NCBI GenBank assembly: GCA_944382785.1
Contig: CALWNO010000004.1
Location: forward strand, 24,799-88,798
Length of the DNA: 64,000 nucleotides
Source: an uncultured Gemmiger sp.
Lineage (GTDB): Bacteria; Bacillota; Clostridia; Oscillospirales; Ruminococcaceae
Reading direction: 5' to 3'
Under the pieces are notes generated by a model. That model was not told where the DNA came from and did no database searches. It saw only the letters and a program-made list of their open reading frames with translations. Of the stretch, positions 1-64,000 are shown in pieces. Made by a program: the position numbers and the translations under genes. Positions within the stretch are counted from its first letter, which is position 1; every line of letters starts with the position of its first letter.

Positions 1-305
1 AGGATGCCCGGTTCCAGGCAGGTGCAGCCGTGCACGATGCCGTCCTGCTTGAGCAGGGTGTCGCCGGGGCCCACCTCCCGGGTGGTGTCCCCGATGGTGA
101 ACCGGAACCGGCCGGACACCACATAGGTGATCTGGGTATGGGGATGGTGGTGCATGGCCCCCACTGCCCCCTGGGCAAAGGTGTTCTCCACACACATCAC
201 GTCCTTGCTGTACGCCAGCACCCGGCGCACCACACCCTCCCCCGCAGGTTCGGGCACCGTCTCCGCATGGGGGACCCAGATCTCGTTCATATGCTGCTTT
301 TCCAT
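1..305 (-). CDS. KdgF-like cupin protein (3' end cut by window)
   Basis: The reverse-strand frame opens with ATG at 305 and runs off the window after 101 codons. A small beta-barrel cupin is visible: the metal-binding HHHPHTQ stretch (about residues 56-62) followed by YVVSGRFRF, then GPGD and HGCTCLEPG. This order matches single-domain cupins of the KdgF type, which help open unsaturated uronates from pectin or alginate, but the function here is inference. It lies 30 bases after the GH51 arabinofuranosidase and is probably the last visible gene of the yesNM-abfA operon. Both proteins begin with MEKQH, probably a coincidence. A second in-frame ATG lies at codon 6; the first has a better-placed AAGGATG sequence upstream. 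Confidence 0.8.
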   Translation of the reverse strand, partial: MEKQHMNEIWVPHAETVPEPAGEGVVRRVLAYSKDVMCVENTFAQGAVGAMHHHPHTQITYVVSGRFRFTIGDTTREVGPGDTLLKQDGIVHGCTCLEPGI

Positions 306-335
306 GGTGTATCATCCTTTCTTACGCAAACATTC

Positions 336-1880
<1,545 letters not shown>

Positions 1881-1910
1881 TTATGTATCTCCTGTGCCGG
1901 AAGAGCCCGG

Positions 1911-3749
1911 TCACGGGATGGGCGGTTGGGTGCCGGAATCGTCAAAGAAGCAGGCCGGCAGATGGATGGTGATGGTGTTGCGGAAATAGGGGATGGTCTC
2001 AAAGGTGATGTTCACGTTGCCGTAGTAGCTGTGCAGCCGCTGGTATACGTTGTTCAGCCCCACATGCTGTTCCCGGGACCCCGCCGGGCTTTTGGTGTAC
2101 ATGATCTGGCGGGCCCGCTCGATGTTGATGCCGGCACCGTTGTCAATGACCGAAATGCACAGCTCGGAGCCCTGGATCTCGGCGCCGATCTCGATGGTAG
2201 GGGCGATGGGTACCCCGCCGCCGTTGATGTCGAACCCGTGTTTGAGGGAGTTTTCCACCAAAGGCTGAAGGATGCTCTTGAGGATCATCCGGGGACGCAG
2301 TTCATCCGGCACGTTCACCACCATGGCGATGGGTTTACTGAACCGGCAGCTCATGATGTCCACATAGGCGGTGACCTGCTGGATCTCGCTGTCGATGGTG
2401 TGCTGGTTGTTGCCGGCGGAAAGGCTGATGCGGATATATTCTCCCAGGTTGGTGATCATCTCGGATACATTGGCCGGGCGACCGTTGTACACCTCCATAT
2501 TGATGAACTCCAGGGTGTTGTAGAGAAAATGGGGGTTGATCTGCTCGGTGAGCATCTGCATCTCGGCGTTGTAGCGCTCCCGTTCTTCATGTTTGATGGC
2601 CTTGAACTGCCGCTGCATGATATGATACATGGAGTTGAGGGCGGCTTCCAGCTGCCCCAGCTCGTCCTGGGTGGTCAGGCGGGTCTTGCCGTCGTAGGAG
2701 CGCTGTTCGATCTGACGCACCGTGAACATCAGGCTGCGCAGCGGCCGGGTCACCAGCACCGAGATGAGCACACACAGGGCTGTAATGGTGACAATGCAGG
2801 TCACCGCCAGGATCTGCAGCAGGTCCATGATGTCCCCGGTGCCGGCGGTGAAGGCGCTTTCGTCCACCACGTTGACCAGGTACAGCCCCCCGTACTGGAG
2901 GGGTTCCAGGTACACATACCGGCTGTGGAAGGTAAAGCGGTCGGTCTGGTCCGCCAATGCCTGGCGCAGCGCCTCGGTCAGGTCGGGATCGGTGAGCTTT
3001 TCATACTGGGGGTTGTCCCGGGGCAGGCTGATGGCGGTGCCCTCCCCATCCATCAGGAACAGTTCTCCCTCCGAGCCGTCGTCACAGCACAGACCCAGAT
3101 AGTCCTCCAGGTTGGTGGCGTCTATGAGCAGGTAGAGCAAAAGATCCGCGCTCTCCGCACTGTCACTGATGAGCAAATACTGGTAACTGCTGATGCGCAG
3201 GGGGATGACCAGCGGCACCACATCCGCCCGGTTCTGGAAAGGGCTGCTGCCCACCGGCAGCAGGGTGATGCCCTGCACCGCGGACAGGTCATAGCCCAGG
3301 GTATAGTCTTCCCGGTCAATGCCCAGGCGGAATACATAGGGGGCAAACAGGGCGGGGCCATCCCCCTTGGTTTTGGCCAGCAGGGCCGACTGCACCAGCC
3401 CGCTGGTCTGCATGAAATCGTTCAGGTCGGACTGAATGTCGTTGTTGACCACGGTGTAGTTGTCGGCGGTGCTGTTGACAATGTTGATGCACTTGGCCCG
3501 GAACTCCGCCGAAGCAATGCGGGTGACCAGACGTTCCAGCAGATCCTTGTAGGTATCGGAAAACTTGGTGGCGGCGGAGGCGGTGTCCACGCCGCCCTGG
3601 GTCACCGCACTGCCCAGCAGAAAGGAGTGCAGGTACATGTTCAGGGCGATCATGGCACAGGCAAAAATCAGCAGGATGGGCACCGTCATATACAGCCACA
3701 CCTTGAAAGCCAGCTTGGTCTGGGCCAGCCGGCGGATTCGCTGGATCAA
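1911..3749 (-). CDS. YesM-type sensor histidine kinase
   Basis: A 612-residue membrane sensor. The first membrane helix is near residues 18-40, an extracellular sensing region of about 265 residues follows, and a second helix lies near 308-333, followed by HAMP. The His_kinase (LytS/YesM) motif INPHFLYNTLEF carries the phospho-acceptor His407. The C-terminal ATPase domain shows PLVENSLKHGFD and the VIDNGAGI motif. Kinases of this family pair with AraC-type response regulators and commonly sense oligosaccharides for a nearby ABC importer. The regulator gene ends 23 bases upstream, and a divergent sugar importer starts at 5742, so both are plausible targets. Confidence 0.93.
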   Translation of the reverse strand: MIQRIRRLAQTKLAFKVWLYMTVPILLIFACAMIALNMYLHSFLLGSAVTQGGVDTASAATKFSDTYKDLLERLVTRIASAEFRAKCINIVNSTADNYTVVNNDIQSDLNDFMQTSGLVQSALLAKTKGDGPALFAPYVFRLGIDREDYTLGYDLSAVQGITLLPVGSSPFQNRADVVPLVIPLRISSYQYLLISDSAESADLLLYLLIDATNLEDYLGLCCDDGSEGELFLMDGEGTAISLPRDNPQYEKLTDPDLTEALRQALADQTDRFTFHSRYVYLEPLQYGGLYLVNVVDESAFTAGTGDIMDLLQILAVTCIVTITALCVLISVLVTRPLRSLMFTVRQIEQRSYDGKTRLTTQDELGQLEAALNSMYHIMQRQFKAIKHEERERYNAEMQMLTEQINPHFLYNTLEFINMEVYNGRPANVSEMITNLGEYIRISLSAGNNQHTIDSEIQQVTAYVDIMSCRFSKPIAMVVNVPDELRPRMILKSILQPLVENSLKHGFDINGGGVPIAPTIEIGAEIQGSELCISVIDNGAGINIERARQIMYTKSPAGSREQHVGLNNVYQRLHSYYGNVNITFETIPYFRNTITIHLPACFFDDSGTQPPIP

Positions 3750-3772
3750 AAGTCTTTTCCTCCTTTGCCGGC

Positions 3773-5332
3773 TCAGTCCTGAACGGAGTTCTGGTATTCC
3801 GAGGGGGTCATGCCGGTTTCGTTCTTGAAGGCCCGGGAGAAGGAACGGTAGTCCTGGTAGCCGGTGCGGTAGGCGATCTCACTGATGTTGGCCACCCGGG
3901 CCTTGAGCATCTGTTTGGCATAGGCCATGCGCACCTGCAAAAGGTAATCCCGGAAGTTGACACCGGTCTTATCCTTGAAGTAGATGGCAAAATAGCTCTC
4001 GCTCAGGTTCACCTGGGCGGCCACATCCTTGGCCTTCAGGTTGCGGTTGAGGTTGTTGCGGATATACTCCTTGGCAATGCGGATGGTGCGGTTTTCGTCC
4101 CCGGTCATGGCCTCCAGCATCTTGCTGTACCGGGCAAAAGCGCTCACCAGCCAGTCCCGCATCTCCCCGATGGTGTTCAGGGAGTTGAGCTCCTCATAGG
4201 AGAAGGGGAATTCCATCTTTTTGTCCGGCTGGGTCATCTGCACCTGTTTCTGGGCGGTGAGCAGCAGATACATGCACATGCCCACCACAAAGCTGGGCGG
4301 CGGTTCGCCCCCCACCAGCAGGGACTGGAAGAAGGCTTCGCAGTAGGTGCGGATGGCGGGCAGGTCGTTCTGCAGCAGGGCGGTGGTCAGGGGGGCGAAA
4401 TCAATGTTTTCCTGGGAAAAGGCCGGGGTGTAGCTGTTGATGGTGTTGCTGTCAAAGACATCCTGGTCGGCGTCGTAGATGCGGTAGCTCAGGGCTTCCT
4501 GGGCCCGGGCAAAGGAGAGGCTGGTCTGGCTGAAGCCCGGCACCACCTTGCCCAGCCCCACCCGCACATCGTAGGGGGTGCCGGTGCGGATGCGGGTCAC
4601 ACACTGGTTCAGGCGGGTCAGGAACTCCTCATCCCGGGTGGTTTCCCCGTTGAAGATGGCCGCCAGGCGGCTGTCGTCATAGACCCAGCATTCCATGGGA
4701 CTGCCGAAAAATACCGTGCTCACAATGCTGCGGGCGATCTCTTTCAGGGGCGGGGCCTCCCCGCTGTCCCTGCGTTCCAGCTGGAAGATCGCCACAAAGT
4801 TGGGGCCGTTGGTGATGGCCAGCTGCAGCCCTTCCACCCCGCCGGACCCGCTGTATTTCTTCTGGACCAGATGATTCAGGAACAGGGTGCGGGAGGAATC
4901 CATCAGCCGGGTGATCTCCTGCTCGTCCGCCGCGGCGTTCTTGCGGTGGGACAGCACCTCCTGGCACTGCTGCAGCAGCACGGTGCGGAACTCTTCCACA
5001 TTCAGCGGCTTGAGAAAGTAGGTCTTGACCCCGTAGCGGATGGCTTTCTGGGCATAGGCAAACTCCCCGTATCCGCTGAGGATGAGGAACCGGGTGGGCA
5101 GTTCCTCCTCATGGGCACGGCGGATGACCTCCAGCCCATCCATATCCGGCATGTTGATATCCATAATGGCAATGTCCGGCCGGAACCGCCGCAGATCCTC
5201 CAGGGCCTGCTGCCCGGTACCCACACAGCTGACCACCAGCGCCTGTTCCAGCAGGCGGGTGACAATGGCCCGGAGCCCGGTGCGGATCGCCTGTTCATCG
5301 TCGGCAATCAGAACGGTCACTTTCTGATTCAA
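3773..5332 (-). CDS. YesN-type response regulator, AraC family, TTG start
   Basis: A receiver domain at the N-terminus has acidic residues ADDE at 10-13 and phospho-acceptor Asp58 in IMDINMPD. A central linker region of about 280 residues precedes a C-terminal AraC double helix-turn-helix (FAIYFKDKTGVNFRDYLL and ISEIAYRTGYQDYRSFSRAF). The frame stays open to a TTG at 5350, but the TTG at 5332 is the better start: AGGAGG lies seven bases before it and the protein then begins at the receiver fold (519 residues). It is the first gene of the operon with the YesM-type kinase and abfA. Phosphorylation would be expected to activate the adjacent importer or its own operon. Confidence 0.92.
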   Translation of the reverse strand: MNQKVTVLIADDEQAIRTGLRAIVTRLLEQALVVSCVGTGQQALEDLRRFRPDIAIMDINMPDMDGLEVIRRAHEEELPTRFLILSGYGEFAYAQKAIRYGVKTYFLKPLNVEEFRTVLLQQCQEVLSHRKNAAADEQEITRLMDSSRTLFLNHLVQKKYSGSGGVEGLQLAITNGPNFVAIFQLERRDSGEAPPLKEIARSIVSTVFFGSPMECWVYDDSRLAAIFNGETTRDEEFLTRLNQCVTRIRTGTPYDVRVGLGKVVPGFSQTSLSFARAQEALSYRIYDADQDVFDSNTINSYTPAFSQENIDFAPLTTALLQNDLPAIRTYCEAFFQSLLVGGEPPPSFVVGMCMYLLLTAQKQVQMTQPDKKMEFPFSYEELNSLNTIGEMRDWLVSAFARYSKMLEAMTGDENRTIRIAKEYIRNNLNRNLKAKDVAAQVNLSESYFAIYFKDKTGVNFRDYLLQVRMAYAKQMLKARVANISEIAYRTGYQDYRSFSRAFKNETGMTPSEYQNSVQD

Positions 5333-5372
5333 TGAGAATCCTCCTATCAATATCGGCCGCCAACCGCCATTC

Positions 5373-5403
5373 CATGCCGGCAGGCGGGCCCATGCCCGGC
5401 ATG
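5373..5403 (-). promoter_or_regulatory. Hairpin in yesN leader
   Basis: CATGCCGG and CCGGCATG form a perfect eight-base inverted repeat in the untranslated leader between the promoter at 5490-5518 and the TTG start. There is no T-run beside it, so it is not a simple terminator. It may be an RNA stability or regulatory element. Confidence 0.35.
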
Positions 5404-5489
5404 AACTTTTGATGCCTTATAAAAAAGAGAGCCTGATTTTTCGGTGATCCGCTCTGCGGCCACCCGCACTGTCCCGAGCCGGTATTTTT

Positions 5490-5518
5490 ACGATAGCACA
5501 CCCCTCACAAAAAAGCAA
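5490..5518 (-). promoter_or_regulatory. Promoter of yesNM-abfA operon
   Basis: On the minus strand a TTGCTT -35 box (5513-5518) and a TATCGT -10 box (5490-5495) are separated by exactly 17 bases. The leader to the TTG start would be about 150 bases. Confidence 0.6.
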
Positions 5519-5741
5519 TAAGCCGAAGAGCCGTTATTTTCCAGCGTCATGCACAAATCTCGGTCGATACGTTTGTTTGTTTTAGTGGGTATGACGGCGT
5601 TTTTGTTGAGAGATGTTACATTTTTAATGAAATGTGCCCTGTTGCCCACCAACCCAATGAGGATAAACTATAGTTGTCAGATAAAGTACCGGTGCCCGAG
5701 AGCCGGTACAAAAATTCATATAAGAAGGGAGAACACTTCTC

Positions 5742-7154
5742 ATGAGAAAAACCATGGCAAAAGTGACCGCACTTGCGGTAGCGGCCGGCATGCTGGCCGC
5801 GTGCGGTTCCACCGGCGGTTCTACCGGCGGCGGCACTGCGGAGACCTCCACCGGTGCCACCGGTTCGGGGGACGCAACGGTGATCGAGGTATGGTCCAAC
5901 AACCGTCATGACGAAGAGTACATGACCCAGATGATCGATGCGTTCAACGCGAGCCACACCGACATCCAGATCGAGTACACCATCCTCACCGACGACTGGG
6001 CCAACTCCATCCAGCTGGCCTTCCAGGCCAACACCGCCCCGGACATCATCACCATCGCCGCTTCGGACAACATGACCCTGAGCGACTACGTCAGCGGCGG
6101 CATGTTCGAAAGCCTGACCCCCTACATCGAGGCGGACACCGAGTTCCAGACCGTCACCGAAGTGTACGATCACATGTATGAAGGCCTGAACTCCATCGGC
6201 GACGAGATCTACTGGGTGCCCAACGGCGTTCGTTCCGGCACCCGCATCGAATACAACGTGGAACTGCTGAAGAACGCCGGCTATGACGGCGTGCCCGCTA
6301 CCCTGGACGAGCTGGTGGAAGCCTGCAAGGCCGTCACCGAGCAGGGCAACGGCAGCGTCTACGGCGTGGGCTTCACCTCCTCCAGCCCGCTGAGCCGCTG
6401 GATCGAGGGCGTGGCCGAAATGAGCGGCGCCACCCATATGGGCTATGACTACGTCAACGGCGTCTTCGACTTCTCCAGCTGGAAGCCGGTCATTGAATCC
6501 GCTGCCAAGCTGTACGCCGACGGCTCCGTGCTGCCCGGCTCCGAGACCCAGGGCGTGGACAACAGCCGTGCGCTGTTTGCCCAGGGCGCCTTCGCTGTCT
6601 GGGGCAACGCTTCCCAGGAAGCCGGCGTCTTCACCGACCAGTTCCCCGTCTCCTTTGACTGGGGCGTCGCCGAGCTGCCCACCATGGACGGCACCGTCAA
6701 GGGCGCGCTGAGCTGCACCCCCAACTTCGGCTTCACCATGCTGACCAGCTGCGAGAACAAGGACGCAGCCTGGGAGGTCATCAAGTACTTCTCCAGCGAG
6801 GACTTCATGAAGGGCTACCTGGAAGGCGGCTACACCCTGCCCCTGTCCACCTATATGTCCGAAAAGATCGACTCCTCCAAGACCGGCCGTCTGGCGGACT
6901 TCGCCCTGACCGACTATGAGGACGTGTATCCCACCCCGCCGTCTGTTGCCATCGAAGGCGACGACTACCTGGTCACCCTGTGGAACGCCGTGCTGGGCAA
7001 TGTCTCCGCCGACGAGGCTATCCAGGACCTGAACACCCGCTATAACGAGGCTTTGGAACGCGGGCTGAGCAACGGCAGCTGCACTCGCGTTGTGATCGCG
7101 GACTATGATCCGCTGCATCCGTCCGCCGGCACCCCGACATACGAAACCGAGTAA
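5742..7154 (+). CDS. Sugar ABC importer, extracellular binding lipoprotein
   Basis: A 470-residue family 1 solute-binding protein. The signal peptide ends in a lipobox LAAC (Cys21), followed by a Gly/Ser/Thr-rich tether. The mature part has the usual two-lobed pattern, with TAPDIITIAASDN near the start of the ligand fold and a C-terminal series of helices. It delivers a carbohydrate to the two permeases encoded downstream. AGAAGGGAG lies about a dozen bases before the ATG. A strong terminator hairpin separates it from the permease genes, as expected for a binding protein made in excess. No ATPase gene follows. The ligand is not evident; the downstream GH38 and GH2 genes suggest manno- or galacto-oligosaccharides. 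Confidence 0.9.
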   Translation: MRKTMAKVTALAVAAGMLAACGSTGGSTGGGTAETSTGATGSGDATVIEVWSNNRHDEEYMTQMIDAFNASHTDIQIEYTILTDDWANSIQLAFQANTAPDIITIAASDNMTLSDYVSGGMFESLTPYIEADTEFQTVTEVYDHMYEGLNSIGDEIYWVPNGVRSGTRIEYNVELLKNAGYDGVPATLDELVEACKAVTEQGNGSVYGVGFTSSSPLSRWIEGVAEMSGATHMGYDYVNGVFDFSSWKPVIESAAKLYADGSVLPGSETQGVDNSRALFAQGAFAVWGNASQEAGVFTDQFPVSFDWGVAELPTMDGTVKGALSCTPNFGFTMLTSCENKDAAWEVIKYFSSEDFMKGYLEGGYTLPLSTYMSEKIDSSKTGRLADFALTDYEDVYPTPPSVAIEGDDYLVTLWNAVLGNVSADEAIQDLNTRYNEALERGLSNGSCTRVVIADYDPLHPSAGTPTYETE

Positions 7155-7190
7155 GCCCCGGCCGGGTCGCAGTTGACTGCATGAACCGAG

Positions 7191-7233
7191 AATGCGCTCC
7201 CGCGAGGCAAAGCTGCGCGGGAGCGCATTTTTT
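7191..7233 (+). terminator. Terminator/attenuator after the binding-protein gene
   Basis: A perfect 14-base-pair stem (7191-7204 with 7216-7229) ends in six T. It sits between the binding-protein and permease genes and probably lowers permease expression relative to the binding protein by partial termination. Confidence 0.85.
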
Positions 7234-7258
7234 CCGGTTCCTTTAAGGAGGTACCATA

Positions 7259-8197
7259 ATGAGCGAAACGAAAGCCAAAACCGCCGTGAAAGCACCCAAA
7301 CGCGGTATGGACGCCAACACCAGCGCGAAGATCGCCACCGTGCTGATGATGTTCCCCGCGGTTTTGCTGCTGTGCGTTGTATCCATCTACCCGTTTTTGT
7401 GGCTGTTCCGCTATGTCTTCTATGACTACAACGGCATGACCTCGTACTTTACCGGTCTGCACAACTTCACCCGTATGTTCGGGGACACTGCCTTCTGGGC
7501 CAGTGTGGGCCATACCTTTGAATACGCCATCCTCAAGATCATCTTCATCATCCCCCTGGCCCTGATCATGGCCGAGCTCATGAGCCAGAAGATCCGGGGT
7601 TCCGGCGTGTTCCGGGTCATCTACTTCATGCCCACCATCATCTCCACCGCCATCTCCGCCATGGTGTTCGGCTTCATCTTCGCAGCGTACAACGGCGTGC
7701 TCAACGCTGTGCTGCGGGCCACCGGCATCATCAGCCAGAACATCAACTGGCTGGGCGATTCCAACACCGCCATGTGGGCCGTGCTCATCGTGGCTGTGTG
7801 GGGCGGCTTCGGTAACTACATGATCTACTTCATGTCCGGTTTGTCCAGCATCCCCCACGATGTGTACGAATCCGCCATGATCGACGGCGCCGGCGGGCTG
7901 ACCACCTTCTTCCGCATCACCCTGCCCATGCTCAGCCCCATGTTCAAGGTCATCATGATGCTGGCCATCACCGCCGCCTTCAAGGACTATGAGTCCATCA
8001 TGGTCCTGACCCAGGGCGGTCCGGACAACCGCACCCAGGTCATGTTCCTGTACATCTACCAGCTGCTGTTCGGTACCAGCACCACCAAACCCCAGATCGG
8101 CTACGCCTGCGTGCTCAGCCTGGTGGCTGCCATCATCGTGGGCATCGTCACCGGCCTGTACATGCTGCTGGCCCGCAAGCTGGACGACGTGATGTAA
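7259..8197 (+). CDS. Sugar ABC importer permease, MalF type
   Basis: A 312-residue inner-membrane protein with about six membrane helices. The cytoplasmic EAA loop is visible as VYESAMIDGAGGLTTFFRITLP near residues 200-221, the site that docks the ATPase. It forms the heterodimeric channel with the next gene product. AAGGAGG precedes the ATG by seven bases. The operon provides binding protein and two permeases but no ATP-binding subunit, so a shared MsmK-type ATPase from elsewhere is required (inference from other Firmicutes). Confidence 0.93.
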   Translation: MSETKAKTAVKAPKRGMDANTSAKIATVLMMFPAVLLLCVVSIYPFLWLFRYVFYDYNGMTSYFTGLHNFTRMFGDTAFWASVGHTFEYAILKIIFIIPLALIMAELMSQKIRGSGVFRVIYFMPTIISTAISAMVFGFIFAAYNGVLNAVLRATGIISQNINWLGDSNTAMWAVLIVAVWGGFGNYMIYFMSGLSSIPHDVYESAMIDGAGGLTTFFRITLPMLSPMFKVIMMLAITAAFKDYESIMVLTQGGPDNRTQVMFLYIYQLLFGTSTTKPQIGYACVLSLVAAIIVGIVTGLYMLLARKLDDVM

Positions 8198-8210
8198 GGA
8201 GGACAAAGCT

Positions 8211-9086
8211 ATGTTCAAAAAAGAATCTTCCGGCGAAGTCATGTCCACCAGCACCCATGTGGCCCGCTTTATCCTCTTCCTCTTCATGCTGATCGTGGCT
8301 TTGCTGACCCTGTACCCGGTGCTGTACGTCGTCTTCGGCTCCTTCAAGGAGAACGGCGAGCTGCTCATCGGCGGTATCAACATGTTCCCCAAGGTGTGGA
8401 TCGTGGACAACTTCATCGAAGCCTGGCAGAAAGCCGACTTCAGCGTCTACACCATCAACAGCGTGATCATCGCCGTGGGCGTCATGATCCTGTCCCTGAT
8501 CTCCTCCGGTATGGCCGGCTACGTGCTCAGCCGCCGGAACTTCAAGGGCAAAAAGCTCATCTACGGCCTGCTCATGGCCTTCATGTTCATCAACGTGGGC
8601 TCGGTTTCCCTGCGCCCCCTGTTTGAACTGGCCATCAGCCTGCACCTGAACACCTCCCTGTTCAGCGTCATCTTCATCTCCGCCGGCACCGCCCAGGCCA
8701 CCTACATCTTCCTGGTGGACAGCTACATGAAGACCCTGCCCAAGGAACTGGACGAGGCCGCCACCATCGACGGATGCACCTTCTTCCAGGTGTACATCCA
8801 CATCATCCTGCCGCTGCTGCGGCCCATCCTGGCCACCGTCGCCCTGCTTTCCTTCCGCGGCGGCTGGAACGAGTACATCCTGCCCCTCGTCTTCACCATG
8901 ACCGACCAGGCCAAGCGTCCCTTGACCGTGGGCGTCACCATGCTGAAGAACTCCGGTGACGGCGCGGCTGCCTGGAACATCATGTTCGCCGGCGCCACCA
9001 TCGCCATCATCCCCATCCTGCTGATCTACATCGTGGCCAGCAAATACTTCATCGAAGGCCTGACCGGCGGCGCTGTCAAAGGCTGA
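8211..9086 (+). CDS. Sugar ABC importer permease, MalG type
   Basis: A 291-residue six-helix permease. The EAA loop reads ELDEAATIDGCTFFQVYIHI (about residues 179-198). It starts 13 bases after the first permease with AAGGAGG in front, so translation is coupled or nearly so. It ends with the typical FIEGLTGGAVKG tail of carbohydrate permeases. It works with the MalF-type partner and the lipoprotein encoded upstream. Confidence 0.93.
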   Translation: MFKKESSGEVMSTSTHVARFILFLFMLIVALLTLYPVLYVVFGSFKENGELLIGGINMFPKVWIVDNFIEAWQKADFSVYTINSVIIAVGVMILSLISSGMAGYVLSRRNFKGKKLIYGLLMAFMFINVGSVSLRPLFELAISLHLNTSLFSVIFISAGTAQATYIFLVDSYMKTLPKELDEAATIDGCTFFQVYIHIILPLLRPILATVALLSFRGGWNEYILPLVFTMTDQAKRPLTVGVTMLKNSGDGAAAWNIMFAGATIAIIPILLIYIVASKYFIEGLTGGAVKG

Positions 9087-9116
9087 GCCCCGGTTTTCGC
9101 CCCTGTTTCCTCTTGT

Positions 9117-9162
9117 CTGCGCATGCCCGCCCCCGGCCGGGGACGGGCGTGCGTAGCCTTTT
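9117..9162 (+). terminator. Possible weak terminator hairpin
   Basis: A long GC-rich imperfect inverted repeat around 9121-9152 (GCATGCCCG with CGGGCGTGC, two wobble pairs) is followed by a short TTTT at 9159-9162. It may trim transcription between the permease gene and the downstream enzyme genes. Confidence 0.4.
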
Positions 9163-9205
9163 ATCAAAGCCAATCCACGGCAACAGCCATCGGGAGGTCT
9201 GCCCT

Positions 9206-9442
9206 GTGAAAGAATACATTGAAACCGTTATTGCCCCCCGCATCCGCGGTGATGGCGGGTGGCTGGATATTTTGAGCATCGACGGCGACTGCATCAAGGT
9301 CCGCCTGCAGGGGGAATGTTCCAAGTGCAACATTGCCCCCCGCTGCATGGACTGGGTCCGCCAGGAGATCAAGCGTGATCTGGGCCGGGATGTCCGGATC
9401 GAATACCTCCGCAAGAAACCGTTTTTCTGGGACAACGACTGA
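9206..9442 (+). CDS. Small NifU C-terminal-domain-like protein, GTG start
   Basis: A 78-residue protein beginning with GTG at 9206, chosen because GGGAGGT lies seven bases upstream and the fold starts directly after it. It resembles the NifU C-terminal (Nfu) domain: IRGDGGWLDI, then LQGECSKCNIAPRC with the CxxC pair Cys39/Cys42, where Nfu proteins hold a transient Fe-S cluster. Cys30 and Cys48 are additional. Its place between sugar permeases and an alpha-mannosidase is unusual, since Nfu domains are normally near suf or isc genes. It could mature an Fe-S enzyme of this pathway or simply be a displaced housekeeping gene; neither is shown by the sequence. Confidence 0.8.
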   Translation: MKEYIETVIAPRIRGDGGWLDILSIDGDCIKVRLQGECSKCNIAPRCMDWVRQEIKRDLGRDVRIEYLRKKPFFWDND

Positions 9443-9494
9443 TGTCCCCCCACGGCCCGGGTCACCCCGTGCCCCCGCAAGGAGTTGATGATAC

Positions 9495-15559
<6,065 letters not shown>

Positions 15560-15612
15560 ACAAGATCATACAAAAAGAGGGAAGGTTCCTTTCCCTCGGG
15601 AGGCATCCGATT

Positions 15613-18036
15613 ATGTCCTATTCCCTTTTGCCGGATGGATTCATCCGCCATTATCTGTACACCGGCCGCAAGGAAAGCGAATTTTCCTGCGATGTGCAGG
15701 AGACCAACCAGCTGCGCAGCGAAAAGAAGATGCGCGAACTGGCCGCCCGCCACGATCCCCTGACCCCGCCCGCCGACCTGCGTCTGGGCGGGGAAAGCCC
15801 CCTGGATCTGCCCTGGAAATACTACTATTCCCACGGGAACATCTTCCTGGACGACCCCGCTTTCTATGAGGAACTGTGCCGGGTGGAGATGCACGCCGCC
15901 ACCCGGCTGGAGCTGGACGCCCCCGCCCGGGTGTCCCTGCGGCTGTGGAGCTACGCCGCCGTGGACCTGTGGGTGGACGGCACCCTGGCCTGCACCCTGC
16001 AGCACCCGGTGTACAAGCCCATTCAGTACCGGGACTTCACCCTGGACCTGAGTGCCGGGTCCCACCTGCTGTATCTCCGGCTGGAAAATCTGGGCGTGCG
16101 GGATACCCGCATCGCCTTTGCAGTCCAGATCACCCAGGGCGCCGACCAGCTGCAGATCACCCTGCCCGACGCCGGGCACTGCACCCCCTACGAGGAGGCG
16201 GCGGCCCTGCTGGACTCCGCCAACGTACACGAGGGTGTGCTGACGGTCAGCGCCCCCCTGCCCGCAGGCAGCTGCCTGCGGTATGACCGGGGCATCTGGG
16301 ATTTCCGCCGCCAGCAGGAACGGTTTGTGGTACAGGACGCCGCCGGCCGGGCCGAACTGCCGCTGGAGGCGTACGAGGCCTTCACCCTGGAGATCCCGGT
16401 GGGAGACACGGTGCTCACCCGCCCGCTGGAGCGGGCGGAACTGCGCCATCCCGCGTATCTGGCGCCGGAAGTCACCGACCGCCGCCGGTACCAGCTGGAA
16501 CAGATCGCGTCGGTGGCCTCGGAGGTGCGCAGCGCCACCGACGGCTTCGCCCTCTTCCCCATGCTGGCCCGCAAGGCCCTGGGGCTGAACCCTGCCTCCG
16601 ACCACGAAGAGCTGCGGGTCTCCCTGCGCCAGATCGAGCGCCGGATGGACTGCGCCGACTTCCTGACCACCGCCCTCATCCGGCTGCAGCGGGAATACGG
16701 TATTCCCGACGATCTGCAGCCGGAGATGAAGCGGGTGCTGCTGAACTTCCGCTACTGGATGGACGAGCCCGGTCAGGACGGCATGTGCTTCTGGAGCGAA
16801 AACCACACCCTCATGTTCTTTGAGACCGCCTACTTCTTCGGCGGCCTGTATCCCGACGAGGTCTTTGTGCGGTCCGGCCGCACCGGCCGCCAGCTGCGGG
16901 ACACCGCCCGCATGCGCATCCGGGAATGGCTCACCGACGTGTGTGAGACCGGCTTTGACGAGTTCAACTCCTCGGTGTATTCCCCCCTGACCCTGGCTGC
17001 CATGCTGAATATCGTGGATTATGCCGAACCGGATCTGGCCGCCATGGCCCGCACCGCCTGCGACGAGATGCTCCGCACCGCCGCCCGCCACTGTTTCCGG
17101 GGAATTCTGGTTGCCCCCATGGGCCGGGTCTACCGGGGCATCATCGCCCCCTGGGCGGAAAGCATGCAGGCCATGCTGAACTGGCTGTTCCCCGCCGCCC
17201 CCTATGTCACCTGCCCCAGCCTGAGTTTCTGGGCCACCACCCGGTACACCCCGCCCGCCGACCTGGAAGAGATCGCGGCACAGACCGGGGCTTTCCACTA
17301 CACCACCAGCAACGCCCGGGTGGACGGGTACAAGACCGCCGACTATCTGCTGACCAGCGTCCAGTCCCCCCGCCGGGACGGGGTGCAGCGGGTCTGGCAG
17401 CCGGAAGAGCGGGAGGAAATGCGGGATCATTTTATCTATGTGAAATCCCTGAACGAGCATTTTCACGGCACCACCCAATTTCAGCCCGGGGAATACGGGT
17501 ACCAGCAGCACATGTGGTACGCCGCTCTCAGCGACGACCTGGTGGTATTTGCCAACCATCCCGGCCATACCTGCGAGGATATGAGCGAGGTGCGTCCCGG
17601 GTACTGGTACGGCAACGGAGCCATGCCCGCCCTGCGCCAGCAGGACAACGTGCTGGGGGCGGTGTATGTGATCCCCCAGAGCAACCCCATCGCCTTCACC
17701 CACCTGTTCTGGCAGCAGGACCGCTTTGACGAGACCGACGCCCGGGGCAGCTGGCTCTTCGGCCGGCGGGGGAACAGCTGCATCGGTGTGTGGTGCAGCG
17801 TACCCCTGCAGGACCATGACGAGACCATGTTTGGCTGCGAAAAGCGGGCCATGGGTCCGGCCAGCGCCTATCTGGTGGTGTGCGGCAGCACGGCGGAAAG
17901 CGGCAGTTTCGACGCCTTCTGCCAGAGCTGTCTGACCCGCCCGGTGGATTTCGACATCCACACCGCCACCCTTCACTGTGCCGAGTTCGACCTGCCCTTT
18001 ACGGCGGGAAGCAACGGCACCCAGATCCTGGATTGA
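15613..18036 (+). CDS. Uncharacterised large protein in glycosidase operon
   Basis: I do not recognise the family. The frame is open further upstream into the GH2 gene, but the ATG at 15613 follows GGGAGG by nine bases and gives 807 residues. No signal peptide or membrane segment is seen. Residues about 90-170 look like a beta-sandwich with a sugar-binding flavour (SYAAVDLWVDG, LSAGSHLLYLRLEN). Residues about 330-600 are helix-rich with repeated aromatic and charged motifs (WSENHTLMFFE at 394-404, REWLTDVCETGFDEFNSS, VYRGIIAPWAES), reminiscent of alpha/alpha-toroid enzymes. The last 200 residues are beta-rich (GEYGYQQHMWYAAL, HPGHTCED). This sandwich-toroid-sandwich order occurs in some polysaccharide lyases and hydrolases. 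Its operon position between a beta-galactosidase and a sugar kinase supports a role on glycans; function is otherwise unknown. Confidence 0.75.
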   Translation: MSYSLLPDGFIRHYLYTGRKESEFSCDVQETNQLRSEKKMRELAARHDPLTPPADLRLGGESPLDLPWKYYYSHGNIFLDDPAFYEELCRVEMHAATRLELDAPARVSLRLWSYAAVDLWVDGTLACTLQHPVYKPIQYRDFTLDLSAGSHLLYLRLENLGVRDTRIAFAVQITQGADQLQITLPDAGHCTPYEEAAALLDSANVHEGVLTVSAPLPAGSCLRYDRGIWDFRRQQERFVVQDAAGRAELPLEAYEAFTLEIPVGDTVLTRPLERAELRHPAYLAPEVTDRRRYQLEQIASVASEVRSATDGFALFPMLARKALGLNPASDHEELRVSLRQIERRMDCADFLTTALIRLQREYGIPDDLQPEMKRVLLNFRYWMDEPGQDGMCFWSENHTLMFFETAYFFGGLYPDEVFVRSGRTGRQLRDTARMRIREWLTDVCETGFDEFNSSVYSPLTLAAMLNIVDYAEPDLAAMARTACDEMLRTAARHCFRGILVAPMGRVYRGIIAPWAESMQAMLNWLFPAAPYVTCPSLSFWATTRYTPPADLEEIAAQTGAFHYTTSNARVDGYKTADYLLTSVQSPRRDGVQRVWQPEEREEMRDHFIYVKSLNEHFHGTTQFQPGEYGYQQHMWYAALSDDLVVFANHPGHTCEDMSEVRPGYWYGNGAMPALRQQDNVLGAVYVIPQSNPIAFTHLFWQQDRFDETDARGSWLFGRRGNSCIGVWCSVPLQDHDETMFGCEKRAMGPASAYLVVCGSTAESGSFDAFCQSCLTRPVDFDIHTATLHCAEFDLPFTAGSNGTQILD

Positions 18037-18056
18037 TACCGGGGAGGAACAATATC

Positions 18057-19016
18057 ATGCTGTATGCCGGGATCGACCTGGGAGGAACCAACATCAAAGC
18101 CGCGCTGGTCACGGCCGAGGGAGAGATTCTCTGTGAAGCTTCCCGTCCTACCTGCCTGCCCCGCCCGTCCGGGGAGATCTGTGCCGACATTGCCGGCCTG
18201 TTGGACGAGCTGGCAGACCGGGCCGGGTGCCGGGGGCAGATCGCTGCCCTGGGCATCGGGTGCCCGGGGTCGGTGGACGAGGCAGGTACGGTGGTATACG
18301 CCAACAACCTGCGCTGGAAGAACTTTCCCGCCGGAACGGTGCTGCAAAACATGACCGGCCTGCCGGTGGCGGTGGGCAACGACGCCAACGTGGCGGCTCT
18401 GGGCGAGGCCCTGTTCGGCTGTGCCCGGGGCGCCCAGAGCGCCGTCATCGTCACCCTGGGCACCGGGGTGGGCGGCGGCATCATCATCAACGGCCGGATG
18501 GTCACCGGGTTCAACGGCGCTGCCAGCGAGCTGGGCCATATGGTGGTGGTACCGGGGGGTGTGCCCTGCACCTGCGGGCAGCGGGGCTGCCTGGAGATGT
18601 ACGCATCGGCCACCGGTCTGGTGCGCATGACCCGGGAAGCCATGGACCGGCATCCCCACAGTCTGCTCCATACCCTGTCCGCCGGGCGGGGGGTGGACGG
18701 CCGGCTGGCCTTTGCCGCCGCCGACCGGGGCGACCAAGCCGCCCGGGAGGTGGTGGACACCTACCTGCAGACCCTGGCCCTGGGCCTTTCCAACCTGATC
18801 AACATCCTGTTTCCCGAAGTGATCGGCCTGTCCGGCGGGGTGGCCAACCAGGGAGAATCCCTGCTGGAACCCCTGCGCCGCCTGGTGGAACCGGCGGTGT
18901 ATGGCCATGAGCTGGGCGGTCCCCGCACCAGACTGGTCTTGTGCACCCTGGGATACCGCGCCGGGGTCATCGGCGCCGCCATGCTGGCCAAACAGAAGAT
19001 GGAATCCGGGACCTGA
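18057..19016 (+). CDS. ROK-family sugar kinase (glucokinase-like)
   Basis: A 319-residue cytoplasmic ROK kinase. The ATP-binding GIDLGGTNIKAAL is at 5-17, the catalytic base Asp109 lies in VGNDANVAALGE, GTGVGGGI is near 135-142, and the zinc site is formed by His161 (ELGHM) with Cys171, Cys173 and Cys178 in CTCGQRGCLE. No helix-turn-helix precedes the kinase fold, so it is an enzyme rather than a NagC/XylR repressor. It probably phosphorylates glucose, mannose or N-acetylhexosamine released by the upstream enzymes. The start at 18057 follows GGGGAGGAAC by a few bases. It is the last gene of the plus-strand operon and ends just before a bidirectional terminator. Confidence 0.92.
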   Translation: MLYAGIDLGGTNIKAALVTAEGEILCEASRPTCLPRPSGEICADIAGLLDELADRAGCRGQIAALGIGCPGSVDEAGTVVYANNLRWKNFPAGTVLQNMTGLPVAVGNDANVAALGEALFGCARGAQSAVIVTLGTGVGGGIIINGRMVTGFNGAASELGHMVVVPGGVPCTCGQRGCLEMYASATGLVRMTREAMDRHPHSLLHTLSAGRGVDGRLAFAAADRGDQAAREVVDTYLQTLALGLSNLINILFPEVIGLSGGVANQGESLLEPLRRLVEPAVYGHELGGPRTRLVLCTLGYRAGVIGAAMLAKQKMESGT

Positions 19017-19031
19017 AGTTCCCAACAAACC

Positions 19032-19067
19032 AAAAGCCGCCGCCCTTTGCAGGGCGGCGGCTTTTTT
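19032..19067. terminator. Bidirectional terminator
   Basis: AAAAGCCGCCGCCCT pairs with AGGGCGGCGGCTTTT around a short loop, with T-runs on both strands. It ends the ROK operon (plus) and the amino-acid importer operon (minus). Confidence 0.9.
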
Positions 19068-19082
19068 CTGTTATGATCGGGG

Positions 19083-19865
19083 TCAGCCGGAATAGCTGGC
19101 CAGGAACCGGCGGGTCCGTTCCTCCCGGGGATGGTCGATGACCTGGTGGGCGGGGCCTTCCTCCACCACCACACCGCTGTCCATGAAGAGAATGCGTTCG
19201 GCCACGTCACGGGCAAAGTGCATCTCGTGGGTGACGATGATCATGGTGGTTTTCTGGGCAGCCAGCTCCCGCAGCACCCGCAGCACCTCCCCGGTGAGTT
19301 CCGGGTCCAGGGCGCTGGTGGGCTCGTCAAAGCAGAGGATATCCGGGTGCAGGGCCAGCGCCCGGGCGATGGCCACCCGCTGCTGCTGGCCGCCGGACAG
19401 CTGATGGGGATAATGCCCTGCCCGGTCGGACAGGCCCATCTGGTCCAGCAGGGCACAGGCGTTGGATTCCAGCTCCGCCAGAATGGCCTTTCGGTTGGCC
19501 TTGTAGTCGGAGCGCTCCCTGGCCAGCAGCTGCCCCGCCAGCATCACGTTCTGCAACGCCGTGTACTGGGGGAACAGGTTGAAGTTCTGGAACACCAGCC
19601 CGAAATGCAGCCTCTTTTTGCGGATCTCGGCTTCGCTCTGGGTGTGGGGGTCGGCGGCGTCCCACAATGTCTCGCCCCCCACCTTGATGGAACCGGTGTC
19701 CGCCGTTTCCAGAAAGTTCAGGCAGCGCAGCAGGGTGGTCTTGCCGGAGCCCGACGACCCGATGATGGCCAGGGTCTCCCCCTGGTCCAGCTGCAGGGAG
19801 ATATCCCGCAGCACGGCGGTGCTGCCGAAACTTTTGCCGATACCGGCCACTTCCAACAATGCCAT
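19083..19865 (-). CDS. Polar amino-acid ABC importer, ATP-binding protein
   Basis: A 260-residue GlnQ/TcyC-type ATPase. Walker A is GSSGSGKTTLLR (35-46), the Q-loop lies in VFQNFNLFPQ, the signature is LSGGQQQRVAIARAL, Walker B is ILCFDEPTSALDPE and the switch histidine is in IIVTHEM. It is the third gene of a complete importer operon (binding protein, permease, ATPase) with 16 bases to the permease gene. The protein is the only ABC ATPase encoded in the window. Confidence 0.95.
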   Translation of the reverse strand: MALLEVAGIGKSFGSTAVLRDISLQLDQGETLAIIGSSGSGKTTLLRCLNFLETADTGSIKVGGETLWDAADPHTQSEAEIRKKRLHFGLVFQNFNLFPQYTALQNVMLAGQLLARERSDYKANRKAILAELESNACALLDQMGLSDRAGHYPHQLSGGQQQRVAIARALALHPDILCFDEPTSALDPELTGEVLRVLRELAAQKTTMIIVTHEMHFARDVAERILFMDSGVVVEEGPAHQVIDHPREERTRRFLASYSG

Positions 19866-19881
19866 GGGAATCGGCCTCCTT

Positions 19882-20547
19882 TCAGCAGCGGAAATAGTCC
19901 AGCCGCTTTTCCAGCCAGCCGAACAGCAGGGTGAGAATGCCCACGAACAGCAGGAAGAAGATGGCGGTGGAGAACAGCGGCCAGATCAGGCCCTTGGCGC
20001 TGTACTCCTTGGCCATCATGATGACTTCCTTGTTGGAGATCACGTTGGCCAGGGAGGTGTCCTTGACCAGGGTGATGATCTCGTTGCCCATGGGCGGGAT
20101 GATGCGCTTGATGACCTGCAGCAGGGTGACCTTGAAGAAGATCTGGGTGCGGGTCATGCCCAGCACCTGCCCGGCCTCGGTCTGGCCTTTGGGCACGGCC
20201 TCGATGCCGCCGCGGTAAATTTCCGAGAAATAGCAGGCATAGTTGATGACAAAGGCTACCACCGCCGCCACCAGACGGCCGGAGGACCCGGCGGGCCAGG
20301 GATTTTCAAAGCCCAGCAGCCCCGGGCCCATGAAGATCACAATGACCTGCAGCATCAGGGGGGTGCCGCGGATGACCCACACAAAGGTCTTGACCACCCC
20401 GCGCAGGGGGGCAAACCGGCTCATGGAGCCGAAGGCCACCACCAGGCCCAGGGGCAGCGCAAAGACCAGGGTCAGGGCAAAGAGCTGAAAGTTCAGCCAG
20501 AAGGCCCCGGTCAGGCGGCCCCAGATCACAACAGCTTCGCTCATCAT
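19882..20547 (-). CDS. Polar amino-acid ABC importer, permease
   Basis: A 221-residue HisM/GlnP-type permease with four to five membrane helices. The ATPase-docking loop is EAVPKGQTEAGQVLGMTRTQ (about 116-135), followed by PPMGNEIITLVKDTSLANVI, hallmark sequences of polar amino-acid permeases. Its ATG overlaps the last codons of the binding-protein gene by four bases (20544-20547), showing translational coupling. Confidence 0.95.
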   Translation of the reverse strand: MMSEAVVIWGRLTGAFWLNFQLFALTLVFALPLGLVVAFGSMSRFAPLRGVVKTFVWVIRGTPLMLQVIVIFMGPGLLGFENPWPAGSSGRLVAAVVAFVINYACYFSEIYRGGIEAVPKGQTEAGQVLGMTRTQIFFKVTLLQVIKRIIPPMGNEIITLVKDTSLANVISNKEVIMMAKEYSAKGLIWPLFSTAIFFLLFVGILTLLFGWLEKRLDYFRC

Positions 20548-21407
20548 TCTGCCAGGGTCAGGCCGTACTTGTCGGCCAGGGTCTGCATGGTGCCGTCGGC
20601 CTTGAGTTCCTCAAAGGCGGCGTCCACGGCGGCGGCCGCGTCACTGCCCTTGCGGAAAGCCACGCCGTATTCTTCCACGTTCAGCTCTTCCTTCATGGCC
20701 AGGTCGGCGTAGTCGGTGCCCTCGCCGATCATGGCGGAAGCCAGGGTCAGGTCCAGCACGGCGGCGTCGGCGGTGCCCGCTTCCACTTCCATCAGGCAGT
20801 CGGTCTGCACCGTCTTGGTGATGACGTCGGCCTGCATGAGGTTTTCATCTTCCTCCACGGTGGTCTGGCCGGCGGAACCCGCTTCCACGGCCACCGTCTT
20901 GCCGATGAGGTCGGCGGTGGAGGTGTAGGCGGCGTCCGCCTTCATCACAACCACCTGGGCGTTCTTCACATAAGGCTGGGTGCAGGCCTGGTTGGCCTGG
21001 ATGTCGTCGGTCAGGGTCATGCCGTTCCAGACGCAGTCAATGCTCTTGGCTTCCAGCTCCACAAACTTGGTGTCCCAGTTGATCTCCACAAATTCCGGCT
21101 CCACGCCCAGCTTTTCGCAGACGGCGGTGGCCAGCTCGGTGTCAAAGCCGGTGAACTCCCCGTTCTCGTCGGTGTAGTTCATGGGCTCGTAGACGGTGTA
21201 GCCGATGGTCATCTTGCCCTTGTCCTGGATGTAGGCCAGGTCGCTGTCGGCGGCGGTGGCGGCAGCGTCGGTTTCGGAAGCCGCCTCGGTGGTGGCGGCA
21301 TCACCGGCAGCGTCGGCGGTGTCGGTCGGTTCGGAAGCAGGAGCGCCGCACGCGCAGATGCTCAGGGCCAGGCCCAGGGCCAGAAGGCCGCTCAGATACT
21401 TTTTCAT
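20544..21407 (-). CDS. Polar amino-acid ABC importer, binding lipoprotein
   Basis: A 287-residue family 3 solute-binding protein. The signal peptide ends in a lipobox ICAC (Cys20), and a tether of about 30 residues rich in Ala, Thr and Asp follows. The periplasmic-binding fold starts with IGYTVYEPMNYTDENGEFTGFD, and later WNGMTLTDDIQAN and DAAVLDLTLA are typical of cystine/glutamine-type receptors. The exact amino acid is not predictable. It is the first gene of the operon; GGAGGAATGAACC precedes its start. Confidence 0.93.
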   Translation of the reverse strand: MKKYLSGLLALGLALSICACGAPASEPTDTADAAGDAATTEAASETDAAATAADSDLAYIQDKGKMTIGYTVYEPMNYTDENGEFTGFDTELATAVCEKLGVEPEFVEINWDTKFVELEAKSIDCVWNGMTLTDDIQANQACTQPYVKNAQVVVMKADAAYTSTADLIGKTVAVEAGSAGQTTVEEDENLMQADVITKTVQTDCLMEVEAGTADAAVLDLTLASAMIGEGTDYADLAMKEELNVEEYGVAFRKGSDAAAAVDAAFEELKADGTMQTLADKYGLTLAE

Positions 21408-21709
21408 GGTTCATTCCTCCTCATTGATACCCGTCCGTCTTTCCGCTTTATGTCTTTAGCCCAGTGAATCGGCAGGTACCTTACTATACTACTATAAATC
21501 CCCGGGCGGCGCAAGGGCACAAAGGCGCCAAACCCGTAAAAAGAGGCGTTTTTTCTGCCCTTTGGAGCCAAAAGCGGGGTCCGGACCTCTGGCACCCGGG
21601 GCGGCGGCATGGTATACTGAAAAAAACACCGGAAGGGGCTGTGCGGGGAATCCGGCGCCCTTCGCGCGGGCCAATCCCCCACAGACAAACACAACGGAGG
21701 TATCTCGGT
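21408..21709. other. Divergent intergenic region
   Basis: About 300 bases without a gene separate the amino-acid importer (minus) from the DUF4230 gene (plus). The candidate minus promoter is TTGCGC (21509-21514) with TAGTAT (21486-21491) and a 17-base spacer. The plus side has only a TATACT at 21613-21618 with a poor -35. No clear operator or hairpin is seen. Confidence 0.4.
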
Positions 21710-22324
21710 ATGGAAAGTCCCGTCAAAGACAAGCCCAAAAGCCACTGGCTGGCCAAGCTGCTCATCCCCAAGATCATTGTGGGGTGCGTGCTGGTGGCCC
21801 TGCTGGCCGCCGGCTGGCTGAGCATGCGCAATTACTACGAAAACAAGTACAAGACCACCAAGCTGGGGTTTGAGGATATCGGGGAGTTCGCCACCCAGGA
21901 ATGCCGCACCACCCAGGTGAACTCCACCACCGCCGCCCGGGAGATCTTCGGGGTGCAGATCCCCTTTACCCAGAGCCGGTACATCTACAGCTATGATGTG
22001 GTCATCAAGGCGGGGTATGATTTCAGCGCCATCACCTGGGATGTGGCGGACACCACCATCACAGTACACCTGCCCGACCCCCAGGTTCTGAGTTGCGAGC
22101 TGGACCTGGATTCCTTCCAGGTCTACTACGAAAATGAGAGTGCCTTCCGCCACATCACCATGGAGGAGAACAACCAGGCCCTCACCGACCTGAAAACCAA
22201 CGCCCAGAACGACGCCATCGCCAACGGGCTGATGGACAACGCCCGGGAAAACGCCGAGACCCTGCTCACCGCCTTCTTTGCCCAGGCCTACGACCTGGAC
22301 GAGTACACCCTGAACTTTGCATAA
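21710..22324 (+). CDS. DUF4230 membrane-anchored protein
   Basis: A 204-residue protein with one N-terminal membrane helix (about 17-35, LLIPKIIVGCVLVALLAAG) and an extracytoplasmic domain of about 165 residues. The pattern LGFEDIGEFATQECRTTQV followed by alternating hydrophobic strands (FSAITWDVADTTITVHLP) and a C-terminal helix pair matches DUF4230, a family of unknown function widespread in Firmicutes. The ATG at 21710 is preceded by CGGAGG and directly precedes the membrane helix. It is a single-gene transcript ending in a bidirectional terminator; neighbours on either side are read from the other strand. Confidence 0.85.
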   Translation: MESPVKDKPKSHWLAKLLIPKIIVGCVLVALLAAGWLSMRNYYENKYKTTKLGFEDIGEFATQECRTTQVNSTTAAREIFGVQIPFTQSRYIYSYDVVIKAGYDFSAITWDVADTTITVHLPDPQVLSCELDLDSFQVYYENESAFRHITMEENNQALTDLKTNAQNDAIANGLMDNARENAETLLTAFFAQAYDLDEYTLNFA

Positions 22325-22360
22325 AAAACAGCCTGCCGCAGCAATACGGCAGGCTGTTTT
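22325..22360. terminator. Bidirectional terminator
   Basis: AAAACAGCCTGCCG (22325-22338) pairs with CGGCAGGCTGTTTT (22347-22360). It serves the DUF4230 gene and the convergent acyltransferase gene. Confidence 0.9.
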
Positions 22361-22366
22361 CATGGT

Positions 22367-23413
22367 TCAGGATACGGGTGCCGGGGTCTGTGCGGGGGCC
22401 GGAGATGCCTTGGGGCGCAGGGCCTTTGTCAGGGGGGCGGCGATGCGCCGGGCGAAGGCTGCCAGCACAAAACTGCCTACCACACACACCACCCAGAAGG
22501 CCGCCCAGACGAGGAATCCACCGCCCGCTGCCCGCACAAAGCGCAGCAGCACCAGGGTGATGAAGACGTGGTGAATGAGAAAGACGCCGTAGCAGTCCTT
22601 GGCCAGCAAAGCCAGCGCCTTTGTGACGGCGGGCACGGCGGCCTGGCCCAGCCAGAAGAGCGCCCAGAACACCGCCCCGGCCAAAAGACTCAGGCTGTGG
22701 TAGGAAGGCAGCCCGGCGGCGGCGCAGAACACCCCCACCGCGAGACACAGCCCCGCGGGGATGACCGCCCGGCGCCGCCCCAGCAGATTCCCGAAAAGGA
22801 TGCCCAGGGTAAACACCGGCCACTCTCCCCAGACGGTGTGGAACCAGTCCACCCCATCGGGGCAGAGCCAGGGCCCCGCGGCCCAGACCAGGAAGGCCGC
22901 CGCCCCCAGCCCCAGCCGGCGGCGGGGGGTGCGGGTGGCCCAGAGGGTCAAGGGAAAGAGGCAGTAGAGCAGCACCTGGCAGCCCAGGTACCACTCCCCT
23001 ACCTTATAGAACGTGGGGGTGTATGCCTGGAGATACCCGTCCAGCCCCACCAGGGAAAAGACCAGTTTCCACAAAGGCACGGCGGCATTGTTGCGGTGCC
23101 ACACATCGCTGTACAGAAACAGGGGCACAAAGCAGAGCCAGAATACCGGGTAGATGGCGGCGGCCCGGCTGCGGAGATACTCCGCCGGGTGGCAGGGGCG
23201 GGCGGCGTACTTGGCCCCCAGCCCCGCCCCGGAGAGCAGGAACATGAGAAACACCGCCAGATGCACCAGGTCCCCGTAGGCCGGGGAGGTGAGCACTTTG
23301 GAGGCATACAGCCCCGCGGTGGCGGTCTCCACCCCGTAGTGGTAGCTCACCACCACCAGGATGGGCAGCAGCCGGATCAGGTCCAGCCCCGCCCAGTGTG
23401 TCTTGGCCGGCAT
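22367..23413 (-). CDS. Acyltransferase family 3 membrane protein
   Basis: A 348-residue polytopic protein with about ten membrane helices, of the Acyl_transf_3 (OafA/OatA) family, which moves acetyl or other acyl groups onto exported glycans. The N-terminal LIRLLPILVVVSYHYG holds the conserved histidine of the first helix, and LKDCYGVFLIHHVFI-like sequence (AKDCYGVFLIHHVF) marks the last part of the fold. The frame is open further upstream, but ATG at 23413 follows GGGGGAAAA and begins at the first helix. It starts 19 bases after the TetM/NYN gene, so the two are probably cotranscribed; no functional link is evident. Confidence 0.85.
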   Translation of the reverse strand: MPAKTHWAGLDLIRLLPILVVVSYHYGVETATAGLYASKVLTSPAYGDLVHLAVFLMFLLSGAGLGAKYAARPCHPAEYLRSRAAAIYPVFWLCFVPLFLYSDVWHRNNAAVPLWKLVFSLVGLDGYLQAYTPTFYKVGEWYLGCQVLLYCLFPLTLWATRTPRRRLGLGAAAFLVWAAGPWLCPDGVDWFHTVWGEWPVFTLGILFGNLLGRRRAVIPAGLCLAVGVFCAAAGLPSYHSLSLLAGAVFWALFWLGQAAVPAVTKALALLAKDCYGVFLIHHVFITLVLLRFVRAAGGGFLVWAAFWVVCVVGSFVLAAFARRIAAPLTKALRPKASPAPAQTPAPVS

Positions 23414-23432
23414 GGCGTTTTCCCCCTTTTCA

Positions 23433-26099
23433 TCAGGTGGCAGGGGCCTGCCCCGCCACAAATTCCCGGATCTCCGCCTCCACGGCGGCCACTTCCTTCT
23501 CGAAGGCGGCGGCGGAGACACGCAGCCCCCCGTTGCCCAGAATGATGATCTGTTCGGTGCCGTCGGAGCTGACCACCCGCACCCGGTGCTTGCGGCCCAG
23601 CTCGTGGGTGGTCTTTTCGATATACATGTCGGCGGTCTCGGCTTCCCGGGTGTAGACCACATGAATGTTGTGGTATTTCTCCACGCTGCCGGTACCGCCC
23701 CGCACCCGGTAGGCGTCAAACACCACAATGACCTTGCACCGGCGGTAGCCCGCATAGTTGCACAGGATGTCCTGCAGGCGGCGGCGGGCAGCGTCCAGGT
23801 CCCCATCGGCCAGGCGGTGAAGCTCCGGCCAGCCGAAGATCACGTTGTAGCCGTCCACCAGCAGGTATTCCGGCCCGGCAGGCTGGGCAGCCGCAGGGAT
23901 GCGGGCATGGCCCATGGCACGGCGGGCGGCCAGGTCGGCGCTGCGCCGGGCGTTGGGAGTATTCTGGGTACGGCTGCGCACCGGGCCATAGGTGCGCTCA
24001 AAGATGGCCAGCAGCTCCTTGTCCTGGGCGAGGGTCCCCCGGTAGGCGTCCGCCCGGCGGCGGGCACTGCCGGAATTTTCGTCGCTCTCCCCGTCCTCCT
24101 CCTTGTCGGCGTCGGGGGCGTTGCGGCCCAGGCCGCTGGACACATGGGCCCGGGCAGGGACATCCTCCCACTTGACCAGAACCCCGGCCCCGTGGCTGCA
24201 AAAGACCGAATCCGCCGGGTTGTCGGTGTCGGCGTCGGCGTCATACCCGATGGCGGCGATGACCTCCTCCGGGTTGTGGCAGGGGGCGTAACCGTTGGGG
24301 GTGCAGATCAGACGCCCGGCGCCCCGGGTATACGCAGCCACCTCCCGGGCGTAGCCCCGCAGGGCCGCCACCGGGGCGGTACCGCAGAGCACCGCGGTGC
24401 CGTCGTCCTGCTGCTGGGGGGCGTCCATCTCCCCGCCCAGCCGCTGCAAATCGGTCATGGCCCGGCCTAGGCAGTCGGCAGGCAGTTCCAGCCGCACACT
24501 GTACCAGGGTTCCAGCAGCTGCACCCGCCCGGCCTTGGCGGCGGTGCGCAGGCCCTGGCGGACCGCCCGGTAGGTGGCCTGGCGGAAGTCCCCGCCCTCG
24601 GTGTGTTTCAGGTGGGCTTTGCCCGCCGTGAGGGTGATTTTCACATCTGTGAGGGGCGCTCCCGTGAGCACCCCTGGGTGGGTGCGCTCAGCCAGGTGGG
24701 TGAGCACCAGCCGCTGCCAGTTGCCGTCCAGGGTGTCCGGGCGGCAGGCGGCATCAAACTGCAGGCCGCTGCCCCGGGGGCCCGGTTCCAGCAGCAGATG
24801 CACCTCGGCATAATGGCGCAGGGGCTCATAGTGGCCCACCCCCTCCACCGGGGCGGTGAGGGTCTCCTTGTACAGGATGCCCCCTTCCCCGAAGGAGACC
24901 TCCAGCCCGAAGCGGCTTTGGAGTAGGCTTTGCAGCACTTCCAGCTGCACTTCCCCCATCAATTGCAGGTGGATCTCGCCCAAAGCGTCGTTCCACACCA
25001 CCCGCAGCATGGGGTCCTCGTCCTCCAGGGTGCGCAGGGCCTTGAGGACGGTGTGGGGGTCGGTGCCTTCGGGCAGCTCCACCTTATAGTTGAGCACCGG
25101 TTCCAGCACCGGCAGCTCGGCGTCCGGCTGGGCGCCCAGGCCCTGGCCGGGGTAAGTCACCGTCAGGCCGGTGACCGCCACCACGTCCCCCGGCTCCGCC
25201 TGGCTGATAAGGCGGTACTTGGCCCCGGAGTAGACCCGCAGCTGGTCCGCCTTCTCACAGAAAGGTTTGGCCGCATCCGGGCGGCTTGCCAGCATATCCT
25301 TCACTTTGAGCATCCCGCCGGTGACCTTGAGCCAGGTCAGGCGGGTGTTTTCGTCATTGGAGATCTTGAACACCCGGGCCCCGAACTCGTCCAGGGGTTC
25401 CCGCTGGCGGGTGAGGGTGCGGATGGCGTCCAGCAGCGGGTCGATGCCCTCCAGCCGCAGGGCCGCCCCGAAGAAGCAGGGAAAGACCTCCCGCCGGGCA
25501 ATGGCGGTGACGAGGTCGGCTGGTTCGGGGGTACCCCCGGCGAGGATCTCCTCCATCAGGGGTTCGCTGGCCATGGCCAGGGCCTCGTGGAAGGTGTTCT
25601 TATCCACATCGGGGCCGAAGTCCACGCAGCCGTCCCCGAACCGGCCCCGCAGTTCCCGCAGCCGCACCGCCCGGTCCGCCCCGGGCAGGTCCATTTTATT
25701 GATGAAAATCAGGGTGGGCACATGGTACCGGGCCAGCAGCCGCCACAAAGTCAGGGTGTGGGCCTGGACGCCGTCGGTGCCGGAGATGACCAGAATGGCA
25801 TAGTCCAGCACCTGCAAGGTGCGCTCCGCCTCGGCGGAAAAGTCCACGTGGCCGGGGGTGTCCAGCAGGGTCACCGAGGTCTCGGGGCCATGTTCGTCGG
25901 CGGGCAGCACAAAGGCCGCCTGCTTGGCAAAGATGGTGATGCCCCGGGCCCGTTCCAGGGCGTCGGTGTCCAGAAAAGCATCCCGGTGGTCCACCCGCCC
26001 CAGTTTGCGCAGCACCCCGGCCCGGAAGAGCAGCGCTTCGGACAGGGTGGTTTTGCCGCTGTCCACATGGGCCAGCACCCCGATGACCAGACGTTTCAT
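23433..26099 (-). CDS. TetM-like translational GTPase fused to Rae1/YacP-type NYN nuclease
   Basis: An 888-residue fusion. Residues 1 to about 660 are an EF-G/TetM-like translation GTPase: AHVDSGKTT (10-18), RGITI (52-56), DTPGH (80-84) and NKMD (134-137), followed by domains II-V (QLMGEVQLEVLQSLLQSRFG, RQATYRAVRQGLR). A charged linker at about 680-735 leads to an NYN domain at 744-888 that resembles Bacillus Rae1/YacP, with acidic residues Asp749 (LLVDGYN), Asp795 (VVFDAY), Asp824 (ETADMYIE) and Asp846 (SSDGTEQ). Rae1 cleaves mRNA in the ribosomal A site, and TetM binds the ribosome near the A site, so a ribosome-directed mRNA nuclease is inferred. Annotation as a tetracycline resistance protein is possible but unproven. 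The ATG at 26099 follows GGGGGA by five bases; the frame stays open upstream but runs across promoters. Confidence 0.88.
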   Translation of the reverse strand: MKRLVIGVLAHVDSGKTTLSEALLFRAGVLRKLGRVDHRDAFLDTDALERARGITIFAKQAAFVLPADEHGPETSVTLLDTPGHVDFSAEAERTLQVLDYAILVISGTDGVQAHTLTLWRLLARYHVPTLIFINKMDLPGADRAVRLRELRGRFGDGCVDFGPDVDKNTFHEALAMASEPLMEEILAGGTPEPADLVTAIARREVFPCFFGAALRLEGIDPLLDAIRTLTRQREPLDEFGARVFKISNDENTRLTWLKVTGGMLKVKDMLASRPDAAKPFCEKADQLRVYSGAKYRLISQAEPGDVVAVTGLTVTYPGQGLGAQPDAELPVLEPVLNYKVELPEGTDPHTVLKALRTLEDEDPMLRVVWNDALGEIHLQLMGEVQLEVLQSLLQSRFGLEVSFGEGGILYKETLTAPVEGVGHYEPLRHYAEVHLLLEPGPRGSGLQFDAACRPDTLDGNWQRLVLTHLAERTHPGVLTGAPLTDVKITLTAGKAHLKHTEGGDFRQATYRAVRQGLRTAAKAGRVQLLEPWYSVRLELPADCLGRAMTDLQRLGGEMDAPQQQDDGTAVLCGTAPVAALRGYAREVAAYTRGAGRLICTPNGYAPCHNPEEVIAAIGYDADADTDNPADSVFCSHGAGVLVKWEDVPARAHVSSGLGRNAPDADKEEDGESDENSGSARRRADAYRGTLAQDKELLAIFERTYGPVRSRTQNTPNARRSADLAARRAMGHARIPAAAQPAGPEYLLVDGYNVIFGWPELHRLADGDLDAARRRLQDILCNYAGYRRCKVIVVFDAYRVRGGTGSVEKYHNIHVVYTREAETADMYIEKTTHELGRKHRVRVVSSDGTEQIIILGNGGLRVSAAAFEKEVAAVEAEIREFVAGQAPAT

Positions 26100-26141
26100 A
26101 CAGTCCCCCACAGTTACAAAATTCCACAGTTTCTCCCTATT

Positions 26142-26169
26142 ATTATACCGTTTTGGGGCGGGTTGTCCA
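26142..26169 (-). promoter_or_regulatory. Proximal promoter of the GTPase-nuclease gene
   Basis: A TGGACA -35 box (26164-26169) and a perfect TATAAT -10 box (26142-26147) are separated by 16 bases. The start codon lies about 43 bases downstream of the -10 box. Confidence 0.7.
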
Positions 26170-26192
26170 CCCTGAAGCAGTCGGCAGCAACC

Positions 26193-26234
26193 AGAAATGG
26201 CCGTTCCCCGCCGGAGCGGGAAGCGGCCATTTCT
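26193..26234 (-). promoter_or_regulatory. Long leader hairpin between two promoters
   Basis: AGAAATGGCCG (26193-26203) pairs perfectly with CGGCCATTTCT (26224-26234), and the interior TTCCCGC/GCGGGAA extends the stem with one bulge. It lies about 180 bases downstream of the distal promoter and just upstream of the proximal one. It could terminate or attenuate distal transcripts; the T-run is weak. Confidence 0.5.
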
Positions 26235-26411
26235 TTGGTGAGAAAAAGAGAATGTCAGGAAAATACGCTCTGCCCGGTCCTGCCCGGCAAGGGGACGGAA
26301 ACCGCGGCTGCGGGGGCCTGCCGGACCTTTGCCGAATTTCCGGGGCAGGCATCCGGGGAACGGCGAGGTTGCATTTTTTGCGATGTTTGCACTTTTTGCT
26401 CTTTCCCCTAG

Positions 26412-26440
26412 ATTATAGCCATTGTTTTCCCCGTTTGCAA
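26412..26440 (-). promoter_or_regulatory. Distal promoter upstream of the GTPase-nuclease gene
   Basis: TTGCAA (26435-26440) and a perfect TATAAT (26412-26417) are separated by 17 bases on the minus strand. It would give a leader of about 300 bases or a short separate RNA ending at the hairpin at 26193-26234. Confidence 0.65.
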
Positions 26441-26452
26441 GGGCGTCCGGCA

Positions 26453-26487
26453 CAAAAAATGCCCCGCGGCAGAGGCCACGGGGCTGT
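26453..26487 (-). terminator. Terminator of the nine-gene glycan operon
   Basis: On the minus strand GCCCCGTGGC pairs with GCCGCGGGGC around a four-base loop and is followed by TTTTTT (26453-26458). Confidence 0.88.
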
Positions 26488-26510
26488 TTGGGCAGGTTTG
26501 CTTTGGGGAA

Positions 26511-29117
26511 TCACCCGGTCACGGTCAGGTCGGTGCGCAGCAGGATGTGCTCGGCGTTGTCCCCCAGCTGAATCTCAAAGTCGCCGGGTTCCACCCGCCA
26601 GACGTAGTCCGGACCCAGGGTGCGCAGGGCCCGGGGGCCCACTTCCAGGGTGAGGGTGCGGCTTTCCCCGGGGGCCAGGTCCACCCGGGTGAAGGCGGCC
26701 AGCAGCCGTTCCGGCTTGACCACCGAGCTGAAATAGTCCCGCACATACACCTGGGGCACCGCCACGCCGGGACGGGCGCCGGTGTTGGTCACGGTGAAGG
26801 TCACCCGGGCGTTGTCCCCGGGGGCGATTTCCTTGCGTTCCAGTTGCAGGCCAGAGTAAGCGAAGGTGGTGTAGGCCAGCCCGTAGCCGAAGGGATACAG
26901 GGGCAGCCAGTCCATCTCCACATACTTCTTGCCGCCGCCGGGGCGCCGGCTGTAATGGCAGGGCACCTGCCCCACGCTGCGGGGGAAGGTGATGGGCAGA
27001 CGGCCGCAGGGTTCCGCCTGGCCGAAGAGCACCTCCGCCACCGCCGTGCCTCCCTGCTCCCCGGGGAACCAGGCTTCCAGGATGGCGGCCAGGTGGTCGT
27101 TCTCCCACACGGCGCTCACCGGGCGGCCGCTCTGGAGCAGCAGCACCACCGGGGTGCCGGTCTCATACACCGCCTTGACCAGGTCCAGCTGGCGGCCGGG
27201 CAGGTCCAGGGAGGTGCGGTCGAAGTTTTCGCCGCTGGTCTCCTCGTTGTCCCCCAGGCAGAGCACCGCCACGTCCGCCTGCCGGGCGGCGGCCACGGCG
27301 GCGGGGATGTTCTCCCGCAGGGCACTGTACCCGAAGATGACCCGGGCACCCCGGCCGTCGTTGACAAACTCGATGTGCACTTTGTACCGGCGCCCCGCCT
27401 CAAAGGTGAAGTTCAGGGCCTGGTCGGCGCTCTTGTCCGGACCCCAGCCGTCGATGAGCAGGGTATCGTCCACGTACAGCCGCATACTGTCCTGGGTGCT
27501 CAGGCCGATGGCCCCTTCGATGGTCTCGGGCATGCAGACCCAGCCGTCCCAGGCCACGCTGAAGCCGTTGGCGTCCAGCCCGGAATGGGGCAGGGCGAAG
27601 ATCCAGTTGAAGTTGACGGTGGGGTCGGTGCGCACCATGACCGGCTCGCCCTGGGGCCGGGTGCCGTTGTAGTACCGGCCGGTCAGACCGCCGGGGTTGC
27701 CCGCCTCGTCCCGGAGCATGGCGGGGTCAAAGGGCTGCAGGGGCTGCTTGAGGAAGTTGCAGCCCCGCTCGTACACCACCCGGGTGTGCGGGCCGGCGGC
27801 GGCCCGGATACCTTCCAGCACCGTGACGGCGCCGGTGCGGCCCCGCGCCTCGGAGTAATCCCCCAACGCGGGGGTATCGGCTCCCGGCCCGATGACCGCG
27901 ATGGTGCCCAGGTCGGGTTTCAGGGGCAGGACGCCGTCGTTTTTCAGCAGCACCACCGATTCCCGGGCAATGCGTTTGGCCAGGTCCAGGTGTTCGGGGC
28001 AGCGCAGCACCTTGGGGGCCAGGGTCTCGTCGGTGTAGGGGTGCTCGAACAGGCCCAGCCGGAACTTGACGCTCAAAATCCGGCGGCAGCAGGTATCCAG
28101 GATGGCCGGGTCCAGCTTGCCCTGGGTGATCAGGTTCTCGATGCCGTCCTGCCACACATCGTGGGGGAAGTCGTAGAGCTGCAGGTCCACCCCCGCTTCC
28201 AGCCCCAGGCGGATGGCTTCCTCCGGGGTGGGGGCGATGAAGTGCCAGTCATACAGGCGGGAAACGGCGGTCAGGTCGGTGCGCACATAGCCGGACATCC
28301 CGAACTGGCCCCGCAGCACGTCGGTGAGCAGCTCATGGTCCATGGAAACGGGGATGCTGTCGATGGAATTGTAGCTGCACATGGCGTTGGTGGCCCCGCC
28401 GTCCGCATAGGCGGCCTCAAACACCGGCAGGCAGTCGCTGAACACATCGTGGCGGCCCATGGTGCAGGGGGCGCAGTTCAGCCCGCCCACCGGGTTGCCG
28501 TAGCCCACATAGTGCTTGGGTTCGGCGGCCACGGCGTCGGGGGCGGACAGGTCGCTGCCCTGCTGGCCCCGGACCATTTCCCGGGCAAACTGGGCACACA
28601 GGTGGGTGTCCTCGCCGTAGGATTCCTCCCCCCGGCCGTAGCGGGGGTCCCGGATCAGGTCCATCACCGGGCCGTAGACCTCATGGATGCCGCTGGCCCG
28701 GGATTCGGCGGCGATGGCATGGCCCATCTCCCGCCCCAGGTCGGGGTCGAAGGTGGCGGCCAGGCCGATCTGCTGGGGGAAGCTGGTGGCCCCGCCGGTC
28801 ATCAGGCCGTGGAGGGCTTCCTCGCTGAAGATAAAGGGGATGCCCAGGCGGGTCTTTTCCACCGCATAGCGCTGGACCTGGTTGGCCTGGGCGGCGCTCA
28901 TGCCCCGCAGCTGCACGCTGCCCGCGCTGTTGCCGGCGAGCAGGGCGTCCAGCCGGTCCATATCCAGCCGGGTGACCCGGCCATTTTCATCCTGGGTGGT
29001 GAAATCCCCGGAGAAATACTGGTCGGTCTGCAGGATCTTTTCCCGCAGGGTCATACGGGCCAGCAGATCGTCCACCCGCTGTTCCACCGGCAGGGTGGGG
29101 TCTTGGTAAGGAAACAT
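26511..29117 (-). CDS. GH3 glycosidase with PA14 domain
   Basis: An 868-residue cytoplasmic GH3 enzyme (beta-glucosidase, xylosidase or N-acetylhexosaminidase class). The N-terminal barrel has RLGIPFIFSEEALHG (90-104) and KHYVGYG (201-207); the nucleophile is predicted as Asp281 in GYVRTDLTAV, where most relatives read SDW. The alpha/beta sandwich domain begins with VVLLKNDGVLPL and is interrupted by a PA14 insert (GLTGRYYNGTRP to ARVIFGYS), a feature of beta-glucosidases that bind longer substrates. A C-terminal Fn3-like domain (LAAFTRVDLAPGESRTL) closes the protein. It is the last gene of the glycan operon. Exact substrate is not clear from sequence. Confidence 0.93.
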   Translation of the reverse strand: MFPYQDPTLPVEQRVDDLLARMTLREKILQTDQYFSGDFTTQDENGRVTRLDMDRLDALLAGNSAGSVQLRGMSAAQANQVQRYAVEKTRLGIPFIFSEEALHGLMTGGATSFPQQIGLAATFDPDLGREMGHAIAAESRASGIHEVYGPVMDLIRDPRYGRGEESYGEDTHLCAQFAREMVRGQQGSDLSAPDAVAAEPKHYVGYGNPVGGLNCAPCTMGRHDVFSDCLPVFEAAYADGGATNAMCSYNSIDSIPVSMDHELLTDVLRGQFGMSGYVRTDLTAVSRLYDWHFIAPTPEEAIRLGLEAGVDLQLYDFPHDVWQDGIENLITQGKLDPAILDTCCRRILSVKFRLGLFEHPYTDETLAPKVLRCPEHLDLAKRIARESVVLLKNDGVLPLKPDLGTIAVIGPGADTPALGDYSEARGRTGAVTVLEGIRAAAGPHTRVVYERGCNFLKQPLQPFDPAMLRDEAGNPGGLTGRYYNGTRPQGEPVMVRTDPTVNFNWIFALPHSGLDANGFSVAWDGWVCMPETIEGAIGLSTQDSMRLYVDDTLLIDGWGPDKSADQALNFTFEAGRRYKVHIEFVNDGRGARVIFGYSALRENIPAAVAAARQADVAVLCLGDNEETSGENFDRTSLDLPGRQLDLVKAVYETGTPVVLLLQSGRPVSAVWENDHLAAILEAWFPGEQGGTAVAEVLFGQAEPCGRLPITFPRSVGQVPCHYSRRPGGGKKYVEMDWLPLYPFGYGLAYTTFAYSGLQLERKEIAPGDNARVTFTVTNTGARPGVAVPQVYVRDYFSSVVKPERLLAAFTRVDLAPGESRTLTLEVGPRALRTLGPDYVWRVEPGDFEIQLGDNAEHILLRTDLTVTG

Positions 29118-29141
29118 GGGAAAGCCTCCTGTAAAAAAGTG

Positions 29142-30422
29142 TCAGGAACGGATATCGGGAAGGTTGCGGCCGTTGACGGCCAGGTTGACAAAGCCGCCCG
29201 CTGCGGCCATGGCAAAGAGCAGGGGGATGCTGCCCGCCCCCAGGAACTGTTCCAGGTGGGGCTGCAGGGCGGTGCCCACCGCCGCGGCCCCGCAGGCCGC
29301 GATGCTGGACATGGCCGAGGTCACCCCGATGTAGGCGGTCTTGCCGCTGGGCGGGCTGGACGCAAACTGCAGGTTCATGCTGGCGATGGACGCCCCGCCG
29401 GAACAGGCAGCGGTGCCCACCATGAGCAGAGGGGCGGTGAAGGGGGCCCAGGCAGGGCGGATGAAGGCCCAGCCCAGGGTACAGCACAGGCTGAACAGGG
29501 CGGTGAGCAGGATCACCCGGCGCCAGCCGGCGGAGTCCCCGCAGCGGCCCCAGAACCAGCTGCCCGCCATGCCCAGTACCGCCGACACCACCCCCACCGA
29601 GGTGATGAAGGTGTGGCTGAGGCCCAGCACCCGCAGCTGGTACACCGAGAGGAAGGGGGTGGCCAGGCCACCGGCCAGCCCGCCGAGCACCGAGTAGAGC
29701 AGCAGCGGGCGGAAGGCCGGGTCCCGGGCAGGGCGCAGGATATCGGCGGGGCGCATGCGGCTGACAAAGGCCACGGGGTTTTCGTGCACCAGGGCCAGCA
29801 GGACGGCATCCGCCAGGGCCAGGGCCAGGCACACCACGCCGATGACCAGGAAGCCAGTGTAGGGTTTGCCGGCGGCGGTGAAGTGGTCCAGCTGGCGGCC
29901 CAGCAGCAGGGTGGCCGCACTGTTCACACAGGCGGCCACGATGTCCTTGCGGGCAAAGAACTGCCCGCGGGCTCCCTCCGGTGCCAGGCCCAGGGTCATG
30001 TGCTGGAGCCCCGGGGTGACCAGACCGGCGGAAAAGAAGGAGACGGTATACAGCACCAGCACCACCACCCGGGCGTGGGCGGCCCCGGACACTGCCAGGG
30101 GCACCATGAGCACCACAGCCAGAGAGAGCCGGTAAACCACACACATGAGCCAGATGGCCAGTTTGCGGTGGTGGATGCGCTCAAATACAAAGGGGGACAG
30201 AAACTGCAGCACACAGCCCAGCTGGGGGATCATGGCCACCAGGGCGCAGAAGGAGATGGACGCGCCCAGGTAGCTGAGATACCCGGCCAGGAAGTTGCCG
30301 GTGCCGATGGAGTAGATGACGGCGGCCACGGCGCCTTCCGCCACCAGGCAGCGGCGGCCGGACCGCAGTTGTGTTTCGGTAGGGGGCTGCACAGGGAAAA
30401 ACAGTTGTGTGAACAGGCCCAT
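29142..30422 (-). CDS. MFS transporter in glycan operon
   Basis: A 426-residue protein with about twelve membrane helices of the major facilitator superfamily. The start at 30422 is chosen because GGAGG lies eight bases ahead; an upstream in-frame ATG at 30482 would overlap the GH20 gene. A loop between helices 2 and 3 reads FERIHHRKLAIW, a variant of the MFS motif A region, and a matching loop occurs in the second half (WGRCGDSAGWRRV). It sits between GH20 and GH3 genes, so it may move a mono- or disaccharide product, in or out. Family-level substrate cannot be stated. Confidence 0.85.
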   Translation of the reverse strand: MGLFTQLFFPVQPPTETQLRSGRRCLVAEGAVAAVIYSIGTGNFLAGYLSYLGASISFCALVAMIPQLGCVLQFLSPFVFERIHHRKLAIWLMCVVYRLSLAVVLMVPLAVSGAAHARVVVLVLYTVSFFSAGLVTPGLQHMTLGLAPEGARGQFFARKDIVAACVNSAATLLLGRQLDHFTAAGKPYTGFLVIGVVCLALALADAVLLALVHENPVAFVSRMRPADILRPARDPAFRPLLLYSVLGGLAGGLATPFLSVYQLRVLGLSHTFITSVGVVSAVLGMAGSWFWGRCGDSAGWRRVILLTALFSLCCTLGWAFIRPAWAPFTAPLLMVGTAACSGGASIASMNLQFASSPPSGKTAYIGVTSAMSSIAACGAAAVGTALQPHLEQFLGAGSIPLLFAMAAAGGFVNLAVNGRNLPDIRS

Positions 30423-30441
30423 AGGATCTGCCTCCCGGCGC

Positions 30442-32271
30442 TTACACCTTTGTGTACTGGCGGTGCCGCAGCAGGTCGGCATAGCCGGTGATCAGCCGGG
30501 TCAGGTTGGCAAGACCGCTTTCCTTGCTGACCTGCCGCCACTGGGTCAGGTACAGGGCGTACCAGTGTTCCAGCCGTGCGGCCAGGTCGGGGTTTTGCTG
30601 CCGGGGACCTGCCAGCCAGGCGCCGATCTCGTTCCAGAGGGTCACGCTCTCGGCGGTGACACAGGTGACGGAGACGATCTCTTTCTGCCCGGCAGGCAGG
30701 GTGGCGGCGCAGGCCAGCACCCGGTCCCGGGCGGCGGCCACGGCGTCGTTGGCTTCGGGGACTTTGGTCAGGTCCAGCTCGGCCAGCAGCTCGGCGCGGC
30801 GGGCATCGTCCCCTTCGATCCAGTTCACCGCATGCTGCCAGTCGAAGATCTCGTGGTCGGACAGGTCGGTGAGGGCGTCCATGAGCTGGCCGGAGGTATC
30901 CCCGTAGGCGATGCGGGAGATGGCCTCGTTCAGTTCGGCCATCTCCACCGGGGCGGCGTTCCAGCCGAAGGCGGCGCCGTACAGGATGCCGGGGATGGTC
31001 AGGCGGGGGTCGTTGATGTGGGCATAGTCCCCCCAGTCGGTGTTCAGAAGTCCCACCGCCCCGTACTTGTGGGCGTGGTGGCACATAGCCCGGATGTTGG
31101 AGTAGGCGTTGCGGTACAGCGGGACCCACCGGTTCCAGCCGCAGACCCCCGGGCAGGCATACTGGGTGATCCCGCTGGCGGCGATGTCCCGGATCTCATT
31201 TTCCCGCTGGTTGGGCAGATACCCCCAGTTCAGGCAGATGGTCTCCTTGGGCAGTTCGGCGCAGCTCTGGGGGAAGCGCCACATGATGTCCCCCCAGAAC
31301 ATGGGGATACACCCCTGGGACACCAGGTACTCGCACAGGGCCTTGACGTGGCGGACATAGAGGGTCTTTTCCCCCAGCTCGTCGGCCAGGGCCTTGCTGC
31401 GGCCCTTGCCCAGGTCGAAGGTCTCGTCGGCGCAGATGTTGAACTTGTTGGACCGGAACAGGGGCCGGTACTCGTCGATGAGTGTTTTCACGAACCCCAC
31501 CACGTCGGGGTTGGAGACGTTCAGGGTGTGGTGGTTGCCGGCGTAGGTGTAGGAGAAGGGGATCTTCTCCGAATCCGGCAGCTCGCACAGGTCGCAGCAG
31601 GTCTTGGTGGAGAGGATCTTGTACATGTGGCCGAAGCTGGACAGGGAGGGCACCAGCTCGATATGCCTCGCGGCGCAGTAGGCGTCCAGTTCCAGGATCT
31701 CGTCGGCGGTGAGGGGGGTGTCGTCCCGCCAGGCCTCGGACAGGTCCCGGAAGAGATAGGTGTGTTCAATGTACAGCTGCCACTGGTTGATCTTGTAGCG
31801 GCAGAGCAGGTCGGCCACCCGCTTGAGGTAGCTGAGTTTGGGCACCCGGCCCCGGGAGCAGTCCTGGTAATACCCGCGGTTGGGCAGGTCGGGCCAGTCC
31901 TCCACCATCAGGCAGGGCAGCAGGGCGCCGTGGGTCTCGGCGTACTGGATCAGGGTCTGCACCCCGTTGCACAGGGCTTCGTCCCCCCCGGCAGCCAGGG
32001 TGATGCCCCCGGACTCCACCAGCAGCACATAGCGGGCGGCCGGGTGGGCGGTGTCGATGGTCAGGGTGATATCCCCCGGTGCAGCTGCTCCCCGGTACAA
32101 AGCCGGGGTGATCCCGGCGTGATCCCGCAGGGCGGCTTGCAGCATCTGGGCGTAGAGCAGGGCCCCCGGCGGGGTGCCGGGGCCCAGCACCACCCGGGTG
32201 TGGGGGGTAAGGGCAAAGGTGCCGGGGCGGTGGGCTGCCCGCTTGGGCTGGGGCAAAAATTCCATAGCCAT
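30442..32271 (-). CDS. Beta-N-acetylhexosaminidase, GH20
   Basis: A 609-residue cytoplasmic GH20 enzyme. An N-terminal GH20b-type alpha/beta domain (about 1-120) ends at CLMVEDWPDLPNRGYYQDCS, where the catalytic barrel begins. The catalytic pair is Asp282-Glu283 in FNICADETFDLGKG; substrate-assisted hydrolysis removes terminal beta-GlcNAc or GalNAc. The C-terminal 130 residues are helical and less typical. GAGGAA lies seven bases before the ATG. In the operon it follows GH38 and GH130, fitting removal of GlcNAc during N-glycan breakdown. Confidence 0.9.
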   Translation of the reverse strand: MAMEFLPQPKRAAHRPGTFALTPHTRVVLGPGTPPGALLYAQMLQAALRDHAGITPALYRGAAAPGDITLTIDTAHPAARYVLLVESGGITLAAGGDEALCNGVQTLIQYAETHGALLPCLMVEDWPDLPNRGYYQDCSRGRVPKLSYLKRVADLLCRYKINQWQLYIEHTYLFRDLSEAWRDDTPLTADEILELDAYCAARHIELVPSLSSFGHMYKILSTKTCCDLCELPDSEKIPFSYTYAGNHHTLNVSNPDVVGFVKTLIDEYRPLFRSNKFNICADETFDLGKGRSKALADELGEKTLYVRHVKALCEYLVSQGCIPMFWGDIMWRFPQSCAELPKETICLNWGYLPNQRENEIRDIAASGITQYACPGVCGWNRWVPLYRNAYSNIRAMCHHAHKYGAVGLLNTDWGDYAHINDPRLTIPGILYGAAFGWNAAPVEMAELNEAISRIAYGDTSGQLMDALTDLSDHEIFDWQHAVNWIEGDDARRAELLAELDLTKVPEANDAVAAARDRVLACAATLPAGQKEIVSVTCVTAESVTLWNEIGAWLAGPRQQNPDLAARLEHWYALYLTQWRQVSKESGLANLTRLITGYADLLRHRQYTKV

Positions 32272-32322
32272 AGGAAACTTCCTCGCGGCCGGTCAGGGCC
32301 AGTGTGGGGCGTGGAGCGCATC

Positions 32323-35300
32323 TCAGCGGATGCGCAGGGTCTTGATCTCGTAGGGTTTGACGGTGAAGCGGATGGCGCCGTTCTCCACCTCGACCGGCTC
32401 GCCGTCCGGCTGTTCCAGGCAGTCGCAGCTTTCGGCGGCGGTGAAGGGGCGGCCCCAGTGCAGGGTGGTCTCGGTGAGGGCATTGTCGCACTCATACATG
32501 CGGACGATGACCCCGTCCTCGTCCTCGGCCTGCTTGATGGTCTCCACCACGATGTTGGGGGCCTCCACGGCGGCCAGGCAGAAGGCCTCGCCGGGGGTGC
32601 CGCCGGCCACAGCCAGGGCGGGCTGGTTGAGGAAGAAGGCTTCCCGCACGGTGCCCGCGGCCCGCCAGTTTTCGGCATGGGGGTAGAGGGCGTAGGTGAA
32701 GTGGTGCACTTCCTGGTCGGTGGTGGGGTTGGGCTCGATGCCCGACTTGATGAGGGTCAGGCTGAGGCAGCTGTCCTTCACCGAATGGCCGTACTTGCAG
32801 TCGTTGAGCAGGCTCACGCCGTAGTGGCCTTCGGACAGGTCGGCCCATTTCTGGCCGCAGCTCTCGAACCGGGCCTTGTCCCAGCTGGTGTTGGTGTGGG
32901 TCTTGCGGGTCAGGTTGCCGAACTGCACCTCAAAGGTGGCTTCGTCGGTGTGGACGTTCACCGGGAACCGCACCTTGAGCAGGTGCTGGTGTTCGTGCCA
33001 GTCCACGGTGGTGACAAAGTCGATGCGGCGAGAGTTGGCATAGAAATGGATATCCTGGGCGATGGTGGAGTTGCTGAAGGCCCGCTCGACGTGCAGGGTG
33101 GCGCGCACCGGGCCGGTCTCGGTCCAGGTGAAGGCTTTCAGGTCGGTGACATCCCAGAACTTTTCGGTGTAGAAGATGTCGATATCCCAGTTGTCGTAGT
33201 AGATGGGCTTGTCCTCAAACACCCGGAAGGCGTTGGCCGCCTGGCCCGCCTGGAATACCTGGCGGCGGTTGTCCTTGTCAAACAAACCGCCCATCTGGCC
33301 CTGTTCATCAAAGGAAACGGTGTAGAAGGGGGTTTCCAGGGTGTGGCCGTCGGCGCTGAGGGTGAAGGGGCAGGCCGTTTCGGGGGCGGCGGCCGGGGCA
33401 AAGGTCTTGCGGCCCTTGGCGGGCAGACCCTTGAGGTAAACCACGGCGCCGTCGGCGGTCTGCTGCACGGGATAGACGTTGCCGTCCCCGTCGGTCAGAG
33501 CAGCGGCGTCGCAGCTTCCCAGTGCCACCACGTCATTGCGGGCAAAGCCGGTGGTGTTGAAGACGGTGACGCCTTCCCCGGCCGGGGTCAGGGCGGCCAG
33601 ACGCTCCCCTTGCAGGGCGGCGATCTTCGCCTCCATCTCAGCGTATTCCTTCTTGGTGACCTCGTACACCTCGTGGATGGAGGAGCCGGGCAGGATGTCG
33701 TGGAACTGGTTGATGAGGATGCCGTGCCACAGGTCGTCGATGGCCTGCTTGGGGTAGTCCACCCCGGGGGCCGCCAGCACGCTGAGCAGTTCCAGGTCCA
33801 TCATGTGCAGCTCCGCCTTGCGGTTGGACCGCTTGTTCCGGGCCATGGAGGTCAGGGTGCCGCGATGGTATTCAAAGTAGAGCTCGCCCTCCCAGGTGGG
33901 CAGACGGCGGTTGCCGGAAACCCGGTCTTTCAGCTCGTCGAAGTAGGTGCGGGCGAAGGCCTGGCGCACCTTGGGGATGCCCTCCACCCCTTTCTCCATC
34001 CGGGCGGAGGTCTCCAGCATGGCGCGGGTGGGGCCGCCGCCGCCGTCGCCGTAGCCGTAGCAGACCAGGATATCGTTGTTGATGTCCTTCTGCTGGTAGC
34101 GCTGCCAGCCGCCGGCGATGGCGTCGGGGTGCAAAAGACCGTTGTAGGTGGTGAAGAAGTCCTTGGTGGGGTCCTGGCCCACCCCCACGGTGGTGATCAG
34201 GTGGGTGAGGATCTCGGTGCCGTCAATGCCCCGCCACATAAAGGTGTCGTAGGGCATCTTGTTGAACTGGTTCCAGGCCAGCTTGGTGGTCATGAAGTAG
34301 TCGATGCCGCATTTCTTCATGATCTGGGGCAGGGCGCCGGAGTAGCCGAAAACATCCGGCAGCCAGAGGATCCGGTTATCCACCCCGAACTCCTCTTGGA
34401 AGAAGCGCTTGCCGTAGATGAACTGGCGCACCAGGCTTTCGCCGCTGGTCAGGTTGCAGTCGGCTTCCACCCACATGCCCCCTTCCGGTTCCCACCGGCC
34501 TTCGGCCACCCGGGCCTTGATCTGGTCATACAGTTCGGGGTAGCGCTGTTTCAGGAAGTAGTACAGCTGGGGCTGGCTGGACATGAACTTGTAGTCCGGG
34601 TATTCCTCCATGAGCTTGAGCACGGTGGCAAAGCTGCGGCAGACCTTTTCCCGGGTCTGGGCCACCGTCCACCACCAGGCCACGTCGATGTGGGTGTGGC
34701 CGATGCAGCTGGCGATGACCTCGTCATGGCCGGCCAGGTCGGTGTACAGGGCCTGGGCCAGATACTTCCGGGCGTCGGCCACGGTGGCGTAGAAGCTCTC
34801 ATTGTAGGGGGTGCGCAGGTCCAGCAGGTTCACCGCCTCGTTGAGCACCCGCTCCAGGTCGTGGCGGGCCTTGCTGTCCGGGTCCAGCCGGGGGAACACC
34901 TGCAGGGGCACCACCATGTCATAGTACAGCCCTTCGATCTCCGGGTCCACCTCCCGCAGGTCCACGATGAGGTTGAACTCGGTGTGCAGGATGCCGGTGT
35001 AGGCCTGCAGTTCCAGCCGGTAGGAGGTACCGGCCTTGGCGCAGCGGTCCAGCAGCACATCCCGGTGGTTCATGTCGATGCCCTGGGTGACCGCCCCGTT
35101 CACGAACAGCAGGAACTGGGGGTTCTTGGCGTCGTCCCACTCGTCGATCTGGGTGCAGACGTGCATCCACAGGGGTTTGCCCTCCATCTCGTCGGGCACG
35201 GTCACGTCGGCGCGGAACCAGTAGTGCTTGTCCGGGCCGTACCAGTGCATGGTGCGGCAGTCAAAAGGCGCGAAGGGGGCCGGGTCCGCGTCGGCATCTT

Positions 35301-35427
35301 CCGGGCGCAGGAAGTTGCCCGGCTTGTACAGCCAGTTTTCGGTGGGGAATTTCTGCTTTACCGACAGCTTCTGCAGCTCGGTGCAGATGCCGTTGATCCG
35401 CTTGTCCAAAAAGCTCATCGTTTCCAT
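32323..35427 (-). CDS. Alpha-mannosidase, GH38
   Basis: A 1034-residue intracellular alpha-mannosidase. An N-terminal beta domain of about 235 residues is followed by the zinc-binding GHTHIDVAWWW (243-253), the nucleophile Asp358 in LWLPDVFGYSG, and NQFHDILPGSSIHEVYEVT in the middle helical region. Domain order equals that of bacterial and vacuolar class II alpha-mannosidases. It is 52 bases from the GH20 gene and 40 bases from GH130. Its likely role is trimming alpha-mannose branches so that the remaining Man-GlcNAc core can reach the GH130 phosphorylase. Confidence 0.95.
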   Translation of the reverse strand: METMSFLDKRINGICTELQKLSVKQKFPTENWLYKPGNFLRPEDADADPAPFAPFDCRTMHWYGPDKHYWFRADVTVPDEMEGKPLWMHVCTQIDEWDDAKNPQFLLFVNGAVTQGIDMNHRDVLLDRCAKAGTSYRLELQAYTGILHTEFNLIVDLREVDPEIEGLYYDMVVPLQVFPRLDPDSKARHDLERVLNEAVNLLDLRTPYNESFYATVADARKYLAQALYTDLAGHDEVIASCIGHTHIDVAWWWTVAQTREKVCRSFATVLKLMEEYPDYKFMSSQPQLYYFLKQRYPELYDQIKARVAEGRWEPEGGMWVEADCNLTSGESLVRQFIYGKRFFQEEFGVDNRILWLPDVFGYSGALPQIMKKCGIDYFMTTKLAWNQFNKMPYDTFMWRGIDGTEILTHLITTVGVGQDPTKDFFTTYNGLLHPDAIAGGWQRYQQKDINNDILVCYGYGDGGGGPTRAMLETSARMEKGVEGIPKVRQAFARTYFDELKDRVSGNRRLPTWEGELYFEYHRGTLTSMARNKRSNRKAELHMMDLELLSVLAAPGVDYPKQAIDDLWHGILINQFHDILPGSSIHEVYEVTKKEYAEMEAKIAALQGERLAALTPAGEGVTVFNTTGFARNDVVALGSCDAAALTDGDGNVYPVQQTADGAVVYLKGLPAKGRKTFAPAAAPETACPFTLSADGHTLETPFYTVSFDEQGQMGGLFDKDNRRQVFQAGQAANAFRVFEDKPIYYDNWDIDIFYTEKFWDVTDLKAFTWTETGPVRATLHVERAFSNSTIAQDIHFYANSRRIDFVTTVDWHEHQHLLKVRFPVNVHTDEATFEVQFGNLTRKTHTNTSWDKARFESCGQKWADLSEGHYGVSLLNDCKYGHSVKDSCLSLTLIKSGIEPNPTTDQEVHHFTYALYPHAENWRAAGTVREAFFLNQPALAVAGGTPGEAFCLAAVEAPNIVVETIKQAEDEDGVIVRMYECDNALTETTLHWGRPFTAAESCDCLEQPDGEPVEVENGAIRFTVKPYEIKTLRIR

Positions 35428-35466
35428 AGGGAGATTCCTTTCCTGGGGAAGCCAGTTTCAAAAGTG

Positions 35467-36456
35467 TCAGAAGGAGTTTGCCTTGATGTAATCCAGCAGC
35501 CGGTCCACGGTGGTGAAAGCCAGGCCGGTGACGGTGTCGGCGCAGCCGTAGTAGACGGCGATGCGGCCGGTGGGGGCGTCGGTGAGGGCGGCACACGGGA
35601 AGGTGACGTTGGGCACGTCGCCCATGCACTCGTAGGGCATGTGGGGAGCCAGGATGTAGTCCTTGCCCCGGGCCTTCACCTTCCAGGGCTCGTCAATGTC
35701 CAAAAGGGCCGCGCCCATGCGGTAGACGTACCCGTTGCAGGTGTTGATGACCCCGTGGTAGATCAGCAGCCACCCCTCGTCGGTCTCGATGGGGATGGGG
35801 CCCGGGCCGATCTTCAGGCTCTGCCAGGCAGATTCGTCCCCCTTGACGGCGCCCATCATGTAGCGGTGACGGCCCCAGTAGACCAGGTCCTCGCTCTGGC
35901 TGACGAAGATATCCCCGAAGGGGGTGTGGCCGGTGTCACTGGGACGGCTCATCATCATGTAGCGGCCCTGGATCTTGCGGGGGAAGAGCACGCCGTTGCG
36001 GTTGTAGGGCAAAAAGGCGTTTTCCAGCTGGTGGAAGGTCTTGAAGTCCTCGGTCCAGGCCAGGCCGATGGTGGGGCCGTGGTAGCCGTTGCACCAGGTG
36101 ACGTAGTATTTGCCGTCCATGTAGCAGACCCGGGGATCGTAGCGGTATTCCCGGTTGGTCACTTCCGGGTCATCCCCCACCAGGCGGATGGGGTCGTCGT
36201 CGATGGTCCAGTGGATGCCGTCCTGGCTGAACCCGGCGAAGATATCCATGCTGATGGAAAGGCTGTCGCAGCGGAAGACCCCCGCAAAGCCGTCCTTGAA
36301 GGGCACCACGGCGCTGTTAAAGACGCTGTTGGACCGCTTGTTGCCGTCGCGGCCGATGATGGGGTTGCCGTCGTACCGCCACAACGGGGTGCGGGTGACG
36401 GCAGGCGGGTCCTGCCAGGGGATGTTGGGCAGCGGGTTGCCAATGATTTTTGCCAT
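35467..36456 (-). CDS. GH130 beta-mannosyl phosphorylase/hydrolase
   Basis: A 329-residue five-bladed propeller enzyme of GH130. Signature sequences are NSVFNSAVVPFKDGFAGVFR (43-62) and YDPRVCYMDGKYYVTW, with the catalytic Asp107 in YDPRV. The TPFGDIFVSQSEDLVYWG region and phosphate-binding basic residues (Arg62, Lys residues near 156) fit a phosphorylase that splits beta-1,4-mannosyl-GlcNAc or mannobiose to mannose 1-phosphate. In an operon with GH38 and GH20 the N-glycan core phosphorylase role is the best inference. Mannose 1-phosphate could enter the manC route encoded at 54845-56164. Confidence 0.92.
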   Translation of the reverse strand: MAKIIGNPLPNIPWQDPPAVTRTPLWRYDGNPIIGRDGNKRSNSVFNSAVVPFKDGFAGVFRCDSLSISMDIFAGFSQDGIHWTIDDDPIRLVGDDPEVTNREYRYDPRVCYMDGKYYVTWCNGYHGPTIGLAWTEDFKTFHQLENAFLPYNRNGVLFPRKIQGRYMMMSRPSDTGHTPFGDIFVSQSEDLVYWGRHRYMMGAVKGDESAWQSLKIGPGPIPIETDEGWLLIYHGVINTCNGYVYRMGAALLDIDEPWKVKARGKDYILAPHMPYECMGDVPNVTFPCAALTDAPTGRIAVYYGCADTVTGLAFTTVDRLLDYIKANSF

Positions 36457-36486
36457 ACTTTCTAACCTCCTGTGGTTGGAGAAGCG

Positions 36487-38883
36487 TTATCCCACAATAC
36501 GCACAACCGGTGCAAACTGCTGCTCATGCAGCTCGTCCATGGCGCGTTCTGGGTCGGTTTCGTCGGTGAGGGTGAGGGTGAAGCGGTACTCTGCAAAGCC
36601 GGACAGGTCCAGCTTGAAGTTCGTTTCCCAGGTGTTGTTCATGAGCCAGGCAAACACCGGGCGGCGGTTGTCCTCCGGGCGGTTTTCACACAGGCGGATG
36701 GGGTGGTGTTTCAGCGGGCCGAAAGCATACAGCGGGGTATCCCGGGCGCCCAGCAGCACCCCTCCGTCCCGCCCCAGGAAGGCCAGGCCGTCGTCGCTCA
36801 TGCTGTATTCCATGCAGCTGCCGGGCAGCTGGTCCACACCGGGGCGCAGCGCTTCCCGGCCGCCTTTGCGCAGCCAGACTTCCCGGCCGGTGAGATCCAG
36901 ATTCAGGGGCAGGTAAACGCTCTCGATGTCGGTGGACAGGGTCTTGCCCAGTTCCAGGCGCAAGTCGATACGGGGCAGGTCCTCATACAGTTTCAGCACC
37001 ACATCGCAGTGGACGGTGCCGGGCATGGACCCGCGCAGCCGCAGGGTGGTGAACACCGGGCCGCGTTCCTCACACACCACCTCATTCAGGGTGGCGGGGA
37101 ACTGCCTGGCATGCTGTCCCCGGATGTTGCGGCCCAGCAGACGGCGCTCCTCATACACGTCGGTGACGCCGGGGCGCACGGGGGTACATTCATATACCGG
37201 GGTGAAGAAGGGCAGGCCGGTCGGGGCCATGAGTTCCCGGCCATGGGCTTTGTCGTACAGGCTGCACAGGCCCCGGCCCACCTCGTATTCCAGGCGGAAA
37301 AACCGGTTTTCAAAGCCGTACGGCAGACGGAAGGTCACGGGATCGTAGTCGTTGACGATATCCCGCACCTGCTCGGCGCCGACGTAGCACTGGCGGGTGT
37401 TGAGCTTGTTTTCAGGACGTTCTCTTCTTCCATAAGTATACCGTTTGACTTCCCCCGGTGTAAAGGTGTCCACAAAAGAAATCCGGCGGCCCCGGGGATG
37501 GGGACTGACCTGACAAGGCAGTTCCCTGCCGTCCTCGGTGCGGATGTCGGCATCCGGCAGACCCGCGGGCAAAGTCTCGACGTAAAATTCCACCGCCATG
37601 GGGCCGGAAAGGCGCGTGGGGTTCTGCACCCGGATGCTGCCCTGGGTGGCATAGTAACGCAGGATGTCCCCCTGGTCCCGGGCAATACGCCCCAGCATGC
37701 GGGCGGCGGCCTCATGGACCCGGGAAGCATACCCGGTCTTGCGGATATCCAAATCCAGCACCATGGATTCATAAGGGTTGGTGATGCTGGCGGAATGGCC
37801 CCAGGTGTGCTCGGCGTAGAGCAGCAGAGCGTCCTCAGCATCCCGCACCAGAGCAGGCTGGTGCACTTCCAGCGCGGGGTCCAGGCGGCGGGCCAGCTCA
37901 TAGCTGCGGCAGGCATCCCGGTAATGCTTCACCCCGTAGGGGGTAGAACCCACGCCGTTGGCCCACCAGTCGTTCAGGTCCCCGTGATACACCGGCGCCT
38001 CCTGCAGTTTGGGGGCGATGGCCGCGTACAGTTCCTGCAAACTGACCATCCGCACCTGCACCGTGCCGCCGTAGCGGCGGTTGAACTCTTCGATGGTATG
38101 CAGAATCAGCGGTTCAGGCGGGGCATTGTCGCTGAACACGCCGGACACCGACGCCGGAATGAAATCATAAGGGTAGCCGTTTTCCTCGCATTCGGTGAGG
38201 TAGGCGTCCAGGTTCCGGGCCAGGGCTTCGGCGTCGTCCTGCGGCTGCGGGGCGCTGCCCAGCCGGTCCATGGTCATGAAGTTGGGAATGTGGTTGGGGC
38301 GCAGCCCCAGCACGTTGCCCAGGTTGTAGTGCTCACCGTTCCACACCAGCAGGCGGCGGCCGTCCTTGCTCTCCCAGAAATAGGCGTTCTGGTTCTGGTG
38401 CAGAGGGTACATGCCGTGGTGGCAGTGGATGTTGGTGTACAAAAACTCCACCCCGTTTTCCAGCATGGCGTCCCGCTGGCCCATGGACAGGCCGTTTATG
38501 TCGGCACACATGGCGGTATTCAGGGTCACGCCCGCGGCGGCGAATTTTTCCCGCCAGGCCCGCAGGCGGCGGGCATAGGTACCGCAATCCAGCAGGTCGG
38601 TGAAGTTCAGATAATTGGCCGAAAGGCCGATGCGGCCGTCCCGGGCCAGATCCAGGAAACGGGCTTTTTCCTCCTCCGTAGCGGTGCGGAAGAAGGCTTC
38701 CACACAGAAGAGGGTCTCGCAGTTCCAGCGGAACGCCGCGTTGGCGGGGCTCTGCATCATCTGCAGGGCGCTGCGGATGTAGTCCACCTGCAGGTCGATG
38801 ACATGTTCCTGCAGATCGGTGTACCCGATGTCGGTGTGAGAATGGTGGACGGCGTAGACCGTCCGAATCGTATGTTGTTTCAT
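36487..38883 (-). CDS. GH38-like protein (DUF5054-type), divergent
   Basis: A 798-residue protein whose first 20 residues read VYAVHHSHTDIGYTDLQ, the zinc-binding motif of the GH38/GH57-like barrels. It lacks the WLPDVFG nucleophile motif of the two true GH38 enzymes in the window; CADINGLSMGQRDAMLENGVEF occupies the equivalent stretch. The middle has a long helical part (AEHTWGHSASITNPYES) and the C-terminal half is beta-rich. This arrangement fits the DUF5054 type, for which no activity is established to my knowledge. The start at 38883 places the motif at the N-terminus; a longer frame to 39003 is open but unlikely. It is the first enzyme gene after the importer genes. Confidence 0.8.
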   Translation of the reverse strand: MKQHTIRTVYAVHHSHTDIGYTDLQEHVIDLQVDYIRSALQMMQSPANAAFRWNCETLFCVEAFFRTATEEEKARFLDLARDGRIGLSANYLNFTDLLDCGTYARRLRAWREKFAAAGVTLNTAMCADINGLSMGQRDAMLENGVEFLYTNIHCHHGMYPLHQNQNAYFWESKDGRRLLVWNGEHYNLGNVLGLRPNHIPNFMTMDRLGSAPQPQDDAEALARNLDAYLTECEENGYPYDFIPASVSGVFSDNAPPEPLILHTIEEFNRRYGGTVQVRMVSLQELYAAIAPKLQEAPVYHGDLNDWWANGVGSTPYGVKHYRDACRSYELARRLDPALEVHQPALVRDAEDALLLYAEHTWGHSASITNPYESMVLDLDIRKTGYASRVHEAAARMLGRIARDQGDILRYYATQGSIRVQNPTRLSGPMAVEFYVETLPAGLPDADIRTEDGRELPCQVSPHPRGRRISFVDTFTPGEVKRYTYGRRERPENKLNTRQCYVGAEQVRDIVNDYDPVTFRLPYGFENRFFRLEYEVGRGLCSLYDKAHGRELMAPTGLPFFTPVYECTPVRPGVTDVYEERRLLGRNIRGQHARQFPATLNEVVCEERGPVFTTLRLRGSMPGTVHCDVVLKLYEDLPRIDLRLELGKTLSTDIESVYLPLNLDLTGREVWLRKGGREALRPGVDQLPGSCMEYSMSDDGLAFLGRDGGVLLGARDTPLYAFGPLKHHPIRLCENRPEDNRRPVFAWLMNNTWETNFKLDLSGFAEYRFTLTLTDETDPERAMDELHEQQFAPVVRIVG

Positions 38884-39100
38884 AGGCGGAACCCCCGCGC
38901 ACAGGCGGAATCGGTCGGTTTTTGGCGGATAAGCCCGCAAAAAGGCCGCCGCTGGGCCGGGCCGGTGAAAAAGCGGATCGATTGTGCAAATTCGTTCGAT
39001 CAAAGGCGGCGGCGCGCTGCCGCTGCTGCTGTTTTCTCCTGCCCGCGCAAAGCGACGGCCTTTGTGTTACGGGTTGATGGCGGATATGGGACGGGAACGC
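38884..39100 (-). other. GC-rich gap between binding-protein and enzyme genes
   Basis: The 217 bases between the binding-protein stop and the next start contain no gene. Several short GC-rich inverted repeats and a TTTTT run are present on the minus strand, which could reduce read-through from transporter to enzyme genes, but no single clear terminator is seen. Confidence 0.35.
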
Positions 39101-40606
39101 TTACTCGGCAGCGGTTTCGGCGGAAGCACCACCGTTGGAGGCCATGAAGGCATCCACCTGAGCCTGGCACTGAGCCATCACATCGTCAAAACCGGCGGCG
39201 CGCAGGTCAGCCATGATCTGCGGGACGATCTCCTCGGTGGGATGGGTACCGGTGAGCAGTTCGCCCTTGTAGCGCTCGTAGACGGAGACGCAGTTGGCCA
39301 GCTCATCCTTGAAGTCGGTGGTATCCAGGCTGAAGCCCAGCAGGACGGAGGGCTCGGCGGCCTCGTTCAGTTCCTTGACTTCGTCGTACTGGTTGAAGTC
39401 GTAATCGTCGGTGGGGGTGACCACGAAGAAGCTGCCCTGGGTGTAACCGGCCATGGTCCAGTTGGCGTTGTTCTTGTGGACCCATTCCTTGGTGTCGTCG
39501 GTGTAATCCCAGTCATCGCCCTGGACGCCGTAGTACAGCAGGTCGCGGACGTAAGAATCGGTGTTCACCAGTTCCAGCAGCTGCAGGGCCTTTTCGGGGT
39601 TGGCGCAGTTGGCGGAGATGCAGTTCATGGAGCCGCGGACGGTATCGTTGGAGACGATGGTGGGGCCAAGCTTGGTGGTGGCAGCCTCAACACCCATGTT
39701 GGGGCCCCAGGTGGTCTTGGCGGCGCCGGACCAGCCCTGGGCTACGCTGCAGGGCTTGTAGGCGTTCTCTTCGGGCTTGGTGGCGGCATCGGAGTTGATG
39801 ATGCCGGCCTGGTACCATTCATGGAAGGTGTCCAGGGTGGCCTGGATGTCGGGCTGCTCCAGCACGGAGACCACGGTGGCGGTGCTGTCGTTGTACTTCA
39901 CGCCCAGGGGCAGCAGGCCGGTGCCCATGTTGTCGTACTCAAAGGCGGCCCAGGTGGCGCCGTTCTGGTTCATGGGGAAGGAAGCTTCGCCGGAAGAATC
40001 CTTCATCTGGGTCAGCACGTCGGTCATGGTGCCCAGGTCGGCCATGGAGATGGCCTCGGGGATGGTGAAGCCGGTGGATTCGGCCAGCTCCTTATCCCAG
40101 ACCAGGTACTCGGTGATGGAAGAGTCCTTGTAGGAAGGCACGGCGTACAGCTTGCCGCCCACTTCGCAGGCTTCCCAGTAATCTTCGGGGATGGAAGCGT
40201 ACAGGTCGGGGGTAGCGGTCTTGACCAGGTCGGTGATGTCGTAGAAGGCGCCGATGTTGATATCGTTGACATAGGTGTTCATGTTGGTGAACAGGATGTC
40301 GTACTCACCGCTGGTGTTGACGATGACGTTGCGGCGGTTGTCCCAGTCGCCCCAGGAAACGACCTGCACGTCCAGATTGACGCCGATCTTCTCTTCCAGG
40401 TAGGGGTTGATCTGCTCCAGCCAGGCGTCGTAGTTGGTGGGCTGGCCGTTACCGACGGTGACCCACTTCAGGGTAACGACTTCATCGGAACCGGTGGAGG
40501 CAGTGTCGGCGGTGGCGGCGGAAGAGCCGCTGTTGCCGCAGGCTGCCAGGCTCAGCGCCATGGCGCCGGTCAGGCCCAGCGCAAGTGCTTTGTTGAACTT
40601 TTTCAT
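39101..40606 (-). CDS. Glycan ABC importer, binding lipoprotein (LipO/YtcQ type)
   Basis: A 501-residue solute-binding lipoprotein, lipobox LAAC with Cys23 and a Ser/Ala/Thr tether. Its length and sequence (LKWVTVGNGQPTNYDAWLEQINPYL, DILFTNMNTYVNDINIGAFYDI) match the large binding proteins that pair with LplB/YtcP permeases and take complex oligosaccharides. AAAGGAG is placed well before the ATG. It follows the two permease genes and precedes the intracellular glycosidase genes, so its ligand is predicted to be the oligomannose or complex glycan that these enzymes degrade. Confidence 0.92.
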   Translation of the reverse strand: MKKFNKALALGLTGAMALSLAACGNSGSSAATADTASTGSDEVVTLKWVTVGNGQPTNYDAWLEQINPYLEEKIGVNLDVQVVSWGDWDNRRNVIVNTSGEYDILFTNMNTYVNDINIGAFYDITDLVKTATPDLYASIPEDYWEACEVGGKLYAVPSYKDSSITEYLVWDKELAESTGFTIPEAISMADLGTMTDVLTQMKDSSGEASFPMNQNGATWAAFEYDNMGTGLLPLGVKYNDSTATVVSVLEQPDIQATLDTFHEWYQAGIINSDAATKPEENAYKPCSVAQGWSGAAKTTWGPNMGVEAATTKLGPTIVSNDTVRGSMNCISANCANPEKALQLLELVNTDSYVRDLLYYGVQGDDWDYTDDTKEWVHKNNANWTMAGYTQGSFFVVTPTDDYDFNQYDEVKELNEAAEPSVLLGFSLDTTDFKDELANCVSVYERYKGELLTGTHPTEEIVPQIMADLRAAGFDDVMAQCQAQVDAFMASNGGASAETAAE

Positions 40607-40673
40607 CTTGTTTCTCCTTTGTATGTATGGGTTGCGTAGGCAGGGGGAGCCCCTGCCGGAATACGGAAGGAAA

Positions 40674-41639
40674 TCAGCCCTTGACGGCGCCGATGGTCAG
40701 ACCGGAAATGAAGTATTTCTGGAAGAAGGGATAGGCGCAGGCAATGGGGATGACGATGACCACCGCAATGGCCATGCGCACCGATTCCGACGGCATGGAG
40801 TTGCGGTACTGCTGCAGGCTCAGGCCCGCAGAGGGGTTGTTGGCGATGTAGTCCAGGTTCTTCATCATGTTGTTCAGAAGAGCCTGCAGGCTGACCAGGT
40901 TGTTCTTGGAGATGTACAGGCTGGACTGGAACCAGTCATTCCAGTACCCGAAGGTCAAAAACAGGCCGATGGTGGCGAACACGGGCTTGGAGATGGGCAC
41001 CACGATGCGGCTGAAGATGGTCAGCTGGGAGGCACCGTCGATCTTGGCCGATTCAATGATGGAATCGGGGATGGTGGTGCGGAAGAAGGTCTTGGATATG
41101 ATGACGTTGAAGCTGGACACGGCCAGAGGCAGGATCAGGCACCAGATGGTGTCGTTGAGGTGGAGCAGGTTGGCCACCACCACGTAGTTGGCGATCATGC
41201 CGCCGTTGAAGATCATGGGGATAAAGACCACCCAGTTGAAGAAGTTGCGCAGGCGGTACTGCGGGCGGGAGAGCACATAGCCCATGGTGGTGGTGAGCAG
41301 CACGCCCAGCACGGTACCGATGACGGTGACCAGGATGGAGATGAACAGGGCGTGGGCGATGGTGCCCCGCTCGTTCCACAGGAACAGGTAGGCGCTGGCG
41401 GAGAAGGTCTCCGGGATGAGGGCGTAGCCGTTCAGGCGGATGGATTCCTCCGAGCTGACCGAGATCATCACCACGTACAGCACGGGGAACAGGCAGACGA
41501 AGGAGAGCAGCACGAACAGGGCGTTGAACAGTCCGTTGGTGGCCGGTTTGATCTGGTTGAGGCGGAACGCTGCCTTGGCTTCCTCCCTTTCCAGGGCTTT
41601 TTCTTCCTTGCGGGCCTGCCGTTTTTCGGAAATGGTCAT
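40674..41639 (-). CDS. Glycan ABC importer permease, LplC/YtcP type
   Basis: A 321-residue permease with six membrane helices and an ATPase-docking loop SIIESAKIDGASQLTIFSRI (about 197-216). The N-terminal 30 residues are cytoplasmic and highly charged. AGGAGG lies eight bases before the ATG, and the gene follows its partner by 17 bases. It ends in the usual FISGLTIGAVKG. No ATPase is encoded nearby. Confidence 0.93.
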   Translation of the reverse strand: MTISEKRQARKEEKALEREEAKAAFRLNQIKPATNGLFNALFVLLSFVCLFPVLYVVMISVSSEESIRLNGYALIPETFSASAYLFLWNERGTIAHALFISILVTVIGTVLGVLLTTTMGYVLSRPQYRLRNFFNWVVFIPMIFNGGMIANYVVVANLLHLNDTIWCLILPLAVSSFNVIISKTFFRTTIPDSIIESAKIDGASQLTIFSRIVVPISKPVFATIGLFLTFGYWNDWFQSSLYISKNNLVSLQALLNNMMKNLDYIANNPSAGLSLQQYRNSMPSESVRMAIAVVIVIPIACAYPFFQKYFISGLTIGAVKG

Positions 41640-41656
41640 CTAGGCTTCCTCCTTCC

Positions 41657-42628
41657 TCAGATGATGGCACTGTCTTCATCGATCTTGGAGACGATGAAGT
41701 TGGTGAGCAGAATGGTGATGCAGCAGCAGGCTGCCTGGAACAGGCCGGCGGCCGCGGTCTGGCCGACGCTGACCTGGCTCTGGATGGCCTGGAAGATGTA
41801 GGTATCAAAGGTGCTGGCCACGTTGTACAGGGAGTTGGGCACGCCCTGGGTGACCTGCCAGAACAGGCCGAAGTCGGAGTAGAAGATCTTGCCGATGTTC
41901 AGGATGAACATCATGATGATCATGGGCTTGATGGAGGGGATGGTGATGAACTTGGCCTGCTGCCACTTGGTGGCGCCGTCCAAGATGGCGGCTTCATACA
42001 GGGTGGCGTCGATGCCGGTGATGCTGGCCAGATAGACCACCATGTTGTAGCCCATGGATTTCCAGGTGGACATGAAGGTCAGGATGAAGGGCCAGTAGCT
42101 GGGCTGGGAGTACCACATGACCTTGTCCCCGCCGAAGAACTGAATGATGTTGTTGGCCAGGCCCTTGTCCGGGTTCAGGAAGGCGTAGACAAAGTAGCTG
42201 ACCACGACCCAGGACATGAAGTAGGGGAAGAACATCATGGTCTGGTAGCACTTGGAGGCGAACTTGGAGTACAGCTGGTTGATGATGATGGCCAGGGTCA
42301 CGGGAATGACCAGGTTGATCACGATAAAGACCAGGTTGTACAGAAGGGTGTTGCGCAAGAGCATGCCGAAGGTGTTGCTGGACAGGAAGAAATTGAAGTT
42401 CTTGAACCCGCACCAGTCGCTCTGGAACAGGCTGACCAGGAAGCCCTTGCCCGGGACCAGCTTGAATTCCTTGAACGAGATGATCAGGCCGAACATGGGC
42501 AGGTAGCAGAACACTGCAAACCAGATGGTGGCGGGCAGGCCCAGCAGGGTCAGCTCGGTGTCGTCCCGGGACCAGTGCCTGCGCTTGTGCTGAGGTTGGG
42601 CGGCAGGTACCGTCTTCTCCTTTTTCAT
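41657..42628 (-). CDS. Glycan ABC importer permease, LplB/YteP type
   Basis: A 323-residue permease, first gene of the nine-gene operon. The start at 42628 is preceded by AAAGGAG at nine bases; an open frame to 42724 would cross the operator sites and is rejected. Six helices are visible, and the docking loop reads LYEAAILDGATKWQQAKFIT. ISFKEFKLVPGKGFLVSLFQSDW is characteristic of LplB relatives. Expression is probably governed by the promoter at 42736-42764 and the GTTAAC boxes just downstream of it. Confidence 0.93.
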   Translation of the reverse strand: MKKEKTVPAAQPQHKRRHWSRDDTELTLLGLPATIWFAVFCYLPMFGLIISFKEFKLVPGKGFLVSLFQSDWCGFKNFNFFLSSNTFGMLLRNTLLYNLVFIVINLVIPVTLAIIINQLYSKFASKCYQTMMFFPYFMSWVVVSYFVYAFLNPDKGLANNIIQFFGGDKVMWYSQPSYWPFILTFMSTWKSMGYNMVVYLASITGIDATLYEAAILDGATKWQQAKFITIPSIKPMIIMMFILNIGKIFYSDFGLFWQVTQGVPNSLYNVASTFDTYIFQAIQSQVSVGQTAAAGLFQAACCCITILLTNFIVSKIDEDSAII

Positions 42629-42674
42629 GAGATCCGCTCCTTTCAAAACGAGTTGTGCCGTTGTGTGCGGCCTT

Positions 42675-42700
42675 GTTAACACCTCCTTAACGTAGTTAAC
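42675..42700 (-). promoter_or_regulatory. Operator pair downstream of the glycan operon promoter
   Basis: Two GTTAAC palindromes at 42675-42680 and 42695-42700 lie 20 bases apart, two helical turns. The second is part of a wider inverted repeat TTAAC-GTA-GTTAA (42687-42699). They sit in the early transcribed region of the operon, where a bound LacI-type repressor would block elongation. Confidence 0.55.
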
Positions 42701-42735
42701 ATTCCGCCAGCCGCACGTTTTCATTTGTTAGCTTA

Positions 42736-42764
42736 ATATTAACTATTTCACGACCTGATGTCAA
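42736..42764 (-). promoter_or_regulatory. Promoter of the nine-gene glycan operon
   Basis: A perfect TTGACA -35 box (42759-42764) and TAATAT -10 box (42736-42741) are separated by 17 bases. The -10 box lies in a TTAATATTAA palindrome (42733-42742). The leader is about 100 bases. Confidence 0.7.
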
Positions 42765-42867
42765 CCGTCAAACTGCATAAAATTCCGGTCTCTTTGTTGG
42801 CTGCGTCATTTTTTTGTAACTTATCAGCCTTATTTTATTTGTTTTGCCAAAATGGTCAATTTTTGAA

Positions 42868-42883
42868 GTTAACTTTTGTTAAC
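42868..42883 (+). promoter_or_regulatory. Operator pair upstream of the lacI-type gene
   Basis: Two GTTAAC palindromes at 42868-42873 and 42878-42883 lie 10 bases apart, one helical turn, and end eight bases before the -35 box of the regulator promoter. The same hexamer occurs twice on the operon side, suggesting one regulator for both directions. Confidence 0.55.
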
Positions 42884-42890
42884 ATATATA

Positions 42891-42919
42891 TTGTCTTTTT
42901 TTCACGGGCACTGTATAAT
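42891..42919 (+). promoter_or_regulatory. Promoter of the LacI-type regulator
   Basis: TTGTCT (42891-42896) and a perfect TATAAT (42914-42919) with a 17-base spacer; the start codon is 38 bases beyond the -10 box. Confidence 0.75.
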
Positions 42920-42956
42920 GGAATTATTCTAAACAATGCAAACGGAGTGTACCATT

Positions 42957-43988
42957 ATGAGCAAACCCACCATGCAGGACATTGCGGACGCTTTATCCAC
43001 CTCCCGCATCTCCGTCTGGAAGGCTTTGAACAACCGCCCCGGCATTTCTGACGCCCTGCGCCGCCAGATTCAGGCAAAAGCCGAGGAAATGGGGTATTTT
43101 CAGACAGCCCGCCCTTCGGCGGAGCCGGTTTCCCGTCCGTCCCACGGGCGCAGCGTGGCGGTGGTGGTCTGCCGGCCGGAATCCTCTTTGTTCTGGATGC
43201 AGATCATTCACCAGATTGCCAAGGATCTGTCTGCCAAGGGCGTTAACCTGATGTATACTTACTTGCCTACCTCTTATAAAGAGGGATTCGTCCTGCCCTC
43301 CAGCCTCACCGACGGGTCGGTGGAGGGGATCATCGTGCTCAACGTCTACTGCCCGCCCCTTTTGCAGATGCTGGCCGACCTGCCGCTGCCCAAGGTGTAT
43401 CTGGATACCATTCCCGCTTTGCCCTTTGCCCGTTTACACGGAGATCTTTTGTTGATTGAAGGCCGGGACCCGGTGCGGCAGATCACCGGCAGACTGCTGG
43501 ACGCGGGGCACACGAAACTGGGATTTCTGGGGGACGTGGCCTACGCCCAGACCAACACCGACCGGTACCAGGGATTCCTGGACGCCCACGCCCAGCGGGG
43601 CCTGACCCCCGATCCGAGCCTCTCCTTCACCGGGCCGCTGGGGCTGCGCACCCACTATGAGGAGATCAGCTATTTCCTGGAACATCTCAAGACCCGGCCG
43701 GACGGCTTTGTGTGTGTCAGTGACTACATCGCCCACTTCATCCAGCGGTATTTTGAGGAGCACGGCATCGACCCGGAAGGCCGCATCGCCCTCACCGGCT
43801 TCGACAACAACAGCGAATACCTGAACATTGCCGACCGCATCACCACCGTGGACGTGCGCCCCAAGACCCTGGGGGCCCGTCTGGCGGTGAAGATCCTCTT
43901 CCTCATGGAGCACCCGGGCATGTCCCAGGAGGTCAGCTATGTGAGCTCGGAGATCCTGTACCGGGGGTTGCTGGCCGGGAAGAAATGA
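42957..43988 (+). CDS. LacI-family transcriptional regulator
   Basis: A 343-residue repressor-type protein. The N-terminal helix-turn-helix reads TMQDIADALSTSRISVWKALNNRPGI (about 5-30), followed by the hinge and a periplasmic-binding-like effector domain ending in VSSEILYRGLL. The start at 42957 follows CGGAGTG; an ATG 21 bases upstream is in frame but poorly placed. It is divergent from the glycan operon and is the obvious candidate to bind the four GTTAAC boxes in the shared intergenic region. The inducer is unknown, probably a mannose-containing disaccharide or a phosphorylated product. Confidence 0.92.
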   Translation: MSKPTMQDIADALSTSRISVWKALNNRPGISDALRRQIQAKAEEMGYFQTARPSAEPVSRPSHGRSVAVVVCRPESSLFWMQIIHQIAKDLSAKGVNLMYTYLPTSYKEGFVLPSSLTDGSVEGIIVLNVYCPPLLQMLADLPLPKVYLDTIPALPFARLHGDLLLIEGRDPVRQITGRLLDAGHTKLGFLGDVAYAQTNTDRYQGFLDAHAQRGLTPDPSLSFTGPLGLRTHYEEISYFLEHLKTRPDGFVCVSDYIAHFIQRYFEEHGIDPEGRIALTGFDNNSEYLNIADRITTVDVRPKTLGARLAVKILFLMEHPGMSQEVSYVSSEILYRGLLAGKK

Positions 43989-43995
43989 GAATCCG

Positions 43996-44047
43996 CAAAA
44001 AAAGCATCGCCCCCGCATGGTCTGCTGCCATGCGGGGGCGATGCTTT
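43996..44047. terminator. Bidirectional terminator
   Basis: A perfect 17-base-pair stem (44003-44019 with 44027-44043) is flanked by a seven-A run and TTTT. It ends the LacI gene and the convergent GntR gene. Confidence 0.92.
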
Positions 44048-44063
44048 TCCGGGGCACCGGCTG

Positions 44064-44786
44064 TCAGCGGTTCACCTCGATCAGGAAGCGGCTGCTGCCG
44101 GCCGGATAATAGCTTTCTGTATATTCGATGGGGCGGTCGTTGGCCATCCGGCCCACCGATGTGATGTAGACGGCGGGCTCAAAAGGGCCCAGCCGCAGTC
44201 CTGCGCTCACCTCGGGGGGCGGCGGCACCACTTCCAGCCGCCGGCTGGCCCGACGCACGTCCAGGCCCCGGTCCGCCAGCACGCCGTAGAAGGACAGGTC
44301 GGTAAAATCCAGTTCCGCCATATCCGGAAAATACTTGCAGGGCACGTAGAGGGTGGTATACACCACCGGAGCGTTGTCGTTGCACCCTTCCAGATGGCGC
44401 ACCCGCACCAGACGGGTCACCCTGGCCCCCTGGGGCAGCTCCAGAGCCGCGGATACGGATTCCGACGCCCGGACCACCCCGATCTCCAGCACCCGGGTCC
44501 GCAGGGTGCGGTGGTTGCGTTCGCTTTCCGCCCGGTAACCGGTGATGAAGCTGGTGGATTCGTGGACCACCTTCGGCCTTGTCACAAAGGTCCCCCGGCC
44601 CTTCACCCGGGACAGCACCCCTTCCCGGGTCAGGGCGTCCAGCGCCTGCCGGAGGGTGGGCCGGCTGACCTGCAGTAAGGCGCAGAGCTCCTTTTCGGTG
44701 GGGATCTGGCTGCCCACCGCATACTCTCCCGAAGCAATACGGGTGCGGATGTATTCCGCCGCCTGTTCATGCAAAGACTTGGCCAT
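44064..44786 (-). CDS. GntR-family regulator (HutC/UTRA type)
   Basis: A 240-residue regulator. The winged helix contains GSQIPTEKELCALLQVSRPTLRQALDALTREGVL (about 26-59) and GRGTFV, and the C-terminal UTRA ligand domain has the usual RLVRVRHLEG and YTESYYP blocks. The start at 44786 follows GGAGGG by five bases. It is encoded 65 bases downstream of the mannose-6-phosphate isomerase gene, on the same strand. UTRA regulators usually bind a sugar phosphate, so control of the manA/ROK divergent promoters by mannose-6-phosphate or a relative is plausible. Confidence 0.9.
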   Translation of the reverse strand: MAKSLHEQAAEYIRTRIASGEYAVGSQIPTEKELCALLQVSRPTLRQALDALTREGVLSRVKGRGTFVTRPKVVHESTSFITGYRAESERNHRTLRTRVLEIGVVRASESVSAALELPQGARVTRLVRVRHLEGCNDNAPVVYTTLYVPCKYFPDMAELDFTDLSFYGVLADRGLDVRRASRRLEVVPPPPEVSAGLRLGPFEPAVYITSVGRMANDRPIEYTESYYPAGSSRFLIEVNR

Positions 44787-44851
44787 GGCTGCCCTCCGTT
44801 GCGGTATCCTTGTTTCTTCCAGTATACCAGCGGGGCCGTCCCGGCGCAAGG

Positions 44852-46597
44852 TCAGGGCCGGACGCTGGCCGCGATCACCATGACCTGCTCACCGTCGGGG
44901 GATTCAATGACATAATCTCCCGCAGCCTGGGGCAGGATACAGGTCTCGGCGTAATGCAGCGCAAAGGGTTCAAAGGCGCCGGTGGGGCTGGTGATCAGAG
45001 CCCGGGCACCGTCCACCAGATTCAGCACCTGCACACTGCCGTCCTGTTTTACCGGCATCCGTCCGGAGGTGGTATACCGGTAGGTATCAATGAACTCCCG
45101 CTCATGCAGGCCGGTGCGTTCCACCAGCCCGTGGTCATCCCGGCGCACTTCCTTTGTCCGGCCCACCAGGTTTTCCCGCACCCAGGCGGTGTCCCGGTCA
45201 AACTGGATGTTCGCCATGCCGTGGTCGATGTGGATGGGCCGGGGCTTGCCGTCCAGGTCAAGGCGCCCCCAGTCCCACAGCTTGAAGGTGAAGATGTAGG
45301 GCGTGGCGCTGATCTCCAGCACCATGGTATCGGCCCCCGAACAGTGGGTGGTGCCCGCCGGGATCAGCACATGGTCGTGCTTTTTTACCGGGATGTTGTT
45401 GATGTACTGTTCCGCCGGGAAGGGCGCGCCCCCCGCCTGGGCCAGACGCAGGTCCCGCTCCATGGCCGCGGGGTCCACCCCTTCTTTCACCCCCAGCCAC
45501 ACAGAGGCGTTCTCGCCGGCGTCCAGGATATAGTAGCTTTCGTCCTGGGTATAGCGCATATTGAAGGTGTTCTGGATATATTCGGTGAGAGGATGGACCT
45601 GCAAAGACAGGTTCTGCCCGCCCACCGTGTCCAGCATGTCGAACCGGATGGGAAATTCCTTGCCGAAGCGGGCATGGACCCGTTCCCCCAGCAGTGCCCG
45701 GGGCTGCTGCAGCACCAGGTTCAGGGCCGGGGTCTGGATGAGGGCCCCGCCAAAGTCCAGCAGCAGGCTGTTCTCCTCCGGCACGCCGTCAAAACTCCAG
45801 GCGTAGTTGCTGCCGTTTTCCGGCAGTTCAAAATGGTCCTTCATCCAGTGGCCGCCCCACACACCCGGATCAAAGTAGGGCACCATCCGGAAGGGCCGCC
45901 GAGCCGTCTGCCGCAGCGCCTCCCGGTAGGACGCCCCGTCCACCATGGCGGGGCTGCCCTGGGTGGTCATATCCAGGTAAAAGTCCATGGTGTTGAGCAA
46001 ATGGTCTTTTTCCCGGTCAGCCCAGCGCCATTCGGCAAAAAAGCCCCGCTTGTACTTTTTCAGTCTGGGCAGGTCGGTCCGGGCGGTGCGCCAGTTGGAA
46101 AGCCCCCGGCGATAGCGCAGCTGGATCTCCCAGCGGGTGATGTCGGCCACCACCTGCACGTCCCCCGGGTGGACCAGACTGGCCCCCACCCCATAGACCA
46201 CCACCGGGCCGTCGGCGGCCTGGATGCGGCGGCGGGCTTCCCGGATCTTGTCCGGATAGAAGAAATCCTTCAGCCGCCGCACCGTCATGATGCCGAAGAC
46301 TGGGTCCTCCGGCAGGAGGTCCTGTTCCAGGACCGCGTCCATCTTTTCCGGCTCAAAAGCCAGGTCGTCACTGTGCAAAATCAGCTGCGCCCCCAGCGGC
46401 TGCAGGCAGGCCAGGACCTCCTCCTGGTCCACCCCCGGATAGCACTCCACACACAGCACCTTGTGCCCCTGCATGGCCCCGCGCAGGGCCGCCCCGATGG
46501 CCGGGGTCCCCTGGCTGACCCGGGCCTCCGGGCATTTCGCCTTCACCCGGGGGAACAGCACATACCGCCCGGTCTCCTCTTTTTCCACTCTCATCAT
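44852..46597 (-). CDS. manA: Mannose-6-phosphate isomerase, class I, extended form
   Basis: A 581-residue protein. The C-terminal two thirds is a cupin-type class I isomerase that interconverts mannose 6-phosphate and fructose 6-phosphate: FDPGVWGGHWM, GGQNLSLQVHPL (Gln and His zinc ligands), YTQDESYYILD (Glu ligand) and LIPAGTTHCSG. About 200 residues precede it (CYPGVDQEEVLACLQPLGAQL, VVVYGVGASLVHPGDVQVVADI, RWEIQLRYRRG); they lack a P-loop and are of unknown role, though long class I isomerases with such an extension exist in Firmicutes. It begins with two ATG codons; AGGAGG lies about eleven bases before the first. Position next to glycan loci suggests it handles mannose released by the GH38 enzymes. 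Confidence 0.88.
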   Translation of the reverse strand: MMRVEKEETGRYVLFPRVKAKCPEARVSQGTPAIGAALRGAMQGHKVLCVECYPGVDQEEVLACLQPLGAQLILHSDDLAFEPEKMDAVLEQDLLPEDPVFGIMTVRRLKDFFYPDKIREARRRIQAADGPVVVYGVGASLVHPGDVQVVADITRWEIQLRYRRGLSNWRTARTDLPRLKKYKRGFFAEWRWADREKDHLLNTMDFYLDMTTQGSPAMVDGASYREALRQTARRPFRMVPYFDPGVWGGHWMKDHFELPENGSNYAWSFDGVPEENSLLLDFGGALIQTPALNLVLQQPRALLGERVHARFGKEFPIRFDMLDTVGGQNLSLQVHPLTEYIQNTFNMRYTQDESYYILDAGENASVWLGVKEGVDPAAMERDLRLAQAGGAPFPAEQYINNIPVKKHDHVLIPAGTTHCSGADTMVLEISATPYIFTFKLWDWGRLDLDGKPRPIHIDHGMANIQFDRDTAWVRENLVGRTKEVRRDDHGLVERTGLHEREFIDTYRYTTSGRMPVKQDGSVQVLNLVDGARALITSPTGAFEPFALHYAETCILPQAAGDYVIESPDGEQVMVIAASVRP

Positions 46598-46632
46598 GAC
46601 AATGTCCGCCTCCTTGGCCTTGTTGTACCTAC

Positions 46633-46661
46633 AGCATAGGGGACGGGGATGTATTTGTCAA
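46633..46661 (-). promoter_or_regulatory. Promoter of the manA-gntR operon
   Basis: A perfect TTGACA -35 box (46656-46661) lies inside the palindrome at 46649-46666, and TATGCT (46633-46638) follows after 17 bases. Confidence 0.72.
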
Positions 46662-46666
46662 TACAT
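46649..46666. promoter_or_regulatory. Palindromic operator covering the manA -35 box
   Basis: ATGTATT-TGTC-AATACAT, a perfect seven-base inverted repeat with a four-base centre. It is similar in sequence to the second palindrome at 46695-46710 and is of a size typical for GntR-family dimers. Confidence 0.65.
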
Positions 46667-46694
46667 ATTCGAAATTTATTTGAGAATTTTTCAA

Positions 46695-46710
46695 ATATGT
46701 ATTTACATAT
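46695..46710. promoter_or_regulatory. Palindromic operator covering the ROK gene -35 box
   Basis: ATATGTA-TT-TACATAT, a perfect seven-base inverted repeat with a two-base centre, overlapping the -35 box of the rightward promoter. It is probably bound by the same regulator as 46649-46666. Confidence 0.65.
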
Positions 46711-46730
46711 CCTTGTTTGCCTGCTATACT
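46702..46730 (+). promoter_or_regulatory. Promoter of the second ROK kinase gene
   Basis: TTTACA (46702-46707) and TATACT (46725-46730) with a 17-base spacer; the -35 box lies within the palindrome at 46695-46710. Confidence 0.72.
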
Positions 46731-46765
46731 GTGGCTGTAAAATCACAACGAAAGAAGGCGTTAGG

Positions 46766-47647
46766 ATGGCGGCTCCCCTGCTTTGTCTGGATGTGGGCGG
46801 GACCGAACTCAAGGGGGCTCCGGTGGGCAACGGCGTTCTGCTGGCGTCCCTGCAGCACTTTCCCGCACAGTCAAAAGAAAGCTGCGGTCCCCTGCTGGAC
46901 CACTTTGCCCGGGTATTTCGGGAACTGGATGCCCGTTCCGGGGCCTCCGGCCCGGTGGGCGGGCTGCGGCTGGCCTTTCCCGGCCCGTTTGACTATGAAA
47001 ACGGAATCTGCCTGCTCTGGGGCCTGGACAAATACGACGCGCTGTACGGTGTGGATCTGCGCCGGGAGCTCTTCACCCGGCTGCGGGACCGGGTGCAGGC
47101 TTCGGAGGATATCCGGTTCATCAACGACGTGGCCGCCTTTGCCCTGGGAGAGATCCGGTACGGCAACGCAGCCGGCAGCCGGCGTTCCCTGTCGGTGTGC
47201 ATCGGCACCGGGTGCGGCAGTGCCTTTGGTTTGGGGGACAGCCTTGCCCCCGAGGGTTCGCCCGGTGTTCCCCCCGGCGGCTATCTGTATTCCGCGCCCT
47301 TTCTGGACAGCTGCATCGACGACTACATCAGCAAGCGCGGCCTGATGGCCCTGTGTGCCCAGCGGCTGGGGCAGCCCATGGAGGGCGCCCGGCTGGCGGC
47401 TCTGTGCGCCCGGGGTGACCGGGAGGCTCTGGCCTGCTTTGAAGAGTTCGGCATCCGGCTGCGGGACGCTCTGGACCCCTTTTTGCAGGAGTTCCGCCCC
47501 CAGTGCCTCTGTCTGGGCGGGCAGATCACCCGGAGTTTCTCCTATTTCGGCGCCCCGCTATCCCACCGCTGTTCCCTGCTGGGCGTGGCTCTGTATGTCA
47601 CCGCCGACACCTCCGTCCGGGCACTGCAGGGGCTTTGCACAATTTGA
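46766..47647 (+). CDS. ROK-family protein lacking the zinc motif
   Basis: A 293-residue ROK kinase. LCLDVGGTELKG (6-17) forms the ATP-binding entry, FINDVAAFALGE carries the presumed base Asp121, and CIGTGCGSAFG follows. The CxCGxxGCxE zinc motif of typical ROK kinases is absent, as in some Firmicutes fructokinase- or N-acetylmannosamine-type members. The start at 46766 follows AAGAAGG; upstream in-frame ATG codons would cross the operator and promoter. It is divergent from manA and probably co-regulated, so mannose or fructose is a likely substrate, but this is inference. Confidence 0.82.
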   Translation: MAAPLLCLDVGGTELKGAPVGNGVLLASLQHFPAQSKESCGPLLDHFARVFRELDARSGASGPVGGLRLAFPGPFDYENGICLLWGLDKYDALYGVDLRRELFTRLRDRVQASEDIRFINDVAAFALGEIRYGNAAGSRRSLSVCIGTGCGSAFGLGDSLAPEGSPGVPPGGYLYSAPFLDSCIDDYISKRGLMALCAQRLGQPMEGARLAALCARGDREALACFEEFGIRLRDALDPFLQEFRPQCLCLGGQITRSFSYFGAPLSHRCSLLGVALYVTADTSVRALQGLCTI

Positions 47648-47714
47648 AAAAGGAGGACATCCCCGCAAGAATGGTGTATACTGAAATCATCAAAAAGAAA
47701 CGGAGGAACGCGGC

Positions 47715-48014
47715 ATGAACAGCAACATCACCATTCACATCTTTTATACCGGCCGGGAGGGCAGTGCCCGGGCGTTTGCCCAAGAGATGACCGAAAGCGG
47801 TCTGGTGGACCGCATCCGGGCGGAGGAAGGCAACCTGGGTTACGCCTACTACTATCCTGCCGAGGACCCCGAGACGGTCCTGCTCATCGACCGCTGGCGG
47901 AGCCAGGAGGCCATCGACGCCCACCACAAGTCGGAGATGATGACCGCCATTGCCGAGCTGCGCAAAAAGTACCACCTGAAGATGCGGGTGGAGCGCTTCC
48001 GGGACGCCGACTGA
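47715..48014 (+). CDS. Small antibiotic-biosynthesis-monooxygenase-type (ABM) protein
   Basis: A 99-residue ferredoxin-like dimeric alpha/beta-barrel protein. ITIHIFYTGREGSARAFAQE, EEGNLGYAYYYPAEDPETVLLIDRW and AIDAHHKSEMM follow the ABM/YgiN pattern. Members of this fold act as quinol or small-molecule monooxygenases, or have no known activity. CGGAGG precedes the ATG. A TATACT at 47677-47682 suggests an own promoter (weak -35). It ends before a bidirectional terminator and shows no functional link to its sugar-metabolism neighbours. Confidence 0.82.
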   Translation: MNSNITIHIFYTGREGSARAFAQEMTESGLVDRIRAEEGNLGYAYYYPAEDPETVLLIDRWRSQEAIDAHHKSEMMTAIAELRKKYHLKMRVERFRDAD

Positions 48015-48031
48015 CCCCTTTGCAGACAAGG

Positions 48032-48070
48032 AAAGCCCCCGGGCCGCCTTTCGGCGGCCCGGGGGCTTTT
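48032..48070. terminator. Bidirectional terminator
   Basis: AAAGCCCCCGGGCCGCC pairs with GGCGGCCCGGGGGCTTTT around a TTTC loop. It separates the ABM gene from the convergent AraC gene. Confidence 0.9.
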
Positions 48071-48086
48071 GCTGCGCGGGAGGGAT

Positions 48087-48959
48087 TCAGGGATTTTCTT
48101 CCGGCTGGACAAAGTGGGTGGCCCGGTAGTCCCGGGGGGCCACGCCGTACACCGACTTGAAGGCCCGGGAAAAGTGCAGCTGGTTGGCGTAGCTGACCAT
48201 GGCGCTGATGGCACTGATGGGCAGGGTGCTCTCCTTCAGCAGCTGGGCCGCCCGGGCCATGCGGTAGTGGAGCAGAAAGGCCTGGGGGCTCTCCCCCATG
48301 GTGTCCCGGAACACCTTGCCGAAGTAGCTGCGGTTGAGCCCGCAGAAGGCGGCGATCTCCTCAATGGAGATGTCCCGCTGGTAGTTCTGTTCAATGAAGG
48401 AAAGGGCCTCTTTCATGTAAAAATCCCGCAGCCGGCGCTGGCTCTGCTGGCGGTGGGCGGCGCTGGACTGCACCAGCCGGTCCAGAAACAGAAATCCCTG
48501 CCCGATGATGTGGATGGGGCTGGCGTCGGGATGATTGACGATGTAGAGCATCTGTTCCTGCAAAAGGCGCCCGGCTTCCCGGTTGAGGGGGGTGTACACC
48601 GGCTGGCGGCGGCTGAGCCCCGCCAGACTCAGACTTTCCCGGGCGCGCAGGCCGTCAAACTCGATCCAGGTATACTCCCAGGGGTCCTCCCGGTCGGAGA
48701 CATAGGTGGTGGGCACCCCCGGCACAATGAGAAACCCGTGCCCCGCTTCCACCTTATAGGCGTTGTCGTCGTACAGCACCCCCCGCCCCGCAATGACATA
48801 GTGGAACAAATAATGATTGCGGGCGTGGGGCCCGTAGGAGTGCAGCGGCTCGGTGCGCTCCCATCCGTACTGGTACAGGTTCAGGTCCACAAAGCGCTCG
48901 TCCTGAAACACGTGGAATTTCAGCTTGTTTTCTGTCTGGATATCGTTATTCTGCTGCAT
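48087..48959 (-). CDS. AraC-family regulator (MsmR-like)
   Basis: A 290-residue regulator with an N-terminal AraC-type cupin ligand domain (YHYVIAGRGVLYDD-like sequence near 54-66) and a C-terminal double helix-turn-helix (ISIEEIAAFCGLNRSYFGKVF and PISAISAMVSYANQLHFSRAF). It is divergent from a binding protein, two permeases and an alpha-galactosidase, the same arrangement as msmR of the raffinose/melibiose system in streptococci. It probably activates the divergent operon in response to an alpha-galactoside. GGGGGTGG lies ahead of the start. Confidence 0.9.
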   Translation of the reverse strand: MQQNNDIQTENKLKFHVFQDERFVDLNLYQYGWERTEPLHSYGPHARNHYLFHYVIAGRGVLYDDNAYKVEAGHGFLIVPGVPTTYVSDREDPWEYTWIEFDGLRARESLSLAGLSRRQPVYTPLNREAGRLLQEQMLYIVNHPDASPIHIIGQGFLFLDRLVQSSAAHRQQSQRRLRDFYMKEALSFIEQNYQRDISIEEIAAFCGLNRSYFGKVFRDTMGESPQAFLLHYRMARAAQLLKESTLPISAISAMVSYANQLHFSRAFKSVYGVAPRDYRATHFVQPEENP

Positions 48960-48996
48960 TGCCGGCCACCCCCGTAATTTTTCTTGTTTTTTTCTT

Positions 48997-49026
48997 ATTA
49001 TATACCATGATGCGTCATGACTTCAA
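48997..49026 (-). promoter_or_regulatory. Promoter of the AraC-family regulator
   Basis: TTGAAG (49021-49026) and a perfect TATAAT (48997-49002) with an 18-base spacer on the minus strand. Confidence 0.55.
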
Positions 49027-49078
49027 CAAAAAACAAAGGAAACCGCTAAATTGAGATATAAAAACTGGCAGCAAGATA

Positions 49079-49107
49079 TTCACCCTTTTCTTGTCAAATT
49101 GTATAAT
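49079..49107 (+). promoter_or_regulatory. Promoter of the alpha-galactoside importer operon
   Basis: TTCACC (49079-49084) and a perfect TATAAT (49102-49107) with a 17-base spacer. The leader to the start codon is about 155 bases. Confidence 0.62.
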
Positions 49108-49270
49108 AAGGCCATCAGATAGGGAAAGGTTTTGTGCATAGTGCACATTGCACAAAAACTTCCCGGAAATTTCAGCACAATGGCAAGGGCCCCCAAAACC
49201 CCTGCCGCTGCCGCACCGGCCGGGCCGGCAGCCCCCCACCCCAAAGGATCAGACAGGAGGAAAACATCTT

Positions 49271-50554
49271 ATGAACATCAAACGGAAGGTACTTGCCGGA
49301 TTGATGGCGGCGTGTGTCACAGCCGGGCTGGCAACCGGGCTGACGGCCTGCGGTTCCGGCAGTTCCGACGGCACCGTGAATCTGACGTTCCAGATCTGGG
49401 ACGTGGCCCAGCGGGACGGCATGCAGGCCATGTGTGACGCCTACACCGCCGACCACCCCAACGTGCACATTGAAGTGCAGGTGACCAGCTGGGACGAGTA
49501 CTGGACCAAGCTGGAAGCGGCGGCCATGAGCAACCAGATGCCGGACATCTTCTGGATGCACACCAACGAAATCCTGAAGTACGCCGACAACGGCATGCTG
49601 GCGGATTGCTCCGACATTGTGGAGACCGAGCATTTCTCCGACATTTCCCTGGCCAACGCCAGCGGGTCGGACGGCAAGCTGTACGCCGTGCCCAAGGACA
49701 AAGACACCGTGGGCCTTGTGTACAACAAGGAAATGTTTGACGAGGCGGGCGTGGCCTACCCCGACGAAACCTGGACCTGGGACGACCTGGTGGACGCTTC
49801 CCAGAAGATCTACGATGCCACCGGCAAGTACGGCTACATGGCCTACGGCGACGACCAGCTGGGCTACTGGAACTTTGTATACCAGGCCGGCGGCAGCATC
49901 CTGACCGAGGACAAGACCCGGGGCAACTTCCTGGACCCGGCCACCAAGAAAGGCATGGAGTTCTACATCGGGCTGCAGAGCTATGACTGGTGCCCCGACC
50001 AGAACTACTTTGCGGAGACCGCCCCCGGCACCGCCTTCTTCTCCGAGAAGGGCGCCATGTTCCTGGAAGGCGACTGGAACATCCTCAGCGAGCTGCAGAA
50101 CTATCCCGACATGGTGGGCAAGTGGGACGTGGCGGTCCTGCCCGCCTGCCCCGACCCGGTGAACGGCGACGGACGGGCCACCATCTCCAACGGCCTGAGC
50201 TACGCCACCAGCGCCCGCAACAAGCATATGGACATCGTCAAGGACGTGCTGAAGTTCTTCGGCAGTGAGGAAGGCCAGCGCATCCAGGGCGAAAGCGGCG
50301 CCGCCATCCCGGCCTATGAAGGCCTGGAGGACACCTGGGTGGGCGTGTTCGACGAATACCCCATCAACGTGCAGCCCTTCATTGACATGTTCGATTACTG
50401 CATCCAGAGCGTGAACAACGCCGCCCGCCCCGAGTGGAAGAGCGAGGTCAGCGACACGCTGCTGAAGATCTATACCGGCGAGCTGGATCTGGACAGCGGC
50501 CTGCAGGCCATGCAGGACGCGGTGGACGAAGCCAGCGCCGAGTATTACGAATAA
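49271..50554 (+). CDS. Alpha-galactoside ABC importer, binding lipoprotein (MsmE-like)
   Basis: A 427-residue family 1 solute-binding protein with lipobox LTAC (Cys27). The start at 49271 follows AGGAGG; a longer frame upstream is open but lacks a signal peptide at its start. LTFQIWDVAQRDGMQAM opens the mature fold and MPDIFWMHTNEILKYADNGML forms part of the ligand lobe. Together with two permeases and GH36 it resembles MsmEFG of the multiple-sugar-metabolism system for raffinose, melibiose and related galactosides. Confidence 0.9.
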   Translation: MNIKRKVLAGLMAACVTAGLATGLTACGSGSSDGTVNLTFQIWDVAQRDGMQAMCDAYTADHPNVHIEVQVTSWDEYWTKLEAAAMSNQMPDIFWMHTNEILKYADNGMLADCSDIVETEHFSDISLANASGSDGKLYAVPKDKDTVGLVYNKEMFDEAGVAYPDETWTWDDLVDASQKIYDATGKYGYMAYGDDQLGYWNFVYQAGGSILTEDKTRGNFLDPATKKGMEFYIGLQSYDWCPDQNYFAETAPGTAFFSEKGAMFLEGDWNILSELQNYPDMVGKWDVAVLPACPDPVNGDGRATISNGLSYATSARNKHMDIVKDVLKFFGSEEGQRIQGESGAAIPAYEGLEDTWVGVFDEYPINVQPFIDMFDYCIQSVNNAARPEWKSEVSDTLLKIYTGELDLDSGLQAMQDAVDEASAEYYE

Positions 50555-50566
50555 GGAGGCCCCCTT

Positions 50567-51451
50567 ATGCAGAAAACATCCAAACTGGCCCGCGACGGTG
50601 CGGTGTGGGGCCTGCTCATGGTGGCCCCCACCATCATCGGTCTGCTGGTTCTGAACATCTGGCCCTTTATCGACACCATCCGGATGAGCTTTTCCAAGTC
50701 CAAGCCCTTCGGCATGTTTGAATTTGAAGGGATCGACAACTACGTGGAGATGTTCCAGAACGTGGAATTCTGGAAAGCCACCTGGAACACCATCCTCTTC
50801 TGCATCCTGACCGTGCCGGTGGGCATCTTCATCGCCTTGCTGGTGGCCGTGCTGCTGAACAGCAAGATCCGCGGCCGCACCACCTTCCGTGCCATCTTCT
50901 TCCTGCCCATGGTGGTGGCCCCCGCCGCCGTTGCCATGGTGTGGAAGTGGATTTTTAACTCCCAGTATGGTATTATTAATTCGGTATTGGGTGCCAATAT
51001 CGGTTGGCTGACCAATCCCAGCATTGTACTTTTCACCTGCGCCATCGTGCAGATCTGGAGCAACATCGGCTACGACGCCGTTTTGCTGCTGGCCGGGCTG
51101 CAGAACGTGTCCGCCACTTTGTATGAGGCCGCCGACCTGGACGGCGCGTCCAAGGTCAAGCAGTTCTTCTCCATCACCCTGCCCATGGTCTCGCCCACCC
51201 TCTTCGTCGTCATGATCATGCGCCTGATGTCCTCGCTGAAAGTCTTCGACCTGATCTACATGATGGTGGATGAAGCGAACCCCGCGCTGAATGACGCCCA
51301 GAGCCTGATGTCCCTGTTCTACCGCGAAAGCTTCGTGGCCGGGGACAAGGGGTACGCGTCCGCAATCGTCGTCTGGACCGTGCTGCTCATCGGTGTTGTC
51401 ACCGTGATCCAGTTCGTCGGCCAGAAAAAGTGGGTCAATTACGAGGTGTAA
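50567..51451 (+). CDS. Alpha-galactoside ABC importer permease (MsmF-like)
   Basis: A 294-residue permease with six helices and docking loop LYEAADLDGASKVKQFFSITLP. It starts 12 bases after the binding-protein gene with AAGGAGG ahead. The short lower-GC stretch at 50955-50995 (TTTTTAACTCCCAGTATGG region) is notable inside an otherwise GC-rich gene but keeps the frame. Confidence 0.93.
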   Translation: MQKTSKLARDGAVWGLLMVAPTIIGLLVLNIWPFIDTIRMSFSKSKPFGMFEFEGIDNYVEMFQNVEFWKATWNTILFCILTVPVGIFIALLVAVLLNSKIRGRTTFRAIFFLPMVVAPAAVAMVWKWIFNSQYGIINSVLGANIGWLTNPSIVLFTCAIVQIWSNIGYDAVLLLAGLQNVSATLYEAADLDGASKVKQFFSITLPMVSPTLFVVMIMRLMSSLKVFDLIYMMVDEANPALNDAQSLMSLFYRESFVAGDKGYASAIVVWTVLLIGVVTVIQFVGQKKWVNYEV

Positions 51452-51454
51452 AGT

Positions 51455-52291
51455 ATGAATACCAGTATGAAAAGCAACAAACGGCTGACCACCGGCCTGA
51501 CCTACCTGGTGCTCATTCTTGGCAGCGTGATCATGATCTTCCCCTTTGTGTGGATGTTCCTGACCAGCTTCAAGACCCAGGCCGAGTCCATGGCCATTCC
51601 GCCCCAGATCTTCCCCGCCACCTGGCAGGTCTCCAACTTCACCACCGCCCTGGCCAGCCTGCCCTTTGTGAACCTGTACGTCAACACCGGGCTGCTCATC
51701 GTTTTCCGGGTGATCTGCGCCGTGCTGTTCAGCTCCATGGCGGGCTACGCCTTCGCCAAGCTGCAGTTCCCCTGCAAGAACCTGCTGTTCGGCATCGTGC
51801 TGGTGCAGATGATGCTGCCCAGCCAGATCTTCATCACCCCCCAGTACCTGATGCTGGCACACATGGGCCTGACCAACACCATCTTCGCCCTGGTCTTCCC
51901 GGGCCTGGTGTCCGCTTTCGGCACCTTCTTTTTGCGCCAGACCTACCTGGGCATCCCCAATGAGATCGCCGAGGCCGCTTACCTGGACGGCTGCAACAAG
52001 TGGCAGACCTTCACCAAGGTCATGTTCCCCCTGACCGGTTCCAGCTGCGCCGCCCTGGCCATCTTCACCGCCGTGTTCGCCTACTCCGACCTGATGTGGC
52101 CGCTGATCTGCAACACCGACCTGAACAAGATGACCCTGTCCGCCGGCCTGTCCACCCTGAACGGCCAGTACACCACCAACTTCCCCGTCCTGATGGCCGG
52201 CAGCCTGCTGGCCATGATCCCCATGGTCATCCTCTACCTCATCTTCCAGAAACAGTTCATCCAGGGCATTGCCATGACCGGCGGCAAATAA
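51455..52291 (+). CDS. Alpha-galactoside ABC importer permease (MsmG-like)
   Basis: A 278-residue permease with six helices; the docking loop is EIAEAAYLDGCNKWQTFTKV. The start lies three bases after the stop of the previous gene, so translation is coupled. It is the last importer gene; again no ATPase is present. A strong hairpin with a T-run lies between this gene and the alpha-galactosidase. Confidence 0.93.
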   Translation: MNTSMKSNKRLTTGLTYLVLILGSVIMIFPFVWMFLTSFKTQAESMAIPPQIFPATWQVSNFTTALASLPFVNLYVNTGLLIVFRVICAVLFSSMAGYAFAKLQFPCKNLLFGIVLVQMMLPSQIFITPQYLMLAHMGLTNTIFALVFPGLVSAFGTFFLRQTYLGIPNEIAEAAYLDGCNKWQTFTKVMFPLTGSSCAALAIFTAVFAYSDLMWPLICNTDLNKMTLSAGLSTLNGQYTTNFPVLMAGSLLAMIPMVILYLIFQKQFIQGIAMTGGK

Positions 52292-52334
52292 GCCGTCGCC
52301 TCTGCCCTTGACCGTCCCCGCGGGGGACATTTCC

Positions 52335-52381
52335 GGCGGCAGGCGGGCTGCGGCAAACCGCCCGCCTGCCGCCTTTGTTTT
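52335..52381 (+). terminator. Terminator between importer and alpha-galactosidase genes
   Basis: GGCGGCAGGCGGG (52335-52347) pairs perfectly with CCCGCCTGCCGCC (52361-52373), followed by TTTGTTTT. The galactosidase is therefore expressed by read-through or from its own promoter. Confidence 0.75.
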
Positions 52382-52456
52382 GCAAACTCGGCCGCTGCCT
52401 CCCCGGAGCGCGGCGTGCCTGGCGATATATTCTTTTTCTTCAGGAGGACCCGCCTT

Positions 52457-54703
52457 ATGGGTATTCAATTTGACGCCAACACCCGGACTTTCACCCTGCA
52501 GACCGCCCGCACCACCTACCAGATGCGGGTGGATGAGCGGGGCCGCCTACTGCACCTGTATTACGGCCGCAGGATCGGCCAGGGGGATCTGGGAGCGCTG
52601 TATCCCCCCGCCGACCACGGGTTCTCGCCGGACTATTACCCCTGCCGGCTGCGGCGGGGCGTCTCTCCCGATGTGCTGCCCCAGGAATACACCGGCTGCA
52701 ATGTGGGGGATTTCCGGCTGTCCTGTCTGGTGGTCCGGGACGCCGACGGCGCCGCCGGGGCGGACTTTTTCTACCAGTCCCATGAGATCGCCCCGGGCAA
52801 ATACACCCTGGAGGGCCTGCCCTGCGCCCACGATGAGGACAGCGAGGCCGAGACCCTGTCCATCCGGATGCGGGACCCGGTGACCGGCCTCACCCTGGAA
52901 CTGCTGTACGGGGTATTTGCCCACCAGGATGTGGTGACCCGGGCGGTGCGGCTGCACAACGACGGCTCCGCTCCCCTGCGGCTGGAGAAGGCGGCTTCCC
53001 TCTGCCTGGATCTGCCTTTCGGGGAGTGGGATCTGGTGCACTTCCACGGCCGCCATGCCATGGAGCGCAGAATGGAGCGCGCTCCCCTGCCCCACGCTGT
53101 CACCACCGTGTCCTCCACCCGGGGGGCATCCAGCCACCACCACAACCCCTTTGTGATCCTCTGCGACCATGAAGCCACCGAGGACCACGGTCTGTGCTAC
53201 GGGGTGATGCCGGTGTATTCCGGCAGCCACCGCACCGACGTGGAGGTGGACCAGAACGGTCTGACCCGGGTGGTCACCGGTCTGCACGACGAGCGGTTCA
53301 GCTGGCTGCTGGAACCCGGGGAGAGCTTTACCGCCCCCGAAGTGCTGCTCTGCTGCTCCGCCGGGGGGCTGGGGGATCTGTCCCGCCACTACCACACCTT
53401 CCTGCGGCGCAACATCTGCCGCAGTCCTTTCCGGTATGCCCGCCGCCCGGTGCTCATCAACAACTGGGAAGCCACTTACTTTACCTTCACCACCGACACC
53501 ATCTGCCGCATTGCGGAGAAGGCCGCCTCCCTGGGGGTGGAGATGATGGTGCTGGACGACGGCTGGTTCGGCAAGCGGGACGACGACAACTCCGGCCTGG
53601 GCGACTGGTTCGTCAACGAGAAGAAGCTGCCCGGCGGCCTGCGCCCCCTGATTGAGCGGGTGAACGCCCTGGGCATGAAGTTCGGGCTGTGGGTGGAGCC
53701 GGAGATGGTCAGCGAGGATTCCGACCTCTACCGCGCCCACCCCGACTGGGCCCTGACCCTGCCCGGGCGGGACCCGGCCATGGGCCGCAACCAGCTGGTC
53801 CTGGATATGAGCCGCCCCGAAGTGGTGGACTATCTCACCGACCGGCTGGGCACCCTGCTGGCGGAAAATCACATTGAATACATCAAGTGGGACATGAACC
53901 GCAACATGTCCGACGTATACAGCCGGGCCCTGCCCCCCGAACGCCAGGGAGAAGCGGGACACCGGTACATGCTGGGGGTCTACCGCCTGCTGGACCGGCT
54001 GACCTCCCGCTTCCCCGACGTGCTCTTTGAGGGCTGTGCCGGGGGCGGCGGCCGGTTTGACGCCGGGATGCTCTGCTACTTCCCCCAGATCTGGTGCAGC
54101 GACAACACCGACGCCATCGAGCGGCTGGTCATCCAGCACGGCACCTCCTTCGGGTATCCGGTGTCTGCCATGGGCGCCCATGTATCCGCCTGCCCCAACC
54201 ACCAGACCGGCCGTACCGTCCCCCTGTGGACCCGGGCGGTGGTGGCCATGTCCGGTACCTTCGGGTATGAGCTGGACCTGGGCCGCCTGACCCAGGAAGA
54301 ATGCGACCAGGTGCGCGCCCAGATCGAAACCTTCAAGCGGTACTATGATGTCATCCAGAACGGCGCGTACTACCGCCTGAGCGATCCCGCCCGTCAGCCC
54401 CGCTATGTGGCCTGGCAGACGGTGACCGGCACCGAAAGCCTGGTCAGCGTGGTGCTCACCCACCCCGAGGGCAACGCCCGGCCCCTGCACTTCTGTCTGC
54501 AGGGCCTGGAGGAGGATGCCCTGTACCAGCTGGATGAGCTGCATGTCTACGGCATCGCCGTCACCCCCGAGTCCGGCCATGCGGCCGCGGACGCCTGCGG
54601 GGCCGTGTACAGCGGCAGCGCCCTGTTGTATGCGGGCCTGACCCTGCCCCCCATGATCGGGGATGCCCCCAGCTTGCAGCTGCACCTGACCCGCCTGCCC
54701 TGA
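52457..54703 (+). CDS. aga: Alpha-galactosidase, GH36
   Basis: A 748-residue intracellular GH36 enzyme that splits alpha-1,6-galactosides such as melibiose and raffinose. The N-terminal beta-supersandwich (to about 330) is followed by the barrel with NNWEATYFTF and LDDGWFGKRDDD; the nucleophile is Asp479 in EYIKWDMNR and the acid/base is Asp549 in WCSDNTDAIERL, both at standard positions. The C-terminal beta domain is complete. The start at 52457 follows CAGGAGG; an in-frame ATG at 52415 lies in a poor context. It completes the MsmR-MsmEFG-Aga type locus. Confidence 0.95.
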   Translation: MGIQFDANTRTFTLQTARTTYQMRVDERGRLLHLYYGRRIGQGDLGALYPPADHGFSPDYYPCRLRRGVSPDVLPQEYTGCNVGDFRLSCLVVRDADGAAGADFFYQSHEIAPGKYTLEGLPCAHDEDSEAETLSIRMRDPVTGLTLELLYGVFAHQDVVTRAVRLHNDGSAPLRLEKAASLCLDLPFGEWDLVHFHGRHAMERRMERAPLPHAVTTVSSTRGASSHHHNPFVILCDHEATEDHGLCYGVMPVYSGSHRTDVEVDQNGLTRVVTGLHDERFSWLLEPGESFTAPEVLLCCSAGGLGDLSRHYHTFLRRNICRSPFRYARRPVLINNWEATYFTFTTDTICRIAEKAASLGVEMMVLDDGWFGKRDDDNSGLGDWFVNEKKLPGGLRPLIERVNALGMKFGLWVEPEMVSEDSDLYRAHPDWALTLPGRDPAMGRNQLVLDMSRPEVVDYLTDRLGTLLAENHIEYIKWDMNRNMSDVYSRALPPERQGEAGHRYMLGVYRLLDRLTSRFPDVLFEGCAGGGGRFDAGMLCYFPQIWCSDNTDAIERLVIQHGTSFGYPVSAMGAHVSACPNHQTGRTVPLWTRAVVAMSGTFGYELDLGRLTQEECDQVRAQIETFKRYYDVIQNGAYYRLSDPARQPRYVAWQTVTGTESLVSVVLTHPEGNARPLHFCLQGLEEDALYQLDELHVYGIAVTPESGHAAADACGAVYSGSALLYAGLTLPPMIGDAPSLQLHLTRLP

Positions 54704-54784
54704 GGGCGGCCGGATAACGCCTTTCCCCTGTCTGCTCCGGCCTTTGGGTCGGGGAAGGCTCGTTTCCCCCTTATCTGCCAATGC

Positions 54785-54818
54785 AAAAAGGACAGTCCCC
54801 CACGGGGCTGTCCTTTTT
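54785..54818. terminator. Bidirectional terminator
   Basis: AAAAAGGACAG...CCCC pairs with GGGG...CTGTCCTTTTT around a CAC loop. It ends the alpha-galactosidase gene and the convergent GDP-fucose operon. Confidence 0.9.
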
Positions 54819-54844
54819 GCGTTTCGTATAGTTTTATTGAAAAT

Positions 54845-56164
54845 TTACAGTTCGTATTTTTGCTTGTCCGCCACGTCGATCTCGGCGCCGATCTGCACCT
54901 CGATGGCTTCCAGGCGGGTGTCGGCGATGAGGGTATGGCGCACGCCGGCGGGCATGGTCACCACATCCCCGGGGCGCACCGGGCGCTCGTCCCCGTCCAC
55001 GATGGTGCGGCCCATGCCGTCCACGACGGTCCAGACCTCGTCCCGATGTTCGTGGCTGTGGTAGGTGAGCTTATGCCCGGGGTTGAGCACAATGCGGATG
55101 GTGGTGGCCTGGGGCTGCACATCCAGCACGGTGAAGGAGCCCCAGCTCTTTTCCGCAAAGCGGGCTTCCCCTTCCACCTGCTCCACATAGGGCTTGATGA
55201 AGCTGGACCGGTGTTTGTCGCTGACCAGGATGCCGTCGCTGGAGGCGGCCACCACCATGTCCTTGCAGCCCATGCAGATGATGGGGATGTTCAGCTGGTT
55301 GATGACGTTGAGGTTTTCACAGGTTTCGTCCATCTGCACCTTGCCGATGGCCGGGTCGGCCATGACCTCGCAGAAGGTGTTCCAGGTGCCCACGTCCTTC
55401 CACTGGCCGGCGTAGCGCATAACCGCGATGTCCGGCTCGTTTTCGGCCACGGCGTAGTCAAAGCTGATCCGCTTCTGCATGGCGTAGTTGGCCTGCAGGT
55501 CCGCAAAGCCCCGGAAATCCAGCTGCTTGTGGGCAATGCCCAGCAGATACCGCAGCCGGAAGGCAAAGACCCCGCCGTTCCACAGGGCACCTTTTGCGAT
55601 GTAGGCGGCAGCGGTGGCTTCGTCCGGCTTTTCCTTGAAGCTGGACACCTTGCTTACCGGGTCGGTGCTCTGGGGAATGATGTAGCCGAACTTGGCGCTG
55701 GGGTAGGTGGGCTCGATGCCCATGAGGGTCAGGTGGGCGGCGTTGGGGTTTTCCGGCCCGGCCAGACGGGCCATCTGCCTGACGGCCGCAAAATAGGTAT
55801 CGTCCACATAGGGGTCCACGGGGCAGACCACCACCGGCTCATCGGGGCGTACCCCCATGACGTCGGTGAGGTAGGCGCAGGCCAGCACGATGGCGGGGAA
55901 GGTATCCCGCCGGCAGGGTTCCACACAGACGCTGACCTTGCCCCCCAGCTGGTTCTTGATGGTGCTGACCTGGCGTTTGCCGGTGGCCACCACAATGTTG
56001 GCCCGGGGATCGGCCTGTTTGATCTGGCGGTAGACCCGCTGGACCATGCTCTCGTACTCGCCCTTATGGTTTTTCAGCAGGGGTACAAACTGCTTGGAGC
56101 GGATGTTGTTGGACAGGGGCCAGAGCCGCTGGCCGCTGCCGCCGGAAAGCAAAATCAGATTCAT
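54845..56164 (-). CDS. manC: Mannose-1-phosphate guanylyltransferase
   Basis: A 439-residue GDP-mannose pyrophosphorylase with a C-terminal cupin, converting mannose 1-phosphate and GTP to GDP-mannose. The nucleotide-binding loop is LLSGGSGQRLWPLSN (4-18) and the sugar-phosphate region has KVSSFKEKPDEATA. The C-terminal domain (SWGSFTVLDVQPQATTIRI, KLTYHSHEHRDEVWTVVDG) is the isomerase-type cupin of ManC/AlgA proteins, but there is no complete isomerase. It follows fcl by 37 bases in the gmd-fcl-manC operon and may take mannose 1-phosphate from the GH130 phosphorylase. Confidence 0.93.
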   Translation of the reverse strand: MNLILLSGGSGQRLWPLSNNIRSKQFVPLLKNHKGEYESMVQRVYRQIKQADPRANIVVATGKRQVSTIKNQLGGKVSVCVEPCRRDTFPAIVLACAYLTDVMGVRPDEPVVVCPVDPYVDDTYFAAVRQMARLAGPENPNAAHLTLMGIEPTYPSAKFGYIIPQSTDPVSKVSSFKEKPDEATAAAYIAKGALWNGGVFAFRLRYLLGIAHKQLDFRGFADLQANYAMQKRISFDYAVAENEPDIAVMRYAGQWKDVGTWNTFCEVMADPAIGKVQMDETCENLNVINQLNIPIICMGCKDMVVAASSDGILVSDKHRSSFIKPYVEQVEGEARFAEKSWGSFTVLDVQPQATTIRIVLNPGHKLTYHSHEHRDEVWTVVDGMGRTIVDGDERPVRPGDVVTMPAGVRHTLIADTRLEAIEVQIGAEIDVADKQKYEL

Positions 56165-56201
56165 AGGGGATGTCCGCCTTTCTCCCGCGGGGGGGCGTGG
56201 T

Positions 56202-57146
56202 TCAGCGCTCGGCGCGCATGGGATTGTGCAGGAAGTCCTCGTAGGCCAGGCGCAGGCCGTCCTCCAGCTCGGTCTTGTAGGTCCAGCCCAGCTTGGTTGC
56301 CTTGCTCACGTCCAGCAGTTTGCGGGGGGTACCGTTGGGCTTGGAGGGGTCCCAGCGGATCTCACCGGTGTAGCCCACCACCTTGGCCACCAGCTCGGTC
56401 AGCTCCTTGATGGTCAGTTCCTTGCCGGTGCCGGCGTTGACCGTCTCGTTGCCGGAGTAGTTGTTCATCAGAAAGACGCAGAGGTTGGCCAGGTCATCCA
56501 CATACAGGAATTCCCGCAGGGGGCTGCCGTCGCCCCAGCAGGTCACGTAGGGCAGGTTCTGCTCCTTGGCTTCATGGAAGCGGCGGATGAGGGCGGGCAC
56601 CACATGGCTGTGGGTGGGATGGTAGTTATCGTTGGGGCCGTACAGGTTGGTGGGCATGACGCTGATGTAGTCGGTGCCGTACTGACGGTTGAGGTACTCG
56701 CAGTATTTCAGGCCCGAAATCTTGGCCAGGGCGTAGGCTTCGTTGGTCTTTTCCAGGGCGGAGGTGAGCAGGCAGTCCTCCTTCATGGGCTGGGGGGCCA
56801 TGCGGGGGTAGATGCAGCTGGAGCCCAGGAATTCCAGCTTCTTGCAGCCGTTCTTCCAGGCGGAATGGATGACGTTCATCTCCAGGGTCATGTTGTCGTA
56901 CATGAAGTCGGCCAGGGCTTCCTCGTTGGCCACGATGCCGCCGACTTTCGCCGCTGCCAGGAATACGTAGTCCGGCTTTTCGGCGGCAAAGAAAGCCTCC
57001 ACGGCGTCCTGACGGCAGAGGTCCAGTTCCTTGTGGGTGCGGGTGATGATGTTGGTGTAGCCCTGACGCTGCAGTTCACGGACGATGGCGCTGCCCACCA
57101 TGCCGCGGTGGCCCGCCACATAAATTTTGGCATTTTTGTCCATCAT
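56202..57146 (-). CDS. fcl: GDP-L-fucose synthase
   Basis: A 314-residue extended short-chain dehydrogenase, with NADPH-binding VAGHRGMVGSA near the N-terminus and the catalytic Tyr/Lys in EAYALAKISGL. LGSSCIYP and PTNLYGPNDNY are family hallmarks. It epimerises and reduces GDP-4-keto-6-deoxymannose to GDP-L-fucose. It begins with two ATG codons at 57146 and 57143; GGAAG lies ahead of the first. The frame is open upstream through a repeat element but this is not coding. It follows gmd after 247 bases that hold that repeat. Confidence 0.95.
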   Translation of the reverse strand: MMDKNAKIYVAGHRGMVGSAIVRELQRQGYTNIITRTHKELDLCRQDAVEAFFAAEKPDYVFLAAAKVGGIVANEEALADFMYDNMTLEMNVIHSAWKNGCKKLEFLGSSCIYPRMAPQPMKEDCLLTSALEKTNEAYALAKISGLKYCEYLNRQYGTDYISVMPTNLYGPNDNYHPTHSHVVPALIRRFHEAKEQNLPYVTCWGDGSPLREFLYVDDLANLCVFLMNNYSGNETVNAGTGKELTIKELTELVAKVVGYTGEIRWDPSKPNGTPRKLLDVSKATKLGWTYKTELEDGLRLAYEDFLHNPMRAER

Positions 57147-57250
57147 GGGATAAGACTTCCTTTCTGGGTGTTTCCACATATAGGAAAAAATATTGTTTTT
57201 TGTTGGTTGATTTTTGGCTGGCTGCCGGGCAGACGGCAGTCTGCCGGAGT

Positions 57251-57344
57251 GTTGTCGCTTTTTGCCGCCAAAAAGCGACGGAAAAACCGCCGCCTCGGAA
57301 CGACGGGACTTTTCGCTTCCTTTTCGGGCACGAAAAGGAAGGAC
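57251..57344. repeat. Short copy of a structured hairpin repeat
   Basis: Two 26-base hairpins of 11-base-pair stem and four-base loop (57254-57279, loop CCGC; 57316-57341, loop GGCA on the plus strand) flank a smaller hairpin (57287-57306). Both outer hairpins are close relatives of the outer hairpins of the long repeat at 62432-62842. The core hairpins of the long form are missing, so this looks like an internally deleted inverted pair. It lies between gmd and fcl. Confidence 0.75.
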
Positions 57345-57393
57345 TATCCGGCGGACTATCGTTACCCCGGCAGCCGCGCAGCCAAAACGGCAA

Positions 57394-58482
57394 TTACTTC
57401 CGCACGCCCTTTTCCAGGGCTTCAATCTTATACAAGTCCACATTCTCCTCGGCCCGTTCCACGGCCACCTTGCGCATGTCGCTGCGGACCATCAGGCGGA
57501 CCAGCTCGGCAAAGCTGGTCTTGGTGGGGTTCCAGCCCAGCTCGGTGCGGGCCTTGGTGGGGTCGCCCCACAGGTTGACCACGTCGGTGGGGCGGTAGAA
57601 GTCGGGGCTGACCTCGATGAGCACCTTGCCGGTGGCCTTGTCGATGCCCTTCTCCTCCATGCCTTCGCCCTGGAACTCCAGCTCGATGCCCACCTCCCGG
57701 AAGGCCAGCTGGCAGAATTCCCGCACGCTGTGCTGCTCGCCGGTGGCGATGACGAAGTCGTCCGGCTTGTCCTGCTGCAGGATCAGCCACATGCACTCCA
57801 CGTAATCCTTGGCGTAGCCCCAGTCCCGCAGGCTGGACAGATTGCCCAGATACAGCTTGTCCTGCTTGCCCTGGGCGATGCGGGCCGCCGCCAGGGTGAT
57901 CTTGCGGGTGACAAAGGTCTCGCCCCGGCGCTCGGATTCATGGTTGAAGAGGATGCCGGAGCAGCAGAACATGTGGTAGGCTTCCCGGTATTCCTTCACG
58001 ATCCAGAACCCGTACTGCTTGGCCACCGCGTAGGGGCTGTAGGGATGGAAGGGGGTCTTTTCGTTCTGGGGGACCTCCTCCACCTTGCCGTACAGCTCAC
58101 TGGTGGACGCCTGGTAGATGCGGCAGGTCTTTTCCAGCCCGCAGACCCGCACCGCTTCCAGCACACGGAGCACCCCGGTGGCCACCACGTCGGCGGTGTA
58201 TTCCGGCACGTCAAAGCTGACCTGCACGTGGCTCTGGGCCGCCAGGTTGTAGATCTCGTCCGGGCGTACCTCGGCGATGATCTTCACCAGGCTGATGGAA
58301 TCCCCCAGGTCGCCGTAATGCAGGTGAAACTGGGGATGCCCTTCCAGGTGGGCGATGCGTTCCCGGTAGTCCACGCTGGACCGGCGGATCATGCCGTGAA
58401 CATCGTAGCCTTTTTCGATGAGGAACTCGGCCAGATAGCTGCCGTCCTGTCCGGTAACGCCGGTGATGAGGGCTTTTTTCAT
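57394..58482 (-). CDS. gmd: GDP-mannose 4,6-dehydratase
   Basis: A 362-residue extended short-chain dehydrogenase that makes GDP-4-keto-6-deoxymannose, the first dedicated step to GDP-L-fucose. [15 protein letters not shown] (8-22) is the nucleotide-binding loop; RRSSVDY, the catalytic [11 protein letters not shown] and [10 protein letters not shown] follow, all as in canonical Gmd. The start at 58482 has AAAGGAG ahead. It is the first gene of the operon. The presence of gmd, fcl and manC implies that the cell makes fucosylated surface glycans or fucosylated nucleotide sugar. Confidence 0.96.
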
Positions 58483-58578
58483 GGTTTGACTCCTTTTGCC
58501 TTGGCCCCGGCCGCCGGGCGGCAGGGGTTGTATTTTCTTGCGTCGGGGCTTTCGCCGAAAAATCGGCAGCCTTCGCCC

Positions 58579-58606
58579 TTGCTTTTCGCTTTCCATCCAG
58601 TATAAT
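58579..58606 (+). promoter_or_regulatory. Promoter of the AraC-family gene at 58685
   Basis: TTGCTT (58579-58584) and a perfect TATAAT (58601-58606) with a 16-base spacer. Confidence 0.5.
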
Positions 58607-58684
58607 GGTTTTAACAGGCCTTGGCAAGGGAATATCTTGCCGCAGTTTTTGCACGATCTTGCTCTCGCCCCGGGAGGTGCCTTC

Positions 58685-59560
58685 ATGCCCGAGTACAGTT
58701 CCTTTCCCCCTTTTTACGACCCGTCCAGCCTGCGGGTCATCCTGACCCCCTCTGCCTTTGCCCGGCAGAATCTCTTCTTTTTGCAGGAGGCCGGGCACAT
58801 CCGGCTGGTGCAGAGCCACGCGGGCACCCAGCGCAGCAGCCTGGACAGTTTTCTGCTGGTACAGGTGGCGGCGGGCAGCGGGCAATTGCAGTACGACGGT
58901 AAGGTCTGGCCTTTGCGGGCGGGGCAGTGCTTCTGGGTGGACTGCCGCCGCCCCCACGGCTACCGCAGTGCCGACGACGATCCCTGGGAACTGCGTTGGG
59001 TGCACTTCAACGGCCGCAGCGCTCCCGCCTTTTACAAGCTGTTTGCCGCCGGGGGCACCCCGGTCTTTACCCCCGCCGACACCGGCGCCCCCGCCCGGCG
59101 ACTGGACACGGTGCTGGAACTGGCCCGGCACTGGGACGCCACCGCCGAGCTGGAAGCCTCCGCCGAGATTGCCGCCCTGCTGGCGGGGATTCTGGCAGCC
59201 CGGGCCCGCAGCGGCAGCGACACCGCCCCCATGGCCGCCCGGCTGGAGGAGGTGCGGGCCTATGTCATCGCCCACTGCACCGAGAACTTCTCTCTGGACG
59301 AGCTGGCCGCCCGGTTTTACCTGAGCAAGTATTATCTTGCCCGGAGTTTCAAGCAGCGATACGGGGAGACCATCCTGGACTGCCGCCTCTCCGCCCGCAT
59401 CGACATGGCCAAGCAGATGCTGCGCTACACCGACCTGACCCTGGGGCAGATCGCTGCCGGGTGCGGGTTCAAAGAGCAGGCTTATTTCACCCGGCGTTTC
59501 CGGGCCGCCGAGGGTCAGACCGCCACCGCCTACCGCCGGGCCTGGCGGGGCAAAGGATAA
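58685..59560 (+). CDS. AraC-family regulator with cupin domain
   Basis: A 291-residue regulator. The N-terminal cupin ([22 protein letters not shown]) binds an unknown effector, and the C-terminal double helix-turn-helix has [21 protein letters not shown] and [20 protein letters not shown]. The start at 58685 follows GGGAGG; an upstream in-frame ATG lies before the promoter and is rejected. It is divergent from the GDP-fucose operon and convergent with the aldose epimerase gene. Its target is not evident. Confidence 0.9.
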
Positions 59561-59564
59561 AACA

Positions 59565-59600
59565 ACAGCAGGCTTCCCGCCGTGGGAAGCCTGCTGTTTT
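59565..59600. terminator. Bidirectional terminator
   Basis: CAGCAGGCTTCCC pairs with GGGAAGCCTGCTG and is followed by TTTT; it ends the AraC gene and the convergent epimerase gene. Confidence 0.88.
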
Positions 59601-59615
59601 ACGGTATAGGGTGAA

Positions 59616-60488
59616 TCACTCGATGGTAACGCTCCAGGTGAAGGTCTTGCTCTCGCCAGGGTTCAGTTCCTCGTGCTTGCCGGGCTCGTTGACGCTGTTG
59701 GCCCAGCCGTTCCAGGGCTCCATGCAGACGAAGCTCTCGGCGTCCTGCTGCCACAGCACGCCCTTGCCGAAGGACGCCTGGTCAAAGGCCACGGTGACCT
59801 TGTGGCCGTTACCGGCGTCGGTGAGGACCATGGGGGTCTTGACGCCGGTGAGCAGACGGATGGAATCGGCGGAGCCCTCCTTGCGGGTCAGGGTGATGGG
59901 CTGCACGGCGGCGGGCTGCTCACCCTTGGCATCCTCGGAGCAGGTGGCGGCGTCGATGTCGAAGGACACGTTCTCCAGCTTGCTGGCCGCGAAATAGGGG
60001 TGGAAGCCCACGCTGAAGGGCAGCACCTTGGCGCCGGTATTCTCCACGGTCAGGGCCAGGGAGGCGGTGGCACCCTGCAGGGTGTAGCGCATGGTGAGCA
60101 GGAAGTCGAAGGGATAGACGAACTTGGTCAGGCCGTTGGGGGCCAGGGTCAGCTCGATGGCCTCGTCGTCCGCCTTCTGCACCTGCCAGGGCAGCAGGTC
60201 GGCAAAGCCGTGGACTTCCATGGGATAGGCGGCGCCGTCAAAGATGTGCACGCCGTTATCCGGCTTGCTGCAGCTGGGGAAGAGGATGGGAATGCCGCAG
60301 CGGGGACGGTCGGTGGACTCAAAGTTCTTGTCCCGCAGCCAGAGGTATTCCTCCCCGGCTTTGGTGAAGCTGGTGGCCATACCGCCCTTTTCGGGGGTGA
60401 CGGTCAGGGCGTAGTCGCCGTCGGTGAGGGTGAGGGTGGCGTAGTGCACGCCGTATTTTTCATAGGTGCCGTTGGTCAGAGTGGACAT
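59616..60488 (-). CDS. Aldose 1-epimerase family protein
   Basis: A 290-residue beta-sandwich mutarotase of the galactose mutarotase superfamily. RPRCGIPILFPSCSKPDNG, VHGFADLLPW (catalytic His), PFSVGFHPYF (second His) and CMEPWNG (catalytic Glu) are in the expected order, closest to the LacX/YeaD-like branch. It probably balances anomers of a free or phosphorylated hexose. The start at 60488 has AAAGGAGG ahead; the longer open frame upstream crosses the promoter at 60523-60551. Confidence 0.88.
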   Translation of the reverse strand: MSTLTNGTYEKYGVHYATLTLTDGDYALTVTPEKGGMATSFTKAGEEYLWLRDKNFESTDRPRCGIPILFPSCSKPDNGVHIFDGAAYPMEVHGFADLLPWQVQKADDEAIELTLAPNGLTKFVYPFDFLLTMRYTLQGATASLALTVENTGAKVLPFSVGFHPYFAASKLENVSFDIDAATCSEDAKGEQPAAVQPITLTRKEGSADSIRLLTGVKTPMVLTDAGNGHKVTVAFDQASFGKGVLWQQDAESFVCMEPWNGWANSVNEPGKHEELNPGESKTFTWSVTIE

Positions 60489-60522
60489 GGCAGAAAGCCT
60501 CCTTTTTGTTTTTCCTGCCTTT

Positions 60523-60551
60523 ATTGTACCGCATCCCGCCGCCTTTGGAAA
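60523..60551 (-). promoter_or_regulatory. Promoter of the aldose epimerase gene
   Basis: TTTCCA (60546-60551) and TACAAT (60523-60528) with a 17-base spacer on the minus strand. Confidence 0.55.
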
Positions 60552-60765
60552 CAGAAATTTTCGCAATGGCGGGGTCCCCTCCCGCCCGGCGCTCCGCCTG
60601 GCAGAGACCTTGTAATTCTTGAGCAAAAAAGCCGCCTTTTCTCCGGTGCCGCCCCCGCCCTTTGAAAAAAAGTCGCGTTGCTGCCACAAAAAGCTTTTTG
60701 CGGGTTGCACAAGGCCAACCGGGAAACTTTGGCAATTATTTCAGGTTCTGGGCAATTTTTGCAAC

Positions 60766-60794
60766 TTGTTCCCGAGGGGAAACCTTTGTATAAT
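60766..60794 (+). promoter_or_regulatory. Promoter of uxaC
   Basis: TTGTTC (60766-60771) and a perfect TATAAT (60789-60794) with a 17-base spacer; the leader is about 93 bases. Confidence 0.68.
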
Positions 60795-60893
60795 GGAATC
60801 AGGTTATGTGAACGGGCTGCCCCCTGCTCCCGGTGCCGCCAAGTGCCGCCGCAGCCGCCGCAGCCGCCAAAGTTAGCAAAGGAGTACCGGCTT

Positions 60894-62336
60894 ATGAAAG
60901 CATTTATGGACAAGGATTTCCTGCTGGAAACCAAGACCGCGCAGCACCTGTACCACGACTACGCCGCCAAGCTGCCCATCGTGGACTATCACTGCCACAT
61001 TCCCCCGCAGGAGATCTACGAGGACCGCCGCTTTGAGAACATCGCCCAGGTGTGGCTGGGCGGCCACCAGGTGGCGGACGACGGCACCGACCATTATTTC
61101 GGCGACCACTACAAGTGGCGTGTCATGCGTTCCAACGGTGTGCCGGAAGAGTACATCACCGGCGACAAGCCCGACCGGGAGCGCTTCCAGAAATTTGCCG
61201 AAGCGTTGGAAATGGCCATCGGCAACCCCATGTACACCTGGTGCCACCTGGAGCTGAAGAAGTATTTCGGCTATGAGGGCGTGCTCAACGGCGAGACCGC
61301 CGAAGAGGTGTGGAACCTGTGCAACGACAAGCTGCAGAACGACCCCAACATGACCGTCCGCGGCCTGATCGCCCAGAGCAACGTGGCCATGGTGGGTACC
61401 ACCGACGACCCCATCGACAGCCTGGAATGGCATGAGAAGATCAAGAACGATCCTTCCATCCAGGTGGTAGTGGCCCCGTCCTTCCGCCCGGACAAGGCCG
61501 TGAACATCCAGAAGGCCGGTTTTGTGGAGTACATCCACCAGCTGGAAGAGGTCGTGGGCCGCAAGTTTGCCTGCGCCGACTGCGTGGTGTCCGCCCTGGA
61601 AGAGCGGCTGCAGTTCTTTGTGAAGATGGGCTGCCGCGCTGCCGACCACGGTCTGGACTATGTGCCCTTTGTGGAGACCGACGTGGACAAGGCCACCGCC
61701 GCCTTCAAGAAGGCCATGGCCGGTGAGTCCCTGACCAAGCTGGAGTGCGACCAGTACATCACCTACCTGCTGATCAAGATGGGTCGCCTGTACAAGAAGT
61801 ACAATGTGGTCATGCAGATCCATTACAGCTGCCTGCGCAACGTGAACAAGCGCATGTTCAAGAAGCTGGGCGCCGACACCGGCTTTGACATGATCGCCGT
61901 GACCGACGGCAGCGCTTCCATCAGCAGCCTGCTGTCCGCTCTGACCGAGACCGGCGAATGCCCGAAGGTCATCCTGTACAGCCTGAACTCCTCCGACTTC
62001 GACATGCTGGGCTCCCTGATCGGCTCCTTCCAGGACGACGAGATTCCGGGCAAGATCCAGCTGGGCAGCGCCTGGTGGTTCTGCGACACCGACGACGGCA
62101 TGTACCAGCAGATGAAGACCCTGGGCCGTCTGGGCCTGCTGGGCAACTTCATCGGCATGCTCACCGACAGCCGCAGCTTCCTGAGCTACACCCGCCACGA
62201 GCTGTTCCGCCGCCTGATGTGCAACCTCATCGGCAACTGGGTGGAGAACGGCCAGTATCCCAACGACGACAAGACCCTGAAGAAGATCGTGGAGGGTATC
62301 AGCTACTACAACGCCAAGCGGTATTTCGGTCTGTAA
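60894..62336 (+). CDS. uxaC: Glucuronate isomerase
   Basis: A 480-residue metal-dependent uronate isomerase that converts glucuronate to fructuronate, or galacturonate to tagaturonate. The amidohydrolase-like metal site starts with VDYHCHIPPQEIY (about 23-35); LVGTTDDPIDSLEWH-like sequence (MVGTTDDPIDSLEWH) and DRRFENIAQVWLGGHQV are family hallmarks, and the C-terminal FIGMLTDSRSFLSYTRHELFRR is complete. The start at 60894 follows AAAGGAG; the open frame upstream crosses promoter sequence. It stands alone, without uxaB, uxuA or kdg genes nearby, and ends at a strong terminator. Confidence 0.96.
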   Translation: MKAFMDKDFLLETKTAQHLYHDYAAKLPIVDYHCHIPPQEIYEDRRFENIAQVWLGGHQVADDGTDHYFGDHYKWRVMRSNGVPEEYITGDKPDRERFQKFAEALEMAIGNPMYTWCHLELKKYFGYEGVLNGETAEEVWNLCNDKLQNDPNMTVRGLIAQSNVAMVGTTDDPIDSLEWHEKIKNDPSIQVVVAPSFRPDKAVNIQKAGFVEYIHQLEEVVGRKFACADCVVSALEERLQFFVKMGCRAADHGLDYVPFVETDVDKATAAFKKAMAGESLTKLECDQYITYLLIKMGRLYKKYNVVMQIHYSCLRNVNKRMFKKLGADTGFDMIAVTDGSASISSLLSALTETGECPKVILYSLNSSDFDMLGSLIGSFQDDEIPGKIQLGSAWWFCDTDDGMYQQMKTLGRLGLLGNFIGMLTDSRSFLSYTRHELFRRLMCNLIGNWVENGQYPNDDKTLKKIVEGISYYNAKRYFGL

Positions 62337-62356
62337 GATTTGTTTGCAGCGTATAC

Positions 62357-62392
62357 AAAAAGGAGAGAACCGGAAAGGTTCTCTCCTTTTTT
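62357..62392 (+). terminator. Terminator of uxaC
   Basis: AAAAAGGAGAGAACC pairs with GGTTCTCTCCTTTTT around a short loop and is followed by further T. Confidence 0.9.
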
Positions 62393-62431
62393 GGGTTTTC
62401 TTTTTACCCGGCAGCGGGTGCCGACCAGGAT

Positions 62432-62588
62432 GTTGTCGCTTTTTGACGCCAAAAAGCGACGGAAAAAGCGCCACCGTTCCGATGCGGTGGACGCCGGCTG
62501 GGGCTGCGGCCCCAGACCCCAAGATGCGGCCACCTTGCGACGGCCTTCTCACCGGTCTGGGGACCGGTGAGCAAGGAATGGATTTAAT
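62432..62588 (+). repeat. Structured repeat, left copy
   Basis: About 157 bases with four hairpins: A 62435-62460 (11-bp stem, loop ACGC), B 62471-62490 (6-bp stem, loop of eight), C 62498-62515 (7-bp stem, loop TGCG) and D 62548-62571 (10-bp stem, loop TGGG). Linkers between them are 10, 7 and 32 bases. It ends in GAGCAAGGAATGG and an AT-rich tail. The inverted partner at 62685-62842 keeps the same order, loops and spacing. Confidence 0.85.
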
Positions 62589-62684
62589 ACCATTTCCCGG
62601 TAACGGGTGCTAACGGCTCTCCCTCAAGGTTGTACCCAACCCGGCTGCTCTTTTCCGTTTTACCAACGGCATTTCGGCCACGCC

Positions 62685-62842
62685 ATTAAAATCATTTTCC
62701 TTGCTCAGGCCCCCCAGGGCCTGAGTAGGCCGTCGTAAGGTGGCCGCACTCCCCGGGTCCAGGGCCGCAGCCCTGGTCGGCGGCCGCCGCATCGAAACGG
62801 CGGGCCCTTTTCGTTTCCTTTTCGGGCACGAAAAGGAAAGAC
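62685..62842 (-). repeat. Structured repeat, right copy (inverted)
   Basis: The minus-strand partner of 62432-62588. Hairpins: A 62814-62839 (11-bp stem, loop TGCC), B 62784-62803, C 62759-62776 (loop TGCG) and D 62704-62725 (9-bp stem, loop TGGG), with linkers of 10, 7 and 33 bases. Stem bases differ from the left copy in paired fashion, for example CTGGGGC/GCCCCAG against CCAGGGC/GCCCTGG in hairpin C. Linker sequence TGCGGCCACCTT(A/G)CGACGG is shared. Confidence 0.85.
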
Positions 62843-62909
62843 ACCCCGGCAAGCAGCCGTCACACCCGGCAGCAACGGGGTAAATCAACCCCTTCTCTGC
62901 TGTGCAGCA

Positions 62910-62930
62910 CCTCCCCTTGCACAGGGGAGG
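62910..62930. repeat. Isolated hairpin
   Basis: CCTCCCCT and AGGGGAGG pair around a TGCAC loop. It lies outside the structured repeat and just before the MarR-gene terminator; no function is assigned. Confidence 0.5.
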
Positions 62931-62956
62931 CTTATGGCAAAAAGCCATACAACCAC

Positions 62957-62988
62957 AAAAGGCCCCCCGGAATCCCGGGGAGCCTTTT
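62957..62988 (-). terminator. Terminator of the MarR-type gene
   Basis: On the minus strand AAAAGGCTCCCCGG pairs with CCGGGGGGCCTTTT (one wobble pair) around a four-base loop. The wobble favours the minus strand as the functional one. Confidence 0.85.
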
Positions 62989-63029
62989 GCTATTTGAAGA
63001 GAAAATTGAGAAAGAGATTGTCAAAAAAG

Positions 63030-63497
63030 TTATTCCGGCTTTGCCTCCGGGCTGCGGGTGGGCAAAGGAATCTCGGGCATGAGTTCGTCCGAGACAATGC
63101 GCAGCATCCGTTCCAGGTTCTGCAGTTCCTCCACGGTAAACCGCTGCTTGGCCCGGTCCACCACCTTCTGCAGATAGGCATAGCTGATGCTGTAATAGTC
63201 AATATATTTGCGGGTGGGGTACAGGTGGTATTCGCGCTTGTCGGTCTCCGACTGCACCTTCTTCACATACCCCTTCTTCACCAGATTGTTGATCTTGTAG
63301 GCGGCGTTGGGGGTGGACAGGTTCATCATGTTGGAGAACTCCGCGATGGTCGGGCTGCCCAGCGCCATGATGACCTCCATGCAGAAAGATTCCACGGTGG
63401 TCAGGGTGGCTTCGCGGGTGGCAAACTTGTTGAAAACCTGTTTGTAAAAGTGCAGCTTGAACTTGGTATACACCTGTTCAAAGGCCTGGTCCAGCAT
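63030..63497 (-). CDS. MarR-family regulator next to fabZ (possible FabT)
   Basis: A 155-residue winged-helix protein. PTIAEFSNMMNLSTPNAAYKIN is the helix-turn-helix, followed by LVKKGYVKKVQSETDKREYHLYPT, the wing of MarR proteins. The start at 63497 follows AGGAGG; a longer frame to 63638 lacks an upstream site. It is read from the same strand as fabZ, 137 bases downstream of it. In other Firmicutes a MarR protein (FabT) controls fatty-acid synthesis genes, so a similar role is possible here, but its position after fabZ rather than before the operon differs. TATACT at 63595-63600 (minus) may be its own promoter. Confidence 0.85.
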   Translation of the reverse strand: MLDQAFEQVYTKFKLHFYKQVFNKFATREATLTTVESFCMEVIMALGSPTIAEFSNMMNLSTPNAAYKINNLVKKGYVKKVQSETDKREYHLYPTRKYIDYYSISYAYLQKVVDRAKQRFTVEELQNLERMLRIVSDELMPEIPLPTRSPEAKPE

Positions 63498-63634
63498 GGC
63501 AAAAACCTCCTGGGGATCGGGTCGGCGGGCGGCCGTACCGCGGGCGCGGCGCAGCCGGGCGGCGGCCCGGATCTGTTTTGTATCCTTACAGGTCAGTATA
63601 CCATGTTTCGGCGCGATTGAACAGCCCTGTGTGG

Positions 63635-64000
63635 TCACTGGTTGTTCTCCCGGTCGACGATGGCAAAGGTCAGCTCGGCGTTGACGGCGCGCACACCGTC
63701 CACCCAGGCCGTCGCCTTGCCAACGCCCACAGGCCCGTGGCGTTCCACCAGTTCACATTCCAGGGTCAGCACGTCCCCGGGCACCACCTGACGGCGGAAC
63801 CGGGCGTTCTTCACCCCGCCGAACAGCGCCAGCTTGCCTTTGGCGCCCTCCTCACTGAGGGCGGCCACGGCGCCGCACTGGGCCAGGGCTTCCAGAATGA
63901 GCACCCCGGGCATCACCGGCTGACCGGGAAAATGCCCCTGGAAAAAGGGTTCGTTCATGCTCACGCACTTGATGCCCCGGGCCCACTGGCCGGGCTGGTA
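63635..64000 (-). CDS. fabZ: 3-hydroxyacyl-ACP dehydratase FabZ (5' end cut by window)
   Basis: The reverse-strand frame enters from beyond 64000 and ends at 63635, giving 121 residues of a usual 140-150. [28 protein letters not shown] contains the catalytic histidine (GHFPG) and [10 protein letters not shown] the catalytic glutamate of hot-dog-fold FabZ; the cytoplasmic enzyme dehydrates 3-hydroxyacyl-ACP during fatty-acid elongation. The remaining strands are complete. It is probably within a fab operon extending to the right of the window. Confidence 0.93.

Follow-up and report, generated by a model that had tools for sequence, protein, structure and literature searches.

Within the 64-kb stretch of DNA from an uncultured Gemmiger species that we analysed (the window), an element made of two inverted arms lies between a uronate-isomerase-like gene (60678-62336, + strand) and a MarR-like gene (63030-63638, - strand), both named from a reading of the ORFs. 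A terminator scan places a terminator-like hairpin 3' of the uronate-isomerase-like gene (62357-62391), an inverted repeat lies ahead of the end of the MarR-like gene (62956-62989), and a simple consensus scan of 62250-63100 returned no promoter-like site. Spurious reading frames cross the arms. A second, unrelated repeat of the CTCCCCTGTGTAAGGGGAGCTG..CGAAGGCGACTGAGGGGTTG type occupies 62879-62936 and recurs at loci L272, L196, L175 and L014; by eye, repeats of this type share several intergenic sites with the element and also lie in some element centres.

The left arm (62435-62571, + strand) carries, in order, hairpins A (62435-62460; 11 bp, loop ACGC), B (62471-62490; 6 bp, loop TTCCGATG), C (62498-62515; 7 bp, loop TGCG), E (62528-62545; GGCC-N10-GGCC) and D (62548-62571; 10 bp, loop TGGG), and matches covariance model R1 with 143.5 bits. 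The right arm (62704-62839, - strand) presents the same order on the opposite strand, with A at 62814-62839 (11 bp, loop TGCC), B at 62784-62803, C at 62759-62776 (7 bp, loop TGCG), E at 62728-62745 and D at 62704-62725 (9 bp, loop TGGG); its R1 match of 163.3 bits is that of one of the model's own sequences. Each arm is about 136 nt long, and the A-B, B-C and C-D linkers measure 10, 7 and 32 nt on the left and 10, 7 and 33 nt on the right. The linker 3' of A holds three bases that are complementary to the A loop and may contact it: GCG (62468-62470, in the left linker 62461-62470) faces loop CGC (62447-62449), and GGC (62804-62806, in the right linker 62804-62813) faces loop GCC (62825-62827). 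Between the arms lies a centre (62572-62703) that is poorly conserved between copies, with a small AATGG..CCATT hairpin at its left, and outside them lie variable palindromes whose limits, drawn by eye, are approximate: Z (62408-62432) on the left and one or more, Z' (62845-62876), on the right. The initial annotation had described hairpins A-B-C-D in shared order in two inverted copies, with loops TGCG and TGGG for C and D and the same linker lengths; re-reading of coordinates and sequence found this right to the base, but the inventory had missed the possible hairpin E within the 32/33-nt linker, the variable outer palindromes and the complementarity between the A loop and the following linker. 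The whole element folds with a z score of -13.4 (0 of 100 shuffles as good), the left arm with -5.5 (0 of 200) and the right arm with -2.7 (1 of 200).

The window element is a single member of a non-coding repeat family dispersed through intergenic sites of the chromosome. In its own genome blastn returned 86 matches on both strands, many of them the two strands of a single palindromic copy, and a hand count resolves the 86 into 37 separate stretches of the loci examined; R1 returned 64 matches. The arm unit is A-linker-B-C, to which E and D are added in the own genome and its closest relatives, and Gemmiger often carries two arms facing each other across a centre that is little conserved, most full own-genome arms running + then - with a gap of ~101-105. 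An arm profile gave 128 arm matches in 41 loci, drawn from five genomes of the genus. Many of these form inverted pairs, while others stand alone or belong to short A-B-A' copies; one such short copy, consisting of A-B-A' only with outer palindromes on both sides, lies in the same window at 57254-57341. Across Gemmiger, R1 at E <= 0.001 found arms in 27 of 35 genomes, with 74 matches in G009, 64 in the own genome, 50 in G021, 44 in G014, 42 in G041, 37 in G044, 27 in G005 and 22 in G007, counts that are not element counts because a short palindromic copy can be matched once on each strand; the other eight, single-contig G042 included, gave no R1 match. The element was found by blastn in 13 of 41 genomes, the own one included, all of the same genus. 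A pattern scan gave, among the matches listed, Gemmiger sequences (G. formicilis An812, MAG E30 bin329 and MAG BRZ_EN bin73) and two contigs labelled Faecalibacterium sp. UBA1360, which belongs to the same genus in the database used; many other listed matches, in unrelated bacteria, were taken as chance for a 20-letter pattern.

Copy numbers are lower bounds, because the repeat breaks assemblies and arms sit at contig ends: 11 listed arms of G009 start 10 nt or less from base 1 of their contig. G009 contigs C3, C19, C24, C26, C34, C70, C81, C91, C92, C111 and C134 start inside an arm. An unusually dense run of 14 full arms occupies contig C16 of G014 (L175-L177, 53.8 kb). Seven own-genome copies (L010:3651, L014:4175, L014:10803, L015:3398, L016:3401, L020:3370 and L022:8894) share the same ~90-nt replacement inside right hairpin A, which starts GTTTGCCCCGCAGGGGCAAGC and is followed by a partly intact 3' arm. 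Other arms are split by ~106-130 nt near profile position 79-90, in or just after hairpin C (L183 1595-1864, L020 9597-9871, L022 5537-5810, L022 8302-8575 and L026 3100-3371).

Covariation shows that hairpins A-D are paired, that 3-4 nt of the linker after A complement the A loop, and that the state of one linker base follows that of an A stem pair. In alignment A1 (20 of 74 arms, chosen for an 11-bp A and a 9-bp D, with one gap column only), 99.1% of cells pair with loop-linker pairs included, against 88.9% after shuffling; 13 of its 40 pairs changed on both sides, and its cells hold 92 two-sided changes against 2 one-sided. Among 90 R1-fitted arm matches from many species (86 distinct), 34 of 37 pairs carry two-sided changes and 98.0% of cells pair, compared with 73.8% shuffled, in an alignment that leans to structure. 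Alignments A2 and A3 were fitted to the model structure, A3 comprising 28 of the 39 sources of A2; loci L310 and L345 were set aside. For a tree-aware test we used our own R-scape-like script, rather than R-scape itself, on a structure-fitted alignment, taking Fitch states on a FastTree tree, re-placing substitutions per branch in 100 null alignments and scoring with an APC-corrected G statistic. With 51 arms and 135 columns, 19 column pairs reached E <= 0.05: 15 in hairpins, two between the A loop and the linker (13-36 and 14-35, pseudoknot-like) and two between a linker base and a stem pair (10-33 and 17-33, triple-like), in which linker A goes with T-A and G with C-G. The remaining 22 of 37 hairpin pairs, several of which hardly vary, were not significant, and all four E pairs are among them, so that hairpin E is proposed in both arms from folding and sequence.

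The initial annotation had pointed to stems that differ between the arms and yet remain paired. The compensatory change is real, but the left/right difference in D is present in 13 of 15 aligned own-genome copies and is thus mostly inherited within this genome, not the product of many independent events; independent compensatory events come from other types and other species. From the same covariation it had concluded that a structure, as RNA or single-stranded DNA, was selected: further copies exist and covariation does exceed the tree-aware null, but selection on RNA would be only one possible cause.

In the loci examined, 129 A units fall into 16 types, in most of which loop positions 2-4 are matched in reverse complement by the three bases that follow the linker A-run, a run as long as that of the stem. 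Among 40 loop/linker combinations from Gemmiger and other Clostridia, a count that keeps about seven resembling chance hairpins, 31 show complementarity of at least 3 nt, compared with 12.2 on average and at most 22 over 5,000 permutations. Complementarity extends to 35 of the 40 if an inverted loop is allowed, and A-runs are equal in 29. The exceptions that fit only with an inverted loop are CCGC loops with ACCGC linkers (16 copies) and ACGC with ACGC in G179 and G328; ACGT and G159 are complementary neither way.

The linker also gives a hint, and only a hint, of a purine third strand along the A stem. Of 40 units, 16 have a longer mirror match, 10 a longer direct match and 14 a tie; both kinds of match exceeded all 2,000 permutations. 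Where the A-tract is broken by G (units from G005, G006, G011 and G015, two from G041, others from G070 and G302, plus the G007 pair), the mirror match was longer in 14 of 16 units, the two G007 units being ties. In plain A-run units the direct match was often longer, because the next base, part of the loop complement, is G. We considered as an alternative that the linker, as a direct repeat, pairs with the 5' arm of A.

One way to account for such covariation, which includes the loop-linker pairs, is that the arm is transcribed and acts as a structured RNA, a cis element or small RNA with hairpins and an H-type pseudoknot bearing an A-rich third strand. In favour of this, loops are often kept while stems change: the C loop is TGCG in 61 of 73 parsed arms (one of the 74 failed the C parser), and B loops are of the TT(C/T)CGA type, with similar ones in distant genomes. 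Wobble pairs, however, are almost absent. The hand-parsed stems A-D of the 74 arms comprise 2,445 Watson-Crick, 4 G.T, 2 A.C and 3 other pairs in 2,454 cells, and the structure-fitted set contains 39 G.T and 22 A.C in 2,865. A.C is the strand-mirror of G.U, and neither set shows a preference for G.U over it, the two being about equal by hand parsing. The promoter scan also speaks against this reading, as do the 15 class-level loci, whose flanking genes are unrelated and show no shared neighbour by eye. We regard a structured RNA as unlikely, although it retains appreciable weight.

The same stems carry other marks. Loops occur inverted (A as GCGT and ACGC; D as TGGG, with a single CCCA), and hairpin types change places both between arms and between copies. 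A types differ between the arms of one element; at the rnpA-yidC site in G009 and the jag-mnmE site in G014, the left C type of the own genome is found on the right and the right one on the left, a pattern of cassette exchange. Together with the near absence of G.T, inverted loops and swapped types lead us to place the upkeep of the stems at the DNA level. According to PMC8794818, RNA compensatory change is commonly thought to pass through G.U, and multi-base compensatory change with inverted loops is ascribed to template switching. The pattern here favours change that is concerted at the DNA level, probably by template switching and cassette exchange, over RNA-style change via wobble. Carried to its limit, such a process could leave a neutral by-product, in which hairpins, once introduced, are retained and altered through template switching and gene conversion while having no function; concerted two-sided changes, inverted loops and cassette swaps would all follow from it. 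Loop-linker and linker-stem covariation nevertheless extends outside any one hairpin, and similar B loops recur in distant families, so we consider pure neutrality improbable. Template switching inside a hairpin does not make loop-linker complementarity; some selection on the fold is therefore likely, and RNA could supply it.

Gene context bears on another possibility, that the element is a two-way transcription terminator or insulator, each arm presenting, read outward, hairpin B followed by a T-run that is the complement of the linker A-run. The terminator scan did call B plus T-run on the minus strand of the left arm, and the genes flanking 22 own-genome copies, judged from heuristic gene calls with no genome-wide baseline, are codirectional for 10, convergent for 8 and divergent for 2, with 2 having no call. 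Yet a few bases intervene between B and the T-run, the gene to the left already has its own terminator-like hairpin, and hairpins A, C and D and the loop-linker pairing would be left without a reason; termination as the explanation strikes us as decidedly improbable.

Beyond the genus, R1 at E <= 0.001 matched 5 of 117 genomes of the order, the own genome included, and 0 of 6 other genomes of the family. The four non-Gemmiger matches (G067, G070, G114 and G119) are weak, at 26-30 bits with R1 and 23-36 bits with R2, a model built from a wider set; by eye they may resemble the family in having an A-type hairpin, a linker and B or C, an uncertain likeness, and G070 gave no match in the stricter class-level search. 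That search, with R2 at E <= 1e-5, matched 15 of 391 sampled genomes of the class including the own one, the other 14 lying in eight families. Class-level arm matches scored 31.6-56.4 bits, compared with 13.4 bits for the best of 82 unrelated control loci; E-values of both models are rough, the models being short-calibrated. The class-level arms that could be read share a strong hairpin A and an A-run in the linker; in most of them a hairpin B is present too, its loop resembling TT(C/T)CG. Since loop-linker pairs lie outside both models, they provide an independent check on distant matches: in the 11 class-level genomes in which a unit was found, 8 are complementary as read, 2 only with the loop inverted and 1 not at all, while our script found no loop/linker unit in G221, G302 and G464, the other three of the 14.

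The covariance-model search thus agrees with the earlier suggestion of a structured family, hairpin order being kept in related genomes. An Rfam gathering scan gave 0 matches in the window and 0 in 18 loci from relatives; seven sub-threshold Rfam matches, two of them on arms, are weak and were taken as chance. Plasmid and phage collections returned nothing by blastn with the window element, nor did arms from L344 (plasmids and phages), L338 (plasmids) and L332 (phages), and six weak plasmid records at E 0.9 for a 106-nt G006 query were taken as chance. A core pattern picked up five loci in viral contigs, none of which scored within the limit as R2 controls, and a proteobacterial look-alike repeat gave 0 matches as a pattern in the same kind of contigs. 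Open-licence PMC returned no paper on intergenic repeats in Gemmiger, wider searches there gave no title or abstract opening in which we recognised the element, and the passages checked in PMC3110155 contain nothing on it. As far as the open-licence PMC literature shows, the repeat family is previously undescribed.

We compared orthologous sites between species by eye. Between uxaC and marR, the site of the window copy, five loci could be set side by side: the own genome and G014 hold the element, G009 has a small palindrome only, and G007 and G003 have nothing similar. Of seven genomes read between rnpA and yidC, three (the own one, G014 and G009) are occupied, three (G042, G018 and G007) lack the element and G021 carries its own divergent arm; between jag and mnmE, the only two readable genomes, the own one and G014, are both occupied. 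Other sites are common to two species, and because some are shared by two or three, many copies are old. The copies at L020:2973-3374 and L015:3006-3402 have no counterpart in G014, which holds another repeat there, and G023 lacks two G014 copies. At four aligned sites we found no target-site duplication and no clean empty site, two having another repeat in the lacking genome and two having diverged flanks. These sites weigh on whether the repeat is a miniature inverted-repeat element derived from an ordinary DDE transposon, in which long inverted arms, dispersed copies and internal deletions would be natural; the sites compared show neither the duplication nor the clean empty site, arms occur alone and the ends are variable palindromes, making a DDE origin highly improbable. 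The more general idea of a hairpin-ended mobile element, raised in the initial annotation, is plausible for repeats so dispersed and patchy, but no mobiliser or target-site duplication was found.

We considered a Y1 (RAYT) transposase as a candidate mobiliser and rejected it, since Y1 presence does not follow arm counts across Gemmiger. Y1 matches occur in 18 of 31 Gemmiger genomes; G021 and G007, with 50 and 22 arm matches, have no Y1 (in drafts 93 and 90% complete), and G042 has eight Y1 matches and no arms. The own genome has three IS200-type Y1 loci (L055, L056 and L057), one of them truncated, which look like ordinary IS200-type copies, and by eye no element lies at their flanks. As for the features of REP elements, the paired arms and the whole-element fold amount to an inverted doublet able to form a hairpin. 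The repeat is not a short single palindrome and has no cognate Y1 flanked by it, and GTAG, far from being a constant tag, lies between D and E in some arms only (74 arms, by eye). For these reasons we do not file the element under REP/REPIN.

The best reading, which we hold tentatively and at slightly less than an even chance, is a REP/REPIN-like, non-autonomous, folding DNA repeat with a mobiliser acting in trans. Dispersed copies, patchiness between species and sites occupied in one species and lacking in another argue for it; against it stand the failure to find a mobiliser, the lack of tracking by Y1 and the age of many copies. The arm would act as a single DNA strand, exposed during replication and folded into hairpins with a loop-linker pseudoknot and possibly a purine third strand. 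A putative trans-acting recombinase or transposase would recognise and copy it, much as TnpA-REP reportedly does with REP elements. Stems would stay perfect through template switching in hairpins and exchange of whole cassettes, which replace both sides at once, and short A-B-A' copies and solo outer palindromes may be remnants of recombination between inverted hairpins. A broader proposal, which we find possible but somewhat unlikely, is that the arms are class-wide mobile or domesticated DNA elements of Clostridia, whose signal would be a folded single strand, namely a hairpin with its loop paired to the purine linker after it and that linker also tracking the stem in the manner of a third strand (pseudoknot plus triplex). 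A putative enzyme would read it, template switching would keep it perfect, and amplification in Gemmiger would have produced palindromes with eight to ten hairpins.

Dispersed structured repeats are common. Few of them show loop-to-linker covariation, and none that our searches of open-licence PMC brought up has this arm. The family offers a natural test of whether stems evolve via wobble pairs, as in RNA, or in one step, as in DNA template switching, and it points to a putative enzyme of gut Clostridia that may mobilise single-stranded DNA in folded form. In practical terms, the repeat breaks assemblies.

Several known systems invite comparison. The Bacillus cereus bcr repeats, streptococcal BOX elements and MITE-like repeats of Gram-positive bacteria are likewise dispersed, intergenic and modular, with conserved folding; they are not known to have a multi-hairpin arm or a loop-linker contact. 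In the RNA H-type pseudoknot, a loop pairs with a downstream strand and an A-rich linker lies beside a U-A rich stem. The arm shares the loop/downstream pairing and the A-rich linker, but has a stem of ~9-15 bp bridged by a short linker, occurs as dispersed repeats and shows almost no G.U. REP/REPIN elements with RAYT (TnpA-REP) are, according to PMC3116915 and PMC8266576, similarly intergenic, dispersed, palindromic and non-autonomous, and form inverted doublets predicted to fold as single strands; the ~136-nt multi-hairpin arm differs from the short, single REP palindrome of 20-40 bp, as do its loop-linker contact and the absence of a Y1/RAYT tracking the copies. Hairpin evolution by template switching, as presented in PMC8794818, has in common with the arm several simultaneous compensatory changes, perfect stems and inverted 4-nt loops, but is described there for RNA genes (rRNA and microRNA), whereas here it would operate on a dispersed repeat with loop-linker covariation.
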